From positions 1 to 44,302 of the forward strand of contig JADLDB010000078.1 in assembly GCA_020846875.1 (NCBI GenBank): a stretch of DNA of 44,302 nucleotides. The letters are read 5' to 3'. How positions within the stretch are numbered: the first letter of the stretch is position 1; every line of letters starts with the position of its first letter. Shown piece by piece: positions 1 to 44,302 of this stretch. This DNA comes from Myxococcales bacterium. Its GTDB lineage: Bacteria; Myxococcota; Myxococcia; Myxococcales; Myxococcaceae. The translations under genes and the position numbers were made by a program. A model generated the notes under the pieces. That model was not told where the DNA came from, ran no database searches, and saw only the letters and a program-made list of their open reading frames with translations.

Positions 1-1065
1 GATCGATCCGGCTCGATGGAAGCGCCGATCGACGCCGCCCATCCGGCCTGCGCGCCCGGCTGCGGCTCGGGGAATCCGTGTGCGGCGGGCTGCCCCACGC
101 GGATCAGCGAGCTCAAGCTGGCGCTGGACAGGCTGCTGACGGGGCCGAAGCAGGCCAGCGCCCGCTGGAGCCTCACCACCTTCCCCGGCGATCTCTCCTG
201 CGCCGGGCCAGCGGGCGTCGACTCGCTCTTCTCCGGCTCCGCGCTCGACGATCCGTCGGAACTGCGCGGGGCGGCCAGCCAGGTGAACGCTCGCATCCAG
301 GCGCTCGTGCCCGGCGGAGGAACGCCGACCGGCCAGGCGCTCTCCTTCGTGGGCAACCTCTCGGCGCTGGGCGATCCCACCCGCCGCGACGTGGTGCTGC
401 TGCTCACCGACGGGCTGCCCAATTGCAACGCGTCCAACGTCAACCAGGTGTGCACCTGCGACGGGGCGAGCTGCGGAGGCTGTGCTCCGACGGCCCCGGT
501 GTGCGCAGCGCAGCAGGCCCGGTGCCGGTGCACGCTGGGGAGCTGCGCCGGCGTCCGCTGCAGCGAGGGGTGCCTGGACGACTCGGCGGCGGTCGCGGCG
601 GTGCAGGCCAATGCGGCCCGGGGGATCCAGACGATCGTCGTCGGCTTCGGATCGGATCTCGTGGGCGGAGACGCGCCCGCGGTGCTCGAAGCGATGGCGC
701 GCGCCGGCGGGCACCTCAGGGACTGCGCGTCGGACGCCGACTGCGGGCCGCTGAATTCGTGCGGGCCGACGGGGGCGTGCGTGCGGCAGTACTACAGCGC
801 CTCGGACTCGGCCGGGCTGGAGGGCATCTTCGACGAGATCGTCCCGGACCCTGCCCGGCTGTGCCGCTTCACCGTCTCGCCGCAGCCGGCGCGCACCGAG
901 CTGCTGGTGGTGAAGATCGACGACGTGCGCGTGTACCCCGGCCCGGACACGTTCAGCTACGCCGCCGGCCTCATCACCTTCACCGGTGCGCTGTGCCACC
1001 GCTTCCTCAGCTCGTCGCCGCAGCAACCGGTGAATCTCGCCGTGGCGGTCGTCGAGGCCCTGTAG
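1..1065 (+). CDS. von Willebrand factor A domain protein, 5'-truncated by window edge
   Basis: The frame is open from base 1 and begins inside the MIDAS metal-binding motif (DRSGSM, DxSxS type), so the start codon and any signal peptide lie outside the window. The remaining ~354 residues form a vWA fold: the DxSxS loop, a GGGTPTGQAL segment with the MIDAS threonine, and a VVLLLTDGLPNC strand with the third MIDAS aspartate. Dense cysteine clusters after the third motif suggest a disulfide-rich extracytoplasmic protein. It is a clear paralogue of the next gene, sharing segment order, Cys spacing and a VVE-type C-terminus. vWA proteins usually mediate protein-protein or metal-dependent adhesion; the ligand is unknown. 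Family confidence is high, role unknown. Confidence 0.9.
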   Translation, partial: DRSGSMEAPIDAAHPACAPGCGSGNPCAAGCPTRISELKLALDRLLTGPKQASARWSLTTFPGDLSCAGPAGVDSLFSGSALDDPSELRGAASQVNARIQALVPGGGTPTGQALSFVGNLSALGDPTRRDVVLLLTDGLPNCNASNVNQVCTCDGASCGGCAPTAPVCAAQQARCRCTLGSCAGVRCSEGCLDDSAAVAAVQANAARGIQTIVVGFGSDLVGGDAPAVLEAMARAGGHLRDCASDADCGPLNSCGPTGACVRQYYSASDSAGLEGIFDEIVPDPARLCRFTVSPQPARTELLVVKIDDVRVYPGPDTFSYAAGLITFTGALCHRFLSSSPQQPVNLAVAVVEAL

Positions 1066-1235
1066 GCGGCTTTACAGCGCCTACACCTGACGACATCGCG
1101 CAGTGGAGCGTCCGCGCCCAATTGAGATTGGCGTGCGCCTGGCGGATCCTGCGAGGTGCCGGCGCGCAGGGGAGCGCGAAGGCCGCGAGCATCGTCGCCT
1201 TCCCGCGTGACGTCGCCATGCTAGGGTCCAACGCC

Positions 1236-2468
1236 ATGATTCGAGCCGCAATCGCCGCCGTCGCCGTCGTCCTCGCCGCCGGGTGCATGACGTACGACTT
1301 CGAGCCCGTGGTGCCGCTGGCGGTCGCGCAGACGACCCAGACCAAGACGGTGATCGCCAAGTTCTTGAAGCCCAACGTGATGCTCCTGGTGGACAAGTCG
1401 GGCTCGATGGAGGCGCCGATCAACCCCAGCAACTCGAACTGTCCGCCCGGCTGCGGGCCCGGCTCGCCCTGCCCCGGCAACTGCCCCACCCGCATCAGCG
1501 ATCTGCGCAGCGCGATGTCCACCTTCCTCGCGCAGTCGGCCACCGACGCGCGAATGGGCCTGGTCTTCTACCCGGCGACTGCGGGGTGCGCTCCGGCGTC
1601 GACGGTCGAAGTGGCGCTGCCTCCTCCGACGGTGGGAGACGACGGCACCGACGCCGCGCTCTCGGCCAACGCGATGCAGATCAACAGCCGCATCCAGGCC
1701 GTCACGCCCGTCGGCGGCACCCCCACCGCGGCGTCCATGAGCTTCGTTGGCTCCGTCCCTGGCCTGCGCGACAGCGCCGACAACCGGGACGACTACATCC
1801 TCCTGCTCACCGACGGCCTGCCCAACTGCAACGAGGGCAACCCCAATCAGGTCTGCACCTGCGACCCGGGCCTGTGCGGCAGTTGCGGCGGCGGCGTCTG
1901 CCAGGCCCAACTGGATCGCTGCAAGTGCACCTCGCCCAGTTGTACGTCGCTGTGCAAGATCGGCTGTCTCGATCAGGACGCCTCGGTGGCTGCCACCACC
2001 ACCAACAAGCTGAGCACCATCAAGACCATCGTGGTGGGCTTCGGCGCGGACGTGTCGGGCGGCACCGCCGGCGAGGTGCTCAACGCCATGGCCGAGGCGG
2101 GCAACTTCCCCCGCAAGTGCCCCAACGGCACCAACGCCGAGTGCGGCACCAACAACACCTGCCTCCCCTCCGGCCTGTGCGAGAAGAAGTACTACCAGGC
2201 CACCGACGCCACCGAGCTGAGCACCGCCCTGCGCGACATCTTCAACAACATCAAGGGCGACGAGTGCGAGTTCCAGCTCCAGGCCCCGCCGTCGCGCCCC
2301 GAGCTGATGGCGGTGATCATCAACGGGAAGAACGTCACCACCGGCTCCAACACCTGGACCTACAACGCCGGGGTGGTCAGCTTCGTGGGGCAACTGTGCG
2401 ACGACATCAAGGCGTCGGACACCAACAACCCGGTCACCATCGAGATCCGCGTCGTCGAGACCTTCTAG
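1236..2468 (+). CDS. von Willebrand factor A domain lipoprotein
   Basis: This is a 410-residue protein. The frame is open much further upstream, but the ATG at 1236 is chosen because it gives a lipoprotein signal (MIRAAIAAVAVVLAAGC, lipobox Cys at residue 17). The vWA domain follows with an intact MIDAS: VDKSGSM, then GGTPTAASM and LLLTDGLPNC. A Cys-rich insert (CTCDPGLCGSCGG and following) lies between the strands, as in the upstream paralogue 170 bases away, so the pair is a tandem duplication. It is probably anchored in the outer or inner membrane and faces the periplasm or surface. Its stop codon overlaps the stop of the convergent DsrE-like gene. Ligand and function cannot be read from sequence. 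Confidence 0.9.
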   Translation: MIRAAIAAVAVVLAAGCMTYDFEPVVPLAVAQTTQTKTVIAKFLKPNVMLLVDKSGSMEAPINPSNSNCPPGCGPGSPCPGNCPTRISDLRSAMSTFLAQSATDARMGLVFYPATAGCAPASTVEVALPPPTVGDDGTDAALSANAMQINSRIQAVTPVGGTPTAASMSFVGSVPGLRDSADNRDDYILLLTDGLPNCNEGNPNQVCTCDPGLCGSCGGGVCQAQLDRCKCTSPSCTSLCKIGCLDQDASVAATTTNKLSTIKTIVVGFGADVSGGTAGEVLNAMAEAGNFPRKCPNGTNAECGTNNTCLPSGLCEKKYYQATDATELSTALRDIFNNIKGDECEFQLQAPPSRPELMAVIINGKNVTTGSNTWTYNAGVVSFVGQLCDDIKASDTNNPVTIEIRVVETF

Positions 2469-2863
2469 AGCGAGACGGTCCGCGCGCCCTCGGTCAGCTT
2501 CCAGATCTGCGGCAGGCCCAGCACCTCGTCGAGGATCTTCTTCGCCTCCAGCTCGGCCGGCACCAGCCCGCACAGCTTCACCGTGGTGTCGCAGGCCACC
2601 AGCCTGGCGCCCATCGCCCGCGCGTCTTGCAGCATGCGGACGGGTTGCGGTGCGCCCAGCCCTTCGGCGCGGGTCACTTCGATGCGCTCGCGATCGGTGA
2701 GCGCCTTGCCGAAGGCACCCTTGGCCAGCGCGCGCAGGGCGTCGAAGGCGAAGACGAAGACGACTTCTTCGCCCATGGCGGTGGCGGTGATCCCCAGGCT
2801 GGTCGCCTGCCAGGCCGCTTCGTAGCTGCCGTGGGAGATGAAGAAGACGACTCGCCCGGACAC
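2465..2863 (-). CDS. DsrE/DsrF-like family protein
   Basis: This is a 132-residue protein starting at a GTG. It opens with a short beta strand (VVFFISHGSYEAAWQA) and has the alternating hydrophobic strands and helices of the DsrE/DsrF/YchN fold, including the EEVVFVFAFDALRAL strand-helix and the MGARLVACDTTVKLCGL segment. In DsrE proteins the latter is where the sulfur-relay cysteine sits; Cys residues are present here in ACDTT and KLCG. DsrE-family proteins act in sulfur transfer or as small cytoplasmic trimers or hexamers of unknown role. It stands alone between two plus-strand genes, so there is no sulfur-pathway context. Assignment rests on overall fold pattern rather than on a diagnostic motif. 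Confidence 0.72.
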   Translation of the reverse strand: MSGRVVFFISHGSYEAAWQATSLGITATAMGEEVVFVFAFDALRALAKGAFGKALTDRERIEVTRAEGLGAPQPVRMLQDARAMGARLVACDTTVKLCGLVPAELEAKKILDEVLGLPQIWKLTEGARTVSL

Positions 2864-2977
2864 GCTTGCAACTCTACACAGAAGGCCTACGCGAACACGT
2901 TTTCGCCCGCTCCCCCGGAAGGCTAGACTGCCGGCCTACGCGCGGGACACCAGGCCGATCCCGCTCCCTGCACTCCC

Positions 2978-3538
2978 ATGCCCCACTCCTCCCGAATCGC
3001 CCTGCTGTCCGTCGCGCTCTGTTCCAGCGCGGCCCTGGCCACCGTCGTCATCGCCCAGAGCGTCGAGGATCTGACGCGCGGCTCGCCGCTGGTGGTCCGC
3101 GCCACCGCTCAGCAGTCCATGGCGGCCTTCGACGAAGGCGAGGCGAAGATCTGGACCTGGACCGAGCTCACCGTCACCGAGACGCTCAAAGGCCAGGCTC
3201 CGCGTACGCTGCTGGTGAAGCAGCCCGGCGGCGAGGTGGGCGGCCTGGGCCAGCACGTGGCCGGCGTGGCCCGCTTCCGCCCCGGTGAGGACTGCGTGCT
3301 CTTCCTCGAGCCCTCTGCCGACGAGCGAGGCGTGTTCATCGTGCGCGGCCTGTCCGCCGGCAAGGTGTCCTTGAGCCATCGGCTGGGCAAGGTGCTGGCG
3401 GTGCGGGACTTGAGCGGCCTGTCCTTCGCCCGCGCGGGGAGCCGGGACCCGGTTCGCCCCGTCGACGACGCCGAGGTGCTGGGGACGGCCGACGCCTTCC
3501 TCGCCCGGGTGCGCGCGGCCGCCGGAGGTGGAAGATGA
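2978..3538 (+). CDS. Secreted protein of unknown function, coupled to the downstream matrixin
   Basis: This is a 186-residue protein with an N-terminal signal peptide (basic start, hydrophobic core LLSVALCSSAALA). The mature part reads as a beta-rich domain, with the sequence VEDLTRGSPLVVRATA near the start and later a TLLVKQPGG strand. I do not recognise a named family. The stop TGA overlaps the ATG of the metalloprotease gene by four bases (ATGA), which implies translational coupling. A role connected with the protease, for example as chaperone, inhibitor or partner, is inference only. A TAGACT sequence at 2924-2929 could be a -10 element, but no convincing -35 accompanies it. Confidence 0.8.
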   Translation: MPHSSRIALLSVALCSSAALATVVIAQSVEDLTRGSPLVVRATAQQSMAAFDEGEAKIWTWTELTVTETLKGQAPRTLLVKQPGGEVGGLGQHVAGVARFRPGEDCVLFLEPSADERGVFIVRGLSAGKVSLSHRLGKVLAVRDLSGLSFARAGSRDPVRPVDDAEVLGTADAFLARVRAAAGGGR

Positions 3539-5790
3539 TCCGCCGCGCCCTCACCCTCTCGCTGCTCCTTTGCGCCACGGCGCAGGCCACCCCCAGCGGC
3601 CACCGCTGGTACCTCGACGTCTGTCCCCCCGCGTGCCTCGCCAGCGAGCAGTGCGTGAGCGGCCGCTGCCTGCCCGCCTGGAGGATCGCCGCGTCCATCG
3701 GCAATGGCGGAGGCATGACGCTCAACGGCGGCGTGGTGCCCTACAGCGCCGTCATCACCCGCACCATCGAGTCCTACCGGAACTGGACGCAGAGCCGCGT
3801 CACGTCCTGCGCCACCAGCTGGGACTCCACGCACACCGGCACCTTCAGCTCGCCTGCGGGCACGGCGGCGGTCAACGCCAACGACATGACCAACAACGTG
3901 ATCTGGCTGTCCGGCTCGCAGTGGCGCTACTCGGCGCTCACCCTCGGGCTGACCACCACCACCTACTACACGGCCACCGGGCAGATCATCGACGGCGACA
4001 TGGAGCTGAGCAACAACGTGCTGTGGGCCAACGACGGCCGCGCCAACCACTACGACATGGAGTCGGTGGTGCTGCACGAGGCCGGGCACTTCCTCGGGCT
4101 CGATCACACCGGCTCCGGCGTGGCCGTGATGTACGCCAACGTGCTGGAGGGCGAGGTCAAGCGCGTCCTGCAGAGCCCCGACAACAACGACGTGTGCACG
4201 GTGTACGCGGCCTCGGGCGGCCAGGGAGATCCGTGCTCCACCGCGGCCACCTGCACCATGGGAAGAGTGTGTGAGGGCGCCACCGGCCAGGCGCAGAAGA
4301 TCTGCACCCAGGACTGCACCGGGGCGGGCCAGGCCTGCCCTACCGGCTACACCTGCCAGGCCTCCACCGCGGGCTTCGCCTGCCTGCCGCAGATCGGCGC
4401 GAGCGATCACTGCAAGTTCTGCGCGGGCGGCCCGGACTGCAGCGCCGGCGTGTGCCTGCGCGACAGCGACACCGGCGTCACCTGGTGCTCGTCGACCTGC
4501 ACCGGCAACGCCCAGTGCCCCACTGACAACACCTGCGTGATGACGTCCTCGGGCGGCTACTGCGTGCCCAACACCCAGTGCACCAACCAGTGCACCTCCC
4601 CGTCCAACTGCCCGCTGGGCTACGGCTGCACCGGGGGCATGTGCATTCCCACCGGCAACCCGGGCGATCGCTGCGAGATCTCCGACTTCTGCAAGACGGC
4701 CATGGGCGGGCAGTGCAGCGTGTGCGTGCTCGAGCCCGGCAGCACCACCCTCGCCTTCTGCCGCGCCTGCTGCTCCGGCAACGCCGCCGGAGGCTTCTGC
4801 CAGGGCTGCGCGCTCACCACCTGCACCATGCCGCAGACCTGCGTCCCGCTGACCAACGGCATGGACAGCGTGTGCCTGGCCACCGGGGCGCTCCCCGGCG
4901 CGTGCATGCCGTGCCAGAGCGGCCAGTGCGCCAGCGGCCTGCAGTGCATCTCCGGCCGGTGTCACGGCTACTGCAACCCCGCCAACCCCGGCGCCTGCAG
5001 CGCGTGCTTCGACCTGGGCGGCGGCAACGGCGCCTGCGCCTGCCCGGATGAGATCGTCCAGGAAGGCGAGCCGTGCGGGGTGATCGCCGGCAACCAGATC
5101 GCCGTGTGCAGCTCGGGGCTGGTGTGCATCGGCTCGCCGCAGCCGGTGTGCCGCGCCCAGTGCAACGCGAACGATCCCATGTCCTGCCGCACCGGCCAGG
5201 TGTGCCAGTTGATGGGCACGGTGGCGGTGTGCATGCCCGGGACGGCGGGCGGCAAGTGCGCGCCCTGCACCACCGCCGGCGCCTGCAACGCCGGCCTCTC
5301 CTGCTACCTCGGGCGCTGCTACGAGACGTGCAACGTCAACACCGGGGCCACCTGCACCACCTGCGTGCAGACCGAGGCGGGCGGCCAGGGCGTCTGCGCC
5401 TGCGCCGATCAGATCTCCAACGAGAACGAGCCGTGCGGCAGCCAGCCGGACGTGAAGGGCTGCCAGCCGGGGACGCTGTGCCTCAACGGCGTGTGCCGCG
5501 CGGAGTGCGACCCGGCCTCGCCGATCAACTGTCCCATCAACACCACCTGCAGCCCCCACGCCGGGAAGAACTACTGCGTCGAGCAGTCCTCCACCGGCGG
5601 CGGCAACGGCGGCGGGGGCTCGGGTGGCGGGCCCGTCGGCGGTGGGCGCGGCGGTGGCTCGGGCGCTGGCGGCGGATCCGGCGGCGGAGGCACCGTCACC
5701 ACCCAGGGCTGCGGCTGTGGGGCGGCGGCCTCTCCCCTGATGCTCTGGCCGGTGCTGCTGCTGGCGCTCCGGCGGCGTTGGGAACGCTGA
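3535..5790 (+). CDS. Matrixin-like zinc metalloprotease with Cys-rich repeats and MYXO-CTERM signal
   Basis: This is a 751-residue secreted protease. A signal peptide covers residues 1-18. The metzincin zinc site is HEAGHFLGLDH at about residues 181-191, with catalytic Glu182, and the Met-turn methionine is near residue 199 (VAVMYANV). Residues ~225-685 are a long series of cysteine-rich, EGF/Dickkopf-like modules with regular CxxG and C-x-C spacings. A Gly/Ser-rich linker (~690-725) follows. The C-terminus is a MYXO-CTERM signal: GCGCG, a hydrophobic helix and RRRWER. Such tails are processed and anchored by CPBP-type myxosortases, so this is probably a surface-displayed protease that could act in predation or matrix turnover. 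Substrate is unknown. Confidence 0.92.
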   Translation: MIRRALTLSLLLCATAQATPSGHRWYLDVCPPACLASEQCVSGRCLPAWRIAASIGNGGGMTLNGGVVPYSAVITRTIESYRNWTQSRVTSCATSWDSTHTGTFSSPAGTAAVNANDMTNNVIWLSGSQWRYSALTLGLTTTTYYTATGQIIDGDMELSNNVLWANDGRANHYDMESVVLHEAGHFLGLDHTGSGVAVMYANVLEGEVKRVLQSPDNNDVCTVYAASGGQGDPCSTAATCTMGRVCEGATGQAQKICTQDCTGAGQACPTGYTCQASTAGFACLPQIGASDHCKFCAGGPDCSAGVCLRDSDTGVTWCSSTCTGNAQCPTDNTCVMTSSGGYCVPNTQCTNQCTSPSNCPLGYGCTGGMCIPTGNPGDRCEISDFCKTAMGGQCSVCVLEPGSTTLAFCRACCSGNAAGGFCQGCALTTCTMPQTCVPLTNGMDSVCLATGALPGACMPCQSGQCASGLQCISGRCHGYCNPANPGACSACFDLGGGNGACACPDEIVQEGEPCGVIAGNQIAVCSSGLVCIGSPQPVCRAQCNANDPMSCRTGQVCQLMGTVAVCMPGTAGGKCAPCTTAGACNAGLSCYLGRCYETCNVNTGATCTTCVQTEAGGQGVCACADQISNENEPCGSQPDVKGCQPGTLCLNGVCRAECDPASPINCPINTTCSPHAGKNYCVEQSSTGGGNGGGGSGGGPVGGGRGGGSGAGGGSGGGGTVTTQGCGCGAAASPLMLWPVLLLALRRRWER

Positions 5791-5796
5791 AGCGTC

Positions 5797-6198
5797 GTGC
5801 GCCTCCGCAGCAAGCCGGTGCTGGCGCTGTTGATCTTGCTGGCTACCGCAGCGCCGGGCCGCGCGCGCGCCCAGGCCGCCCCGGATCCCGATCCCTGGTG
5901 GGGCCCGGACAAGGCGCTGCACCTGGGGATCTCCGCCGCCCTCGCCAGCGGGAGCTACGCCGTGACGGCCTTCTTCACCGAGCAGCGGCCCGTGCGCCTG
6001 GCGGTGGGCGCCGGCGTCACCCTGCTGGCCGGCGGCACCAAGGAGCTCATCGATCTCGCGGCCGGAGGCAGCGCCTCCTGGAAGGACTTCACCTGGGACG
6101 TGATCGGCTGCGCCGCCGGGCTGCTCGTCACCTTCCTGCTCGACGTGCTGGTGATCACCCCGCTGACCCGGCCTCCACCGACGCCCGCGCCGGGGTGA
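5797..6198 (+). CDS. Small membrane protein, YfiM/DUF2279-like
   Basis: This is a 133-residue protein starting at a GTG six bases after the protease stop. It has a signal-like N-terminus (LALLILLATAAPGRARA). It carries a DKALHLGISAALASG helix, a central GTKELIDLAAGG segment and a WKDFTWDVIGCAAGLLV helix. The pattern D-K-x-x-H, K-E-x-x-D, D-x-x-x-D-x-x-G resembles YfiM/DUF2279-type periplasmic or membrane proteins. No biochemical function is established for that family. The short spacing suggests cotranscription with the metalloprotease. A proline-rich end (TRPPPTPAPG) closes the protein. The family assignment is tentative. Confidence 0.7.
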   Translation: MRLRSKPVLALLILLATAAPGRARAQAAPDPDPWWGPDKALHLGISAALASGSYAVTAFFTEQRPVRLAVGAGVTLLAGGTKELIDLAAGGSASWKDFTWDVIGCAAGLLVTFLLDVLVITPLTRPPPTPAPG

Positions 6199-6336
6199 AG
6201 GCCCTTTGCCGGCGCGAAGCGGAGGCTGCGCGAGCGGGCTCCAGGCGCCGCGGGCGACCGAGGTCGATCACCTTCGCTGTCTCGATTTCCCGCCTCGGCC
6301 GCATGGCGGCGACGCCGCGCAAAGGCGAAAGTCGAG

Positions 6337-7161
6337 TCAGAGGGGATCGTCTTCCTGCGGCTGCTCGGGCGGCTGGATGCGCCTGGGGCCTCCACCCTCC
6401 TCCGGGCCACCAGAGGGCGCCGGGGGGCGGCGCGCGGGCGGGTTGAGGTCCTTCGCGAGTTGATCGGCCACGCCGAGCAGCGCCTGCTTGAGCCGCGCGG
6501 TGAAGAGGCTCGCGTCCCGGGCCACCTTGAAGGGATCGAGCGGCTCGAGGCCGGCCTTCAGATCGTCCACCTCGAAGTGCCGGTGGTAGATCTCCCCGCC
6601 GTCCAGCCGGAACATGCGCGAGGAGCCGAGCAGGTACACGCCGGCCTTCCCGCCCTCGCTGCGCATGCCGTACTCCTCGACCACCACCTCGATGATCGTG
6701 TCCACCTCGTGGGCGCGGAGGCGCTCGTAGTCGGGCGCGTTGGCGGGGACCTCCTGCACCAGGAAGCTCTCGAGGGAGCGGGCGACCAGCACTGGATCCA
6801 CCACCGAGCTCCAGGGCGGCTCGGACGGCAGGCGCGCCAGCGTCTCGGCCCGCAGCGTGTCGGCCACCTCGAAGCGCGACATGCTGCGGCTCATGTTGAT
6901 CCCCCGCTTGGTGTCCGCCTTGGTGCCGTTGGCGAGCACCACCGCGAGGCGGCGATCGGCTTCCTTGTCGTCGATGCGGCGCGGCGCCAGCTTCGGCCGG
7001 TAGCTCGAGTCCCCGCGGAACACGCTGGACTTTGGGCCGGCCTCGTCGGCGATGCGCGCGAGGAAGGCCACCTGGTGCACGCGATCGAGATCGCCGGCTG
7101 ACAGCGGCTGGTGGGCGCAGCCCGCGCCAAGGAGCAGGAGAGCGGCGGCGAGCGAGCGCAT
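6337..7161 (-). CDS. Putative lipoprotein of unknown function
   Basis: This is a 274-residue protein. The ATG gives a clean lipoprotein signal (MRSLAAALLLLGAGC, Cys15). The mature domain is mixed alpha/beta. It includes a strand-rich segment HEVDTIIEVVVEEYGM and AGVYLLGSSRMFRLDGGEIYH, the sort of pattern seen in periplasmic lipoproteins that report on envelope state, but no named family is recognised. The C-terminal ~35 residues are Pro/Gly/Glu-rich and likely disordered. It is divergent from the metallophosphoesterase-like lipoprotein gene, with about 96 bases between start codons. It is convergent with the YfiM-like gene across a 138-base gap in which I see no convincing terminator. Confidence 0.82.
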   Translation of the reverse strand: MRSLAAALLLLGAGCAHQPLSAGDLDRVHQVAFLARIADEAGPKSSVFRGDSSYRPKLAPRRIDDKEADRRLAVVLANGTKADTKRGINMSRSMSRFEVADTLRAETLARLPSEPPWSSVVDPVLVARSLESFLVQEVPANAPDYERLRAHEVDTIIEVVVEEYGMRSEGGKAGVYLLGSSRMFRLDGGEIYHRHFEVDDLKAGLEPLDPFKVARDASLFTARLKQALLGVADQLAKDLNPPARRPPAPSGGPEEGGGPRRIQPPEQPQEDDPL

Positions 7162-7257
7162 GCCCGGATTCCTAGCCTGAAACGCGCTGGACCGGCGAGT
7201 CCGTTCGCGGTACGAGTCCCGCGCTTTTTCTTCATCGACTGGAGAGGGGATCCACGC

Positions 7258-8424
7258 ATGTTCCGCCTTCGCGCCGCCGTGTTCGGCCTGTCGCTGTCGC
7301 TCGTGCTGTCGGCCTGCCCGGAGAAGAAGGTCGAGCCCCCGCCTCCCCCGCCTGAGAAGGTCGCGGCCAAGCCTCCTCCACCTCCCCCACCTCCCGCGGC
7401 CCAGCCCCGCGCGGACAAGGAGTGCGCCGCCCCCATCGATCCCGGGCCGGTCACCGAGGTGAAGTTCGGCGATCGCACGGCGAAGCTGTCCGGAGCGCGC
7501 CTCACCTTCACGGACAAGGACGCCGACGGCACCCTCGCCCTAGGCGTCCTGGGTCCGGTGAACGAGGACTCGGGCGCGAACATGGTGGCGCTCAAGAAGT
7601 ACGTGAAGTTCTTCGCCGACGAGAAGGTGGACGCGATCGTCGTCAGCGGCGACGTGGGCGAGGTGTCCTCGGGCATCACCCGGGTGCTCAAGGAGCTCGG
7701 CGCCACCAAGCTGCCCATCTACGTGGTGATCGGCAACCGCGAGTGCCGCGGGGAGTACACCGACGGCGTCAACGCGGCGAAGGCCGAGTTCCCCAACGTG
7801 GTGAACCTCAACGAGGTGCGGGTGGTGGAGTACCCCGAGCTGACGCTGGTGAGCCTCCCCGGCCATCACGATCCCAAGTACTTCGGCTGCTCCACGAGCT
7901 GCCAGTACCTGCCCTCCACCGTCGAGGAGGTGGTGCGGGTGGCGAAGGAGGCGAAGACGCCGGTGGCGCTGGTCGCCCACGGGCCGCCGCACGGCTCGGG
8001 CCCGCAGGCGCTGGACTTCGCCGGCGCGAAGGACAACGTGGGCGACGAGGCGATCACCAGGGCGATCACCGACGCGAAGATCGCCTTCGGCTTCCACTCC
8101 AACATCAAGGAGGCAGGGGCCCGCGCGGTGAAGGACCCGGCTGGCACCCAGTTGGTCAGGGAGTCAGAGGCGTCCGACACGCTCTACCTGAACCCCGGCC
8201 CGGCGGACGCCACGGTCGGCTGGGACATGAACGACGGCAGCAAGGCGATGGGCCTCGCCGCGGTCTTCAGGCTCAAGGACGGCAAGGGCTCGTACAAGCT
8301 GCTCCGCCTCAAGCCGATGACCGCCGCGGAGAAGGCCGAGGCCAAGCGCCTCGATCCGCCCGAGGCCCCCGCCCCGGCCCCGACTCCCGCCCCCGGTGGT
8401 GCGCCTCCGGCTCCGGCCCCCTGA
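7258..8424 (+). CDS. Calcineurin-like metallophosphoesterase lipoprotein (degenerate motifs)
   Basis: This is 388 residues from the ATG at 7258, chosen because it follows a GGAGAGGGG ribosome-binding stretch and yields a lipoprotein signal (LSLVLSAC, Cys17). The frame is open upstream but without sense. A proline-rich spacer (about residues 22-50) leads to a phosphoesterase-like core with VVSGDVGE, VIGNREC, SLPGHHDP, VAHGPPHG and GFHSN, matching in order the GDxxD, GNHE, H and GHxH motifs of the family. The first metal motif (DxH) is not evident, GNHE is GNRE and GHxH is altered, so activity is uncertain. The C-terminus is Ala/Pro-rich. The protein is probably periplasmic. Confidence 0.78.
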   Translation: MFRLRAAVFGLSLSLVLSACPEKKVEPPPPPPEKVAAKPPPPPPPPAAQPRADKECAAPIDPGPVTEVKFGDRTAKLSGARLTFTDKDADGTLALGVLGPVNEDSGANMVALKKYVKFFADEKVDAIVVSGDVGEVSSGITRVLKELGATKLPIYVVIGNRECRGEYTDGVNAAKAEFPNVVNLNEVRVVEYPELTLVSLPGHHDPKYFGCSTSCQYLPSTVEEVVRVAKEAKTPVALVAHGPPHGSGPQALDFAGAKDNVGDEAITRAITDAKIAFGFHSNIKEAGARAVKDPAGTQLVRESEASDTLYLNPGPADATVGWDMNDGSKAMGLAAVFRLKDGKGSYKLLRLKPMTAAEKAEAKRLDPPEAPAPAPTPAPGGAPPAPAP

Positions 8425-8491
8425 CCCGCAGGGCAGGCTTCATTTCCCGCGGAAGTTTCCACCCATACCCAACCGCTGGTACGGTGGCCGG

Positions 8492-9298
8492 GTGGGATCC
8501 GTTGCGATCGCAGGACGCCGAAGACGCCTGGGTGAGCTGCTCGTAGACGCTGGACTGCTCAACGAGGATCATCTCAAGGCCGCGCTCAACGAGCAGCGGC
8601 GCTGGGGCGGTCGGCTGGGCCGGACGGTGGTGGAGATGGGCTTCGTCAAGGAGCCCGACATGGTGCACGTCCTGGCGCAGCAGCTCAGCCTGCGCAGCGT
8701 GGATCTCGACAACACGCGGCTGCCGGAGCGGATCACCGACTGCCTGCGCCTGGATCTGGCCGAGCGCTACGGCGTCTTCCCTCTCGGAGTGGACACCAGC
8801 GGCCACACGCTCTTCCTCGCCACCAGCGATCCGACCAACGTCGAGCACGCGCAGGAGCTGGAGTTCGCCACCAACATGAAGCTGGAGCTGCTGGTGGCGA
8901 CCGGCTCGTCGATCGACCGGGCGATCCGCAGGTACTACTTCGGCGAGAACGTGGTGCCCACGGCCACCATCCGCCCGGAGAACCTGGGCGTCAACGAGAC
9001 CACCTTCGAGCTGGACGAGCTTTTGGGCGAGGCGCCCAACACCCCGCCGTCCGCGCCGTCGCCGCGCCCGAAGCAGCCCCCCCCCTCCGCCACGCCCATG
9101 GAGCCGCCTCCCACCGCGCCCAGCGCCGAGGTGGCGGCGCTCAAGCACGATGTGGCGCTGCTGCGGGAGCAGGTGGTGGCGCTGGAGACGATCTCTACCT
9201 CGCAGGTGCGGGCGCTGCGCGTGCTGCTGGAGATCCTGATCGAGTCGGGCCTGGTGACGCGCGAGGAGTACCTCGATCACCTGCACCGGCCGGAGTAG
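8492..9298 (+). CDS. MshEN (type II secretion GspE N-terminal) domain protein
   Basis: This is 268 residues from the GTG at 8492; the longer open frame upstream lacks coding character. Residues ~10-65 carry the two-part MshEN signature: RLGELLVDAGLLNEDHLKAA, then GRLGRTVVEMGFV with a following helix. This is the pattern that binds c-di-GMP in MshE and related ATPases. No ATPase domain follows. After the domain come a proline-rich linker (~185-215) and a C-terminal helical stretch with heptad character (VAALKHDVALLREQVVALE). This makes it a stand-alone adaptor or sensor rather than a pilus or secretion motor. It ends six bases from the convergent cNMP-binding gene. Ligand binding is inferred from the motif only. 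Confidence 0.85.
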   Translation: MGSVAIAGRRRRLGELLVDAGLLNEDHLKAALNEQRRWGGRLGRTVVEMGFVKEPDMVHVLAQQLSLRSVDLDNTRLPERITDCLRLDLAERYGVFPLGVDTSGHTLFLATSDPTNVEHAQELEFATNMKLELLVATGSSIDRAIRRYYFGENVVPTATIRPENLGVNETTFELDELLGEAPNTPPSAPSPRPKQPPPSATPMEPPPTAPSAEVAALKHDVALLREQVVALETISTSQVRALRVLLEILIESGLVTREEYLDHLHRPE

Positions 9299-9304
9299 CG
9301 CGGC

Positions 9305-11689
9305 TCAGATCATCTCTGCGGCGGCGTTGGCCTTCGCCCGCTCGTCGGTCAGCTCGCTGACGTGCGCGAGGATCTGCGGGTGGCTCAGGATCAGCCGGTC
9401 GAAGTCCTCGCGCGGGAGCCGCAGCAGCGAGGTGTGCCGCGCCGAGCTGACGGTGGCGGTGGCGGGCGACCGCGTGAGCAGGCTCATCTCGCCGAACAGC
9501 TCGCCTTCCTTGAGCGACGCCACCTCGCGGCCCTTCACCGAGACTGAAACCTCGCCCGACAGCACCACGTACAGCCCGTCGCTGCTCTGACCTTCCTTGA
9601 TCAGCACCTCGCCCTTCTTCACGTCGCGGGCCTTGAACTTCTGCACCAGCTCGCGGCGATCGGATCTGGAGAAGGGGCGGAACAGCGCAGAGCCCTGCAT
9701 CAGGTTGGACAGGAGGCGCTGGCGGCAGAACTTCTTGAGCGCGGTGGAGACCGAGGGGTGCTTCGCCGAGAGCTCCTTGAGCACCCCGGCGCCGATCTCC
9801 AGCACCTGGGTGTCTTCCTCGGTGGCGAGCACCGAGGCGCTGCGCGGGGCTTCGGACAGCAGCGCCATCTCTCCGAAGAAGGCGCCTTCCTCCAGCTTCG
9901 CCAGCTCGCGCTGCTCCGGGCCGTCGGCGCGCACCACCCGCACTGCGCCCGCGCAGATCACGTAGAAGGCGTCGCCCCTGCTGCCCTGAGCGATCACCGC
10001 GTCGCCCGGCTCGAAGCGCTTCAAGGGGCACTTCTCGAAGAGTGCGATGAAGGCGTCGGGCGGGAGATCGGAGAAGAGCGGGATCTTCGGCAGCGCGCCG
10101 GCCTCGAGGCGCGGCTCCTCCGGGGCCTCCATGGCTTCCTCCGCAGCCTGCGCCGGCGTGGGGGGAGCGCCGCGCTCCGCCAGTCCCCGCGCGGCGGCGG
10201 CGTCGACGGCGTGGAGCAGCGAGTCGCCTTCCAGATCCAGCTCGGTGAAGGACGCCTGCGGCCGCGACGGTGCGGGGGCCTGCGCCGCTGGCTCATCGAA
10301 CTGGGTGAAGGCCTGCAGGCTGCGCTCGAGATCGGACGACGCGGACGGGGAGGCCTCGAGCGTGGAGGCCGGCGCGGCGGCAAGCGCGGGCGCGGCGTCT
10401 CCTGCAAAACCAGGCGGCAACCAGATGCGGCTGCCCGAAGGCGTGGACTGGAAGGGGGGGGGCTGCGGCGGCAAGGAGTCGCCGCTCCGGCGGGGCTTGA
10501 GGCCGGGAGGAGTGAAGGCCGGCTCCTGGGGACTGGGCCCGGGCCCGGGGATCACCTCCGGAGGCTGCGGCGGGACGGCGATGGGCGCCGGCGGCGGCGA
10601 GCTGACGATGAGCTCGGTCTCGGCCGGCTCGGGAGGCGGCGGCCTGGGCAGCGGGGTCCTGGCCATCGCCTCGGGGGCAGCCCTGGCGGCCACCGGCGGC
10701 GGAGGCGGAAGCGGGGCCTCGTCCGGCACCTCCACGGTGAGCTCATAGACGGGCGCGGAGGGAACGGGGGGCGGAGGCTGCGACGGCGGCGCCCCAGGAG
10801 GCGGCTCGTCGACCGCCTCGTCCAGATCGTAGACGGGCGCGGGCAGCGACTGCCCCTGCACCACCGGCTGAGGCGTGGGCGAGAGGCTCTTGCCCGGCAC
10901 CACCGGCACCTGGAGCTCGGGCGGGAGCTGATCGCTGGGCGGCGGAGGGCCGGGGGGCAGGAGGCCGGGATCGAGGGCCCCGGCGTCGAGGGGGATCTCC
11001 ACCTCGCCGGTAGTCGGCAGGCCCAGGTTCAGCTCGATGTCGATGGGCGCGGCCTCGACGGGCCTGGGCGCCTTCGGGCCTTCATCCTCCACCTCGATCT
11101 CGATCGCGTCCTGGCGCGTGAGCGGGCTGGGGCCCCTCGTCGCCGCCATGCCGCCGACGCTGGCGCGGCCGTCGTCCACCGGCACCTCGAAGGCCTCGAC
11201 CTCGATCGCGTCGGCGCGGTTGTTCGGCGACGGGACGTCCACCTGGCGGGCCTTCGAGGGCGGCGGCGGAGGCGCCTCGAGATCGAGAGCGCGCGGGTTC
11301 GCTGCGGGGCTTGCGTGGGCGGGAGCCGACGGGGGCCGGGAAGCGGTGGGCGGCTGGGACTTGGGGCCCGGGCGGGACTTCTGCGCGTAGAGATCGGCGA
11401 GCATCTTCTGCACGCCGGTGTGGGTGGGATCGACTTCCAGCACCAGCTTGCTGGCGGCGATGGCGCGGGGGAGGAAGCCGTCGCGCGCGAAGCCCTCCGC
11501 CGCCCAGGTGTAGGCGAGGACGGCCTTGTCCTTCTTTCCGGCCTTCAGCCACGCGTCGCCGAGGCGCAGCCGCGCCTGGAGATCCTTCGGATCCGCCTTG
11601 CAGTACTCGTCGTAGGTCTCGGCGGCCTTGCCGAACTTCCCCTTGGAGAAGAGCTGGGTGGCCTTGTCCTTGAGCGCGCGGGCGTCCAT
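9305..11689 (-). CDS. TPR protein with two cyclic-nucleotide-binding domains
   Basis: This is a 794-residue protein. Residues 1-110 form TPR-like helical pairs (FGKAAETYDEYCKADPKDLQ). Residues ~115-525 are a proline/alanine-rich, presumably disordered linker with recurring acidic islands. Two cNMP-binding (CAP/CRP-type) domains follow at ~533-645 and ~665-785. The first has the phosphate-binding cassette FGEMALLSEAPRSASV with the Arg that contacts the cyclic phosphate. The second reads FGEMSLLTRSPATATV, with Ala at that Arg position, so it may bind another ligand or none. No DNA-binding domain is present, so it is a cytoplasmic scaffold or effector. It starts two bases after the HEAT-lipoprotein stop, in the same operon. 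Confidence 0.9.
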   Translation of the reverse strand: MDARALKDKATQLFSKGKFGKAAETYDEYCKADPKDLQARLRLGDAWLKAGKKDKAVLAYTWAAEGFARDGFLPRAIAASKLVLEVDPTHTGVQKMLADLYAQKSRPGPKSQPPTASRPPSAPAHASPAANPRALDLEAPPPPPSKARQVDVPSPNNRADAIEVEAFEVPVDDGRASVGGMAATRGPSPLTRQDAIEIEVEDEGPKAPRPVEAAPIDIELNLGLPTTGEVEIPLDAGALDPGLLPPGPPPPSDQLPPELQVPVVPGKSLSPTPQPVVQGQSLPAPVYDLDEAVDEPPPGAPPSQPPPPVPSAPVYELTVEVPDEAPLPPPPPVAARAAPEAMARTPLPRPPPPEPAETELIVSSPPPAPIAVPPQPPEVIPGPGPSPQEPAFTPPGLKPRRSGDSLPPQPPPFQSTPSGSRIWLPPGFAGDAAPALAAAPASTLEASPSASSDLERSLQAFTQFDEPAAQAPAPSRPQASFTELDLEGDSLLHAVDAAAARGLAERGAPPTPAQAAEEAMEAPEEPRLEAGALPKIPLFSDLPPDAFIALFEKCPLKRFEPGDAVIAQGSRGDAFYVICAGAVRVVRADGPEQRELAKLEEGAFFGEMALLSEAPRSASVLATEEDTQVLEIGAGVLKELSAKHPSVSTALKKFCRQRLLSNLMQGSALFRPFSRSDRRELVQKFKARDVKKGEVLIKEGQSSDGLYVVLSGEVSVSVKGREVASLKEGELFGEMSLLTRSPATATVSSARHTSLLRLPREDFDRLILSHPQILAHVSELTDERAKANAAAEMI

Positions 11690-11691
11690 CT

Positions 11692-13788
11692 CTAGTGGCT
11701 GCCCTCCGTGCCCTTCCCGGTGCCCAGCCGCCCCACGGCCGACGACGCGGCGTCGCGCACGCGGCGGTAGTAGTCGCCCTTGAGCGCGTCGATGGCCTCG
11801 AGGTGCTGGGAAGCGCCGAGCCGGCCCAGTGCCTCTGCGGCGGCCGCACGGACCTCGGGGCGATCGCTGTAGAGATCGCGCGCCACCACGTCGGCCGACC
11901 GCGGATCCTTCATGCGCCCCAGCACGATGATCACCTCGCGGCGGGCCACGGCCGTCTGATCCTCGAGGAGCTGCTGCAGGGCCGGCACGGCGTCGGCCGC
12001 CTGCATCTCACCCAGGATGGACGCGGCCAGCGCTGCCTCGGCGCCGCCTTCCTTGATCAGCGCCACCAGCGCGGGCACCCCGTCGCGGGGAGGCGCGACT
12101 GCGCGCAACGGCTCGAGCAGCCGGGTGCGATCGCCCGCAAGCTGCCCGACCGTCTGCAGCACCACCCGCTGTCCGTCCGGCCCCGAGTCCACGAGGGCCT
12201 GGGCGGTGGCGCCCTGCACTGCGCGCTCGCCGTCGACGAGCCCTTCCTTCGCGTCCTCACTCAGGGCAGCCAGCGCCACCCACGCCGCGGCCCGCAGCGA
12301 CACGCTGCCGTCGCGGGTGAACGGCTGCACCTTCTCGCGCGCCCCGGCCACCTTCAGCTTGCCCAGGGCGCGGACGAGAGCGGCCAGCACCTTGAGCTGC
12401 TCCTCGGTGCCGTCGTCCACCACCTCGCGCGGGGCGCGAGGCTTGACCAGCGTCTTGCCTGCCTCCTGCGCGCGCTGCGCGTCGAGGGCCTCGATCCGCT
12501 TGAAGAGCTCGCTGGTGCGGCTCTTGACGATCGCCGATGGATCGTTGAGGGGGAGCGGCTGCGAGGGATCGAACCCGGGCGCGAAGGTGGCGGGCAGCTC
12601 GGCGGGGATCCAGTCGGCGCGGACGGGCTCCAGGGCCTTCACCTCGGCGTCCCAGGCCTTGAGCAGCGCTGCTGCGGACGAGGGATCGCCCAACTCGGCC
12701 AGGGCGTCGACGGCCAGCTTGCGCGTCTGCGCGTCGCTGGAGGTGAGAAAGGGGACGACCTTCGGCGCCAGCTCCTTGAGCGCGGGCCCGAGCGCGACGA
12801 TGGCGGCCAGGGCGGGCTGTGGGGCACCAGACTTGAGCTTCTCTTCGATCGGCTCGACGGGGCAGCCGCCTCGCCGGCGCATCTCCCGGCCGGCGGCCAG
12901 CACGTCCTGATCGCTGCCGGTGAGGACGAGCTCGCAGAGGGCCTTTGCAGTCTGGGGGCTCTTCGGCAGCGCGATCATCGCGGCGGTGGCGAAGGGGCTG
13001 GTGGGGCTCTTCTCCTGGGCGACGGCCAGCAGCTTGGGGAGCGCGGACTCGTCTCCGAGGGCGGCCAGGGCCTCGCAGGTGGCCTCGCGCAGCTCGGGGA
13101 AGTTCTCGTCGAGGAGCGCGGTGATCGCGGGCACGGCGCGGGCGTCGCCGGCGAAGCCCAAGCCTCGGGCGGCGGCGGCGGCGAGGACGACCTGGTTGTC
13201 CTTGAGGAGGGGGACGAGGCGGTTGACGGCTTCGGGGCGGCCGGAGCGGCCCAGCTCCTCGGCGGCGCCGACGCGCTCGGGGAGGGTGCCGTCCTGGAGC
13301 ACCTTGACGTTGCGCTCCCAGATGGAAGTGGCCTCGGCGGCGACGACGGAGGCCATGGCGCCGGGCATGTTGGCGCCCTTGAGTCCCTGGACGATGGCGA
13401 GCCGGGTGGAGCGGCCGCGGCGGGAGTACTGCAGGGTGAGGTACCCACGGGCCTTGGCGGACTTGAAGCTGGCGAGGGCGGCGGCGGCCTTGAGCTGGAC
13501 CTGCTCGTCGGTGTCGCCCAGGGCCTCGCCGAGGAGATCGACGACGCGCTCGTCCTGGCTCTTGCCGAGGGCGGTCATCGCCTCGGCGCGGACGATGGGG
13601 ACGGGATCGCGCGCGGCCTGGGTGAAGAGGCTCACGTCGTCGGCATCGAACTTCTCCGCGAGCTGCTTGACGGCGAGGGCGCGGACTTCAGGGCGTGCGC
13701 TCTGGAGATCGGCGATCAGCTTGTCGCGGCCGCTGGAGCACCCGAGGGCGAAGCTGGCAATGAACGCGAGGAGCGCCCGGCGCGACAT
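11692..13788 (-). CDS. HEAT-repeat lipoprotein
   Basis: This is a 698-residue protein with a lipoprotein signal (LLAFIASFALGCSSG, Cys17). Nearly the whole mature protein is built of alpha-helical HEAT/PBS-lyase-like repeats of ~30 residues. Examples are the segments with RPEVRALAVKQLAEK, VPIVRAEAMTALGKS and DPRSADVVARDLYSDRPEVR. A less regular section (~370-450) interrupts the array. It is probably a periplasmic or membrane-attached solenoid scaffold for protein-protein contacts. It is the penultimate gene of the minus-strand run and almost abuts the TPR/cNMP gene, which suggests the two proteins share a process. Function is unknown. Confidence 0.9.
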   Translation of the reverse strand: MSRRALLAFIASFALGCSSGRDKLIADLQSARPEVRALAVKQLAEKFDADDVSLFTQAARDPVPIVRAEAMTALGKSQDERVVDLLGEALGDTDEQVQLKAAAALASFKSAKARGYLTLQYSRRGRSTRLAIVQGLKGANMPGAMASVVAAEATSIWERNVKVLQDGTLPERVGAAEELGRSGRPEAVNRLVPLLKDNQVVLAAAAARGLGFAGDARAVPAITALLDENFPELREATCEALAALGDESALPKLLAVAQEKSPTSPFATAAMIALPKSPQTAKALCELVLTGSDQDVLAAGREMRRRGGCPVEPIEEKLKSGAPQPALAAIVALGPALKELAPKVVPFLTSSDAQTRKLAVDALAELGDPSSAAALLKAWDAEVKALEPVRADWIPAELPATFAPGFDPSQPLPLNDPSAIVKSRTSELFKRIEALDAQRAQEAGKTLVKPRAPREVVDDGTEEQLKVLAALVRALGKLKVAGAREKVQPFTRDGSVSLRAAAWVALAALSEDAKEGLVDGERAVQGATAQALVDSGPDGQRVVLQTVGQLAGDRTRLLEPLRAVAPPRDGVPALVALIKEGGAEAALAASILGEMQAADAVPALQQLLEDQTAVARREVIIVLGRMKDPRSADVVARDLYSDRPEVRAAAAEALGRLGASQHLEAIDALKGDYYRRVRDAASSAVGRLGTGKGTEGSH

Positions 13789-13843
13789 GGGGCGTTTCTA
13801 CCACAGGCGGCTGATCTGCCTCGGGTTTCTCTCGCGCGGGAGA

Positions 13844-14037
13844 TCACCGGACGAAGAAGGCCAGCGGCTCCCCGGCAAGCACCGCGGCGCAGGCCGCCTC
13901 CGGGCCGCGGCGCCAGACGATGACGTCGTGCGTGGCGTCGTCGAGGCTCGCCTCACGCAGGCCCAGCGGCGCAGCAGCCGCTCCACGCAGGCAAAGCTCT
14001 GGCCGTAGAACTGCGCGAAGGACACGAGATCAGTCAC
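13844..14037 (-). pseudogene. Small gene of ~65 residues with an apparent single-base frameshift
   Basis: Two adjacent minus-strand frames each look coding (nearly all codons end in G or C) but only over one half. From a GTG at 14037 the first frame reads MTDLVSFAQFYGQSFACVER then LLRRW. The second frame then continues LREASLDDATHDVIVWRRGP and ends in AGEPLAFFVR before a TGA at 13844-13846. The span is 194 bases, not a multiple of three. One extra G in the TGGG run (complement of 13962-13964) would join the halves as RRWGLREASL. It sits 93 bases after the rluB stop and 55 before the HEAT gene. Either a sequencing or assembly error or a genuine recent frameshift would explain it. No family is recognised. 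Confidence 0.45.
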
Positions 14038-14130
14038 TGGTGGCCTGTCGAGCGCTCCGAGCATGGGGGCGTGTACCGAGTGGCAGGAGGCCACCCACCT
14101 CCGTTTCCGCCAGGAAGTCGGAGAAAGCGC

Positions 14131-16236
14131 CTACTTCCGGCCCGGCCGCCCGCCACGGAAGCCGCCTCCACCGCCGCCGCGCGAGGAGCCGCTCGAGCGG
14201 CCGCCGGGCTTGAAGCCGCCGGAGCGTCCGCCCGCCTTGATGCCGCCCTCGCCTGCGCCGCGCGAGAAGCCGCCAGGGCGTCCACCCGACTTGAGGCCGC
14301 CCCCGCCTCCGCCGCGCGAGAAGCCACCGCGTCCGCCAGACTTGAAGCCGCCCTTGCCTGCGCCGCGCGAGAAGCCGCCAGAGCGCCCGCCGGCCTTGGG
14401 GCCGCCTTCGCCTCCGCCGCGCGAGAAGCCGCCGCGTCCGCCGGACTTGAAGCCGCCCTTGCCTCCGCCGCGCGAGAAGCCGCCAGAGCGCCCGCCGGAC
14501 TTGAAGCTGCCCTCGCCTCCGCCGCGCGAGAAGCCGCCACGTCCGCCGGACTTGAAGCCACCCTCGGCTCCGCCACGCGAGAAACCGCCACGTCCACCGG
14601 CCTTGAAGCCGCCCTCGCCTCCGCCACGCGAGAAACCGCCGCGCCCGCCGGACTTGGGGCCGCCTTCGCTTCCGCCGCGCGAGAAGCCGCCAGAGCGTCC
14701 GCCGGACTTGGGGCCGCCTTCGCTTCCGCCGCGCGAGAAGCCGCCAGAGCGTCCGCCGGACTTGGGGCCGCCTTCGCTTCCGCCGCGCGAGAAACCGCCG
14801 CGTCCGCCGGACTTGTAGCCGCCCTCGCCTTCACTTCGGGACCGTCCGCCTGACTTGAAGCCGCCCTCACCTCCGCCGCGCGAGAAGCCGCCGCGCCCGC
14901 CGGACTTGAAGCCGCCCTCGCCTTCACCTCGGGACCGTCCGCCTGACTTGAAGCCGCCCTCACCTCCGCCGCGCGAGAAGCCACCGCGCCCGCCGGACTT
15001 GTAGCCGCCTTCGCCTTCCCCGCGGGACCGTCCGCCTGACTTGAAGCCGCCCTCACCTCCGCCGCGCGAGAAGCCACCGCGCCCGCTGGACCTGTAGCCG
15101 CCTTCGTCTTCTCCGCGAGACCGTCCGCCTGACTTGAAGCCGCCCTCACGTCCGCCACGGGAGAAGCCACCGCCTCCACCGGCCTTGAACTCGCCCTCGC
15201 CTTCACCGCTGGAGCGCCTGTCCGACTTGAAGCCACCCTCGCCTCCGCCGCGGGAGCGTCCCCCAGGCTTGAAGCTCCTTTCGCCCCCGCCGCGCGAGAA
15301 GCCGCCAGCGCGCCCACCGGACCTGTAGCCGCCTTCGCCTCCGCGACGCGACAAGCCGCCGCCCTCGCCTGATTGGAAGACTGCTTCGCCTTCGGCACGC
15401 TCCGGCGCAGCACGCGCTGCACTCTTCTCGCCCTCCCCCTCTCCCCAGGGGGAGAGAGGGACTTCGCCATGTCCGTGCCGCCGCGCCGGCAACATCAGCT
15501 CGGGCTCAGCAAGCGCCTGCCCGTCCGCCACCACCTTCACCCGCCGCACCTCGTCCGCCGTCAGCTCGCGCAGCTCCCCCGGCCGAAGGCCCTTCACCGA
15601 CAGCCCCGCGTGCGCCGGGCGGAACAACCGCACCACCGGGTGGCCGATCGCCGCGCACAACCGCTTGATCAGGTGCTGGCGCCCCTCCGTCACCACCAGC
15701 TTGAGCCAGGTGTTGCGATCCGCCTTCTCGTAGATCGCCGCCTCCACCGCCTGCGCCATGCCGTCCTCGAGGCGCACGCCTTCCAGCAGCCGCTTCAGCG
15801 ATCCCTCGTCCGGCTCGCCCTTCACCTTCGCCAGGTACACCCGCGGCACCTGGTGCTTCGGGTGCATCAACTTGTTCGCCGTCTCGCCGTCGTCCGTCAC
15901 CAACAGCGCGCCTTCCGCGTCGAAGTCCAGGCGCCCCACCGGGAACACCCGCATGCCCGCGCTCTTCGTGAAGTCGGCGATCGTCACCCGCCCCTGCGGA
16001 TCGGACAGCGTCGTCACCACCGCGGGCGGCTTGTAGAGGAGGAACCAGTGCCGCTCGCTCGACGCCTCGACGGGCCGCCCGTCGACCACCACCAGGTCCT
16101 TGCCCGGCTCGATGCGCGTGCCCAGCACCGTCACCACCTCGCCGTTCACCTTCACCCGGCCGGCGGTGATCAACTCCTCCGCGTGCCGCCGCGAGGCCAG
16201 CCCCGCCCGCGCCAGGTACTTCTGAAGCCGCTCCAT
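14131..16236 (-). CDS. rluB: RluB/RsuA-family rRNA pseudouridine synthase with ~430-residue RGG-like tail
   Basis: Residues 1-250 are a complete pseudouridine synthase of the RsuA/RluB/E/F group. An S4 RNA-binding domain (MERLQKYLARAGLASRRHAE) is followed by the catalytic motif GRLDFDAEGALLVTDDGE, with nucleophile Asp104, and an EGRQHLIKRL segment. Members isomerise a uridine in 23S or 16S rRNA; RluB is the best guess because of the scpAB-rluB neighbourhood, common in many bacteria. Family enzymes are usually ~240-300 residues, but this one is 701. From ~275 to the end it is a low-complexity array of GGFSRGG, GGFKSGGR and SRGEGEGGYK units. Residues 260-270 are encoded by a dispersed palindromic repeat. 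It starts 13 bases after scpB. Confidence 0.93.
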   Translation of the reverse strand: MERLQKYLARAGLASRRHAEELITAGRVKVNGEVVTVLGTRIEPGKDLVVVDGRPVEASSERHWFLLYKPPAVVTTLSDPQGRVTIADFTKSAGMRVFPVGRLDFDAEGALLVTDDGETANKLMHPKHQVPRVYLAKVKGEPDEGSLKRLLEGVRLEDGMAQAVEAAIYEKADRNTWLKLVVTEGRQHLIKRLCAAIGHPVVRLFRPAHAGLSVKGLRPGELRELTADEVRRVKVVADGQALAEPELMLPARRHGHGEVPLSPWGEGEGEKSAARAAPERAEGEAVFQSGEGGGLSRRGGEGGYRSGGRAGGFSRGGGERSFKPGGRSRGGGEGGFKSDRRSSGEGEGEFKAGGGGGFSRGGREGGFKSGGRSRGEDEGGYRSSGRGGFSRGGGEGGFKSGGRSRGEGEGGYKSGGRGGFSRGGGEGGFKSGGRSRGEGEGGFKSGGRGGFSRGGGEGGFKSGGRSRSEGEGGYKSGGRGGFSRGGSEGGPKSGGRSGGFSRGGSEGGPKSGGRSGGFSRGGSEGGPKSGGRGGFSRGGGEGGFKAGGRGGFSRGGAEGGFKSGGRGGFSRGGGEGSFKSGGRSGGFSRGGGKGGFKSGGRGGFSRGGGEGGPKAGGRSGGFSRGAGKGGFKSGGRGGFSRGGGGGGLKSGGRPGGFSRGAGEGGIKAGGRSGGFKPGGRSSGSSRGGGGGGFRGGRPGRK
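14155..15370 (-). repeat. Degenerate tandem repeats encoding the Gly/Arg/Ser tail of RluB
   Basis: The 3' part of rluB is an array of related units, about 50-60 bases each, encoding GGFSRGG-EGGFKSGGR-type peptides. Exact 54-bp copies lie at 14656-14709 and 14710-14763, and a third copy begins at 14764. Other units alternate with a SRGEGEGGYKSGG type. All units keep the reading frame (54 = 18 codons), so copy-number change would lengthen or shorten the tail without disrupting the enzyme. Long open frames on the other strand and in other frames here are by-products of the repetition. Confidence 0.9.
15436..15461. repeat. Dispersed palindromic repeat, copy 1 (inside rluB)
   Basis: An inverted repeat CCCTCTCCCC (15437-15446), A, then GGGGGAGAGAGGG (15448-15460) lies within the coding sequence of rluB. 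It encodes PLSPWGEGEGE at the junction between the enzyme and its tail. A related copy lies at 19660-19683 in the end of xerD. Short G-rich palindromes of this type, recognisable by peptides such as LSPxGEGEGE or PSGERARER, are scattered through many GC-rich genomes. Confidence 0.7.
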
Positions 16237-16249
16237 GATGACCTTCTCT

Positions 16250-17215
16250 TCAGCCGTTGTCCGGCGTGGTGGGCGGCGACCCGCTGCCCGGGGGTTGCTG
16301 GTCCGGTGGAGGCTCGGGCGGATTGAGCACCTTGTCCGCCGTCTTCGAGGTCACGTCGGCGCGATCGATCGCCTGCTCCAACTCCGCGAGCGCCGCCTCC
16401 GAGGCCTTGTCCGCGTCAGCGACCCGCTGCTTGAAGGACGCGTCGGACAGCTCGTCGACGATCCCCGTCACCGGCTTCGGGGCCTCCTTCTCGACGATCT
16501 CCCGGCTCTCCTCGGTGAGCTCCTGGAATTCCCGCAGCGTGGGCAGCGCGTTCAGATCCTTGAGCGCGAAGAACTCCAGGAACTCGCGCGTGGTGCCGTA
16601 GAGGATCGGCCGGCCGACCTCCTCCTTCTTGCCGACGATCTTGATGAGGCGCCGATCGAGCAGCGCCTTCAAGACCGCGCCCGAGTCCACGCCGCGAATG
16701 TCCTCGATTTCTGGCCGCGTCACCGGCTGGCGGTAGGCGATGATCGCCATCGTCTCCACCGCGGCGCGGGTGAGCCGCTGGGGCTTCACCTTGAGGAAGC
16801 GGCGCACGTACTCGCTCGACTCCGGCGCGGTGCGGAACTGCCAGCCGCCCGCCACCTCGGTCAGCACCAGGCCGGACACGCCTTCGCGGCGATCGCCCTG
16901 CAGCGCCTCCAGGCCCTTCTGGATCTTCTCCCGCTCGATGCCGGTGGCCTCGAAGAGCTGATCGAGGGTGAGCGGCTGCGGCGCCACGAAGAGCACGCTC
17001 TCCAGCACGTTCTTCACCTGCTTCGCAGTGAGCCTCCGCGAGTGGGCGACGAGCTTCTCGAACGGCGTCTCCTGCTCGGTGGCGTCGATTTCCGCCGCGT
17101 CGACGTCCTCGAGCTCGGGGTCGCCCGCCGGCCCCTGGGTGACCGCCGCCACCTCTTCCTCGGAGAACTGCGCCGGTCCGCCGCTGCCGGGATCGCCGGC
17201 CTTATTGGTACTCAC
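16250..17215 (-). CDS. scpB: Segregation and condensation protein B
   Basis: This is a 321-residue protein starting at a GTG. ScpB is the winged-helix dimer (kite subunit) that, with ScpA, joins the SMC ATPase ring to compact and segregate the chromosome. The core at ~residues 60-245 shows the family pattern: [70 protein letters not shown] and [16 protein letters not shown]. It is longer than the usual ~180-220 residues because of an acidic N-terminal extension (~60) and a C-terminal tail (~75) ending in proline-rich sequence. It overlaps the end of scpA by 14 bases, so the two are translationally linked. Confidence in identity is high. Confidence 0.96.
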
Positions 17216-18071
17216 CTTCGATGTCCTCCGCGGTGTGCGTGTCTTCGGTGCCGAAGTGCGAGAGCGCCTCGGGGCGTCCGCTGATCAGAATGTCGTCGCC
17301 GTCGTCCGCCTGGAAGACGCGCAGCAGCCGGTGCTTGCACATCTCCAGCAGCGCCAGGAAGGTGATCACCACCTGGCTGCGGACGCGCTGCCCCTCGAAG
17401 AGCGCGAAGAAGCTCACCCGCCCGGCTTCTGCCCCGCGCACCTTCGCGGCGATGTTGTACATGGCCTGGGTGAGCGACAACCGCTCGCGCATCACCTCGT
17501 GCTGCTTCTGCGGCTCGAGCGCCTTGAGCACCCGATCGAGCGCCTCGATCAGCTTGTAGATCGACAGCTCCTGGAGGCCGATCTCGTCCGGATCGAGCGG
17601 CACCTGCTCCTGGCGCACCTTCCGGGTGAACACCATGCGATCGAGGATGTCGGCCTGGAGCAGCTGATCGGCGGCGGCCTTGTACTTCTGGTACTCGAGC
17701 AGCCGGCGGACCAGCTCGGCGCGCGGATCGAGCTGCTCCTGGCTGGCGTCGGCGCCGTCCGCCAGCGCGGCCTCATCGCGCGGCAGCAGCATGCGCGACT
17801 TGAGGTGCAGCAGGGTCGACGCCATCACCAGGAACTCCCCGGCGATGTCCAGGTTGATTTCCCGCATCAGCTCCAGGTGCGCGAGGTACTTCTCGGTGAT
17901 CAGCGCGATGGGGATGTCGAGGATGTCCAGCTTGTGCTCGCGGATCAGGTGCAGCAGCAGATCGAGCGGCCCCTCGAAGTTGGGCAGCGCGATGCGGAAG
18001 GCGTCGCGCGGGGCGATCACCTCGTTCAGCGCATCGTCCGGTGCAGGACTCACGTCCTTCACGTCAGCCAC
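17202..18071 (-). CDS. scpA: Segregation and condensation protein A (kleisin)
   Basis: This is a 289-residue protein starting at a GTG (residues MADVKDVS). It carries the kleisin signature FEGPLDLLLHLIREHKLDIL, followed by IPIALITEKYLAHLE and GEFLVMASTLLHLKSRMLLP, and a C-terminal winged-helix segment (VVITFLALLEMCKHRLLRVFQ). ScpA bridges the heads of the SMC dimer and recruits ScpB. It leads the scpA-scpB-rluB group, 81 bases downstream of trpS. That gap has no evident terminator, so transcription probably continues from upstream. Confidence 0.96.
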   Translation of the reverse strand: MADVKDVSPAPDDALNEVIAPRDAFRIALPNFEGPLDLLLHLIREHKLDILDIPIALITEKYLAHLELMREINLDIAGEFLVMASTLLHLKSRMLLPRDEAALADGADASQEQLDPRAELVRRLLEYQKYKAAADQLLQADILDRMVFTRKVRQEQVPLDPDEIGLQELSIYKLIEALDRVLKALEPQKQHEVMRERLSLTQAMYNIAAKVRGAEAGRVSFFALFEGQRVRSQVVITFLALLEMCKHRLLRVFQADDGDDILISGRPEALSHFGTEDTHTAEDIEGEYQ

Positions 18072-18152
18072 GTCGGGGGCTCATCCTTGAAGCAGGGCCG
18101 GAAAATCGGCGTCGGAGCCGTGTAGCACAACCCCGCTGTTCCGCCTCACGTC

Positions 18153-19163
18153 TTACAGCCCCACCGCAGCGCGCACCCGGCCGATCACCGGGGCGGCGTA
18201 GGCCCGCGCCTTGTCCGCGCCGGCCTTGAGGATCCGCTCCACCTCCGCCGGATCGGCGAGCAGCTCGGCGTACCGCTTGCGGGGCCCGTCGAAGGTGGCC
18301 TTGAAGCCGTCGAGCAGCGCGCCCTTGAAGTAGCCGTAGCCCTTCTTCGGATCGCCGCCGGATCTCCACTCGGCGTCGATGGTGGCGAACTGCGGGGCCG
18401 GCAACACCACCTTGAGCAGGTCGTACAGCGGCTGGTTCTGCGTCGGCTTCGGCGCGTCGGGCGCCGTCGAGTCCGTCTTCACCGACTTCACCTGCTTCTC
18501 GGCCTCCTTGTCGGTGCCGAAGAGATCGATGGTGTTGCCGTAGCTCTTGGACATCTTCTGGCCGTCGCGGCCGGGGACGACGGCGGTCTCGTCGCGGATC
18601 CGTTCGGCGGGCAGCTTGAAGACGCCGGCCTTCTTCGAGGGATCGGCCGGCTCGTACCCGGGCACGTAGCGGACGTTGAACTTGGTGGCCCAGTCGCGGG
18701 CGAACTCGAGGTGCTGCTTCTGATCCCGTCCCACCGGCACCACGTCCGTGTCGTAGAGCAGGATGTCCGCGGCCATCAGCACCGGGTAGGCGAAGAGGCC
18801 GAACTCGGGGTGCTTGATGCCCCTATTCTCGATCTTGTCCCGGTAGCTGTGGGCGCGCTCGAGGTAGGAGACCGGCACGGTGGTGCCGAGGATCCACATC
18901 AGCTCGGTGATCTCGGGGATGTCGGACTGGCGGAAGAGGGTCGCCTTGTGCGCGTCGACGCCGAGGGCGAGGAAGGCGCAGGCCGTCTCGACGGTGAGCT
19001 GCCGCGCGACCGCCGGATCGTGCACGGTGTTGAGCGCGTGGAGGTTGGCGATGAAGTACAGCGCCTCGCCTTCCTCCTGGAGGCGGACGAACTCGCGGAT
19101 GGCGCCGTAGTAGTTGCCGAGGTGCAGGCGACCGGAGGACTGAACGCCAGAGAGGATTCGCAT
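18153..19163 (-). CDS. trpS: Tryptophanyl-tRNA synthetase
   Basis: This is 336 residues from the ATG at 19163, which matches the usual start of the family (MRILSGVQSSGRLHLGNYYG) and its ~330-residue length. The open frame extends further upstream without homology. Class I signatures are intact: the HIGH-type motif LHLGN near residue 15 and KMSKS (GQKMSKSYGN) near residue 200. The enzyme charges tRNA-Trp in the cytoplasm. Nothing in the 47 bases upstream suggests a tRNA-dependent leader; expression is presumably driven from the operon. It is flanked by the small membrane protein gene and scpA. Confidence 0.96.
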   Translation of the reverse strand: MRILSGVQSSGRLHLGNYYGAIREFVRLQEEGEALYFIANLHALNTVHDPAVARQLTVETACAFLALGVDAHKATLFRQSDIPEITELMWILGTTVPVSYLERAHSYRDKIENRGIKHPEFGLFAYPVLMAADILLYDTDVVPVGRDQKQHLEFARDWATKFNVRYVPGYEPADPSKKAGVFKLPAERIRDETAVVPGRDGQKMSKSYGNTIDLFGTDKEAEKQVKSVKTDSTAPDAPKPTQNQPLYDLLKVVLPAPQFATIDAEWRSGGDPKKGYGYFKGALLDGFKATFDGPRKRYAELLADPAEVERILKAGADKARAYAAPVIGRVRAAVGL

Positions 19164-19210
19164 GTCGCGCAAGGCACCTAGTCCGACTCGCGCGCCACGA
19201 CAACCTGACT

Positions 19211-19591
19211 TCAGTCGCTCCAGGTGCGCAGCTTCAGCAGCGCGCCGAGCACCAGCATCAGGGCGAAGAGCGCCGCGTAGCCGGCCGACCGACGCTTCTT
19301 CTTCTGCCGCCACGACTCGATGGCCAGCGACACCAGCACCGCGCCCGCCGCGACCGTCCCCAGCCACTCCCACAGGGAGACGATGACGCGCCGCGCGTAC
19401 CAGGGCGCATAGCGAGACGTGGGCCTCGGGGTGAAGGCCGCCTCCAGTCCGCCGCTGCTGATGTTCACCAGGCGCCGGTACTGGCCGAAGGCGACCACCG
19501 CGATGCCGACGGCCAACGCGACCGCGATGACCTTGCGCCGCGTCGACCAGCCCTGCCACTTGTCGTAGCCGCTGAAGAGCGGGATCACCAC
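19211..19591 (-). CDS. Small membrane protein of unknown function
   Basis: This is 126 residues from the GTG at 19591. There are hydrophobic segments at ~20-36 (KVIAVALAVGIAVVAFG), ~68-86 and ~103-118, with a KKKRR cytoplasmic patch. No family is recognised. The same frame is open back to the xerD stop and encodes a further hydrophobic stretch (VLLLLVQVLLVVLLVV) just upstream of the GTG. If a CTG at 19639 were the start, the protein would gain a complete N-terminal transmembrane helix, so the start is unsure. It lies 51 bases after xerD and 47 before trpS in the same direction. Confidence 0.7.
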   Translation of the reverse strand: MVIPLFSGYDKWQGWSTRRKVIAVALAVGIAVVAFGQYRRLVNISSGGLEAAFTPRPTSRYAPWYARRVIVSLWEWLGTVAAGAVLVSLAIESWRQKKKRRSAGYAALFALMLVLGALLKLRTWSD

Positions 19592-19642
19592 CAGCAGGAC
19601 GACGAGCAGGACTTGAACGAGGAGCAGGAGGACGTCCAGAGG

Positions 19643-20575
<933 letters not shown>

Positions 20576-20610
20576 AAAGGGAGGATCGGCGCTCGCCCCG
20601 GCGCGCGCAA

Positions 20611-21231
20611 CTACTCGCCCATCACCAGGATTCCCTTGCCCTGGCGCAGCACCTCGATCTGATCGTTGATCAGCGAGACCACCGTGGACGGCTCCGATGG
20701 CTGCAGGCCCCCGTCGAGGATCAGATCCAGCCGGTTGCCCAGCTTGTCCTTGATGCCGCGAGCGTCGGTGAGGACCTCGCCGTCCTCGTCCGTCGCGGAG
20801 GTGGTGACGATCGGCCGCCCCAGCTTCGCGGCGATGGCCAGCATCAACGGCGCCTGGGGCACCCGGATCCCCACCTGCCGCTGCCGGGACTGCATCATCT
20901 CGGGCACCAGCCGCGTCGCCTCCAGCACGAAGGTGAACGGGCCGGGGGTGAGCTGCTTCATGTAGCGGTACGCGAAGTTGGACACCTTGGCGTACCGGGC
21001 CACGTCGGAGAGATCCGGGCAGAGGAAGGCCATCGGCTTGCGGCGATCGCGCCCCTTCACCCCGTACAGGCGATCGATGGCCTTCTTCGAGAGCAGATCG
21101 CAGCCGATGCCGTAATAGGTGTCGGTGGGGTACGCCAGCAGGCCTCCGTCCTCCAGCACCTTCGCGGCGCGGTCGACGACGCGCGGCTGGGGGTGGATCG
21201 GATCGACTTCGACGATCGGCGCCTGGGACAT
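20611..21231 (-). CDS. YciO-type Sua5/YrdC family protein
   Basis: This is a 206-residue single-domain YrdC-fold protein. Motifs are GGLLAYPTDTYYGIGCDL, the KGRDRRKPMAFLC loop, LTPGPFTFVLEAT, VGIRVPQAPL and the C-terminal LILDGG with PSTVVSL. The family binds ATP and tRNA, and Sua5/TsaC makes threonylcarbamoyl-AMP for t6A37 in tRNA. The match along the whole length is closer to YciO, the paralogue whose role is less certain, than to TsaC. In particular the usual SxN segment reads TTSATDEDGE. It could still be the only Sua5 enzyme of this genome. It lies 35 bases upstream of xerD and 29 downstream of the hypothetical gene. Confidence 0.88.
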   Translation of the reverse strand: MSQAPIVEVDPIHPQPRVVDRAAKVLEDGGLLAYPTDTYYGIGCDLLSKKAIDRLYGVKGRDRRKPMAFLCPDLSDVARYAKVSNFAYRYMKQLTPGPFTFVLEATRLVPEMMQSRQRQVGIRVPQAPLMLAIAAKLGRPIVTTSATDEDGEVLTDARGIKDKLGNRLDLILDGGLQPSEPSTVVSLINDQIEVLRQGKGILVMGE

Positions 21232-21260
21232 GACTTGAGGACCGCTCTACCGCAATCCCG

Positions 21261-21965
21261 TCACCGTTTGCAGGACTTCATGTCCGGCACGAAGACCTGC
21301 CGCGACGGATCGAAGCTGAAGTCCACCTTCTTGCACTTGTCACCGTTCAGCGTGACGGAGATCTGCGTGCCCCAGTCCCCGTGCACGCGTACCCGCGCCA
21401 CGCCCTTCGCGTCGAAGAGCACCGACGACAGCCGCAGCACGCAGGGATCGGGATCGCCCTTCGAGACCGAGATCACCGCCGCGGGCTTCTTCCCGGTGAA
21501 GAACCAGTACTCGCCGAGGAAGTCCCCGCGCGACTGCACCGGGCAGAACTTCTTCGGCGGGGCGTCCAGCTCCACCTGAAAGCCCTGGCCGAGGGTGAGC
21601 GGCCCGCACGACTTCTTCTCCTCGAAGGCCGCGGCGGACAGGTGCTTCATCACCTCGCCGAGGATCGCCTTGCGCTTGAAGAGCTTCGCCTCCAGGCCCG
21701 GCGAGAGATCGAGCCACTGCTGGAGCTGCTCGATGACGCGCGCCATCCCGCCGAGGAAGCGCATCAGGTACACCGCCTGCGGCGTGCACTGAGGGATCGC
21801 CGGGGACACCATGCGCTCCTGGTCCGCCACCGGCGCCTTCGGGGCCGGCTCGATCACCGCGCCGAAGTGGCCCAGCGGGGCCGAGATGGTCGGCAGCGGC
21901 GAAGGAGGAGCAGGCGGCGGCTTCGGGGCGGCCGCCAGGACCAGGGACAGCAGGAAGATGGACAT
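21261..21965 (-). CDS. Secreted protein of unknown function
   Basis: This is 234 residues from the ATG at 21965, selected because it opens a signal peptide (MSIFLLSLVLAAAPKPPP). The frame runs further upstream only as antisense to the hydrolase gene. After a proline-rich stretch the mature protein has a helical part (RFLGGMARVIEQLQQWLDLS) and a beta-rich C-terminal part with several Cys residues (KKFCPVQ, PDPCVLRL, GDKCKKVDFSF, MKSCKR) that could pair as disulfides. No family is recognised. It begins 14 bases after the hydrolase stop and is probably cotranscribed with it. Likely periplasmic. Confidence 0.75.
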   Translation of the reverse strand: MSIFLLSLVLAAAPKPPPAPPSPLPTISAPLGHFGAVIEPAPKAPVADQERMVSPAIPQCTPQAVYLMRFLGGMARVIEQLQQWLDLSPGLEAKLFKRKAILGEVMKHLSAAAFEEKKSCGPLTLGQGFQVELDAPPKKFCPVQSRGDFLGEYWFFTGKKPAAVISVSKGDPDPCVLRLSSVLFDAKGVARVRVHGDWGTQISVTLNGDKCKKVDFSFDPSRQVFVPDMKSCKR

Positions 21966-21979
21966 GGCTCCCACGGCTT

Positions 21980-22516
21980 CTACCTCATCCGCGCCTCGAG
22001 CCACCTGGCCGTCGCGTCCAGCGCGCTCGCCTCCTGCCGGCCGAAGGAGTGCCCGGCGCCCCCAAGCACCAGCACCTCGCTCCGGGGATTGCCGGCCGCC
22101 GCCTCGCGCACCACCGGAAGAGGGCCCAGCTCGTCGGCGCTCCCCTGGACGATCAGCGTCGGCGCCGTCGCGCGGGCAAGCGCCTCTTCGTCGAGCGGCC
22201 GCGGCTTCCCCGGAGGGCGCACCGGGAAGCCCAGCAGCACCACCGCCCGCACGTCCCTGCGCCGCCCCAGGCGAATCGCGATCCGCCCACCGAAGCTGCG
22301 GCCGATGAGCACGAACGGCGGCGCCAGCGTCGCGAGCAGCCGCTCGAGCCACGCCACCTCGCGCTCGAGGCCTGGCGTCACCTTTCCCCGCGGCGGCGCC
22401 TCCCGATGGCAGTCGAAGCCCAGGGCGGCGAGCCGCTTCGCCAGCTTCACCAGGATCGGCTGCGAGGCCCGCCCTCCGAAGCCCGGGAGCAGCACCACCG
22501 TCCCGCGCCCACTCAC
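21980..22516 (-). CDS. Alpha/beta hydrolase, KANL3/Tex30-like
   Basis: This is 178 residues from the GTG at 22516. That start overlaps the stop of the upstream TPR gene (GTGA), the usual sign of translational coupling, and puts the first strand (GRGTVVLLPGFGG) at the N-terminus. The catalytic triad is visible: Ser74 in LIGRSFGGRIA, Asp128 in VQGSADELG and His156 in GGAGHSFGR. The small size, the oxyanion GFGG loop and FPVRPPGKP match the KANL3/Tex30 group of dienelactone-hydrolase-like proteins, whose bacterial substrates are unknown. Cytoplasmic. Longer starts would run into antisense of the TPR gene. Confidence 0.88.
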   Translation of the reverse strand: MSGRGTVVLLPGFGGRASQPILVKLAKRLAALGFDCHREAPPRGKVTPGLEREVAWLERLLATLAPPFVLIGRSFGGRIAIRLGRRRDVRAVVLLGFPVRPPGKPRPLDEEALARATAPTLIVQGSADELGPLPVVREAAAGNPRSEVLVLGGAGHSFGRQEASALDATARWLEARMR

Positions 22517-24522
22517 GCGCGCTGGGCCTCGATCAGCCGTGGCAGCATGCCCCGCTCGGTGCCGCCGAAGCGCAAGAGCAGCTTCTCGCGGAAGCTCTTG
22601 AGCTCGTCCCAGTCCAGCTCGATGTGCCCGTGGGCCACCGGATCGCGCAGCTTCTCCTTGCTCCACTGCACGAAGGCCGCCAGGGACTCGAAGAAGGCGT
22701 CCTCCAGCGAGAACTGCTGAGCGAGGAAGGCGCGGAAGGGCGCGAGGTAGGCCTCGTGGCGGCGATCCAGCACCCGGCTCACCTCGCCCAGGGCCGGCGC
22801 GCGCACGGAGAGTTCTCGATCGAAGGCGTCCACGAAGCGATCGAAGTACTCCACCCGCTTGCCGCGCTTCTCCCGCACCGCGCCGGCGAGGAAGTCCTGC
22901 CGGCGCGTGCCCTGCTCCAGCCAGGTGTCGAAGGGCTTCACCAGGAGCTCCACCAGGCTGCGCTCCAGCGCGCCCGAGAAGAGCACGGCCACCGCCGCGG
23001 CCGGCAGCTCGGTGGTGATCGCCGTCTGGTAGGTCCGCTCCGCCACCAGGAGCATCTGCCAGAGGGGCGCGGGGCAGCGATCCCGGGCCGCGCCGAAGGC
23101 CCGCTCCAGGTTCTCCTTCGCCTTGTCGCCCGCCTCGCGCTCCCGCGTCTCCAGCTCCTCGCGCACCTTCCTCTGTTGCTCGGCGACGAGGCGCCGGCGC
23201 TCCGAGTCCGCGCCCTCCTGCGCCCTGCGGATCGCCTCCTCGGCGGAGGACTGCGCCGCCTGGAGCCGGGCGAGCTCGCGCCGCAGCCGCTCCACCTCGG
23301 TCTCGCGGGCCTCAAAGCGCCGCCGCAGCGCCTCGGCCTCGGCGCGCGCCGCCTCCACCTGCTGGGCGGCGGTGGATTCGAGATCGCTGCGCCAGGCCAG
23401 CCGCTTCAAGGTCAGCGCCAGGGCGCGGCGGGCCTCGGGCTCGTCGGGATCGAGTTCCAGCGCCCGGCGCAGGTGCTGCTCGGCGCCCTCGAAGTCGCCG
23501 GCCTCGGCGGCGAGGTGACCGAGATCCACGAAGACGCTCGCGCCCAGGCGAGGCACCGCGCTCTCCGGCAGCGCCTTCGCCTGCTCCAGCACGGTCAGCG
23601 CCTGCTCGCGGCGCCCGAGGAGCCGCAGCGCGCGGCCCTTCGTGGCCCACCACTCGAAGCGCGTGCCGGGATCGAGCGCTCCCAGGCGCTCGCCTTCCTC
23701 GAGCAGCTCCTGCGCCTGGCCCGGTTGGCCGCGGACGTTGGCGATCTGCGCGAAGAGGAGCAGATCGTCGGCCTGGGCGCCCTGGGCCCGCCGCCTGGCG
23801 ATCAGCTGATCGGCCAGCGCGGTGTCGCCCACCACCTGCGCCGCGTAGGCCATGTGCCCCAGTTGGTGGCCCTCGAGGCGCCCGGCCGCCTCGATCGCCC
23901 GCCACGCCGCCAGCGCCTCGGCCGGCTCGCCGCGCAGCAGCTTCAGGTCCGCGCGGACCGCGCGCGCCGCCCAGGAGAGCTCCGGATCATTCCGCGCGCC
24001 GGCCTCCACCTGGGAGGCGAGCGCGTCTGCCTCGTCGAGCCGCCCGCGCCGCGCCTTCACCAGCGCCAGCACCAGCCGGGTGTCGGGGCCCCCGCCCACC
24101 AGGAGGGCCGCGGCGAGCTGCTGCTCGGCGGCCTCCACCTCGCCCACCTTGAGGAGCGCCGCCGCGAAGTGGGTCAGCACCGCGGGATCGCGCGGCTTTC
24201 TGGCCCGCGCCCGGCCCAGGAGCTCGAGCGCCTGGCGGGGCTGCTCCAGATCGCTGAGCAGCGAGCCCAGGTGCGCCTCCACGTCCGCGTCCTTCGGGAA
24301 GCGGCGGTAGGCCTCCTCCAGCACCTTCTGGGCGTCGAGGCGGCGATCGGTCCGGCGCAGCGCCTCCGCCAGGAGCGTGAAGGCCGCCGGCTGATCCAGG
24401 GTAGACTCGCCGATGACGCGGCGCGCAGCCCCCTCCACCTTGCCCCACTCGCCGCGCTCGGCCTGCAGCCGGGCCTCTTCGAGCAGCGCGAGCGCGCGGC
24501 GCTTGTTCAGGCGGGGCGGCAC
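22513..24522 (-). CDS. TPR and coiled-coil protein with a novel C-terminal helical domain
   Basis: This is 669 residues from a GTG. Residues ~10-390 are tetratricopeptide repeats, with typical W-LG-Y-A-F-A-P patterns such as FEGAEQHLRRALELDPDEPEARRAL. Residues ~395-480 form a charged coiled coil (ARAEAEALRRRFEARETEVE). Residues ~490-669 form a helical domain with conserved-looking aromatic and charged patches (APLWQMLLVAERTYQ, DAFFESLAAFVQWSKEKLRD, PVAHGHIE). That domain resembles HEPN-like or RiPP-associated helical bundles only in general character; I cannot name it. No signal peptide, so cytoplasmic. It is coupled to the hydrolase downstream by a four-base overlap. Confidence 0.88.
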   Translation of the reverse strand: MPPRLNKRRALALLEEARLQAERGEWGKVEGAARRVIGESTLDQPAAFTLLAEALRRTDRRLDAQKVLEEAYRRFPKDADVEAHLGSLLSDLEQPRQALELLGRARARKPRDPAVLTHFAAALLKVGEVEAAEQQLAAALLVGGGPDTRLVLALVKARRGRLDEADALASQVEAGARNDPELSWAARAVRADLKLLRGEPAEALAAWRAIEAAGRLEGHQLGHMAYAAQVVGDTALADQLIARRRAQGAQADDLLLFAQIANVRGQPGQAQELLEEGERLGALDPGTRFEWWATKGRALRLLGRREQALTVLEQAKALPESAVPRLGASVFVDLGHLAAEAGDFEGAEQHLRRALELDPDEPEARRALALTLKRLAWRSDLESTAAQQVEAARAEAEALRRRFEARETEVERLRRELARLQAAQSSAEEAIRRAQEGADSERRRLVAEQQRKVREELETREREAGDKAKENLERAFGAARDRCPAPLWQMLLVAERTYQTAITTELPAAAVAVLFSGALERSLVELLVKPFDTWLEQGTRRQDFLAGAVREKRGKRVEYFDRFVDAFDRELSVRAPALGEVSRVLDRRHEAYLAPFRAFLAQQFSLEDAFFESLAAFVQWSKEKLRDPVAHGHIELDWDELKSFREKLLLRFGGTERGMLPRLIEAQRA

Positions 24523-24534
24523 CGGCAGCGGACC

Positions 24535-24807
24535 CTAGTGGCGCGTGATGAAGAAGTCGCGGGTGACGACGCCCCCCGCCGGGCCAACCTGCTGCGCGGC
24601 GGCGGACGCCGTGCCACCGGCCCGGGGAGGTGGCCCGGACGTGCCGCGCTGCGCCGTGGCCGGCGCGAGCTCCACCGGGCTGGCAGCGGCGGAACGCAGC
24701 GCGTCGATCAGCTCTTCCCGGGTCTTGAGGCCTGCCGCGCCGCGTCCGAGGCGTTCGCGGGCCAACGTCAAGAGCTCACGCAGCGTGCGGGAAGCGAGGT
24801 CGTCCAC
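24535..24807 (-). CDS. Short Rho N-terminal/SAP-like domain protein, possibly truncated
   Basis: This is 90 residues from a GTG at 24807. The first ~42 residues (DDLASRTLRELLTLARERL, then KTREELIDAL) form the helix-extended-helix of the Rho N-terminal/SAP-like domain, a nucleic-acid-binding fold. A Gly/Ala/Pro-rich linker follows, and the protein ends VVTRDFFITRH. In myxobacteria, Rho-N proteins of this kind often continue from a similar FF motif into a DUF4912 domain, which is absent here because a TAG follows directly. This could be a truncated member or a naturally short one. It heads the long minus-strand run, 12 bases before the TPR gene, and is divergent from the glycosyltransferase. 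Confidence 0.65.
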   Translation of the reverse strand: MDDLASRTLRELLTLARERLGRGAAGLKTREELIDALRSAAASPVELAPATAQRGTSGPPPRAGGTASAAAQQVGPAGGVVTRDFFITRH

Positions 24808-24865
24808 ACCGGTGCACTTCGCACTGCTCGCCCGGTGGGTCAACGTGCCATGATGCGCCCCGGCC

Positions 24866-27790
24866 GTGAGCGATCTGCCGCGACTTCTGTTCTGTTGCTT
24901 CGACGTGGTCCCGGGGCCCAGCGCGATCTCGCGCCGGCTGACCGAGTACATCAAGGGCCTGTCGGAGCGCTTCCAGGTGGTGGTGCTGTCCGCCAAGACG
25001 CCGGATCACCCCCACATCGAGCGCTACCACGGGGCGCGGCTGCTCCGGGTGCCCGTGGGCTCCGGCGATCTGCCGTCGCGCTCGCAGACCTTCGATCGCG
25101 CGGTGCGCCGCCAGCTCGAGAGCGAGGAGTACGGCCTGGTGCACTTCTTCGATCCCTTCGCCGGCTACGCGCTGTGCGAGCGGAAGGGCGAGCTGGGCTA
25201 CCGGCTGATCTACGACGCCTGCACCTTCCCCTCGGTGGAGATCCCCCTGGAGAACCCGGCGCTCGAGGCCAACCGCCGCTTCGTGGCGCGGGTGCGCCGG
25301 CAGGAGCTGTTCTGCCTGATGAACGCCGACGGCGTGGTGGTGGGCAGCCCGTTGACCGCCGACTGGATCGCCGGCCTCGGCGTGGAGCGCGACCGGGTGC
25401 GGGTGCTGCGCGCGCCGGTCGATCTCGAGCCCTTCAAGCCCGAGGTGATGGGCAAGCCCGACGCCACGCCGATGAAGCTGCTGCACCTGGGGAGGATCAC
25501 CCGGGGGCAGGGGCTCGAGACGCTGCTGGAGGCGCTGTCGCTCGCGCTGCAGACGGTCGACGTGCGCCTGACGGTGGTGAGCCCGAAGAGCCCTGAGGCG
25601 CAGGCCCGCCTCGAGGCCCAGGTGGCGGCGCTGAAGCTGTCAGGAAAGGTGGAGTTCCAGGCGCCCGTCGGCCACGACGACATCTTCAAGGTGCTGGCCA
25701 CGGCCGACGCGGGGGCGCTCACGCTGGACGACGGGGAGCGCAACCAGAAGGTGGGCACTCCGCTGGCGCGGCTGGGGGAGTACCTGGCCGCCGGCCGCCC
25801 GGTGATCGCCGCGGACGTGACCAGCGCCAAGGTCCTGCTGCCCGCCGAGGGCGCCGTCCTGTACCGCCCGGGCGACGCGCGCTCGCTGGCCGACGCCCTG
25901 GTGCAGTTGGCGACCGACACCGAGCGCCGGGTGACGCTGGGCGCCGCCGCCCGCGAGGCCGCCTTCGAGTGGGACAGCGCGCGGGTGCGCCTCGAGCTCT
26001 TCAAGCTGTACGCCGACGTCACCGGCGCCTCGGTGGAGGGCGCCCCCCGCGACGCCTCCGCGGATCCGTACGAGCCGACGCAGTTGGGCAGCGTGCCCAC
26101 CGATCCGGGCGAGGTGACGCAGTTGGGCGCGCGGGCCCGGAGCAGCGAGGACTCGGGCGTCGGCACCAACAAGGTGAAGACCGATCCGGCGATCGCCGCG
26201 CGGCCGGACTCGTCGACGGACTCCGCGGCGAAGGCCGAGCGGCCGGCGATCATGGGCGTGCTGCTGCGCGACGACGTGCAGGTGACCGAGCCCGGCGCGA
26301 AGCCGGCCAGCGAGCCCCCGGTGGTGATGGGATCGCCCCTGCGGGAGGCGAACGAGGGCCGGGCCACGGTCGCCAGCGTGGCGGCGGCGCTGTCCGAGGC
26401 GGTGCCGGCGCCGATCCCCGGCTTCGACGTTCCCCCGCCGGTCGCCGAGGGGAAGCCGGCCGGCGCGCCCGCGGACGAGGCGGCGGCTCGCACGGATCAG
26501 CCGCCCCCGGCAGAGGTGAGTCTTCCCGCGCCCTCGGTGCCGACTTTCCCCGAGGCGATCGATCGCACGGCGCCAGCCAGCGCGCCGGCCGCTCCCGTCT
26601 TCGTCCCGCCGCTGACGGAAGCCCTGCCTGGGCCTCCTCCCTCCGTGCCGCCCGAGAGCGGGCGCCCGCGCCGCATCACCGGCTCGTTCGACGTCCGCGC
26701 GGCCTCGAGCGGCACGGTGGACGCGCCGCGCGCCAGCCCCCAGGCAGCAGCGCCTTCGCCGCGCGCCTCCACCCTGCCGGACGTGCCCGCCGTGGCCAGC
26801 CCCCCGGGGCGAACGCCTCGCACCACCGGCGCCCAGCCAATCGCTGAAGGCACCTCGCGCAGCCCGACCAGCCCGGAGCTGGAGTCGCCCCGCGCGCCCG
26901 CCACGCCCGAAACGACCGCGCCCCTGCGCGCCACAGGTCCGTCCGCCGTCGTCGGGACGAGCGGACGCACCGCGGGCCTCCACGCCGCGCCATTGGTCAA
27001 CCCCCCGGGTGAGCCAGCGCGCGGCTCGGGCCTCCCTCCGGCTGCGTCGGACCTCTCCGCACCGTCGACGAGCGCGCGCCCCGCCGGCCTTCACGCAGCC
27101 CCGCCCGCTTCTCAGGACGCCGCCGCGGCCAGCGCCCGCCCCACTGGCCTTCCGGCCCCCGCAGACGCCCCCATTCCCTCCGGCACGACGAGCGGACGCG
27201 CCACCGGCCACCCCGCCCCGCCGCCCAGGCGCGAGGAGCGCACCATTCCCATGCCCCCAGCCCCTCCCGCCGGAGCGGCAGCGCGGAGCGGGCCCCGCTT
27301 CACGCCGTCGCCGCCACGCACGGAGACGGTGGGGCCTCCTCCGATGCCCGGCGGACCGCCTCCCCTTCCTGGCACGGCGTCGTCTCCCGGTGACCTGCGG
27401 ACCCGGTCCGGCACCTCGCTGCCCGCGGTCGCCAGCACTCCGTCCGGCACCGTCGCTGCGGCGGGCGCGCCCCGGCCTTCCTCGCCCGCGATCACGGCCC
27501 CGCCCACCCCTGACACACGCGGCCCGGCCAGCACCGACGAGGACATCGCCGAGATCGGCGCCGACGAGGTGATGGACGTGGACGACGCGCCAGCCCCCGG
27601 TCCCTCCGACACCGGCGAGGAGATCATGGAGGCCGACGAGGCAATCCAGACGGTGGACACGGATCCCTCACCTCCGCCCTCTGCGCTCGATCCCTGGCTG
27701 GCCCAGTTGGTCCACGGCTACTGCCCGCCCGAGTCCCACCTCTTCGACCGCCACACCCCGCCCACCACCATGCCCGGGCGCGATACATGA
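24866..27790 (+). CDS. GT4-type glycosyltransferase with long disordered C-terminal extension
   Basis: This is 974 residues from a GTG. Residues 1-~385 are a GT-B glycosyltransferase of family 4 type: an N-terminal acceptor domain (LLFCCFDVVPGPSAISRRL), a donor domain opening with KLLHLGRITRGQGLETLLEA, and the sugar-nucleotide segment LARLGEYLAAGRPVIAADV. The Glu of the EX7E motif is not clear. Residues ~390-940 are Pro/Ala/Ser/Thr-rich and probably disordered, with recurring SxRxxGLxAP units around 700-790 and acidic blocks near 890-935. The extreme C-terminus (LDPWLAQLVHGYCPPE, then RHTPPTTMPGRD) is structured-looking and hydrophobic, like a docking tail. GT4 enzymes transfer sugars to lipids, polysaccharides or proteins; acceptor unknown. 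Confidence 0.88.
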   Translation: MSDLPRLLFCCFDVVPGPSAISRRLTEYIKGLSERFQVVVLSAKTPDHPHIERYHGARLLRVPVGSGDLPSRSQTFDRAVRRQLESEEYGLVHFFDPFAGYALCERKGELGYRLIYDACTFPSVEIPLENPALEANRRFVARVRRQELFCLMNADGVVVGSPLTADWIAGLGVERDRVRVLRAPVDLEPFKPEVMGKPDATPMKLLHLGRITRGQGLETLLEALSLALQTVDVRLTVVSPKSPEAQARLEAQVAALKLSGKVEFQAPVGHDDIFKVLATADAGALTLDDGERNQKVGTPLARLGEYLAAGRPVIAADVTSAKVLLPAEGAVLYRPGDARSLADALVQLATDTERRVTLGAAAREAAFEWDSARVRLELFKLYADVTGASVEGAPRDASADPYEPTQLGSVPTDPGEVTQLGARARSSEDSGVGTNKVKTDPAIAARPDSSTDSAAKAERPAIMGVLLRDDVQVTEPGAKPASEPPVVMGSPLREANEGRATVASVAAALSEAVPAPIPGFDVPPPVAEGKPAGAPADEAAARTDQPPPAEVSLPAPSVPTFPEAIDRTAPASAPAAPVFVPPLTEALPGPPPSVPPESGRPRRITGSFDVRAASSGTVDAPRASPQAAAPSPRASTLPDVPAVASPPGRTPRTTGAQPIAEGTSRSPTSPELESPRAPATPETTAPLRATGPSAVVGTSGRTAGLHAAPLVNPPGEPARGSGLPPAASDLSAPSTSARPAGLHAAPPASQDAAAASARPTGLPAPADAPIPSGTTSGRATGHPAPPPRREERTIPMPPAPPAGAAARSGPRFTPSPPRTETVGPPPMPGGPPPLPGTASSPGDLRTRSGTSLPAVASTPSGTVAAAGAPRPSSPAITAPPTPDTRGPASTDEDIAEIGADEVMDVDDAPAPGPSDTGEEIMEADEAIQTVDTDPSPPPSALDPWLAQLVHGYCPPESHLFDRHTPPTTMPGRDT

Positions 27791-27804
27791 GTGTAGTCAC
27801 CGCG

Positions 27805-27826
27805 CTTCAAGCCGGTTTACCGGGCC
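27805..27826. promoter_or_regulatory. Hairpin-forming element upstream of aglZ
   Basis: The sequence CTTCAAGCCGGTTTACCGGG (27805-27824) contains the short inverted repeat CCGG-TTTA-CCGG and lies ~50 bases before the aglZ start. A near-identical element (CTTCAAGCCGGTTTTCCGG) lies at 39326-39344 upstream of the IPT lipoprotein gene. No -35/-10 pair was convincing in this 84-base gap. Confidence 0.4.
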
Positions 27827-27874
27827 CGCGGCTCGGGGCAGACTGTTGATCAGCGTCTTTGCAAGGAGTGCCTG

Positions 27875-30800
27875 TTGGAGCGCCGCGTCCTCATCGTCGA
27901 GAGCCAGAACGACTTCGCGCTGACGATGGCGTCGGTGCTCAAGAGCGCGGGCTACCAGACCAGCCTCGCAGCCAGCGCCGGGGACGCCCAACGGGAGCTG
28001 GAGAAGCGCCGGCCGGACCTGGTCGTCTTACGCGCCGAGCTGCCGGATCAGAGCGGCTTCGTCCTCTGCGGCACCATCCGCAAGGGGCGCTTCGGGCCCA
28101 ACCTGCCCGTCATCCTCCTGTCGTCGGACGTCGGCGCCGAGGCGCTGCGCCAGCACGCGCAGAGCGCCAACGCGGCCAACGGCTACCTCGCCATCCCCTT
28201 CGAGATGGGGGAGCTCACCACCTTGACCCAGACTTTCGTCCCGCCCGGAGCCCCTGCCGCCTCGCCGTCGTCTACCCAGGACGAATTGGACGCGGATCTC
28301 ACCAACGCCTTGACCGGCCAGGGCCCGCAGGAAGGCGGAGGGCCCACCGCGCCGCCGCCCCTGAAGACGAGCCCTGGTGGCCCGCCCCGCCTGCCCCGCC
28401 GCGAGCGCCGCAGCGCGCTGACCGACGAAGACAAGGCCTTCCTCGACCGCGCCTTCAGCTCCATCGCCGATCGCAAGGCCGAGCTGTTGGCCGAGAGCCG
28501 CGAGGTGCGCCGCTCCGCTCCGCGCCGCGAGCAGATGGGCACGCCGGAGGCGAAGATCCAGATCCTCCGGGACGAGCTGAAGAGCCGCGAGGCACAGATC
28601 GCCCGCATCTCCGAGATCTGGTCGGTGCGCGAGCGCGAGCTGTTGTCGGTCGAGGATCGCCTGTCCGAGAAGGACGTGGAGATCCAGGGCCACAAGATGC
28701 AGGTGGACGATCTGTCGCGCCGGCTCAACGAGTCGCAGAACACGCTGGTGGAGAAGGAGCGCGAGCACGGCCGGCAGGTGGAGGACCTGCTGCTCCAGAA
28801 GTTCATCGGCGAGAAGGAAGTCATCGAGGTCGTCTCGGCGAAGGAGAAGGAAGTCAACGTCCTGCGCAAGGAGAAGACGGGCCTCGAGGAAGAGCTGGCC
28901 CGCCGCGGCGCCGAGCTGGAGCAGTCCCGTAAGGAGACCGAGCAGGTCGAGAAGGACTACCAGCTCGCGACGCTGGAGTTCGAGGTCAAGGAGAAGGAGC
29001 TGCAGGAGGCGGTCGCCCAGCGCAACACGCAGCTCGAGGCCCTGCACCGGGACGTCGAAGGCCTCACCCACCAACTGCAGGACACGGTGGCCGGCCGCGA
29101 CGCGAAGTACGCCGACTACGAGGGCCAGCTCAAGGCCCTGAGCGAGACGCTGGAGAAGACCCAGGCCGAGCGCGACGCCACGGTGGGCGACCTGGAGTCC
29201 AAGCTGCGGCTGTCCGAGGAGCACGCCCAGGCCAGCGATCTCGAGGGCGAGCGGCTCCAGGGCGAGCTGGCCGACGCCAAGGCCCGCGCCGCGGAGAAGG
29301 TGGGCAACCTCGAGGGCGAGATCGCCACGCTGCACACCCACCTGGAGGCGCTCAACACCCAGAAGTCCGAGTCGGAGCAGACGCTCAACGACACCATCGA
29401 GCAGCGCAACGCCCGCATCACTCAGTTGGAAGGCGAGCTGGCCGACACCATCGAGCGGAAGGATCGCGAAGAGGCCGAGCTGCAGTCGCAGATCCAGGCC
29501 CGCATGGAGCAGATCGGCGAGCTGGAAGGCGAAGTGGAGGCCGCCAAGGCCGCCCTGGCCGACCGCGAGGCCGAGCTGACCGCCGAGCTGGGAGACGTGG
29601 GCGCGCAGTTGACCGAGGCCAACGCCGATCGCAACGCGCAGCGCCAGGCGCTGGAGCAGCGGGGCCAGGAGATCCACGGGCTGCAGGCCGCGGTGGCCGA
29701 GCGCAACGAGAGCATCTCGCGGCTGACGCTCAACCTCGACGAGACGCAGAAGGCGCTCCTGGCCACCCAGCAGGCGCTCAACGAGACCCAGGCGGCGCTG
29801 GAGGCGAAGAGCAACGAGCACGCGCTCTCGTCCGACGATCTGGCCCGCACCCAGGCGGAGCTGGCCCAGACGCGCAAGGAGCGCGACGAGCGGCAGGGCG
29901 AGGTGGGCCAGGCTCGCAACGAGATCCAGCGGGTCACCGGCCTGTTCCGCCAGTCAGAGGCGGCCAAGGCCCAGTTGGAAGAGCAGCTGTCCGGAGAGCT
30001 GGGGCAGGTGCGATCTGCGCTGGCCGAGGCCCAGGGCAACTACGAAGCAGAAGCGCAGGCCCACCAGCGGCTGCAGCAGGAGTCGGCCGGCACCATCCAG
30101 CAGCTCACCCAGGAGCGCGCCGCGCTGGCCGAGCGGCTGGAGGCCACCGGCGTCGATCTGGCCGCCACCCGCGCCAACCTCGAGGACACGCTCAAGTCCC
30201 TGGACATCGAGAAGCGCGCCCACGCGGACACCAACCAGCACTACGCGGCGAAGGTGCAGGCGCTGGAAGGCGAGCTGGGCAAGGTGCGCGGGCAGGCGCA
30301 GGATCTGGCGGAGAACATCACCGCCACCAAGCAGGAGCTGGGCGCCCGCGTCTCCGAGCTGACGCAGATGAACGCGCGGCTGGCCCACGCGGAGGACACC
30401 CGGGCCCACCTCGAGGAGCGGATCTCCACCCACACCGAGGAGTCAGGGCGGCGCGAGGAGCTGCTGCAGAACGATCTGGCCACCAAGTCCAAGGAGCTGG
30501 CCGACACCCTGCGCAAGCTGACCACCCTGCAGCAGGAGAAGGTGCGGCAGGTGGACGCGCTGACCCGAGAGGTCACCGCGAAGACGGAGGCGGCCAAGAC
30601 GCTCGAGGGCAAGCTGAAGTCGCTGTTCGACGAGTCGAAGAAGAAGACGGACGAGCTGAGCCACCGCGGGGCGGGGCTGGCCGCCGAGCTGGACGCGGCC
30701 CGCAAGGACCTCGCCGAGAAGACCGACGGCCTGGCCAAGGCCTCCCAGGCCCACCAGCACGCGGTGCAGGAGCGCGATCAGGTGCGCGGGCAGATGCAGA

Positions 30801-31690
30801 CGGCCATTCAGCAGGCCAACGCGCGGATCCAGGAGGCGAACAACGCCATCGCCCAGGAGAAGGCCGCCGGGAAGAAGCACGCCGACGAGCTGACCCAGAA
30901 GCTGCAGCGCGCCGAGGCGCGGATCGCCCAGGTGCAGCAGGAGGCGTCAACCAAGGGCGGCGAGATGGAGACGCGGCTCAAGGACGCGCAGAACCAGCTG
31001 GGCCTGCGGCAGCGCCGGGTCGCCGAGCTGGAGCAGGCCATGGAGGCCGCCAGCGCCGCCCGCACCCGGAACGAGAAGGAGCTGCAGGCGAAGATCGCCG
31101 CCTCGGAGCAGAAGGCCCAGGAGACGATGCAGAAGCTCCAGGTCGCCCTGGGCGAGCGCAAGCAGCTCGAGGCCCGGCACCTCAAGGACGTGGAGGATCA
31201 CGCCACCAAGCACAAGGCGGAGATGGATCGCCGCGAGCAGGTGAAGGCGCAAGAGGTGAAGCGCCTTCAGGAGGCGGTGCAGGAGAAGTCCAAGCAGCTC
31301 AAGGTGGTGGAGCTGGAGCTGGCCCGCTACAAGAACAAGCCGGGCGCCGCTGCCGCCAGGCCCGCTGCCCCGCCCGCCGCCAGGCCCGCCGCGCAGAGCA
31401 CCGCCGCCGCCGCCGCGTCCTTCCTCGGGGAGGACGACGAGGAGCAGGCCACCAAGGTGAACGCGCTGCCCCCCGTCGAGGCCAGGCCCGCCCGGCCGCC
31501 GACCGCAGCGCACCCCGCCGTGGGCGCCAAGGCTCCGGCCGCCAAGCCCGCCGTGGCGATCAGCGCCGCCCCGGCCAAGAAGCCGCAGCAGGGTGAAGAT
31601 CGGACCGTGGTGGTGGCGACTTCCAACTCGCTGCCCAAGAGCGACGACGACGTGGACTTCACGTCGATCATCGACAACCTGGGCGAGTAG
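27875..31690 (+). CDS. aglZ: AglZ: pseudo-receiver and long coiled-coil protein of adventurous gliding motility
   Basis: This is 1271 residues from a TTG at 27875, preceded by AAGGAG at 27863-27868. Residues 1-~115 form a receiver-like domain (ERRVLIVESQNDFALTM) in which the phospho-acceptor Asp is Arg53 (DLVVLRAELPD) and the conserved KP lysine is Ile (AIPFE), so it cannot be phosphorylated normally. Residues ~185-1145 are nearly continuous heptad coiled coil. The end is Ala/Pro-rich and closes with DDVDFTSIIDNLGE. Size, domain order and the N-terminal sequence match Myxococcus xanthus AglZ, a filament-forming protein of the A-motility machinery that works with MglA and the Frz pathway at the leading pole. 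FrzS has the same layout but is much shorter. Confidence 0.92.
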   Translation: MERRVLIVESQNDFALTMASVLKSAGYQTSLAASAGDAQRELEKRRPDLVVLRAELPDQSGFVLCGTIRKGRFGPNLPVILLSSDVGAEALRQHAQSANAANGYLAIPFEMGELTTLTQTFVPPGAPAASPSSTQDELDADLTNALTGQGPQEGGGPTAPPPLKTSPGGPPRLPRRERRSALTDEDKAFLDRAFSSIADRKAELLAESREVRRSAPRREQMGTPEAKIQILRDELKSREAQIARISEIWSVRERELLSVEDRLSEKDVEIQGHKMQVDDLSRRLNESQNTLVEKEREHGRQVEDLLLQKFIGEKEVIEVVSAKEKEVNVLRKEKTGLEEELARRGAELEQSRKETEQVEKDYQLATLEFEVKEKELQEAVAQRNTQLEALHRDVEGLTHQLQDTVAGRDAKYADYEGQLKALSETLEKTQAERDATVGDLESKLRLSEEHAQASDLEGERLQGELADAKARAAEKVGNLEGEIATLHTHLEALNTQKSESEQTLNDTIEQRNARITQLEGELADTIERKDREEAELQSQIQARMEQIGELEGEVEAAKAALADREAELTAELGDVGAQLTEANADRNAQRQALEQRGQEIHGLQAAVAERNESISRLTLNLDETQKALLATQQALNETQAALEAKSNEHALSSDDLARTQAELAQTRKERDERQGEVGQARNEIQRVTGLFRQSEAAKAQLEEQLSGELGQVRSALAEAQGNYEAEAQAHQRLQQESAGTIQQLTQERAALAERLEATGVDLAATRANLEDTLKSLDIEKRAHADTNQHYAAKVQALEGELGKVRGQAQDLAENITATKQELGARVSELTQMNARLAHAEDTRAHLEERISTHTEESGRREELLQNDLATKSKELADTLRKLTTLQQEKVRQVDALTREVTAKTEAAKTLEGKLKSLFDESKKKTDELSHRGAGLAAELDAARKDLAEKTDGLAKASQAHQHAVQERDQVRGQMQTAIQQANARIQEANNAIAQEKAAGKKHADELTQKLQRAEARIAQVQQEASTKGGEMETRLKDAQNQLGLRQRRVAELEQAMEAASAARTRNEKELQAKIAASEQKAQETMQKLQVALGERKQLEARHLKDVEDHATKHKAEMDRREQVKAQEVKRLQEAVQEKSKQLKVVELELARYKNKPGAAAARPAAPPAARPAAQSTAAAAASFLGEDDEEQATKVNALPPVEARPARPPTAAHPAVGAKAPAAKPAVAISAAPAKKPQQGEDRTVVVATSNSLPKSDDDVDFTSIIDNLGE

Positions 31691-34135
31691 CTACTTCGCC
31701 TCGAGGATCACGATCGAGCGCGGCTTCACCACGTAGTCCGGGGTGGTGACGGCTTCCGGCGCGTCGAGCCAGGCGTTGCTGGTGGCCCGCTGGGGCTTGC
31801 CCAGCGTCACCAGCGTCTCGGGAAGATCCCAGTACGGCTGGGTGTCGATGACTCGCTTCCAGGCGCGCCCTTGCGGCAGCGAGAAGGTGACGTCGGCCGC
31901 CTCACCGTTGATGAGGATCGCGAGCTCCGGGCCCTTCGACGCGTCCCAGTAGTGCAGCAGGAGCTGCTTGCTGTCCCAGGCCACTTGATCCGTGTTCTGC
32001 GCGCTCTTCCAGGAGAACGGGGCCGACTGGCCATACTCCAGCGGGGCGAAGGCGTAGAGGTGCTCCTTGCGGAAGCGGATCACCTGCTTGACGAAGTCGT
32101 GCATGCGGTGCCGGGGGTCCTGGGCCTGGTAGGTGCCCCAGTCCATCCAGTTCGACTCGTTGTCGGCCAGGGTGCTGTAGGCGTTGTTGTTGCCCAGTTG
32201 GGTCCGCAGCCACTCGTCGCCCTGGTAGAGCAAGGGCGTGCCGTGGCTCACCATCAGCGCCACGAAGACGTTCCGCATCATCTGCCGCTTGGTCGCCTCG
32301 TCCTGCCAGTCGCGGGAGCGGTTGTTGTCTTCCCCCGACACCCGCTCGCACCAGGCGCTCGTCGGATCCTTGCAGCACACCGGGTTGAGCGGGCCGCAGC
32401 CGTTGCGCTTCTGGGTGTAGGTGAAGAGATCGTAGAGCGTGAAGCCGTCGTGCACGGTGACGAAGTTGACCGAGTGGTACGGGCGGCGCTGGTTCCACTG
32501 GAACCAGTCGCTCGAGCCGGTGAGGAAGAAGCCGCCGTCCTTCACCTCGGTGGAGTTCAGCTTGAAGCCGTCGATGTTCCAGAAGCTGCGCCACCAGTCG
32601 CGGAAGCGGCCGTTCCACTCACCCCACCCCGTGCCCGGCTTGTTGGTGGCCGCGGGGAACAGGCCGATGCGGGTGCCGTAGCCGTTGGCGAAGGGGTTGC
32701 CGGGGGGGCCGTTCCAGGACTGGGCGAGATCGTAGCCACCCGCGGCCCACGGCTCGGCGATGAGGCGGGTGTTGTACTGCTGCAGCACCGGATCGTCGGC
32801 GATGTCCTGCAGCACGGTGCCCTTCGGGTCCTCCCAGACGAAGTACTGCAGATCCCTCTCGCCCAGCACCGGCGCGAGATCGAAGCGGAAGCCGTCGACG
32901 TGCAGCTCCTCCACCCAGTAGCGCAGGGAGTCGCGAATCAGCCGGCGGAAGGGCGCGTGGTTGCACCGCGTCTCGTTGCCCACGCCGGTGTTGTTCCAGT
33001 AGCTCTGCTTGTCGTCGGACAGCGCGTAGTACGCGTGGTTGTCCAGCCCGCGCAGGTTGTACAGGCCCACCACTTCCTTGGGATCGAAGTTGAGCAGGTC
33101 GCCGGGAATGGAGTCCTGGGGGTTGAAGTCCTGCTCCAGCCGCTCGCGCCAGAAGCCGCCTTCCCCGGTGTGGTTGTAGACGACGTCGAGCAGCACCTCG
33201 ATGTCGCGCTGGTGGAGCTGGTCCACCATCCACTTGAACTCGTCGATGATCTCGTGCTGCTCCTTGCGGAAGCTGTAGGAGTTCTCTGGGATGAAGAAGG
33301 ACAGCGAGTTGTAGCCCCAGTACCCGCCTTCGGACGGCTTCTCGAAGGGCGGCATGACGTGCACCGCGGTGACGCCGAGATCCTTCAGGTAGTCCGCCTT
33401 CTCCCCCAGGCCGCGGAAGGTGCCGGGGTGATCGACGCCCGACGCCGGGCTGGCGGTGAAGCCCCTGGGGTGCAGCTCGTAGAGGATCAGGTCGTTCCAC
33501 CGGTGGCCGGGGGAGTTCTCGTCCTGCCGGCGCGCGCGGTAGCTCGTCTCGTTCTCGCTCCAGGTGTAGCGGCTCTGCACCACCACCGACTTGGACGCCG
33601 CGGCGAAGGTGGAGTCGGTGCGCCTGGGCCCCGTGGCCAGGCTGCCCTTGCTCCAGTCGTGATCGCGGTGGATCGCCTTCGAGTACGGATCCCACAGCAG
33701 CTTGTTGGGGTTGAAGCGGTTGCCATCGGGATCGACGTCGGTGAGGAAGCCCTTGATGGTGCCCGGCGTCCACTCGGGATCGAACGGCCAGTTGGGCCCC
33801 CACGCGATGAAGCCGTAGTGCTGGCCCACGCCCACGCCCTCGACGTGCAGGTTCCACACGCTCGAGTCCGGCACCTTCTCCATCGGGAAGCGGCGGGTGG
33901 GCTGGGTGGACTCGGGCTCGTCGAAGAGGAGCAGCTCGATGCGCTCGGCGCGCTCGCTGTAGACGCCGAAGTTGACGCCCTTGTCGACGATCGTCGGCCC
34001 CAGGTGATCGAGCGCCTTCACCTTCGCCACGTCCAGCGAGGGGGCCACCGGGGTCGTCTTGTACAGCCGCGCGGTGTCGGTGGGCCCGCAGGCGAACGCG
34101 AGGAGGACGAGGGCAAGCAGCGCAGCGTGACGCAT
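31691..34135 (-). CDS. GH13 isoamylase/glycogen-debranching-type lipoprotein
   Basis: This is 814 residues from the ATG at 34135, which gives a lipoprotein signal (MRHAALLALVLLAFAC, Cys16) in place of a longer start nine codons upstream. An N-terminal CBM48/isoamylase-N-like domain (~40-150) precedes a GH13 (beta/alpha)8 barrel. Conserved regions are DVVYNH (I), DGFRFDLA with nucleophile Asp419 (II), IAEPWAAGG with acid/base Glu461 (III) and VTVHD with Asp563 (IV). The sequence resembles GlgX/TreX-type enzymes that cut alpha-1,6 branches, but it is exported and lipid-anchored, so it would act on external glucan. It is divergent from the maltodextrin transporter operon, and its stop directly abuts the aglZ stop. 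Confidence 0.93.
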   Translation of the reverse strand: MRHAALLALVLLAFACGPTDTARLYKTTPVAPSLDVAKVKALDHLGPTIVDKGVNFGVYSERAERIELLLFDEPESTQPTRRFPMEKVPDSSVWNLHVEGVGVGQHYGFIAWGPNWPFDPEWTPGTIKGFLTDVDPDGNRFNPNKLLWDPYSKAIHRDHDWSKGSLATGPRRTDSTFAAASKSVVVQSRYTWSENETSYRARRQDENSPGHRWNDLILYELHPRGFTASPASGVDHPGTFRGLGEKADYLKDLGVTAVHVMPPFEKPSEGGYWGYNSLSFFIPENSYSFRKEQHEIIDEFKWMVDQLHQRDIEVLLDVVYNHTGEGGFWRERLEQDFNPQDSIPGDLLNFDPKEVVGLYNLRGLDNHAYYALSDDKQSYWNNTGVGNETRCNHAPFRRLIRDSLRYWVEELHVDGFRFDLAPVLGERDLQYFVWEDPKGTVLQDIADDPVLQQYNTRLIAEPWAAGGYDLAQSWNGPPGNPFANGYGTRIGLFPAATNKPGTGWGEWNGRFRDWWRSFWNIDGFKLNSTEVKDGGFFLTGSSDWFQWNQRRPYHSVNFVTVHDGFTLYDLFTYTQKRNGCGPLNPVCCKDPTSAWCERVSGEDNNRSRDWQDEATKRQMMRNVFVALMVSHGTPLLYQGDEWLRTQLGNNNAYSTLADNESNWMDWGTYQAQDPRHRMHDFVKQVIRFRKEHLYAFAPLEYGQSAPFSWKSAQNTDQVAWDSKQLLLHYWDASKGPELAILINGEAADVTFSLPQGRAWKRVIDTQPYWDLPETLVTLGKPQRATSNAWLDAPEAVTTPDYVVKPRSIVILEAK

Positions 34136-34213
34136 GGGGCTTTCGAAGGTGACTCGCTCCAACCGGCCGGAGGAAGAGGCTGTACCAGAACCCGGCGCAG
34201 GGAGGCCAGAGCC

Positions 34214-34243
34214 CCTGAAGTGGGCCGGTTTTGGCCCTTCAGG
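34214..34243. promoter_or_regulatory. Long inverted repeat upstream of malK
   Basis: CCTGAAGTGGGCC (34214-34226), a GGTTTT loop, then GGCCCTTCAGG (34233-34243) form a strong stem with two unpaired bases on the left arm. It lies 30 bases before the malK start, so it could be an operator or a leader hairpin. It is not followed by a U-run, so it is not an ordinary terminator. Confidence 0.6.
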
Positions 34244-34246
34244 TTT

Positions 34247-34258
34247 CGCCTCGAGGCG
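34247..34258. promoter_or_regulatory. 12-bp perfect palindrome, candidate operator
   Basis: CGCCTCGAGGCG is a perfect palindrome with a central CG, the symmetry typical of LacI-family operators. It ends 15 bases before the GTG of malK, close to or overlapping the expected ribosome-binding region. No LacI-type regulator is encoded in this window. Confidence 0.4.
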
Positions 34259-34273
34259 CTAGGTTTGCCCACC

Positions 34274-35338
34274 GTGTCCGCGGTCCGCCTGGTCGGCATC
34301 AAGAAGAGCTTCGGTGCCAACGCCATCGTCAAGGGCGTCGATCTGGACGTGGAGGCGGGCGAGTTTCTGGTGATGGTGGGCCCGTCGGGCTGCGGGAAGA
34401 CGACGCTGTTGCGCCTGCTGGCCGGGCTGGAGTCGGTGGACGCCGGGGACCTCTTCGTCGACGGGCAGCGGATGAACGACGTGCCGCCACGCGATCGGGA
34501 CATCGGCATGGTGTTCCAGAGCTACGCGCTCTACCCGCACATGACGGTGCGGGAGAACATGGCCTTCGGCCTCGAGCTGCGGAAGCTGCCCCGGGCGGAC
34601 ATCGACGCGCGGGTGGCGAAGGCCGCGCAGATGCTGGAGCTGGGACAGTTGCTCGAGCGCAAACCCAAAGCCCTGTCGGGTGGACAGCGGCAGCGGGTGG
34701 CGATGGGGCGGGTGATCGTCCGCCAGCCGCGGATCTTCCTGTTCGACGAGCCGCTCTCCAACCTCGACACGGCGCTGCGGGTGCAGATGCGCGGCGAGCT
34801 GGCCCGGCTGCACCGACAGCTTCAAGTGACGATGATCTACGTCACCCACGATCAGGTGGAGGCGATGACGCTGGCCACGCGCGTGGCGGTGTTCAACCAG
34901 GGCCTGCTGCAGCAACTGGGGCCTCCGCTGGAGCTGTACCACCGGCCGGTCAACACCTTCGTGGCCACCTTCCTGGGCAGCCCGTCGATGAACCTGTTGC
35001 CGGCGACCCGCGAGGGCGCGGTGCTCAAGGGCCTGGGCTTCGAGCTGCCCGCACCCGCGGAGGTGAGCGGCGAGGTGCAGGCGGGGCTGCGGCCGCAGGA
35101 CTTGCGGGTGTCGGCGGACGGGCCGATCTCCGGCGAGGTGGAGGCGGTGGAGCGGTTGGGCTTCGACGGCTACGCCTTCCTCAAGACGGCGGCGGGGCCG
35201 GTGGCGGCGCGCTTCGAAGGCGGAATGAACGTCGAGGTTGGCCAGGCGGTGAAGGTGAAGCCGGTGGGCGACGCGCTGCACGTCTTCACGAAGGACGGCG
35301 GGAAGGCGCTGCGGCACCCGGAGGTCCTCGCTTCGTGA
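34274..35338 (+). CDS. malK: CUT1-family sugar ABC transporter ATPase (MalK/UgpC-like)
   Basis: This is 354 residues from a GTG at 34274, chosen because the ABC domain begins right after (VRLVGIKKSFGANAIVKGVD). All ATPase motifs are intact: Walker A GPSGCGKTT (~36-44), Q-loop Gln82, signature LSGGQRQ (~134-140), Walker B IFLFDEP (~154-160), D-loop SNLD and switch His192. A TOBE-type C-terminal domain (~240-354) is typical of MalK/UgpC/MsmK. It energises carbohydrate import at the cytoplasmic face. The next gene starts inside its stop codon (GTGA). The permease neighbours and the GH13 gene point to maltodextrin rather than glycerol-phosphate as substrate. Confidence 0.93.
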   Translation: MSAVRLVGIKKSFGANAIVKGVDLDVEAGEFLVMVGPSGCGKTTLLRLLAGLESVDAGDLFVDGQRMNDVPPRDRDIGMVFQSYALYPHMTVRENMAFGLELRKLPRADIDARVAKAAQMLELGQLLERKPKALSGGQRQRVAMGRVIVRQPRIFLFDEPLSNLDTALRVQMRGELARLHRQLQVTMIYVTHDQVEAMTLATRVAVFNQGLLQQLGPPLELYHRPVNTFVATFLGSPSMNLLPATREGAVLKGLGFELPAPAEVSGEVQAGLRPQDLRVSADGPISGEVEAVERLGFDGYAFLKTAAGPVAARFEGGMNVEVGQAVKVKPVGDALHVFTKDGGKALRHPEVLAS

Positions 35339-37521
35339 GCCGAGCCGAATGCACCCTCGCTCACCTCGGGGCAGAGGGGAAGCTGATCCTCCTCCTGCTC
35401 GTCGCCTCCCTGACCGCGCACGCCGCGCCGCTCAAGCTGTGGCACGGCTACCGCGGCGGCGAAGAAGCAGCCCTGCAGACGGCGGCGACGAAGTTCACCG
35501 AGTCGACAGGGATCGCGGTGGAGCTGCTCGCGGTCCCCTACGACGCGCTGTCCTCCAAGCTGACCAGCGCGATCCCCCACGACGCCGGGCCGGACGTCTT
35601 CATCTTCGCGCACGAGCGGCTGCGGCAGTTCCACCGGATGCAGATCGTCGCGCCGTCCACGCGGTGGCTGGCGAAGGACGCGTACCTGAAGCCCACGGTG
35701 GACGCGCTGGAGCTCGACGGCGACTGGTACGGCTACCCGCTGTCGCTCAAGTGCCTGGCGCTGTTCTCCAACACGGCGAAGGTGCCTTCCCCACCCCGCA
35801 CCACGGGCGAGCTGGAGGCGCTGTTGCCCGGCCTGTCCCAGCCTGCGCGCGCGGAGTTCGGCCTGGCCTGGGAGGCGGGGGACTTCTACTTCCACGCGCC
35901 GATCTTCTTCGGCTTCGGCGGCCAGCTCTTCGACGCGAGCGGCAAGGCGCAGTTCGACACACCGGCGATGGCGGCGTCGCTGGCGTGGGTGAAGTCACTT
36001 CAGGATCGCCAGTTCCTCCCGCAGGAGGTCTCGGGCGCGCTGGTGAAGTCGCTGTTCAACGAGGGCCGGGCGGCGATGGTGATCAGCGGGCCGTGGTTCG
36101 CGGGGGAGATCGACGCGTCGGTGAAATACCAGGTGACGCCGCTGCCCACCGTCGACGCCACCGGGCTGCCCATGTCGCCCTTCCTCGGGGTGGAGGCGGC
36201 CTTCGTCTCTTCCCGCAGCCAGAGCCCCGAGGCGGCCCAGCACCTGGCGCGCTTCCTCTCCTTGAGCGCGGCCACGCTGGAGCGGGTGAAGGTGGGCCGG
36301 CAGATCCCCGCGGAGAAGGCGGCGTACGACGATCCGGCGGTTGCAGCCGATCCGCTGATCGCCGCCTTCCGCGCGGTGGCCGAGCGCGCGACGCCCACGC
36401 CCAACACGCTGGAGATGGCGCGGGTGTGGGAGCCGATGAAGCTGGCCCTGCGCGGCGTGCTGCAGGGCGGCGTGGAGCCGAAGGACGCAGGCCAGCTCGC
36501 GACCCGCCGGTACAGGGCGCTGCACCGGGAGGCGCCTCCCAAGGCCAACCCGGCCCCCTACGCGGCGGCCCTGACGCTGCTCGTCGTCGGCTTCGTCGTC
36601 TTCCGGCTCAAGCGGGCCACGGGGCGCACGGCGTTCGATCGCGAGGCGGTGCGGGGGCTGGCCTACGTGGCGCCGGCGGCCGCGGGGATCCTGGTGCTGG
36701 TGGTGATCCCCCTGGTGGTGGGCCTCGGGCTGTCGGTGTTCCACCACGAGGCGGGGACGTATTCCTTCGTGGGGCTGGCCAACTTCACCGACATCCTCGC
36801 GTCGAAGGGCTACGCGATCACCGAGCCGCTCTCCTTCTACTTCACGCTGAGCGTCACCATCCTGTGGACGCTGGTCAACGTGGCGCTGCACGTCGGCATC
36901 GGGCTGTTCCTGGCCATCCTGCTCAAGGAGCCGCTGCTCAAGCTGCGCGGGGTGTACCGGGTGCTGCTCATCGTCCCCTGGGCGGTGCCCAACTACATCA
37001 CCGCGCTGATGTGGAAGGGCATGTTCCACCGCCAGTTCGGCGCCATCAACGGGCTGCTCTCGCTGCTGGGCCTCGAGCCGGTGAGCTGGTTCACCCGCTT
37101 CGCCACGTCGTTTGCGGCGAACGTGACGACCAACACCTGGCTGGGCTTCCCCTTCATGATGGTGGTGTCCCTGGGCGCGCTGCAGTCGATCCCCCAGGAT
37201 CTCTACGAGGCGGCGGAGGTGGACGGCGCGTCGAAGTGGACGCAGTTCCGGCGGATCACCCTGCCCTTGCTCAAGCCCGCGCTGCTGCCGGCGGTGATCC
37301 TCGGCAGCGTGTGGACCTTCAACATGTTCAACGTGATCTACCTGGTGTCGGGCGGCGAGCCGGGCGGGGCCACGGACATCCTGGTGAGCGAGGCGTACCG
37401 CTGGGCCTTCCAGCGCAACGAGCAGTACGGCTTCGCCGCGGCGTACTCGGTGCTGATCTTCTTCGTGCTCTTGGCCTGGTCGCGGGTGACGAAGAAGCTG
37501 TCAGGCGAGGAGCCGGCGTGA
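35335..37521 (+). CDS. MalE-MalF fusion: maltodextrin-binding protein joined to ABC permease
   Basis: This is 728 residues from a GTG at 35335 that overlaps the malK stop by four bases. Residues ~17-31 form an export signal (LILLLLVASLTAHAA). Residues ~32-395 are an extracellular solute-binding domain (PLKLWHGYRGGEEAALQTAA, DVFIFAHERL, FNEGRAAMVISGPW). A transmembrane helix at ~408-424 then leads back to the cytoplasm, and a MalF-type permease with about six helices follows from ~440. It carries the EAA loop YEAAEVDGASKWTQFRRITL (~624-643) that docks on MalK. In most bacteria these are two proteins; here each permease carries its own binding protein. I recall a similar fusion described in Bdellovibrio. 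The downstream malG overlaps by GTGA. Confidence 0.93.
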   Translation: MSRAECTLAHLGAEGKLILLLLVASLTAHAAPLKLWHGYRGGEEAALQTAATKFTESTGIAVELLAVPYDALSSKLTSAIPHDAGPDVFIFAHERLRQFHRMQIVAPSTRWLAKDAYLKPTVDALELDGDWYGYPLSLKCLALFSNTAKVPSPPRTTGELEALLPGLSQPARAEFGLAWEAGDFYFHAPIFFGFGGQLFDASGKAQFDTPAMAASLAWVKSLQDRQFLPQEVSGALVKSLFNEGRAAMVISGPWFAGEIDASVKYQVTPLPTVDATGLPMSPFLGVEAAFVSSRSQSPEAAQHLARFLSLSAATLERVKVGRQIPAEKAAYDDPAVAADPLIAAFRAVAERATPTPNTLEMARVWEPMKLALRGVLQGGVEPKDAGQLATRRYRALHREAPPKANPAPYAAALTLLVVGFVVFRLKRATGRTAFDREAVRGLAYVAPAAAGILVLVVIPLVVGLGLSVFHHEAGTYSFVGLANFTDILASKGYAITEPLSFYFTLSVTILWTLVNVALHVGIGLFLAILLKEPLLKLRGVYRVLLIVPWAVPNYITALMWKGMFHRQFGAINGLLSLLGLEPVSWFTRFATSFAANVTTNTWLGFPFMMVVSLGALQSIPQDLYEAAEVDGASKWTQFRRITLPLLKPALLPAVILGSVWTFNMFNVIYLVSGGEPGGATDILVSEAYRWAFQRNEQYGFAAAYSVLIFFVLLAWSRVTKKLSGEEPA

Positions 37522-38372
37522 GCGCGCGCGCCCTGCCCCGCTGGAAGCTGTTCGCCCTGCACGCGGGCCTGGCGGTGCTGTGCGTCGTCACCCTCTACCC
37601 GGTGCTGTGGGTGGTGAAGCTGGCGCTCTCGCCCACGCAGGCCTTGTCCCTGTCGGTGAGCCCCTTCCCCGAGGCGGTGACGCTCGATCACTTCCGCGAC
37701 GTGGTGGGCGCGACGGACGCCCAGGGGCGCTGGCTGTTCGGGCGCCAACTGCTCGCCAGCCTGGTGGTGTCGGCGGCCACCACGCTGGTGGGCCTCTCGT
37801 TGGCCGTCACCGCCGCCTACGCGCTGTCGCGCTTCCGTTTCCCGGGCAAGCAGTCGGGCATGCAGGCGCTCCTGGTGACGCAGATGTTCCCCGGCACGCT
37901 GATGCTGGTGCCGCTGTACTCCATCCTCCAGGCGCTGGGGCTCATCGACACCTGGGGCGGGCTGGTGCTGGTGTACGCCACCACCTCGCTGCCCTTCTGC
38001 GTGTGGATGCTCAAGGGCTACTTCGACACGATCCCCCGGGAACTGGAGGAGGCGGCGATCATGGACGGCGCCACCCCGGGACAGGTCTTCGTGCGCGTGG
38101 TGCTGCCGCTGGCCCGCCCGGCGCTGGCCGTCACCGCGCTCTTCAGCTTCATGACGGCGTGGAACGAGTTCATCCTGGCCGCCACCCTGCTCAACGACAC
38201 GGCGCGCTTCACCCTGCCGGTGGCGCTGCAGCGCTTCGTGGGCGAGTACAAGACGGAATGGGGCCACTTCGCGGCGGGGGCGTTGATCGTCTCCGCGCCG
38301 GTGATGGCGCTCTTCTTCGCGCTGCAGAAGTACCTGGTGGGCGGGCTGACCGCCGGCGCCGTGAAGGGCTGA
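37518..38372 (+). CDS. malG: Maltodextrin ABC transporter permease MalG
   Basis: This is 284 residues from a GTG at 37518 overlapping the fusion gene's stop. The protein has the six transmembrane helices of a CUT1 MalG-type permease. The first is near residues 12-35 (LFALHAGLAVLCVVTLYPVL), and the conserved MFPGTLMLVPLY and TTSLPFCVWMLKGYF segments follow. The EAA loop is EEAAIMDGATPGQVFVRVVL. It pairs with the MalF half of the fusion to form the channel. It is the third of three genes coupled by successive GTGA overlaps, so equimolar synthesis is likely. The last ~355 bases are antisense to the open frame of the convergent lipoprotein gene. Confidence 0.94.
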   Translation: MSARALPRWKLFALHAGLAVLCVVTLYPVLWVVKLALSPTQALSLSVSPFPEAVTLDHFRDVVGATDAQGRWLFGRQLLASLVVSAATTLVGLSLAVTAAYALSRFRFPGKQSGMQALLVTQMFPGTLMLVPLYSILQALGLIDTWGGLVLVYATTSLPFCVWMLKGYFDTIPRELEEAAIMDGATPGQVFVRVVLPLARPALAVTALFSFMTAWNEFILAATLLNDTARFTLPVALQRFVGEYKTEWGHFAAGALIVSAPVMALFFALQKYLVGGLTAGAVKG

Positions 38373-39316
38373 ATCTTGCCCGCGTCGCCCGGCACCGGGC
38401 CTCGGCGCACCTGCTCGCTGGGTACGCTCGTCTTCGGCGTGGGCTGCCGCTGTGGCCCGGACGGTGGCGGCGGCACCTGCCGCTGGAGGTGGACGAAGCG
38501 CATGCTGGTCTTCTGCTCGTAGCGGACGATCGACGTGGAGCGCGGCGGGCCGGTGAGGACCTCCACCCGGAAGCTCAAGTCCAGGCGGTGCGGCAGCAGC
38601 GTCTCGGGCTCGGAGAGGACCTGCAGCTCGTACTCGACGGCGCGGGGCTCGAAGGCTTCCCCCGGGCGGCGATCCTTCTCGTCCACCACCGCGTTGAACA
38701 GCGCGAGGACGCTGGGGGCGTCGGGGCGGAAGGTGGCGTTGAGCTTCTGGCACCAGCCCGACGGCGCGCCCTCGCACGGCGCGTAGCCGTCGCCGGTGAG
38801 GTACGCGGTGAAGCGCAGGTGCCCGAGGAACTCGTCGTCCACCTCGTTGGGCAGCTCCACCGTCTGGCCAGAGACGAGATCGGTCGGGTTCCACAGGGCC
38901 ACCCACAGGTTCCAGAGGAACTGCGGCGAGTGGGCGTACGGCCGGTGCTCCGCGGGCCGGGCCTCGCGCGACGCAGGCCGGGTGAGGAGCCGCCCGTCGC
39001 GGGAGATTTCCACCACGAAGGGCTTCACCTCCACAGAGGGATCCTGCTCGCCCAGCGGATCGAGGCGGACGGTGGCGTACCCGGGCTGGACGGTGTGCAC
39101 CAGCCGCAGCCAGGCCTGGGCCGTCTCGGTGGACCGCCCGTTGACGAGGGTGCGCTGGTGGATCTGCACCTGGGTGTCGGGAAGAGCCGGCCAGGCGAAG
39201 CGGGACACCATGCGCACGGCCTGGCCCTGGGGCGCGGCGGGCACGCCCTCCGCGGGGTTGACGGAGTGGACACACCCGGCGAGGGAGAGGGCGGCGAGGC
39301 AGGCCAGGGCGCGCAT
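38018..39316 (-). CDS. Putative lipoprotein; true 3' end uncertain
   Basis: The frame from the ATG at 39316 encodes a lipoprotein (MRALACLAALSLAGCVHSV, Cys15) of 432 residues. Its first ~314 residues look genuine: a beta-rich domain with RMVSRFAWPALPDTQVQIHQ, PGYATVRLDPLG and VEYELQVLSEPE, then a charged, proline-rich end. From 38372 downwards the frame is antisense to malG, and the translated ~118 residues look like antisense by-product. Either the stop codon has been lost or a frameshift hides it, or the gene really overlaps malG by 355 bases. No family is recognised. It is divergent from the IPT lipoprotein gene. Confidence 0.7.
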   Translation of the reverse strand: MRALACLAALSLAGCVHSVNPAEGVPAAPQGQAVRMVSRFAWPALPDTQVQIHQRTLVNGRSTETAQAWLRLVHTVQPGYATVRLDPLGEQDPSVEVKPFVVEISRDGRLLTRPASREARPAEHRPYAHSPQFLWNLWVALWNPTDLVSGQTVELPNEVDDEFLGHLRFTAYLTGDGYAPCEGAPSGWCQKLNATFRPDAPSVLALFNAVVDEKDRRPGEAFEPRAVEYELQVLSEPETLLPHRLDLSFRVEVLTGPPRSTSIVRYEQKTSMRFVHLQRQVPPPPSGPQRQPTPKTSVPSEQVRRGPVPGDAGKIQPFTAPAVSPPTRYFCSAKKSAITGAETINAPAAKWPHSVLYSPTKRCSATGRVKRAVSLSRVAARMNSFHAVMKLKSAVTASAGRASGSTTRTKTCPGVAPSMIAASSSSRGIVSK

Positions 39317-39325
39317 GAAGGGTCA

Positions 39326-39347
39326 CTTCAAGCCGGTTTTCCGGCGC
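39326..39347. promoter_or_regulatory. Hairpin-forming element in divergent lipoprotein promoter region
   Basis: CTTCAAGCCGGTTTTCCGG (39326-39344), followed by CGC, contains CCGG-TTTT-CCGG and closely matches the element upstream of aglZ at 27805. It lies ten bases from the ATG of the minus-strand lipoprotein gene and ~85 bases before the IPT lipoprotein start. Confidence 0.4.
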
Positions 39348-39430
39348 CGGACAAGCCGCAGCAAACGCTTGAATGAGGCGCCCTACCCCGAGCAGGCTCC
39401 GGGCCCTCCGCCGCCTTCGAAGGAGCCGCC

Positions 39431-41767
39431 GTGATCCGCCGCGTCTTCCCCGTCCTCGCCATCGCCCTCGCCTCGCTCGGCTGCCCGTCCACGTCCAACC
39501 CCGACGGAGGAGGCGCGTACCCCATCGTCACCTCCGTCTCGCCGGCGCAGGGCCCGCTGACGGGCGGCACGCTGGTGACGGTCAACGGCGTCAACTTCGT
39601 CACGGGCGCAACGGTGCGCTTCGACGACGCGCCAGGCACCGAGGTCGCCTTCGTCAGCAGCGCGCGCCTCACGGTGAAGTCTCCGGCCGTCACCAACCCC
39701 GGGGCGTCCTCCGTCACCGTCGTCAACCCCGATGGGAGGAGCGGCTCGCTGCCGGGCGCCTTCACCTTCACGACGGTGACGACGCGCACCATCACGGAAG
39801 CCGTGTTGGACAACCCGGCCTCGGCGGCAGACGCCTCGGGGACGGCGCTGGTGTCCGTGGCCGTCTCGGCGCAGGTGCAGGTGCCGGGGGCGACCGCGGG
39901 GCTCGGCCAGGGAAGCGGCGTGCGGGCCCAGGTGGGCTTCGCGACGGCCGTCTCGACGCCCCCTTCGGACGCGGACTTCACCTGGAGCCCGGCGTCGTAC
40001 CTCGGCGACGCGGACGGCCCCAGCCCGGGCGATCTGGCGCGCGACGCGTACACGGGGACGGTGACGGTGCCGGGCGCCACCTCCGCGGAGGTGACGTACG
40101 TCCTCGCCGCCCGCTTCTCGGTGGACGACGGCGCGACGTGGACGATCGCGGATCGCGACGGCGCGGCCAACGGCGTGGACGGCGCGCAGCTCTCACGGCT
40201 CACCGTGGCCCGAGCGTCGGTGGACTGGTGTAAGCTGGGCGGTGAGGCGATCGAGCCGCCTCCCAGCCTCATGCTGCGCACGGGCGCGGCGGGCCCCACC
40301 ATCTTCGGGCAGGTCTACAAGCAGGGCGTCACCGAGGTGGCGGGCGCCGGCAGCCAGGTGAAGGGACAACTGGGCCTGGGCGCGCCGGGGACGGATCCGG
40401 CGACCTGGACGTGGGTGGACGCGGCGTTCAACCGGGACACCAACAGCAACGCCAACGACGAGTTTGAGGCGGTGCTGACACCTCCCTCGGCGGGCAGCTA
40501 CAAGTTCGCCTTCCGCTTCAACCACGCAGATGGCCCGTGGACGTACTGCGACGCCGACGGCCTGGCCAACGGAGGCTTCACCGAGGCGCAGGCCGGCAGC
40601 CTCACCGTCACCGCGGCGGCCATCGATCGCTGCCTCCTGCAGTTCCCCGCGACGCTGATGACGGTGCAGGGCCAGCCGAGCGCGCTGGTGTACGGGCGCG
40701 TCTTCTCGACGGGGCTGACGGAGCCGGCGGGCCAGGGCGCGGGGATCGACGGCGAGCTGGGCTTCGGTCCCTTCGCGGACGCGCCGTCGATGCCGAGCTG
40801 GACGTGGACGAGCCAGGCGAGCTTCAACACCGACGTCACGGGTGGAGGCGACGAGTACCAGGCGCGGATCGCCGGGCCCGCCCCGGGCAGCTACGCGTAC
40901 GCTTGGCGCTTCCGGCTGAGCGGCGGGGCGTGGGTGTACTGCGATCTGGACGGCAGCGAGAACGGCTTCAATGCGGCTCAGGCGGGGGCGCTGACGGCGA
41001 TGTCTCCGGGCACGGCGATCAGCGCGTGCCGGCTCCGGTCGGTGTCGGCCTTCTCGGTGATGAGCGGCGGGCCGGTGACGGGGGCGGTGCGGGTGGTGGT
41101 GCCGGGCGTGTCGGGGAGCGCCGGCGCGACGCCCAACCTGCGCGTCCAGGTGGGAGTGGGAGCGCAGGGGACCAACGCCAGCGCGGGCACGTCGTGGGGC
41201 TGGGGCGAGGCGGCCTTCTCGAGCGACGAGGCGATGCAGGAGGAGGAGTGGCGGCTCGCGTTCCACCCCGCGTACACGGGCAACCGCGCCGTCTCGGGCC
41301 GCGCGTCGCTCGACGATGGAGGCACGTGGACGTACTGCGATCTCAACGGCAGCGACGTGGGCGGCTACGAGGTGAGCCAGCAGTACGACGTGCAGGTGAC
41401 GCCGCACGCGGACCTCGACTGGTGCAACCTGCAGTCGCCGCTGACGGGCCCCGTGGGGACGACGGTGTACGGGCGGGTGTACGAGGCGGGCGTGACGCCC
41501 AACGCCGCGGCGCCGATCTCCGCGCAGCTGGGGCTGGGCGTGGAGTCGGAGGATCCAGGCCTCGCGTGGACGTGGATCAACGCGGCCTTCAACGTGACGG
41601 CAGGAAACGACAACGAGTACCAGGCGGCCTTACCCGACGCGGGGGCGGGCACGCGCTACGCGTTCCGCTTCACGCTGGACGGCGGCAGCTTCTGCTACGG
41701 CGACGGCGACGGCTCCACCACCGCCGGCTTCTCCGGAGGCGCCAACATCGGCCAGGTGGTGCCTTGA
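39431..41767 (+). CDS. Surface lipoprotein with IPT domain and about five Cys-paired repeat modules
   Basis: This is 778 residues from a GTG preceded by AAGGAG. A lipoprotein signal ends in LASLGC (Cys18). An IPT/TIG immunoglobulin-like domain covers ~31-117 (PIVTSVSPAQGPLTGGTLVT). Five modules of ~110-150 residues then follow. Most open with a conserved Cys (VDWC, DRC, SACR, LDWC), continue with a beta-rich core (GQVYKQGVTE, QLGLGAPGT, TWTWVDAAFN, NDEFEA) and close with YCDxDGxxNG. The first module has WTIADRDGAANG instead and lacks the Cys pair. The paired Cys residues suggest one disulfide per module. I do not recognise the module as a named family. Position beside the maltodextrin genes hints at glucan binding, which is inference. 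Confidence 0.85.
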   Translation: MIRRVFPVLAIALASLGCPSTSNPDGGGAYPIVTSVSPAQGPLTGGTLVTVNGVNFVTGATVRFDDAPGTEVAFVSSARLTVKSPAVTNPGASSVTVVNPDGRSGSLPGAFTFTTVTTRTITEAVLDNPASAADASGTALVSVAVSAQVQVPGATAGLGQGSGVRAQVGFATAVSTPPSDADFTWSPASYLGDADGPSPGDLARDAYTGTVTVPGATSAEVTYVLAARFSVDDGATWTIADRDGAANGVDGAQLSRLTVARASVDWCKLGGEAIEPPPSLMLRTGAAGPTIFGQVYKQGVTEVAGAGSQVKGQLGLGAPGTDPATWTWVDAAFNRDTNSNANDEFEAVLTPPSAGSYKFAFRFNHADGPWTYCDADGLANGGFTEAQAGSLTVTAAAIDRCLLQFPATLMTVQGQPSALVYGRVFSTGLTEPAGQGAGIDGELGFGPFADAPSMPSWTWTSQASFNTDVTGGGDEYQARIAGPAPGSYAYAWRFRLSGGAWVYCDLDGSENGFNAAQAGALTAMSPGTAISACRLRSVSAFSVMSGGPVTGAVRVVVPGVSGSAGATPNLRVQVGVGAQGTNASAGTSWGWGEAAFSSDEAMQEEEWRLAFHPAYTGNRAVSGRASLDDGGTWTYCDLNGSDVGGYEVSQQYDVQVTPHADLDWCNLQSPLTGPVGTTVYGRVYEAGVTPNAAAPISAQLGLGVESEDPGLAWTWINAAFNVTAGNDNEYQAALPDAGAGTRYAFRFTLDGGSFCYGDGDGSTTAGFSGGANIGQVVP

Positions 41768-41815
41768 TCGCAGGCGAAGTCAGCTTCCTCGCGGGCGTTC
41801 GTCCCCTTTTCGGGG

Positions 41816-41844
41816 TTGACACAGTGGGACACCTTCCGTACAAG
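41816..41844 (+). promoter_or_regulatory. Sigma-70-type promoter for the tRNA-Val/tRNA-Asp unit
   Basis: TTGACA at 41816-41821 is a perfect -35 hexamer. A 17-base spacer leads to TACAAG at 41839-41844, matching four of six -10 positions. The mature 5' end of tRNA-Val is 18 bases downstream of the -10, which fits a short leader. Confidence 0.7.
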
Positions 41845-41861
41845 CCGCGCGCGCTTTCGCG

Positions 41862-41933
41862 GGGCGGATAGCTCAGCGGCAGAGCGTCGCCCTTACAAGG
41901 CGAGGGTCACAGGTTCGAACCCTGTTCCGCCCA
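41862..41933 (+). tRNA. tRNA-Val (anticodon TAC)
   Basis: A 72-base cloverleaf: acceptor GGGCGGA pairs with TCCGCCC, D arm GCTC/GAGC, anticodon stem TCGCC/GGCGA with loop CTTACAA (anticodon TAC, Val), and T arm ACAGG-TTCGAAC-CCTGT. The discriminator is A and CCA is not encoded. It is the first gene of a two-tRNA transcript. Confidence 0.96.
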
Positions 41934-41964
41934 TACACGTCGAATAGCAGTCCCCATCGTTCTT

Positions 41965-42038
41965 GGGGGGTTAGTTCAGCTGGTTAGAACGCCGGCCTGT
42001 CACGCCGGAGGTCAGGGGTTCAAGTCCCCTACCCCTCG
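41965..42038 (+). tRNA. tRNA-Asp (anticodon GTC)
   Basis: A 74-base cloverleaf: acceptor GGGGGGT pairs with ACCCCTC including one G-U wobble (2-71), D arm GTTC/GAAC, anticodon stem CCGGC/GCCGG with loop CTGTCAC (anticodon GTC, Asp), and T arm AGGGG-TTCAAGT-CCCCT. The discriminator is G; CCA is not encoded. It lies 31 bases after tRNA-Val. Confidence 0.96.
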
Positions 42039-42047
42039 CATCAGAGG

Positions 42048-42088
42048 AGCCCCGAAGTCGCCACCTGGCGGTTTCGGGGCTTCGCTTT
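42048..42088 (+). terminator. Terminator hairpin after the tRNA unit
   Basis: AGCCCCGAA (42048-42056) pairs with TTCGGGGCT (42073-42081). An inner CGCC-acct-GGCG stem and two G-U pairs make one continuous hairpin, followed by TCGCTTT. This is typical of a Rho-independent terminator in a GC-rich genome, just downstream of tRNA-Asp. Confidence 0.75.
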
Positions 42089-42111
42089 ACTTCGCGCTAC
42101 ACTCGATCGCT

Positions 42112-44229
42112 GTGCGTCTCCTCGTGGTTGTTGTCTTCGTCCTGACCGCGGAGGCCCTCGCAGCGCCTCCGGTGATGACCAACCTGAATCCCGCCTCGCG
42201 GCCGTCCGCCCGCACCGGCCCCGGCGTGGCCGCCAATCGAGTCAGCGGGGGCGAAACCATCTTCCTCTTCGGGGGCAACGCCACCCTCAGCGGCACCAAC
42301 AACCAGCTCTGGTCCTACGGCGTCGGCGCCAACACCTGGACGCAGCACAGCCCAGGCGGCACCGCGCCCACCGCGCGCGCGTGGCACAACCTCACCTGGG
42401 ACGAAGGCCAGCAGCGCCTCGTCCTCTTCGGAGGCAGCGCCGCCCTCGCCGGCCCCCTGCGCAACGACGTGCACCTCTACAACCCCGCGACCGACACCTG
42501 GTCGCAGCCGACCGTCTCCGGCACGCCTCCCTCCGCGCGCTTCCTCGCCAACATGTTCTACGTACCGTCGATCGCCTCACACCTGCTCGTCTTCGGCGGC
42601 ACCGGCACCTCCAGCAACGCCGAGGCCACCGTCCTCACCAACGAGCTCTGGCGCCTCACCATCAACGCCACCACCAACAGCGCCACCTGGACCCTGCTGT
42701 CCCCCTCCGGCCCCCTGCCCGTCCCCCGCGCCAGCGCCTGCATGGGCTTCGATCCGGCGCGCAACCGCCTGATCGTCTTCGGCGGTGAGATCATCAACGA
42801 CACCATCACCGAGACCGCCCAGTACGACGTCGCCTCCAACACCTGGTCCATCGACACCGCCGGCGGCGCGGCGCCCACCAAGCGCGGCTCCGCGGTGTGC
42901 AGCTTCGACGAGCGCAGCGGGAAGCTCCTCCTGTACGGCGGCGTCTCCACCCCCAGCGGCAGCCCGATGGGGGCCGCGTACAGCTACGATCCCGTCGCCC
43001 GCTTCTGGAGGCAGCTCTCCCCTTCCCCCAACCCCGGCAACCTCACCTTCGCCGGCCCCTCCTGGAGCGCCGGCCTGGGCGCCGTCTTCTTCTTCGGCGG
43101 GCGCAACTCGCTGATCAGCGTCTCCCAGGCCACCTGGACCTTCCGCGCCAACGCCCCACCCGTCCTCCTCGTCACCTCGCCCGTCAGCTTCGGCGAGAAC
43201 ACGATGGCCACGCTCAGCGCCGCCGCGTCGTCGGATCTCGACGGTGATCCCCTCACCTACACCTGGACGCAAACCCAGGGCCCGCCCGTCACCCTCACCA
43301 ACCCCACCACTGCCACGCCGTCCTTCACCACGCCGTCCGTCCTGGCCCCCACTCCCCTGGCCTTCGCCGTCAGCGTCACCGACGGCGTCGAGTCGGCCGA
43401 CGGAGGCGTCTCCGTCACTATCCTCGACGACGTGAACGAGCCGCCCGTCGCCGACGCCGGCCCCAATCAATCGGCCTCGAGCGGCAACCTCGTCTCTCTC
43501 AGCGGATCCGCCTCGTTCGATCCCAACGGTGAGCCGATCACCTTCCAGTGGACGCAGAGCGGCGGGCGCATGGTCACCCTGGCCACGCCCACCTCAGCCA
43601 CCACCCGCTTCACCGCGCCTGGCGTGCCAGCCACCGAGACGCTCACCTTCCTCCTGACCGTCAGGGATTCGCGGATGGGCGCGGGGATGGACTCCGTGTC
43701 CGTGGACGTCTCTCCAGGTGCCGGCGGAGGCGCCGGGGGCGGTGGTGGCACCGGGGTTGATGCGGGGGGTGGCGGAGGTGCAGGCACTGACGCTGGCGGC
43801 GGCGGGATGGGCGGTGGCATGGGCGGCGGCATCGGCGGCGGGATGGGCGGCGGGATGGGCGGCGGCGGCGCGGGAGGCGGAGCTGGAGGCAGCACCGGCA
43901 CTGACGCCGGCCCGGACGACGGCGGCGCCGACGCAGGCGAGAGCCCTGACGGCGGCGACGACGGTGGACTTCCCAGCGACGGTGGACTTCCCAGCGACGG
44001 TGGACTTCCCAGCGACGGTGGACTTCCCAGCGACGGTGGACTCCCCAGCGACGGTGGACTCCCCAGCGACGGTGGGCTTTCGGAAGACGGGGGCACCGCT
44101 GACGCAGGCCCCGGCAGTCCGAAGAGCCTGACGGTCGGCTGCGGCTGCTCCACCACGCTGGACTGGCCCCTGGCGCTGCTGATCCTCACCGCCGGCCTCA
44201 CCCGGAGACGGCGCCGCGCCCCTCCCTGA
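42112..44229 (+). CDS. Kelch-repeat surface protein with Ig-like domains and MYXO-CTERM signal
   Basis: This is 705 residues from a GTG. A signal peptide (LLVVVVFVLTAEALAAPP) precedes Kelch-type beta-propeller blades at ~25-345, each with a strand such as ETIFLFGGN, QRLVLFGGS, SHLLVFGGT, NRLIVFGGE or GKLLLYGGV followed by W-x-x-L or NTW. Two PKD/cadherin-like domains follow (LTYTWTQTQGPPVTLTNPTT; then PPVADAGPNQSASSGNLVSL and ITFQWTQ). Next is a long Gly/Asp/Ala linker (GGGMGGGMGGG, then six LPSDGG copies). The protein ends with a MYXO-CTERM signal: VGCGCSTTLDW, a hydrophobic helix and TRRRRR. It is therefore predicted to be displayed on the cell surface through myxosortase processing. A carbohydrate or adhesion ligand is plausible but not shown. 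Confidence 0.92.
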   Translation: MRLLVVVVFVLTAEALAAPPVMTNLNPASRPSARTGPGVAANRVSGGETIFLFGGNATLSGTNNQLWSYGVGANTWTQHSPGGTAPTARAWHNLTWDEGQQRLVLFGGSAALAGPLRNDVHLYNPATDTWSQPTVSGTPPSARFLANMFYVPSIASHLLVFGGTGTSSNAEATVLTNELWRLTINATTNSATWTLLSPSGPLPVPRASACMGFDPARNRLIVFGGEIINDTITETAQYDVASNTWSIDTAGGAAPTKRGSAVCSFDERSGKLLLYGGVSTPSGSPMGAAYSYDPVARFWRQLSPSPNPGNLTFAGPSWSAGLGAVFFFGGRNSLISVSQATWTFRANAPPVLLVTSPVSFGENTMATLSAAASSDLDGDPLTYTWTQTQGPPVTLTNPTTATPSFTTPSVLAPTPLAFAVSVTDGVESADGGVSVTILDDVNEPPVADAGPNQSASSGNLVSLSGSASFDPNGEPITFQWTQSGGRMVTLATPTSATTRFTAPGVPATETLTFLLTVRDSRMGAGMDSVSVDVSPGAGGGAGGGGGTGVDAGGGGGAGTDAGGGGMGGGMGGGIGGGMGGGMGGGGAGGGAGGSTGTDAGPDDGGADAGESPDGGDDGGLPSDGGLPSDGGLPSDGGLPSDGGLPSDGGLPSDGGLSEDGGTADAGPGSPKSLTVGCGCSTTLDWPLALLILTAGLTRRRRRAPP
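43960..44067 (+). repeat. Six tandem copies of an 18-bp unit (LPSDGG)
   Basis: The unit GACGGTGGACTTCCCAGC is repeated six times in register (43960, 43978, 43996, 44014, 44032, 44050). Copies 1-4 are identical, and copies 5 and 6 differ by one base (CTCCCC for CTTCCC). A seventh, diverged unit begins at 44068. It encodes the linker of the Kelch protein just before the MYXO-CTERM signal. Confidence 0.93.
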
Positions 44230-44246
44230 CTCCCAGAAAAGCCGAA

Positions 44247-44272
44247 GGGCGGCCCGTCTTCCGGCGCCGCCC
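44247..44272. terminator. Hairpin after the Kelch gene, possible bidirectional terminator
   Basis: GGGCGGC (44247-44253) pairs with GCCGCCC (44266-44272), 17 bases after the stop of the Kelch gene. On the plus strand no T-run follows. Read on the minus strand the stem is followed by TTCGGCTTTTCT, so it may instead end a minus-strand gene lying beyond the right edge. Confidence 0.5.
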
Positions 44273-44302
44273 CTCATTCACGTCACCTGTGCCTGGCCCT
44301 GC

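Follow-up and report, generated by a model that had tools for sequence, protein, structure and literature searches.

An RluB-type pseudouridine synthase, encoded in the analysed stretch of DNA (44,302 nucleotides, referred to as the window), carries a C-terminal tail of 461 residues, which contains tandem Gly/Arg/Ser/Phe units and is predicted to be intrinsically disordered over its whole length. A long tail is the majority state in the GTDB family of the source; it is no artefact and no isolated case. Judged by its substitution pattern, the tail is under natural selection at the protein level; composition and short motifs are kept, a fixed sequence is not. By analogy, the most likely role of the tail is that of a multivalent, low-specificity RNA tether that holds the enzyme on pre-50S particles or nascent 23S rRNA, a reading to which we assign a probability of about 0.5.

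The enzyme core and its genomic context

The gene codes for 701 amino acids and is located on the minus strand of the window (14131–16236), with the TAG stop codon at 14131–14133. The gene order at the locus is scpA-scpB-rluB. Both scpB (16250–17215, minus strand; Pfam SMC_ScpB and TIGR00281 above its cut-off) and scpA (17202–18071, minus strand; Pfam SMC_ScpA) are directly upstream neighbours. A HEAT-repeat protein of 698 residues is encoded directly downstream (11692–13788, minus strand). The segment 9305–11689 on the same strand codes for a protein with TPR matches at its N-terminus, a long linker rich in Pro and two cyclic-nucleotide-binding domains.

Residues 1–240 (15517–16236, minus strand) comprise the S4 and the catalytic domain and are modelled with pLDDT values of 77–93. 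The Pfam domain S4 matches residues 2–46 and PseudoU_synth_2 matches residues 63–196; in combination with the catalytic Asp (in GRLD) and Tyr, these are the hallmarks of the family. TIGR00093, which represents the RsuA/RluB pseudouridine synthases, matches residues 68–226 with 147 bits and thus above the cut-off of 109.3 bits for family membership. D104 and Y134 are invariant in an alignment of 14 sequences, and their positions match those of Asp110 and Tyr140, the catalytic residues of E. coli RluB (PMC3919597). Among solved structures, E. coli RluB is nearest by sequence, followed by RsuA and RluF. The U2605-specific RluB equivalog NF007976 gave the best score among the named equivalogs (142.3 bits), yet this score is below the cut-off of 290 bits of a model that covers the E. 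coli-type protein. The name RluB-type is therefore preferred to RluB sensu stricto. According to these matches, the enzyme is an RluB-type 23S rRNA pseudouridine synthase, which agrees with what a reading of the letters alone (the sequence-only reading) had stated.

Composition, repeats and predicted disorder of the tail

The tail follows residue 240 and consists of 43% Gly and 13% Arg; it is also rich in Ser, Lys, Glu and Phe. Its first approximately 70 residues form a linker (15310–15516, minus strand) of near-neutral charge, with a net charge per residue of −0.03 compared to +0.13 for the remaining tail. The linker opens with an LPxRRHG junction motif, which is seen across the tails of the family. 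It further contains an in-frame, near-perfect palindrome of 22 bp (15437–15458, no strand assigned; 0 expected by chance), located between enzyme and array at the place of an APGFE stretch that is conserved in sister genera. A palindrome family was rejected as the origin of the array, since similar palindromes are few in the same genome and this one sits in the linker, outside the repeats.

The basic Gly/Arg/Ser/Phe array (14134–15410, minus strand) was characterized by means of TRF, direct repeats, motif counts and AlphaFold2. Its tandem units have lengths of 51, 54 and 93 bp, and the longest exact repeat comprises 95 bp at an offset of 54 bp; the source genome is a draft of 200 contigs, in which the exact copy number of the repeats is unproven. 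The sequence-only reading had described in-frame 54-bp tandem repeats with exact copies. The frame and the exact copies were confirmed; the single period was not. A mix-up of frame or strand was rejected, since the frame of the enzyme continues without a stop and the constraint described below falls in that frame.

RGG occurs 27 times, GGF 28 times and FSRG 16 times in the tail, compared to shuffle means of 10.8, 5.9 and 0.2 and shuffle maxima of 19, 12 and 2, respectively. RGG/GGR and GGF tripeptides are thus more frequent than the composition would yield, as is characteristic of RGG/GAR domains. The 461 residues contain no FG dipeptide. With respect to the resemblance to RGG/FG domains that had been proposed, the RGG component holds, whereas the term FG-like is inexact for the source species. 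Intrinsic disorder, the other property of RGG/GAR domains considered here, is predicted in line with the earlier claim: the AlphaFold2 model is confident up to about residue 250, and the pLDDT is below 50, with no secondary structure, over approximately residues 254–697.

With the tail as query, no second copy was matched in the same genome at the sensitivity of that search, and a comparable tail is absent from the two paralogues that score above the TIGR00093 cut-off. Two DEAD-box helicase-type proteins of this genome (L203 and L205) have R/E-rich low-complexity segments at their C-termini. The idea that they share the tail type of the rluB-type gene was rejected, as their disordered parts are R/E-rich and not of the Gly/Phe type. 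Two more tandem arrays are found near the right end of the window (43797–44079), namely GGCGGCGGCATG in 5.8 copies and the 18-bp unit CGACGGTGGACTTCCCAG in 6.7 copies. The sequence that follows them resembles a short, Cys-containing, hydrophobic and Arg-rich C-terminus of the MYXO-CTERM kind.

Distribution of the tail

Among named records, Myxococcaceae/Archangium assemblies are closest, with 71–77% identity. An RluB orthologue is present in all 83 good-quality genomes of the same GTDB family. The tail reaches 270 residues or more in 71 of 94 family orthologues; another 16, with fewer than 80 tail residues, were counted as tail-less, and 7 end at a contig edge after 88–174 tail residues. Fifteen of the long-tailed orthologues originate from single-contig assemblies, and the tails of relatives in such genomes are as long as or longer than that of the source. 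An assembly artefact, against which the sequence-only reading had cautioned, was therefore rejected.

At the level of genera, the tail is long in 13 of 26, short in 8, and open at a contig end in 5. RluB had been said to end normally at residues 250–300, and stop codons near residue 270 in close relatives had been named as the observation that would speak against the tail. Such short forms are what the 8 genera display; the 13 long-tailed genera contradict this expectation, and 5 are cut by the contig end. The normal length applies to E. coli and to the sampled Bacillota, but not to the family of the source with its long-tailed majority. In the sampled Bacillota and at nearly all other sampled loci, no more than about 25 residues follow the core; the two exceptions have 70 residues.

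Mapped onto a tree built from the enzyme core, the tail trait requires about six changes, at least four of which are forced by starred branches; this count is rough, as it takes in order-level relatives and as one locus cut by a contig end (L009) was scored as short. In the rest of the phylum, tails are mostly short. Arg-rich tandem tails that are nearly free of aromatic residues occur at L235 (G162), L249 (G137) and L250 (G134) and in some f5 genomes. For example, the tail of G162 has 227 residues and is made of RGRPMSDSRGARPE units.

Selection on the tail

The repeats of different genera could not be aligned by eye, and no peptide motif is conserved between genera inside the arrays, with the exception of the LPxRRHG junction. 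Across 13 genera, the tail in its coding frame has a net charge per residue of +0.10 (sd 0.02), a content of aromatic residues (FYW) of 0.057 (sd 0.011) and a content of aliphatic residues (ILVMC) of 0.021 (sd 0.006). For the other five frames of the same DNA, the sd of the charge is 0.04–0.08 and the aliphatic content is 0.09–0.18. In all 13 genera, the first 70 tail residues are nearly neutral or acidic and the remainder is basic. In 12 of the 13, the aromatic residues are more evenly spaced than in shuffles, which is partly due to tandem repetition.

Nucleotide-only alignments of 18 close pairs yielded 351, 296 and 1958 mismatches at codon positions 1, 2 and 3, respectively, so that 75% are found at position 3. 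The length of 185 out of 219 indels in these pairs is a multiple of three, and several correspond to whole units, e.g. of 45 bp. The median dN/dS by genus is 0.09–0.23 for the tail and 0–0.17 for the core; the tail values are only approximate, because the dS of the tail is two to five times that of the core, as would be expected if units turn over or were mispaired. All 20 shuffles fold more stably than the repeat RNA (z +5.5, by a method that does not model quadruplexes), and an RNA structural element in the repeat is therefore unsupported. Taken together, the codon-position pattern, the dN/dS of the tail and the weak folding of the repeat RNA argue for a constraint that acts on the protein.

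These data have to be weighed against the view that the tail is a tolerated by-product, i.e. that GC-rich sequence was duplicated in tandem at a C-terminus that the enzyme can do without, and that the product is merely soluble and harmless. Such an origin would be in agreement with the confinement of long tails to GC-rich genomes in this sample, with fast repeat turnover and variable lengths, and with the existence of tail-less close family members. However, GC3-matched tail-less genera exist too, so that GC content alone is insufficient. The low dN/dS and the excess of mismatches at codon position 3 also speak against a mere by-product, as does the fact that only the coding frame has a tight composition, in which Phe and Trp are retained and aliphatic residues depleted. 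We consider this explanation unlikely.

Similar arrays in other bacteria

Examples of similar arrays from other phyla were drawn from the records of a plasmid collection only and form a small sample. Four species of Paracoccus possess Phe-spaced tails of 205–272 residues on cores that are 96.6–100% identical to the query. This spread of tail lengths on near-identical cores is a sign of rapid copy-number change. The prediction that tail length varies was thus borne out between close relatives, both by these species and by the whole-unit indels described above. Shinella has a tail of 306 residues with a similar make-up, and an RluB-family enzyme from Xanthomonas sacchari has a Gly/Arg/Gln-rich tail. 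In Nonomuraea, a DRFGGR-type array is located on the N-terminal side, ahead of the enzyme. The tails of Pseudorhodobacter and S. meliloti are short or modest.

The RluB-family enzymes of Paracoccus, Shinella, X. sacchari and Nonomuraea share Arg-rich low-complexity extensions with the source enzyme, and regularly placed Phe residues are common to the arrays of Paracoccus, Shinella and Nonomuraea. In contrast, their repeat sequences and lengths differ from those of the source tail, and the extension of Nonomuraea is N-terminal. Because the repeat sequences differ, convergence is the best reading of the charge and aromatic content that the arrays have in common, and long RluB tails probably arose separately in other bacteria rather than by common repeat ancestry. 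A broader proposal is that GAR-like, aromatic-spaced disordered arrays were gained repeatedly on RluB-type enzymes (at the C-terminus in Myxococcaceae and Alphaproteobacteria, at the N-terminus in an actinobacterium) and gather the enzyme in a nucleolus-like rRNA body; in function, they would have converged with the tails of eukaryotic fibrillarin, GAR1 and snoRNPs. This proposal is tentative and rather unlikely to be correct.

Possible role of the tail in rRNA modification

Given the selection at the protein level and the recurring composition, the tail is likely to have an RNA- or ribosome-related role. As indicated by 8 genera of the same family and by most other sampled bacteria, whose enzymes are tail-less, the tail is not needed for the reaction itself. 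RNA binding, recruitment to the pre-ribosome and an effect on modification are what we infer for the tail by analogy. In E. coli, a degradosome mutant shows an enrichment of RluB on 50S/40S assembly particles (PMC9848016), and the disordered KKE/D tails of yeast snoRNPs promote accumulation near nascent rRNA as well as rRNA modification (PMC11528048).

A tether could work as follows. Tandem duplication would lengthen a disordered, positively charged tail with spaced aromatic residues. Arg and Lys, together with evenly spaced Phe and Tyr on a Gly/Ser chain, could grip nascent 23S rRNA or pre-50S particles. Tethering would raise the local concentration of the enzyme by the target stem-loop, which would be recognised by the S4 and the catalytic domain. 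With selection acting on composition and short motifs, the units would be free to be copied or lost.

Condensate formation would be an optional addition to this tether. Taken as the main function, it would mean that the array is a scaffold, which phase-separates with rRNA and puts RluB in a nucleolus-like assembly body. The regular spacing of aromatic residues in 12 of 13 genera and a basic Arg/Gly-rich array that succeeds a neutral or acidic linker are compatible with a scaffold as regards sequence make-up, and eukaryotic snoRNP tails that are able to self-interact and condense provide a precedent (PMC11528048). However, repetition accounts for part of the even spacing, and the data are explained by tethering alone; a scaffold is accordingly quite unlikely. 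Alternatively, the tail might chiefly bind a protein partner via charge, e.g. another assembly factor or a helicase. The succession of a neutral or acidic part and a basic array would suit such a contact, and R/E-rich disordered segments are also carried by DEAD-box helicases from this genome. That only the LPxRRHG junction is kept between genera speaks against a specific folded partner site, and we regard a protein partner as improbable. That the repeat acts as RNA, or that the protein binds its own G-rich mRNA, is conceivable because the codons for RGG motifs are G-rich and rG4s can encode the very RGG motifs that bind them (PMC11789052), but with weakly folding repeat RNA and with synonymous sites that vary freely while residues are kept, it is extremely improbable.

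Comparison with known systems

The enzyme family and the short disordered tail of RluB are already known. The nearest published counterparts of the source tail are that short tail in E. coli and, among eukaryotic snoRNP proteins, the GAR and KKE/D tails. A bounded search of the open-access literature, which covered titles, abstracts and a few passages, returned no description of long bacterial RluB arrays. E. coli RluB, the 23S rRNA pseudouridine-2605 synthase (4lab/4lgt), has the S4 domain and the catalytic core in common with the source enzyme. Its tail comprises about 40 non-repetitive residues, compared to 461 residues with tandem units in the source. C-terminal disorder is predicted for both enzymes, and the short E. 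coli tail is poorly conserved (PMC3919597).

The GAR domains of fibrillarin and GAR1 are likewise Gly/Arg-rich disordered extensions on rRNA-modification machinery, and that of fibrillarin has a role in localisation (PMC7194090). These proteins are eukaryotic and unrelated to the source enzyme, and the likeness of their extensions to its tail is one of composition only. The arginine methylation and nuclear import roles of eukaryotic GAR domains are, to our knowledge, not known for bacteria. The KKE/D tails of yeast snoRNPs are also disordered, charged and attached to rRNA-modification machinery; however, they are rich in lysine and acidic residues, whereas the source tail is rich in Gly, Arg and Phe, and their role has been established experimentally in yeast, whereas that of the source tail is proposed by analogy.

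The bacterial system offers a tractable test of why rRNA-modifying enzymes bear low-complexity tails. Tailed and tail-less species occur in one family, natural length variants exist, and it should be feasible to delete the C-terminus in Myxococcus, which is genetically workable. If the tail does recruit the enzyme to nascent rRNA, the nucleolar tails of eukaryotes and the bacterial tails would be independent solutions to the same problem.

Follow-up and report, generated by a model that had tools for sequence, protein, structure and literature searches.

The question raised by this locus is what a lipoprotein built of five copies of a nameless module does beside genes for the import and breakdown of starch fragments. 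The window, which is the whole stretch of DNA analysed (44,302 nucleotides), is contig C78 of a Myxococcales assembly of 7.06 Mb in 200 contigs. From its place among these genes, which recurs in many soil bacteria of the group, the lipoprotein probably keeps starch or glycogen close to the cell during consumption. The full reading, to which we assign a probability of roughly 0.6, is that an outer-membrane lipoprotein with a string of Ig-like modules captures alpha-glucans and holds them near a lipid-anchored debranching enzyme, the maltodextrins then reaching a MalEF-G-K importer.

The array lipoprotein is encoded at 39431-41767 (plus strand) by an open reading frame of 778 aa with a GTG start and, as read in the sequence, AAGGAG just 5' of it. 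Its N-terminus, VIRRVFPVLAIALASLGC, is a lipoprotein signal. The signal peptide and lipobox ASLG-C18 are located at 39431..39484 (plus strand), the mature protein presents Pro at +2 and +7, and Cys18 is almost invariant among orthologues aligned in 16 rows. An IPT/TIG domain follows (residues 31-113, 39521..39769, plus strand; Pfam PF01833, E 8.4e-13), belonging to this family by its 48.6 bits against a Pfam gathering score of 20.9. The rest of the protein is formed by five related modules, all on the plus strand and scored with an HMM made only from modules of other genomes: module 1, without Cys pair, at 39776..40210 (101 bits); module 2, WC...YCDADGLANG, at 40223..40612 (146 bits); module 3, RC...YCDLDGSENG, at 40625..41002 (145 bits); module 4, AC...YCDLNGSDVG, at 41021..41401 (94 bits); and module 5, WC...FCYGDGDG, whose second Cys is shifted two residues, at 41417..41761 (103 bits). 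This is the architecture that the first-pass annotation had described from the letters of the sequence.

The same HMM delimited the five domains at residues 122-260, 265-394, 399-524, 531-657 and 663-777 (94-146 bits), whereas none of 200 shuffled versions of the lipoprotein was reported up to E 10. When each copy was left out in turn and searched with an HMM of the remaining four, copies 1 to 5 were recovered at 41, 112, 98, 54 and 68 bits, against at most 10.5 bits in 1000 shuffles per copy, so the repeat is not due to chance. An HMM of the modules and the searches made with it, a check proposed in the first-pass annotation, confirmed the repeat and found relatives across the genomes of the phylum. 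Several details of that annotation were adjusted. Copy length, given there as some 110-150 residues, is about 115-140. The closing motif YCDxDG, reported for copies 2, 3 and 4, is complete as YCDxDGxxNG in copies 2 and 3, but copy 4 has YCDLNGSDVG. Copy 1 indeed lacks the Cys pair and reads IADRDGAANG, and copy 5, correctly singled out at its closing motif, retains its second Cys two residues earlier (FCYGD).

The module was aligned in 139 full copies from the fetched loci and the window. The usual Cys pair is present in 110 of them, in 13 the second Cys comes two residues earlier, both are missing in 16 and none has a single Cys; the pair co-varies perfectly and behaves as a disulfide. The other conserved positions of the 139 modules are T32 (94%), G46 (98%), W59 (84%), W61 (96%), R94 (99%), D106 (93%), G109 (92%) and G114 (80%), C3 being kept in 88%. 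All 13 arrays of the window's type begin with a module devoid of the Cys pair and end with one that has the shifted pair, a pattern absent from the remaining eight multi-module arrays. Modules 1, 2, 3, 4 and 5 match their counterparts colinearly in the arrays of the window's family, with copy number varying in the middle of the array. This colinear order, together with the Cys pattern, makes the array an old, ordered structure. A decayed or freshly duplicated repeat was rejected, the array positions being colinear between genera.

By sequence the module is unnamed so far and no sequence family covers it. In a Pfam scan none of 119 modules exceeded the cut-offs, and weak matches at E up to 0.1 were spread over 19 families. 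The NCBIfam scan of the same 119 also gave weak matches, the best being choice-of-anchor J (8 of 119, E 0.0026), and a PDB search with the 119-module profile returned no match up to E 10. Searching PDB with the lipoprotein alone retrieved mostly IPT structures matching the N-terminal part, plus weak titin, dynein and surface-protein matches. GlgE_dom_N_S was matched weakly by four of the 119 (best E 0.0068), and among the carbohydrate-binding modules (CBMs) CBM_48 alone was hit within E 0.1, by one module of the 119 (E 0.039); the curated cut-offs of the Pfam CBMs, including CBM20 and CBM48, were reached by none. The profile-profile comparison covered CBM48, CBM20 and TIG. Membership in CBM48 or CBM20 was rejected (hhalign probability 0.4% each against the CBM48 and CBM20 of the same loci), as was TIG membership of the five modules (0.4%). 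The lipoprotein resembles the IPT/TIG proteins (PF01833) in its N-terminal TIG, and many arrays have TIG-like sequence ahead of the modules, but the modules themselves are not TIG. Nothing on the array lipoprotein was found in the open-licence literature searched, to which this statement is limited. Apart from the locus, a 3158-aa reading frame with over 10 TIG-like matches was noted in the same genome (G000:C37, 6002-12169).

The structure of module 3, predicted with AlphaFold2 from 119 aligned modules, is almost all beta (pLDDT 97.9, pTM 0.91), and the module is confidently modelled as an Ig-like beta-sandwich. The best Foldseek match is SorT sulfite dehydrogenase (E 4.6e-4), followed by Thermus maltogenic amylase (E 4.8e-4), with TVA II and a CBM21 just behind. 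In VIA the top match is GlgE domain N (Z 10.1, rmsd 2.5, 98 aligned), with a Listeria cycloalternan enzyme (Z 9.7) next, ahead of TVA I (Z 9.1, a malto-hexaose entry); immune-receptor Ig domains range from Z 8.3 to 9.1, including PD-1 (9.1) and T-cell receptors (8.8). The modelled module is therefore most like the N-domains of alpha-glucan enzymes, by a modest margin. The comparison with CBM folds, likewise proposed at first pass, gave a predicted sandwich compatible with the CBM34, CBM48 and CBM21 type, a fold common to many non-CBM domains. Among the GH13 N-domains (GlgE domain N, TVA I/II, maltogenic amylase, CBM48, CBM21), GlgE, TVA I/II, maltogenic amylase and a CBM21 are included in the nearest solved folds; the N-terminal domain of TVA I/II and maltogenic amylase is classed as CBM34. 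The modules differ from this group in having no significant sequence or profile similarity to it, in being tandem and in not being fused to a catalytic barrel. According to PMC5076824, domain N of GlgE serves structure and the dimer interface and the reported secondary glucan sites are on domain C, so likeness of fold is no proof of binding.

The module is also a general extracellular domain. One or two copies were found in lamin-tail proteins, in nuclease-like proteins and in secreted proteins of Bacteroidota. Where single, the module lies at the end or in the midst of a large lamin-tail protein, ahead of an endonuclease/exonuclease/phosphatase domain, or within a Flavobacterium-type T9SS protein. 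Numerous unrelated secreted proteins also carry it, with fn3, PKD, Big and LTD domains as neighbours. Its presence in such single-module, non-amylase proteins means that the module alone does not indicate glucan binding. In two loci (L086, 8916-10817; L085, 478-3189) a module without Cys pair precedes the endonuclease/exonuclease/phosphatase domain, and in a third (L073, 10049-14074, minus strand) about 20 Dicty_CTDC-type Cys repeats are followed by lamin-tail, TIG and one module.

These results bear on an unlikely, though serious, alternative, in which the modules are passive Ig-like spacers making no contact with glucan, either a stalk lifting the TIG domain or a scaffold joining the debranching enzyme and the amylase. 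An Ig-like fold with high-scoring non-carbohydrate neighbours would suit a spacer, as would the occurrence of the module near fn3, PKD, Big and LTD domains. The full-length model agrees too: each of its six domains is predicted well (mean pLDDT 86.9) but their mutual arrangement is hardly fixed (pTM 0.43), as in beads on a string. Against spacers stand the two Trp, the Arg and the Asp/Gly positions so strongly conserved in the 139 modules, although this conservation may be structural, and the identity kept by each array position, which is beyond what a plain spacer needs.

The reading of glucan capture draws on the neighbouring genes. Upstream of the lipoprotein are three genes with overlapping reading frames: a MalK-like ABC ATPase at 34274..35338 (plus strand; start possibly 34265), a MalE-MalF protein in one polypeptide at 35335..37521 (plus strand) and a MalG-like permease at 37518..38372 (plus strand; NCBIfam MalG 201.6 bits, cut-off 261). 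The ATPase, also matching Pfam OB_MalK, scores 411.6 bits with NCBIfam MalK (cut-off 568) and 448.7 with the UgpC subfamily (cut-off 432). In the fused protein the best NCBIfam matches, MalE at residues 33-391 and MalF at 474-722, are below the equivalog cut-offs, and PDB gave MalF 2r6g and maltose-binding proteins. Divergent from the mal genes, at 31691..34135 (minus strand), is a GlgX-like debranching enzyme with CBM_48 and alpha-amylase domains (TIGR02100 433 bits, cut-off 641), predicted from its N-terminus (LLAFA-C) to be a lipoprotein; a Myxococcus isoamylase is the subject of PMC11544908. A single minus-strand gene (38018-39316) separates malG from the array lipoprotein. It encodes a predicted lipoprotein, its frame overlaps the malG 3' end on the opposite strand, and its product was matched in none of the 40 fetched loci that were searched.

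The first-pass annotation had remarked on the position beside a maltodextrin importer and a debranching enzyme, and this linkage is kept across genomes, more strongly than it could see. Module matches were found in 34 of 60 relatives and in 118 of 195 genomes of the phylum, MalEF matches in 142 of the 195. The window's family contributes 96 genomes to this search, of which 49, called from single BLAST matches and with fusion inferred from partial MalEF matches in G005, G013, G025 and G107, have the fused MalE-MalF importer. The array is present in 48 of these 49. It lies within 11 kb of MalEF on the same contig in 39 genomes of 8 genera, 27 of them belonging to a single genus, counts that are not independent, the linked genomes being kin; in 9 others array and importer are on different contigs of fragmented assemblies. 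The only exception is G031, without array, in which the contig stops 161 bases past the malG frame. Of the other 47 genomes of the family, 7 have no importer match and 40 a split importer (matches on the permease half only, often plus a second match on the binding-protein half), with 0-3 module matches each. Fused and split importers thus divide the family, and the fused form accompanies the array.

Outside the family 23 genomes have at least 3 module matches and 22 of them, all except G193, were compared; one module position was entered per genome, and G062, G063, G064 and G067, whose modules are in separate proteins, were entered as without array. The array is linked to the importer in 4 of the 22, namely G036, G163, G037 and G056 (in the last two the MalF part of MalEF is the only matching part), and is on another contig than the importer in 14. 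In G037 (locus L060) one strand carries a debranching enzyme, a LamB-like porin, a CBM20 alpha-amylase, the array, MalK, MalF and MalG. In G065 and G066 the CBM20 alpha-amylase is directly upstream of the array and the importer elsewhere; G065 has in addition a debranching enzyme. At the level of fetched loci, MalEF was found in 11 of 20 multi-module loci, whereas neither MalEF nor MalG was found in any of the 20 single-module loci examined, therefore it is the array form that travels with alpha-glucan genes. Chance linkage of the array to mal was rejected by these locus counts and the genome counts.

The array could instead capture another target, such as a different polysaccharide, peptidoglycan, exopolysaccharide or a prey surface, and adjoin the mal genes since both serve feeding. 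We consider this rather improbable. In its favour, the arrays of family f9 adjoin nadA, those of f11, f19 and f31 are unlinked, other multi-module arrays are also found in non-glucan places, and a GH2 gene is near one array (L183); however, array and fused importer go together in nearly every fused-importer genome of the window's family, and amylase, debranching or LamB-like neighbours accompany arrays in three families. It is very improbable that the module is calcium-dependent with DxDGxxNG, likened to a calcium-binding loop at first pass, as a metal site for folding or binding, for despite the conserved D106, G109 and G114 in the loop before the last strand, D108 is replaced by N in 21% of modules and the 19 families to which the 119 modules gave weak matches include neither EF-hand nor dockerin, both rejected as identities.

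Under glucan capture, the lipoprotein would face outward from the outer membrane and capture starch, glycogen or pullulan fragments. In the M. xanthus sorting rule, as given in PMC3222651, Lys at +2 directs a lipoprotein to the inner membrane and Ala at +7 to the extracellular matrix; with Pro at both positions the rule predicts the outer membrane. Several modules, each binding weakly, may hold the glucan by avidity, the lipid-anchored debranching enzyme would cut it, and the MalEF-G-K importer would take up the released maltodextrins. In other lineages a CBM20 alpha-amylase and a LamB-like porin may join the system. The surface glucan-binding array proposed at first pass gains from the conserved genomic context and the compatible fold, but the module is not specific to amylase loci. 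The annotation had counted against itself a confident non-carbohydrate match or an occurrence restricted to unrelated contexts; the searches gave neither.

SusE and SusF, the surface glycan-binding lipoproteins of Bacteroidota polysaccharide-utilisation loci, are understood to hold starch by multi-site avidity. The array lipoprotein is like them in its predicted lipid anchor (lipobox ASLG-C), in its row of several non-catalytic beta-sandwich domains in the predicted structures, in lacking a catalytic domain and in belonging, by gene neighbourhood, to a starch-utilisation locus. It differs in its ABC MalEF-G-K importer, in the LamB-like porin of one lineage and in modules with a Cys staple matched by no Pfam model. 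It is not a SusE/SusF member by any sequence test made, and the best reading by analogy is that it may work like them. The myxobacterial lamin-tail plus endonuclease/exonuclease/phosphatase proteins and the Flavobacterium T9SS proteins share the module in one or two copies and, unlike the lipoprotein, have no array and no MalEF or MalG in their single-module loci.

A likely function is thereby given to a widespread extracellular domain that has no existing model. In these predatory soil bacteria the locus suggests a system for starch capture, with a surface array paired to an ABC importer. Should glucan binding hold, the module would define a CBM family not yet described, represented in both Myxococcota and Bacteroidota. 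More tentatively, the module may found a family of disulfide-stapled Ig-like CBMs and the lipoprotein may be the surface capture component of Myxococcota starch uptake with each position specialised, the first module unstapled and the last with a shifted staple. The module is a small domain with a confident structure prediction and should be easy to express.

Two other genes of the window flank this region. The one at 42112-44229 encodes a protein with Kelch and PKD-like parts, PSDGGL repeats and a C-terminal end resembling that of myxosortase substrates (partial NF038112 match). The one at 27875-31690 encodes a protein in which a very long coiled coil comes after a response-regulator domain, presumably resembling FrzS-type polarity proteins.
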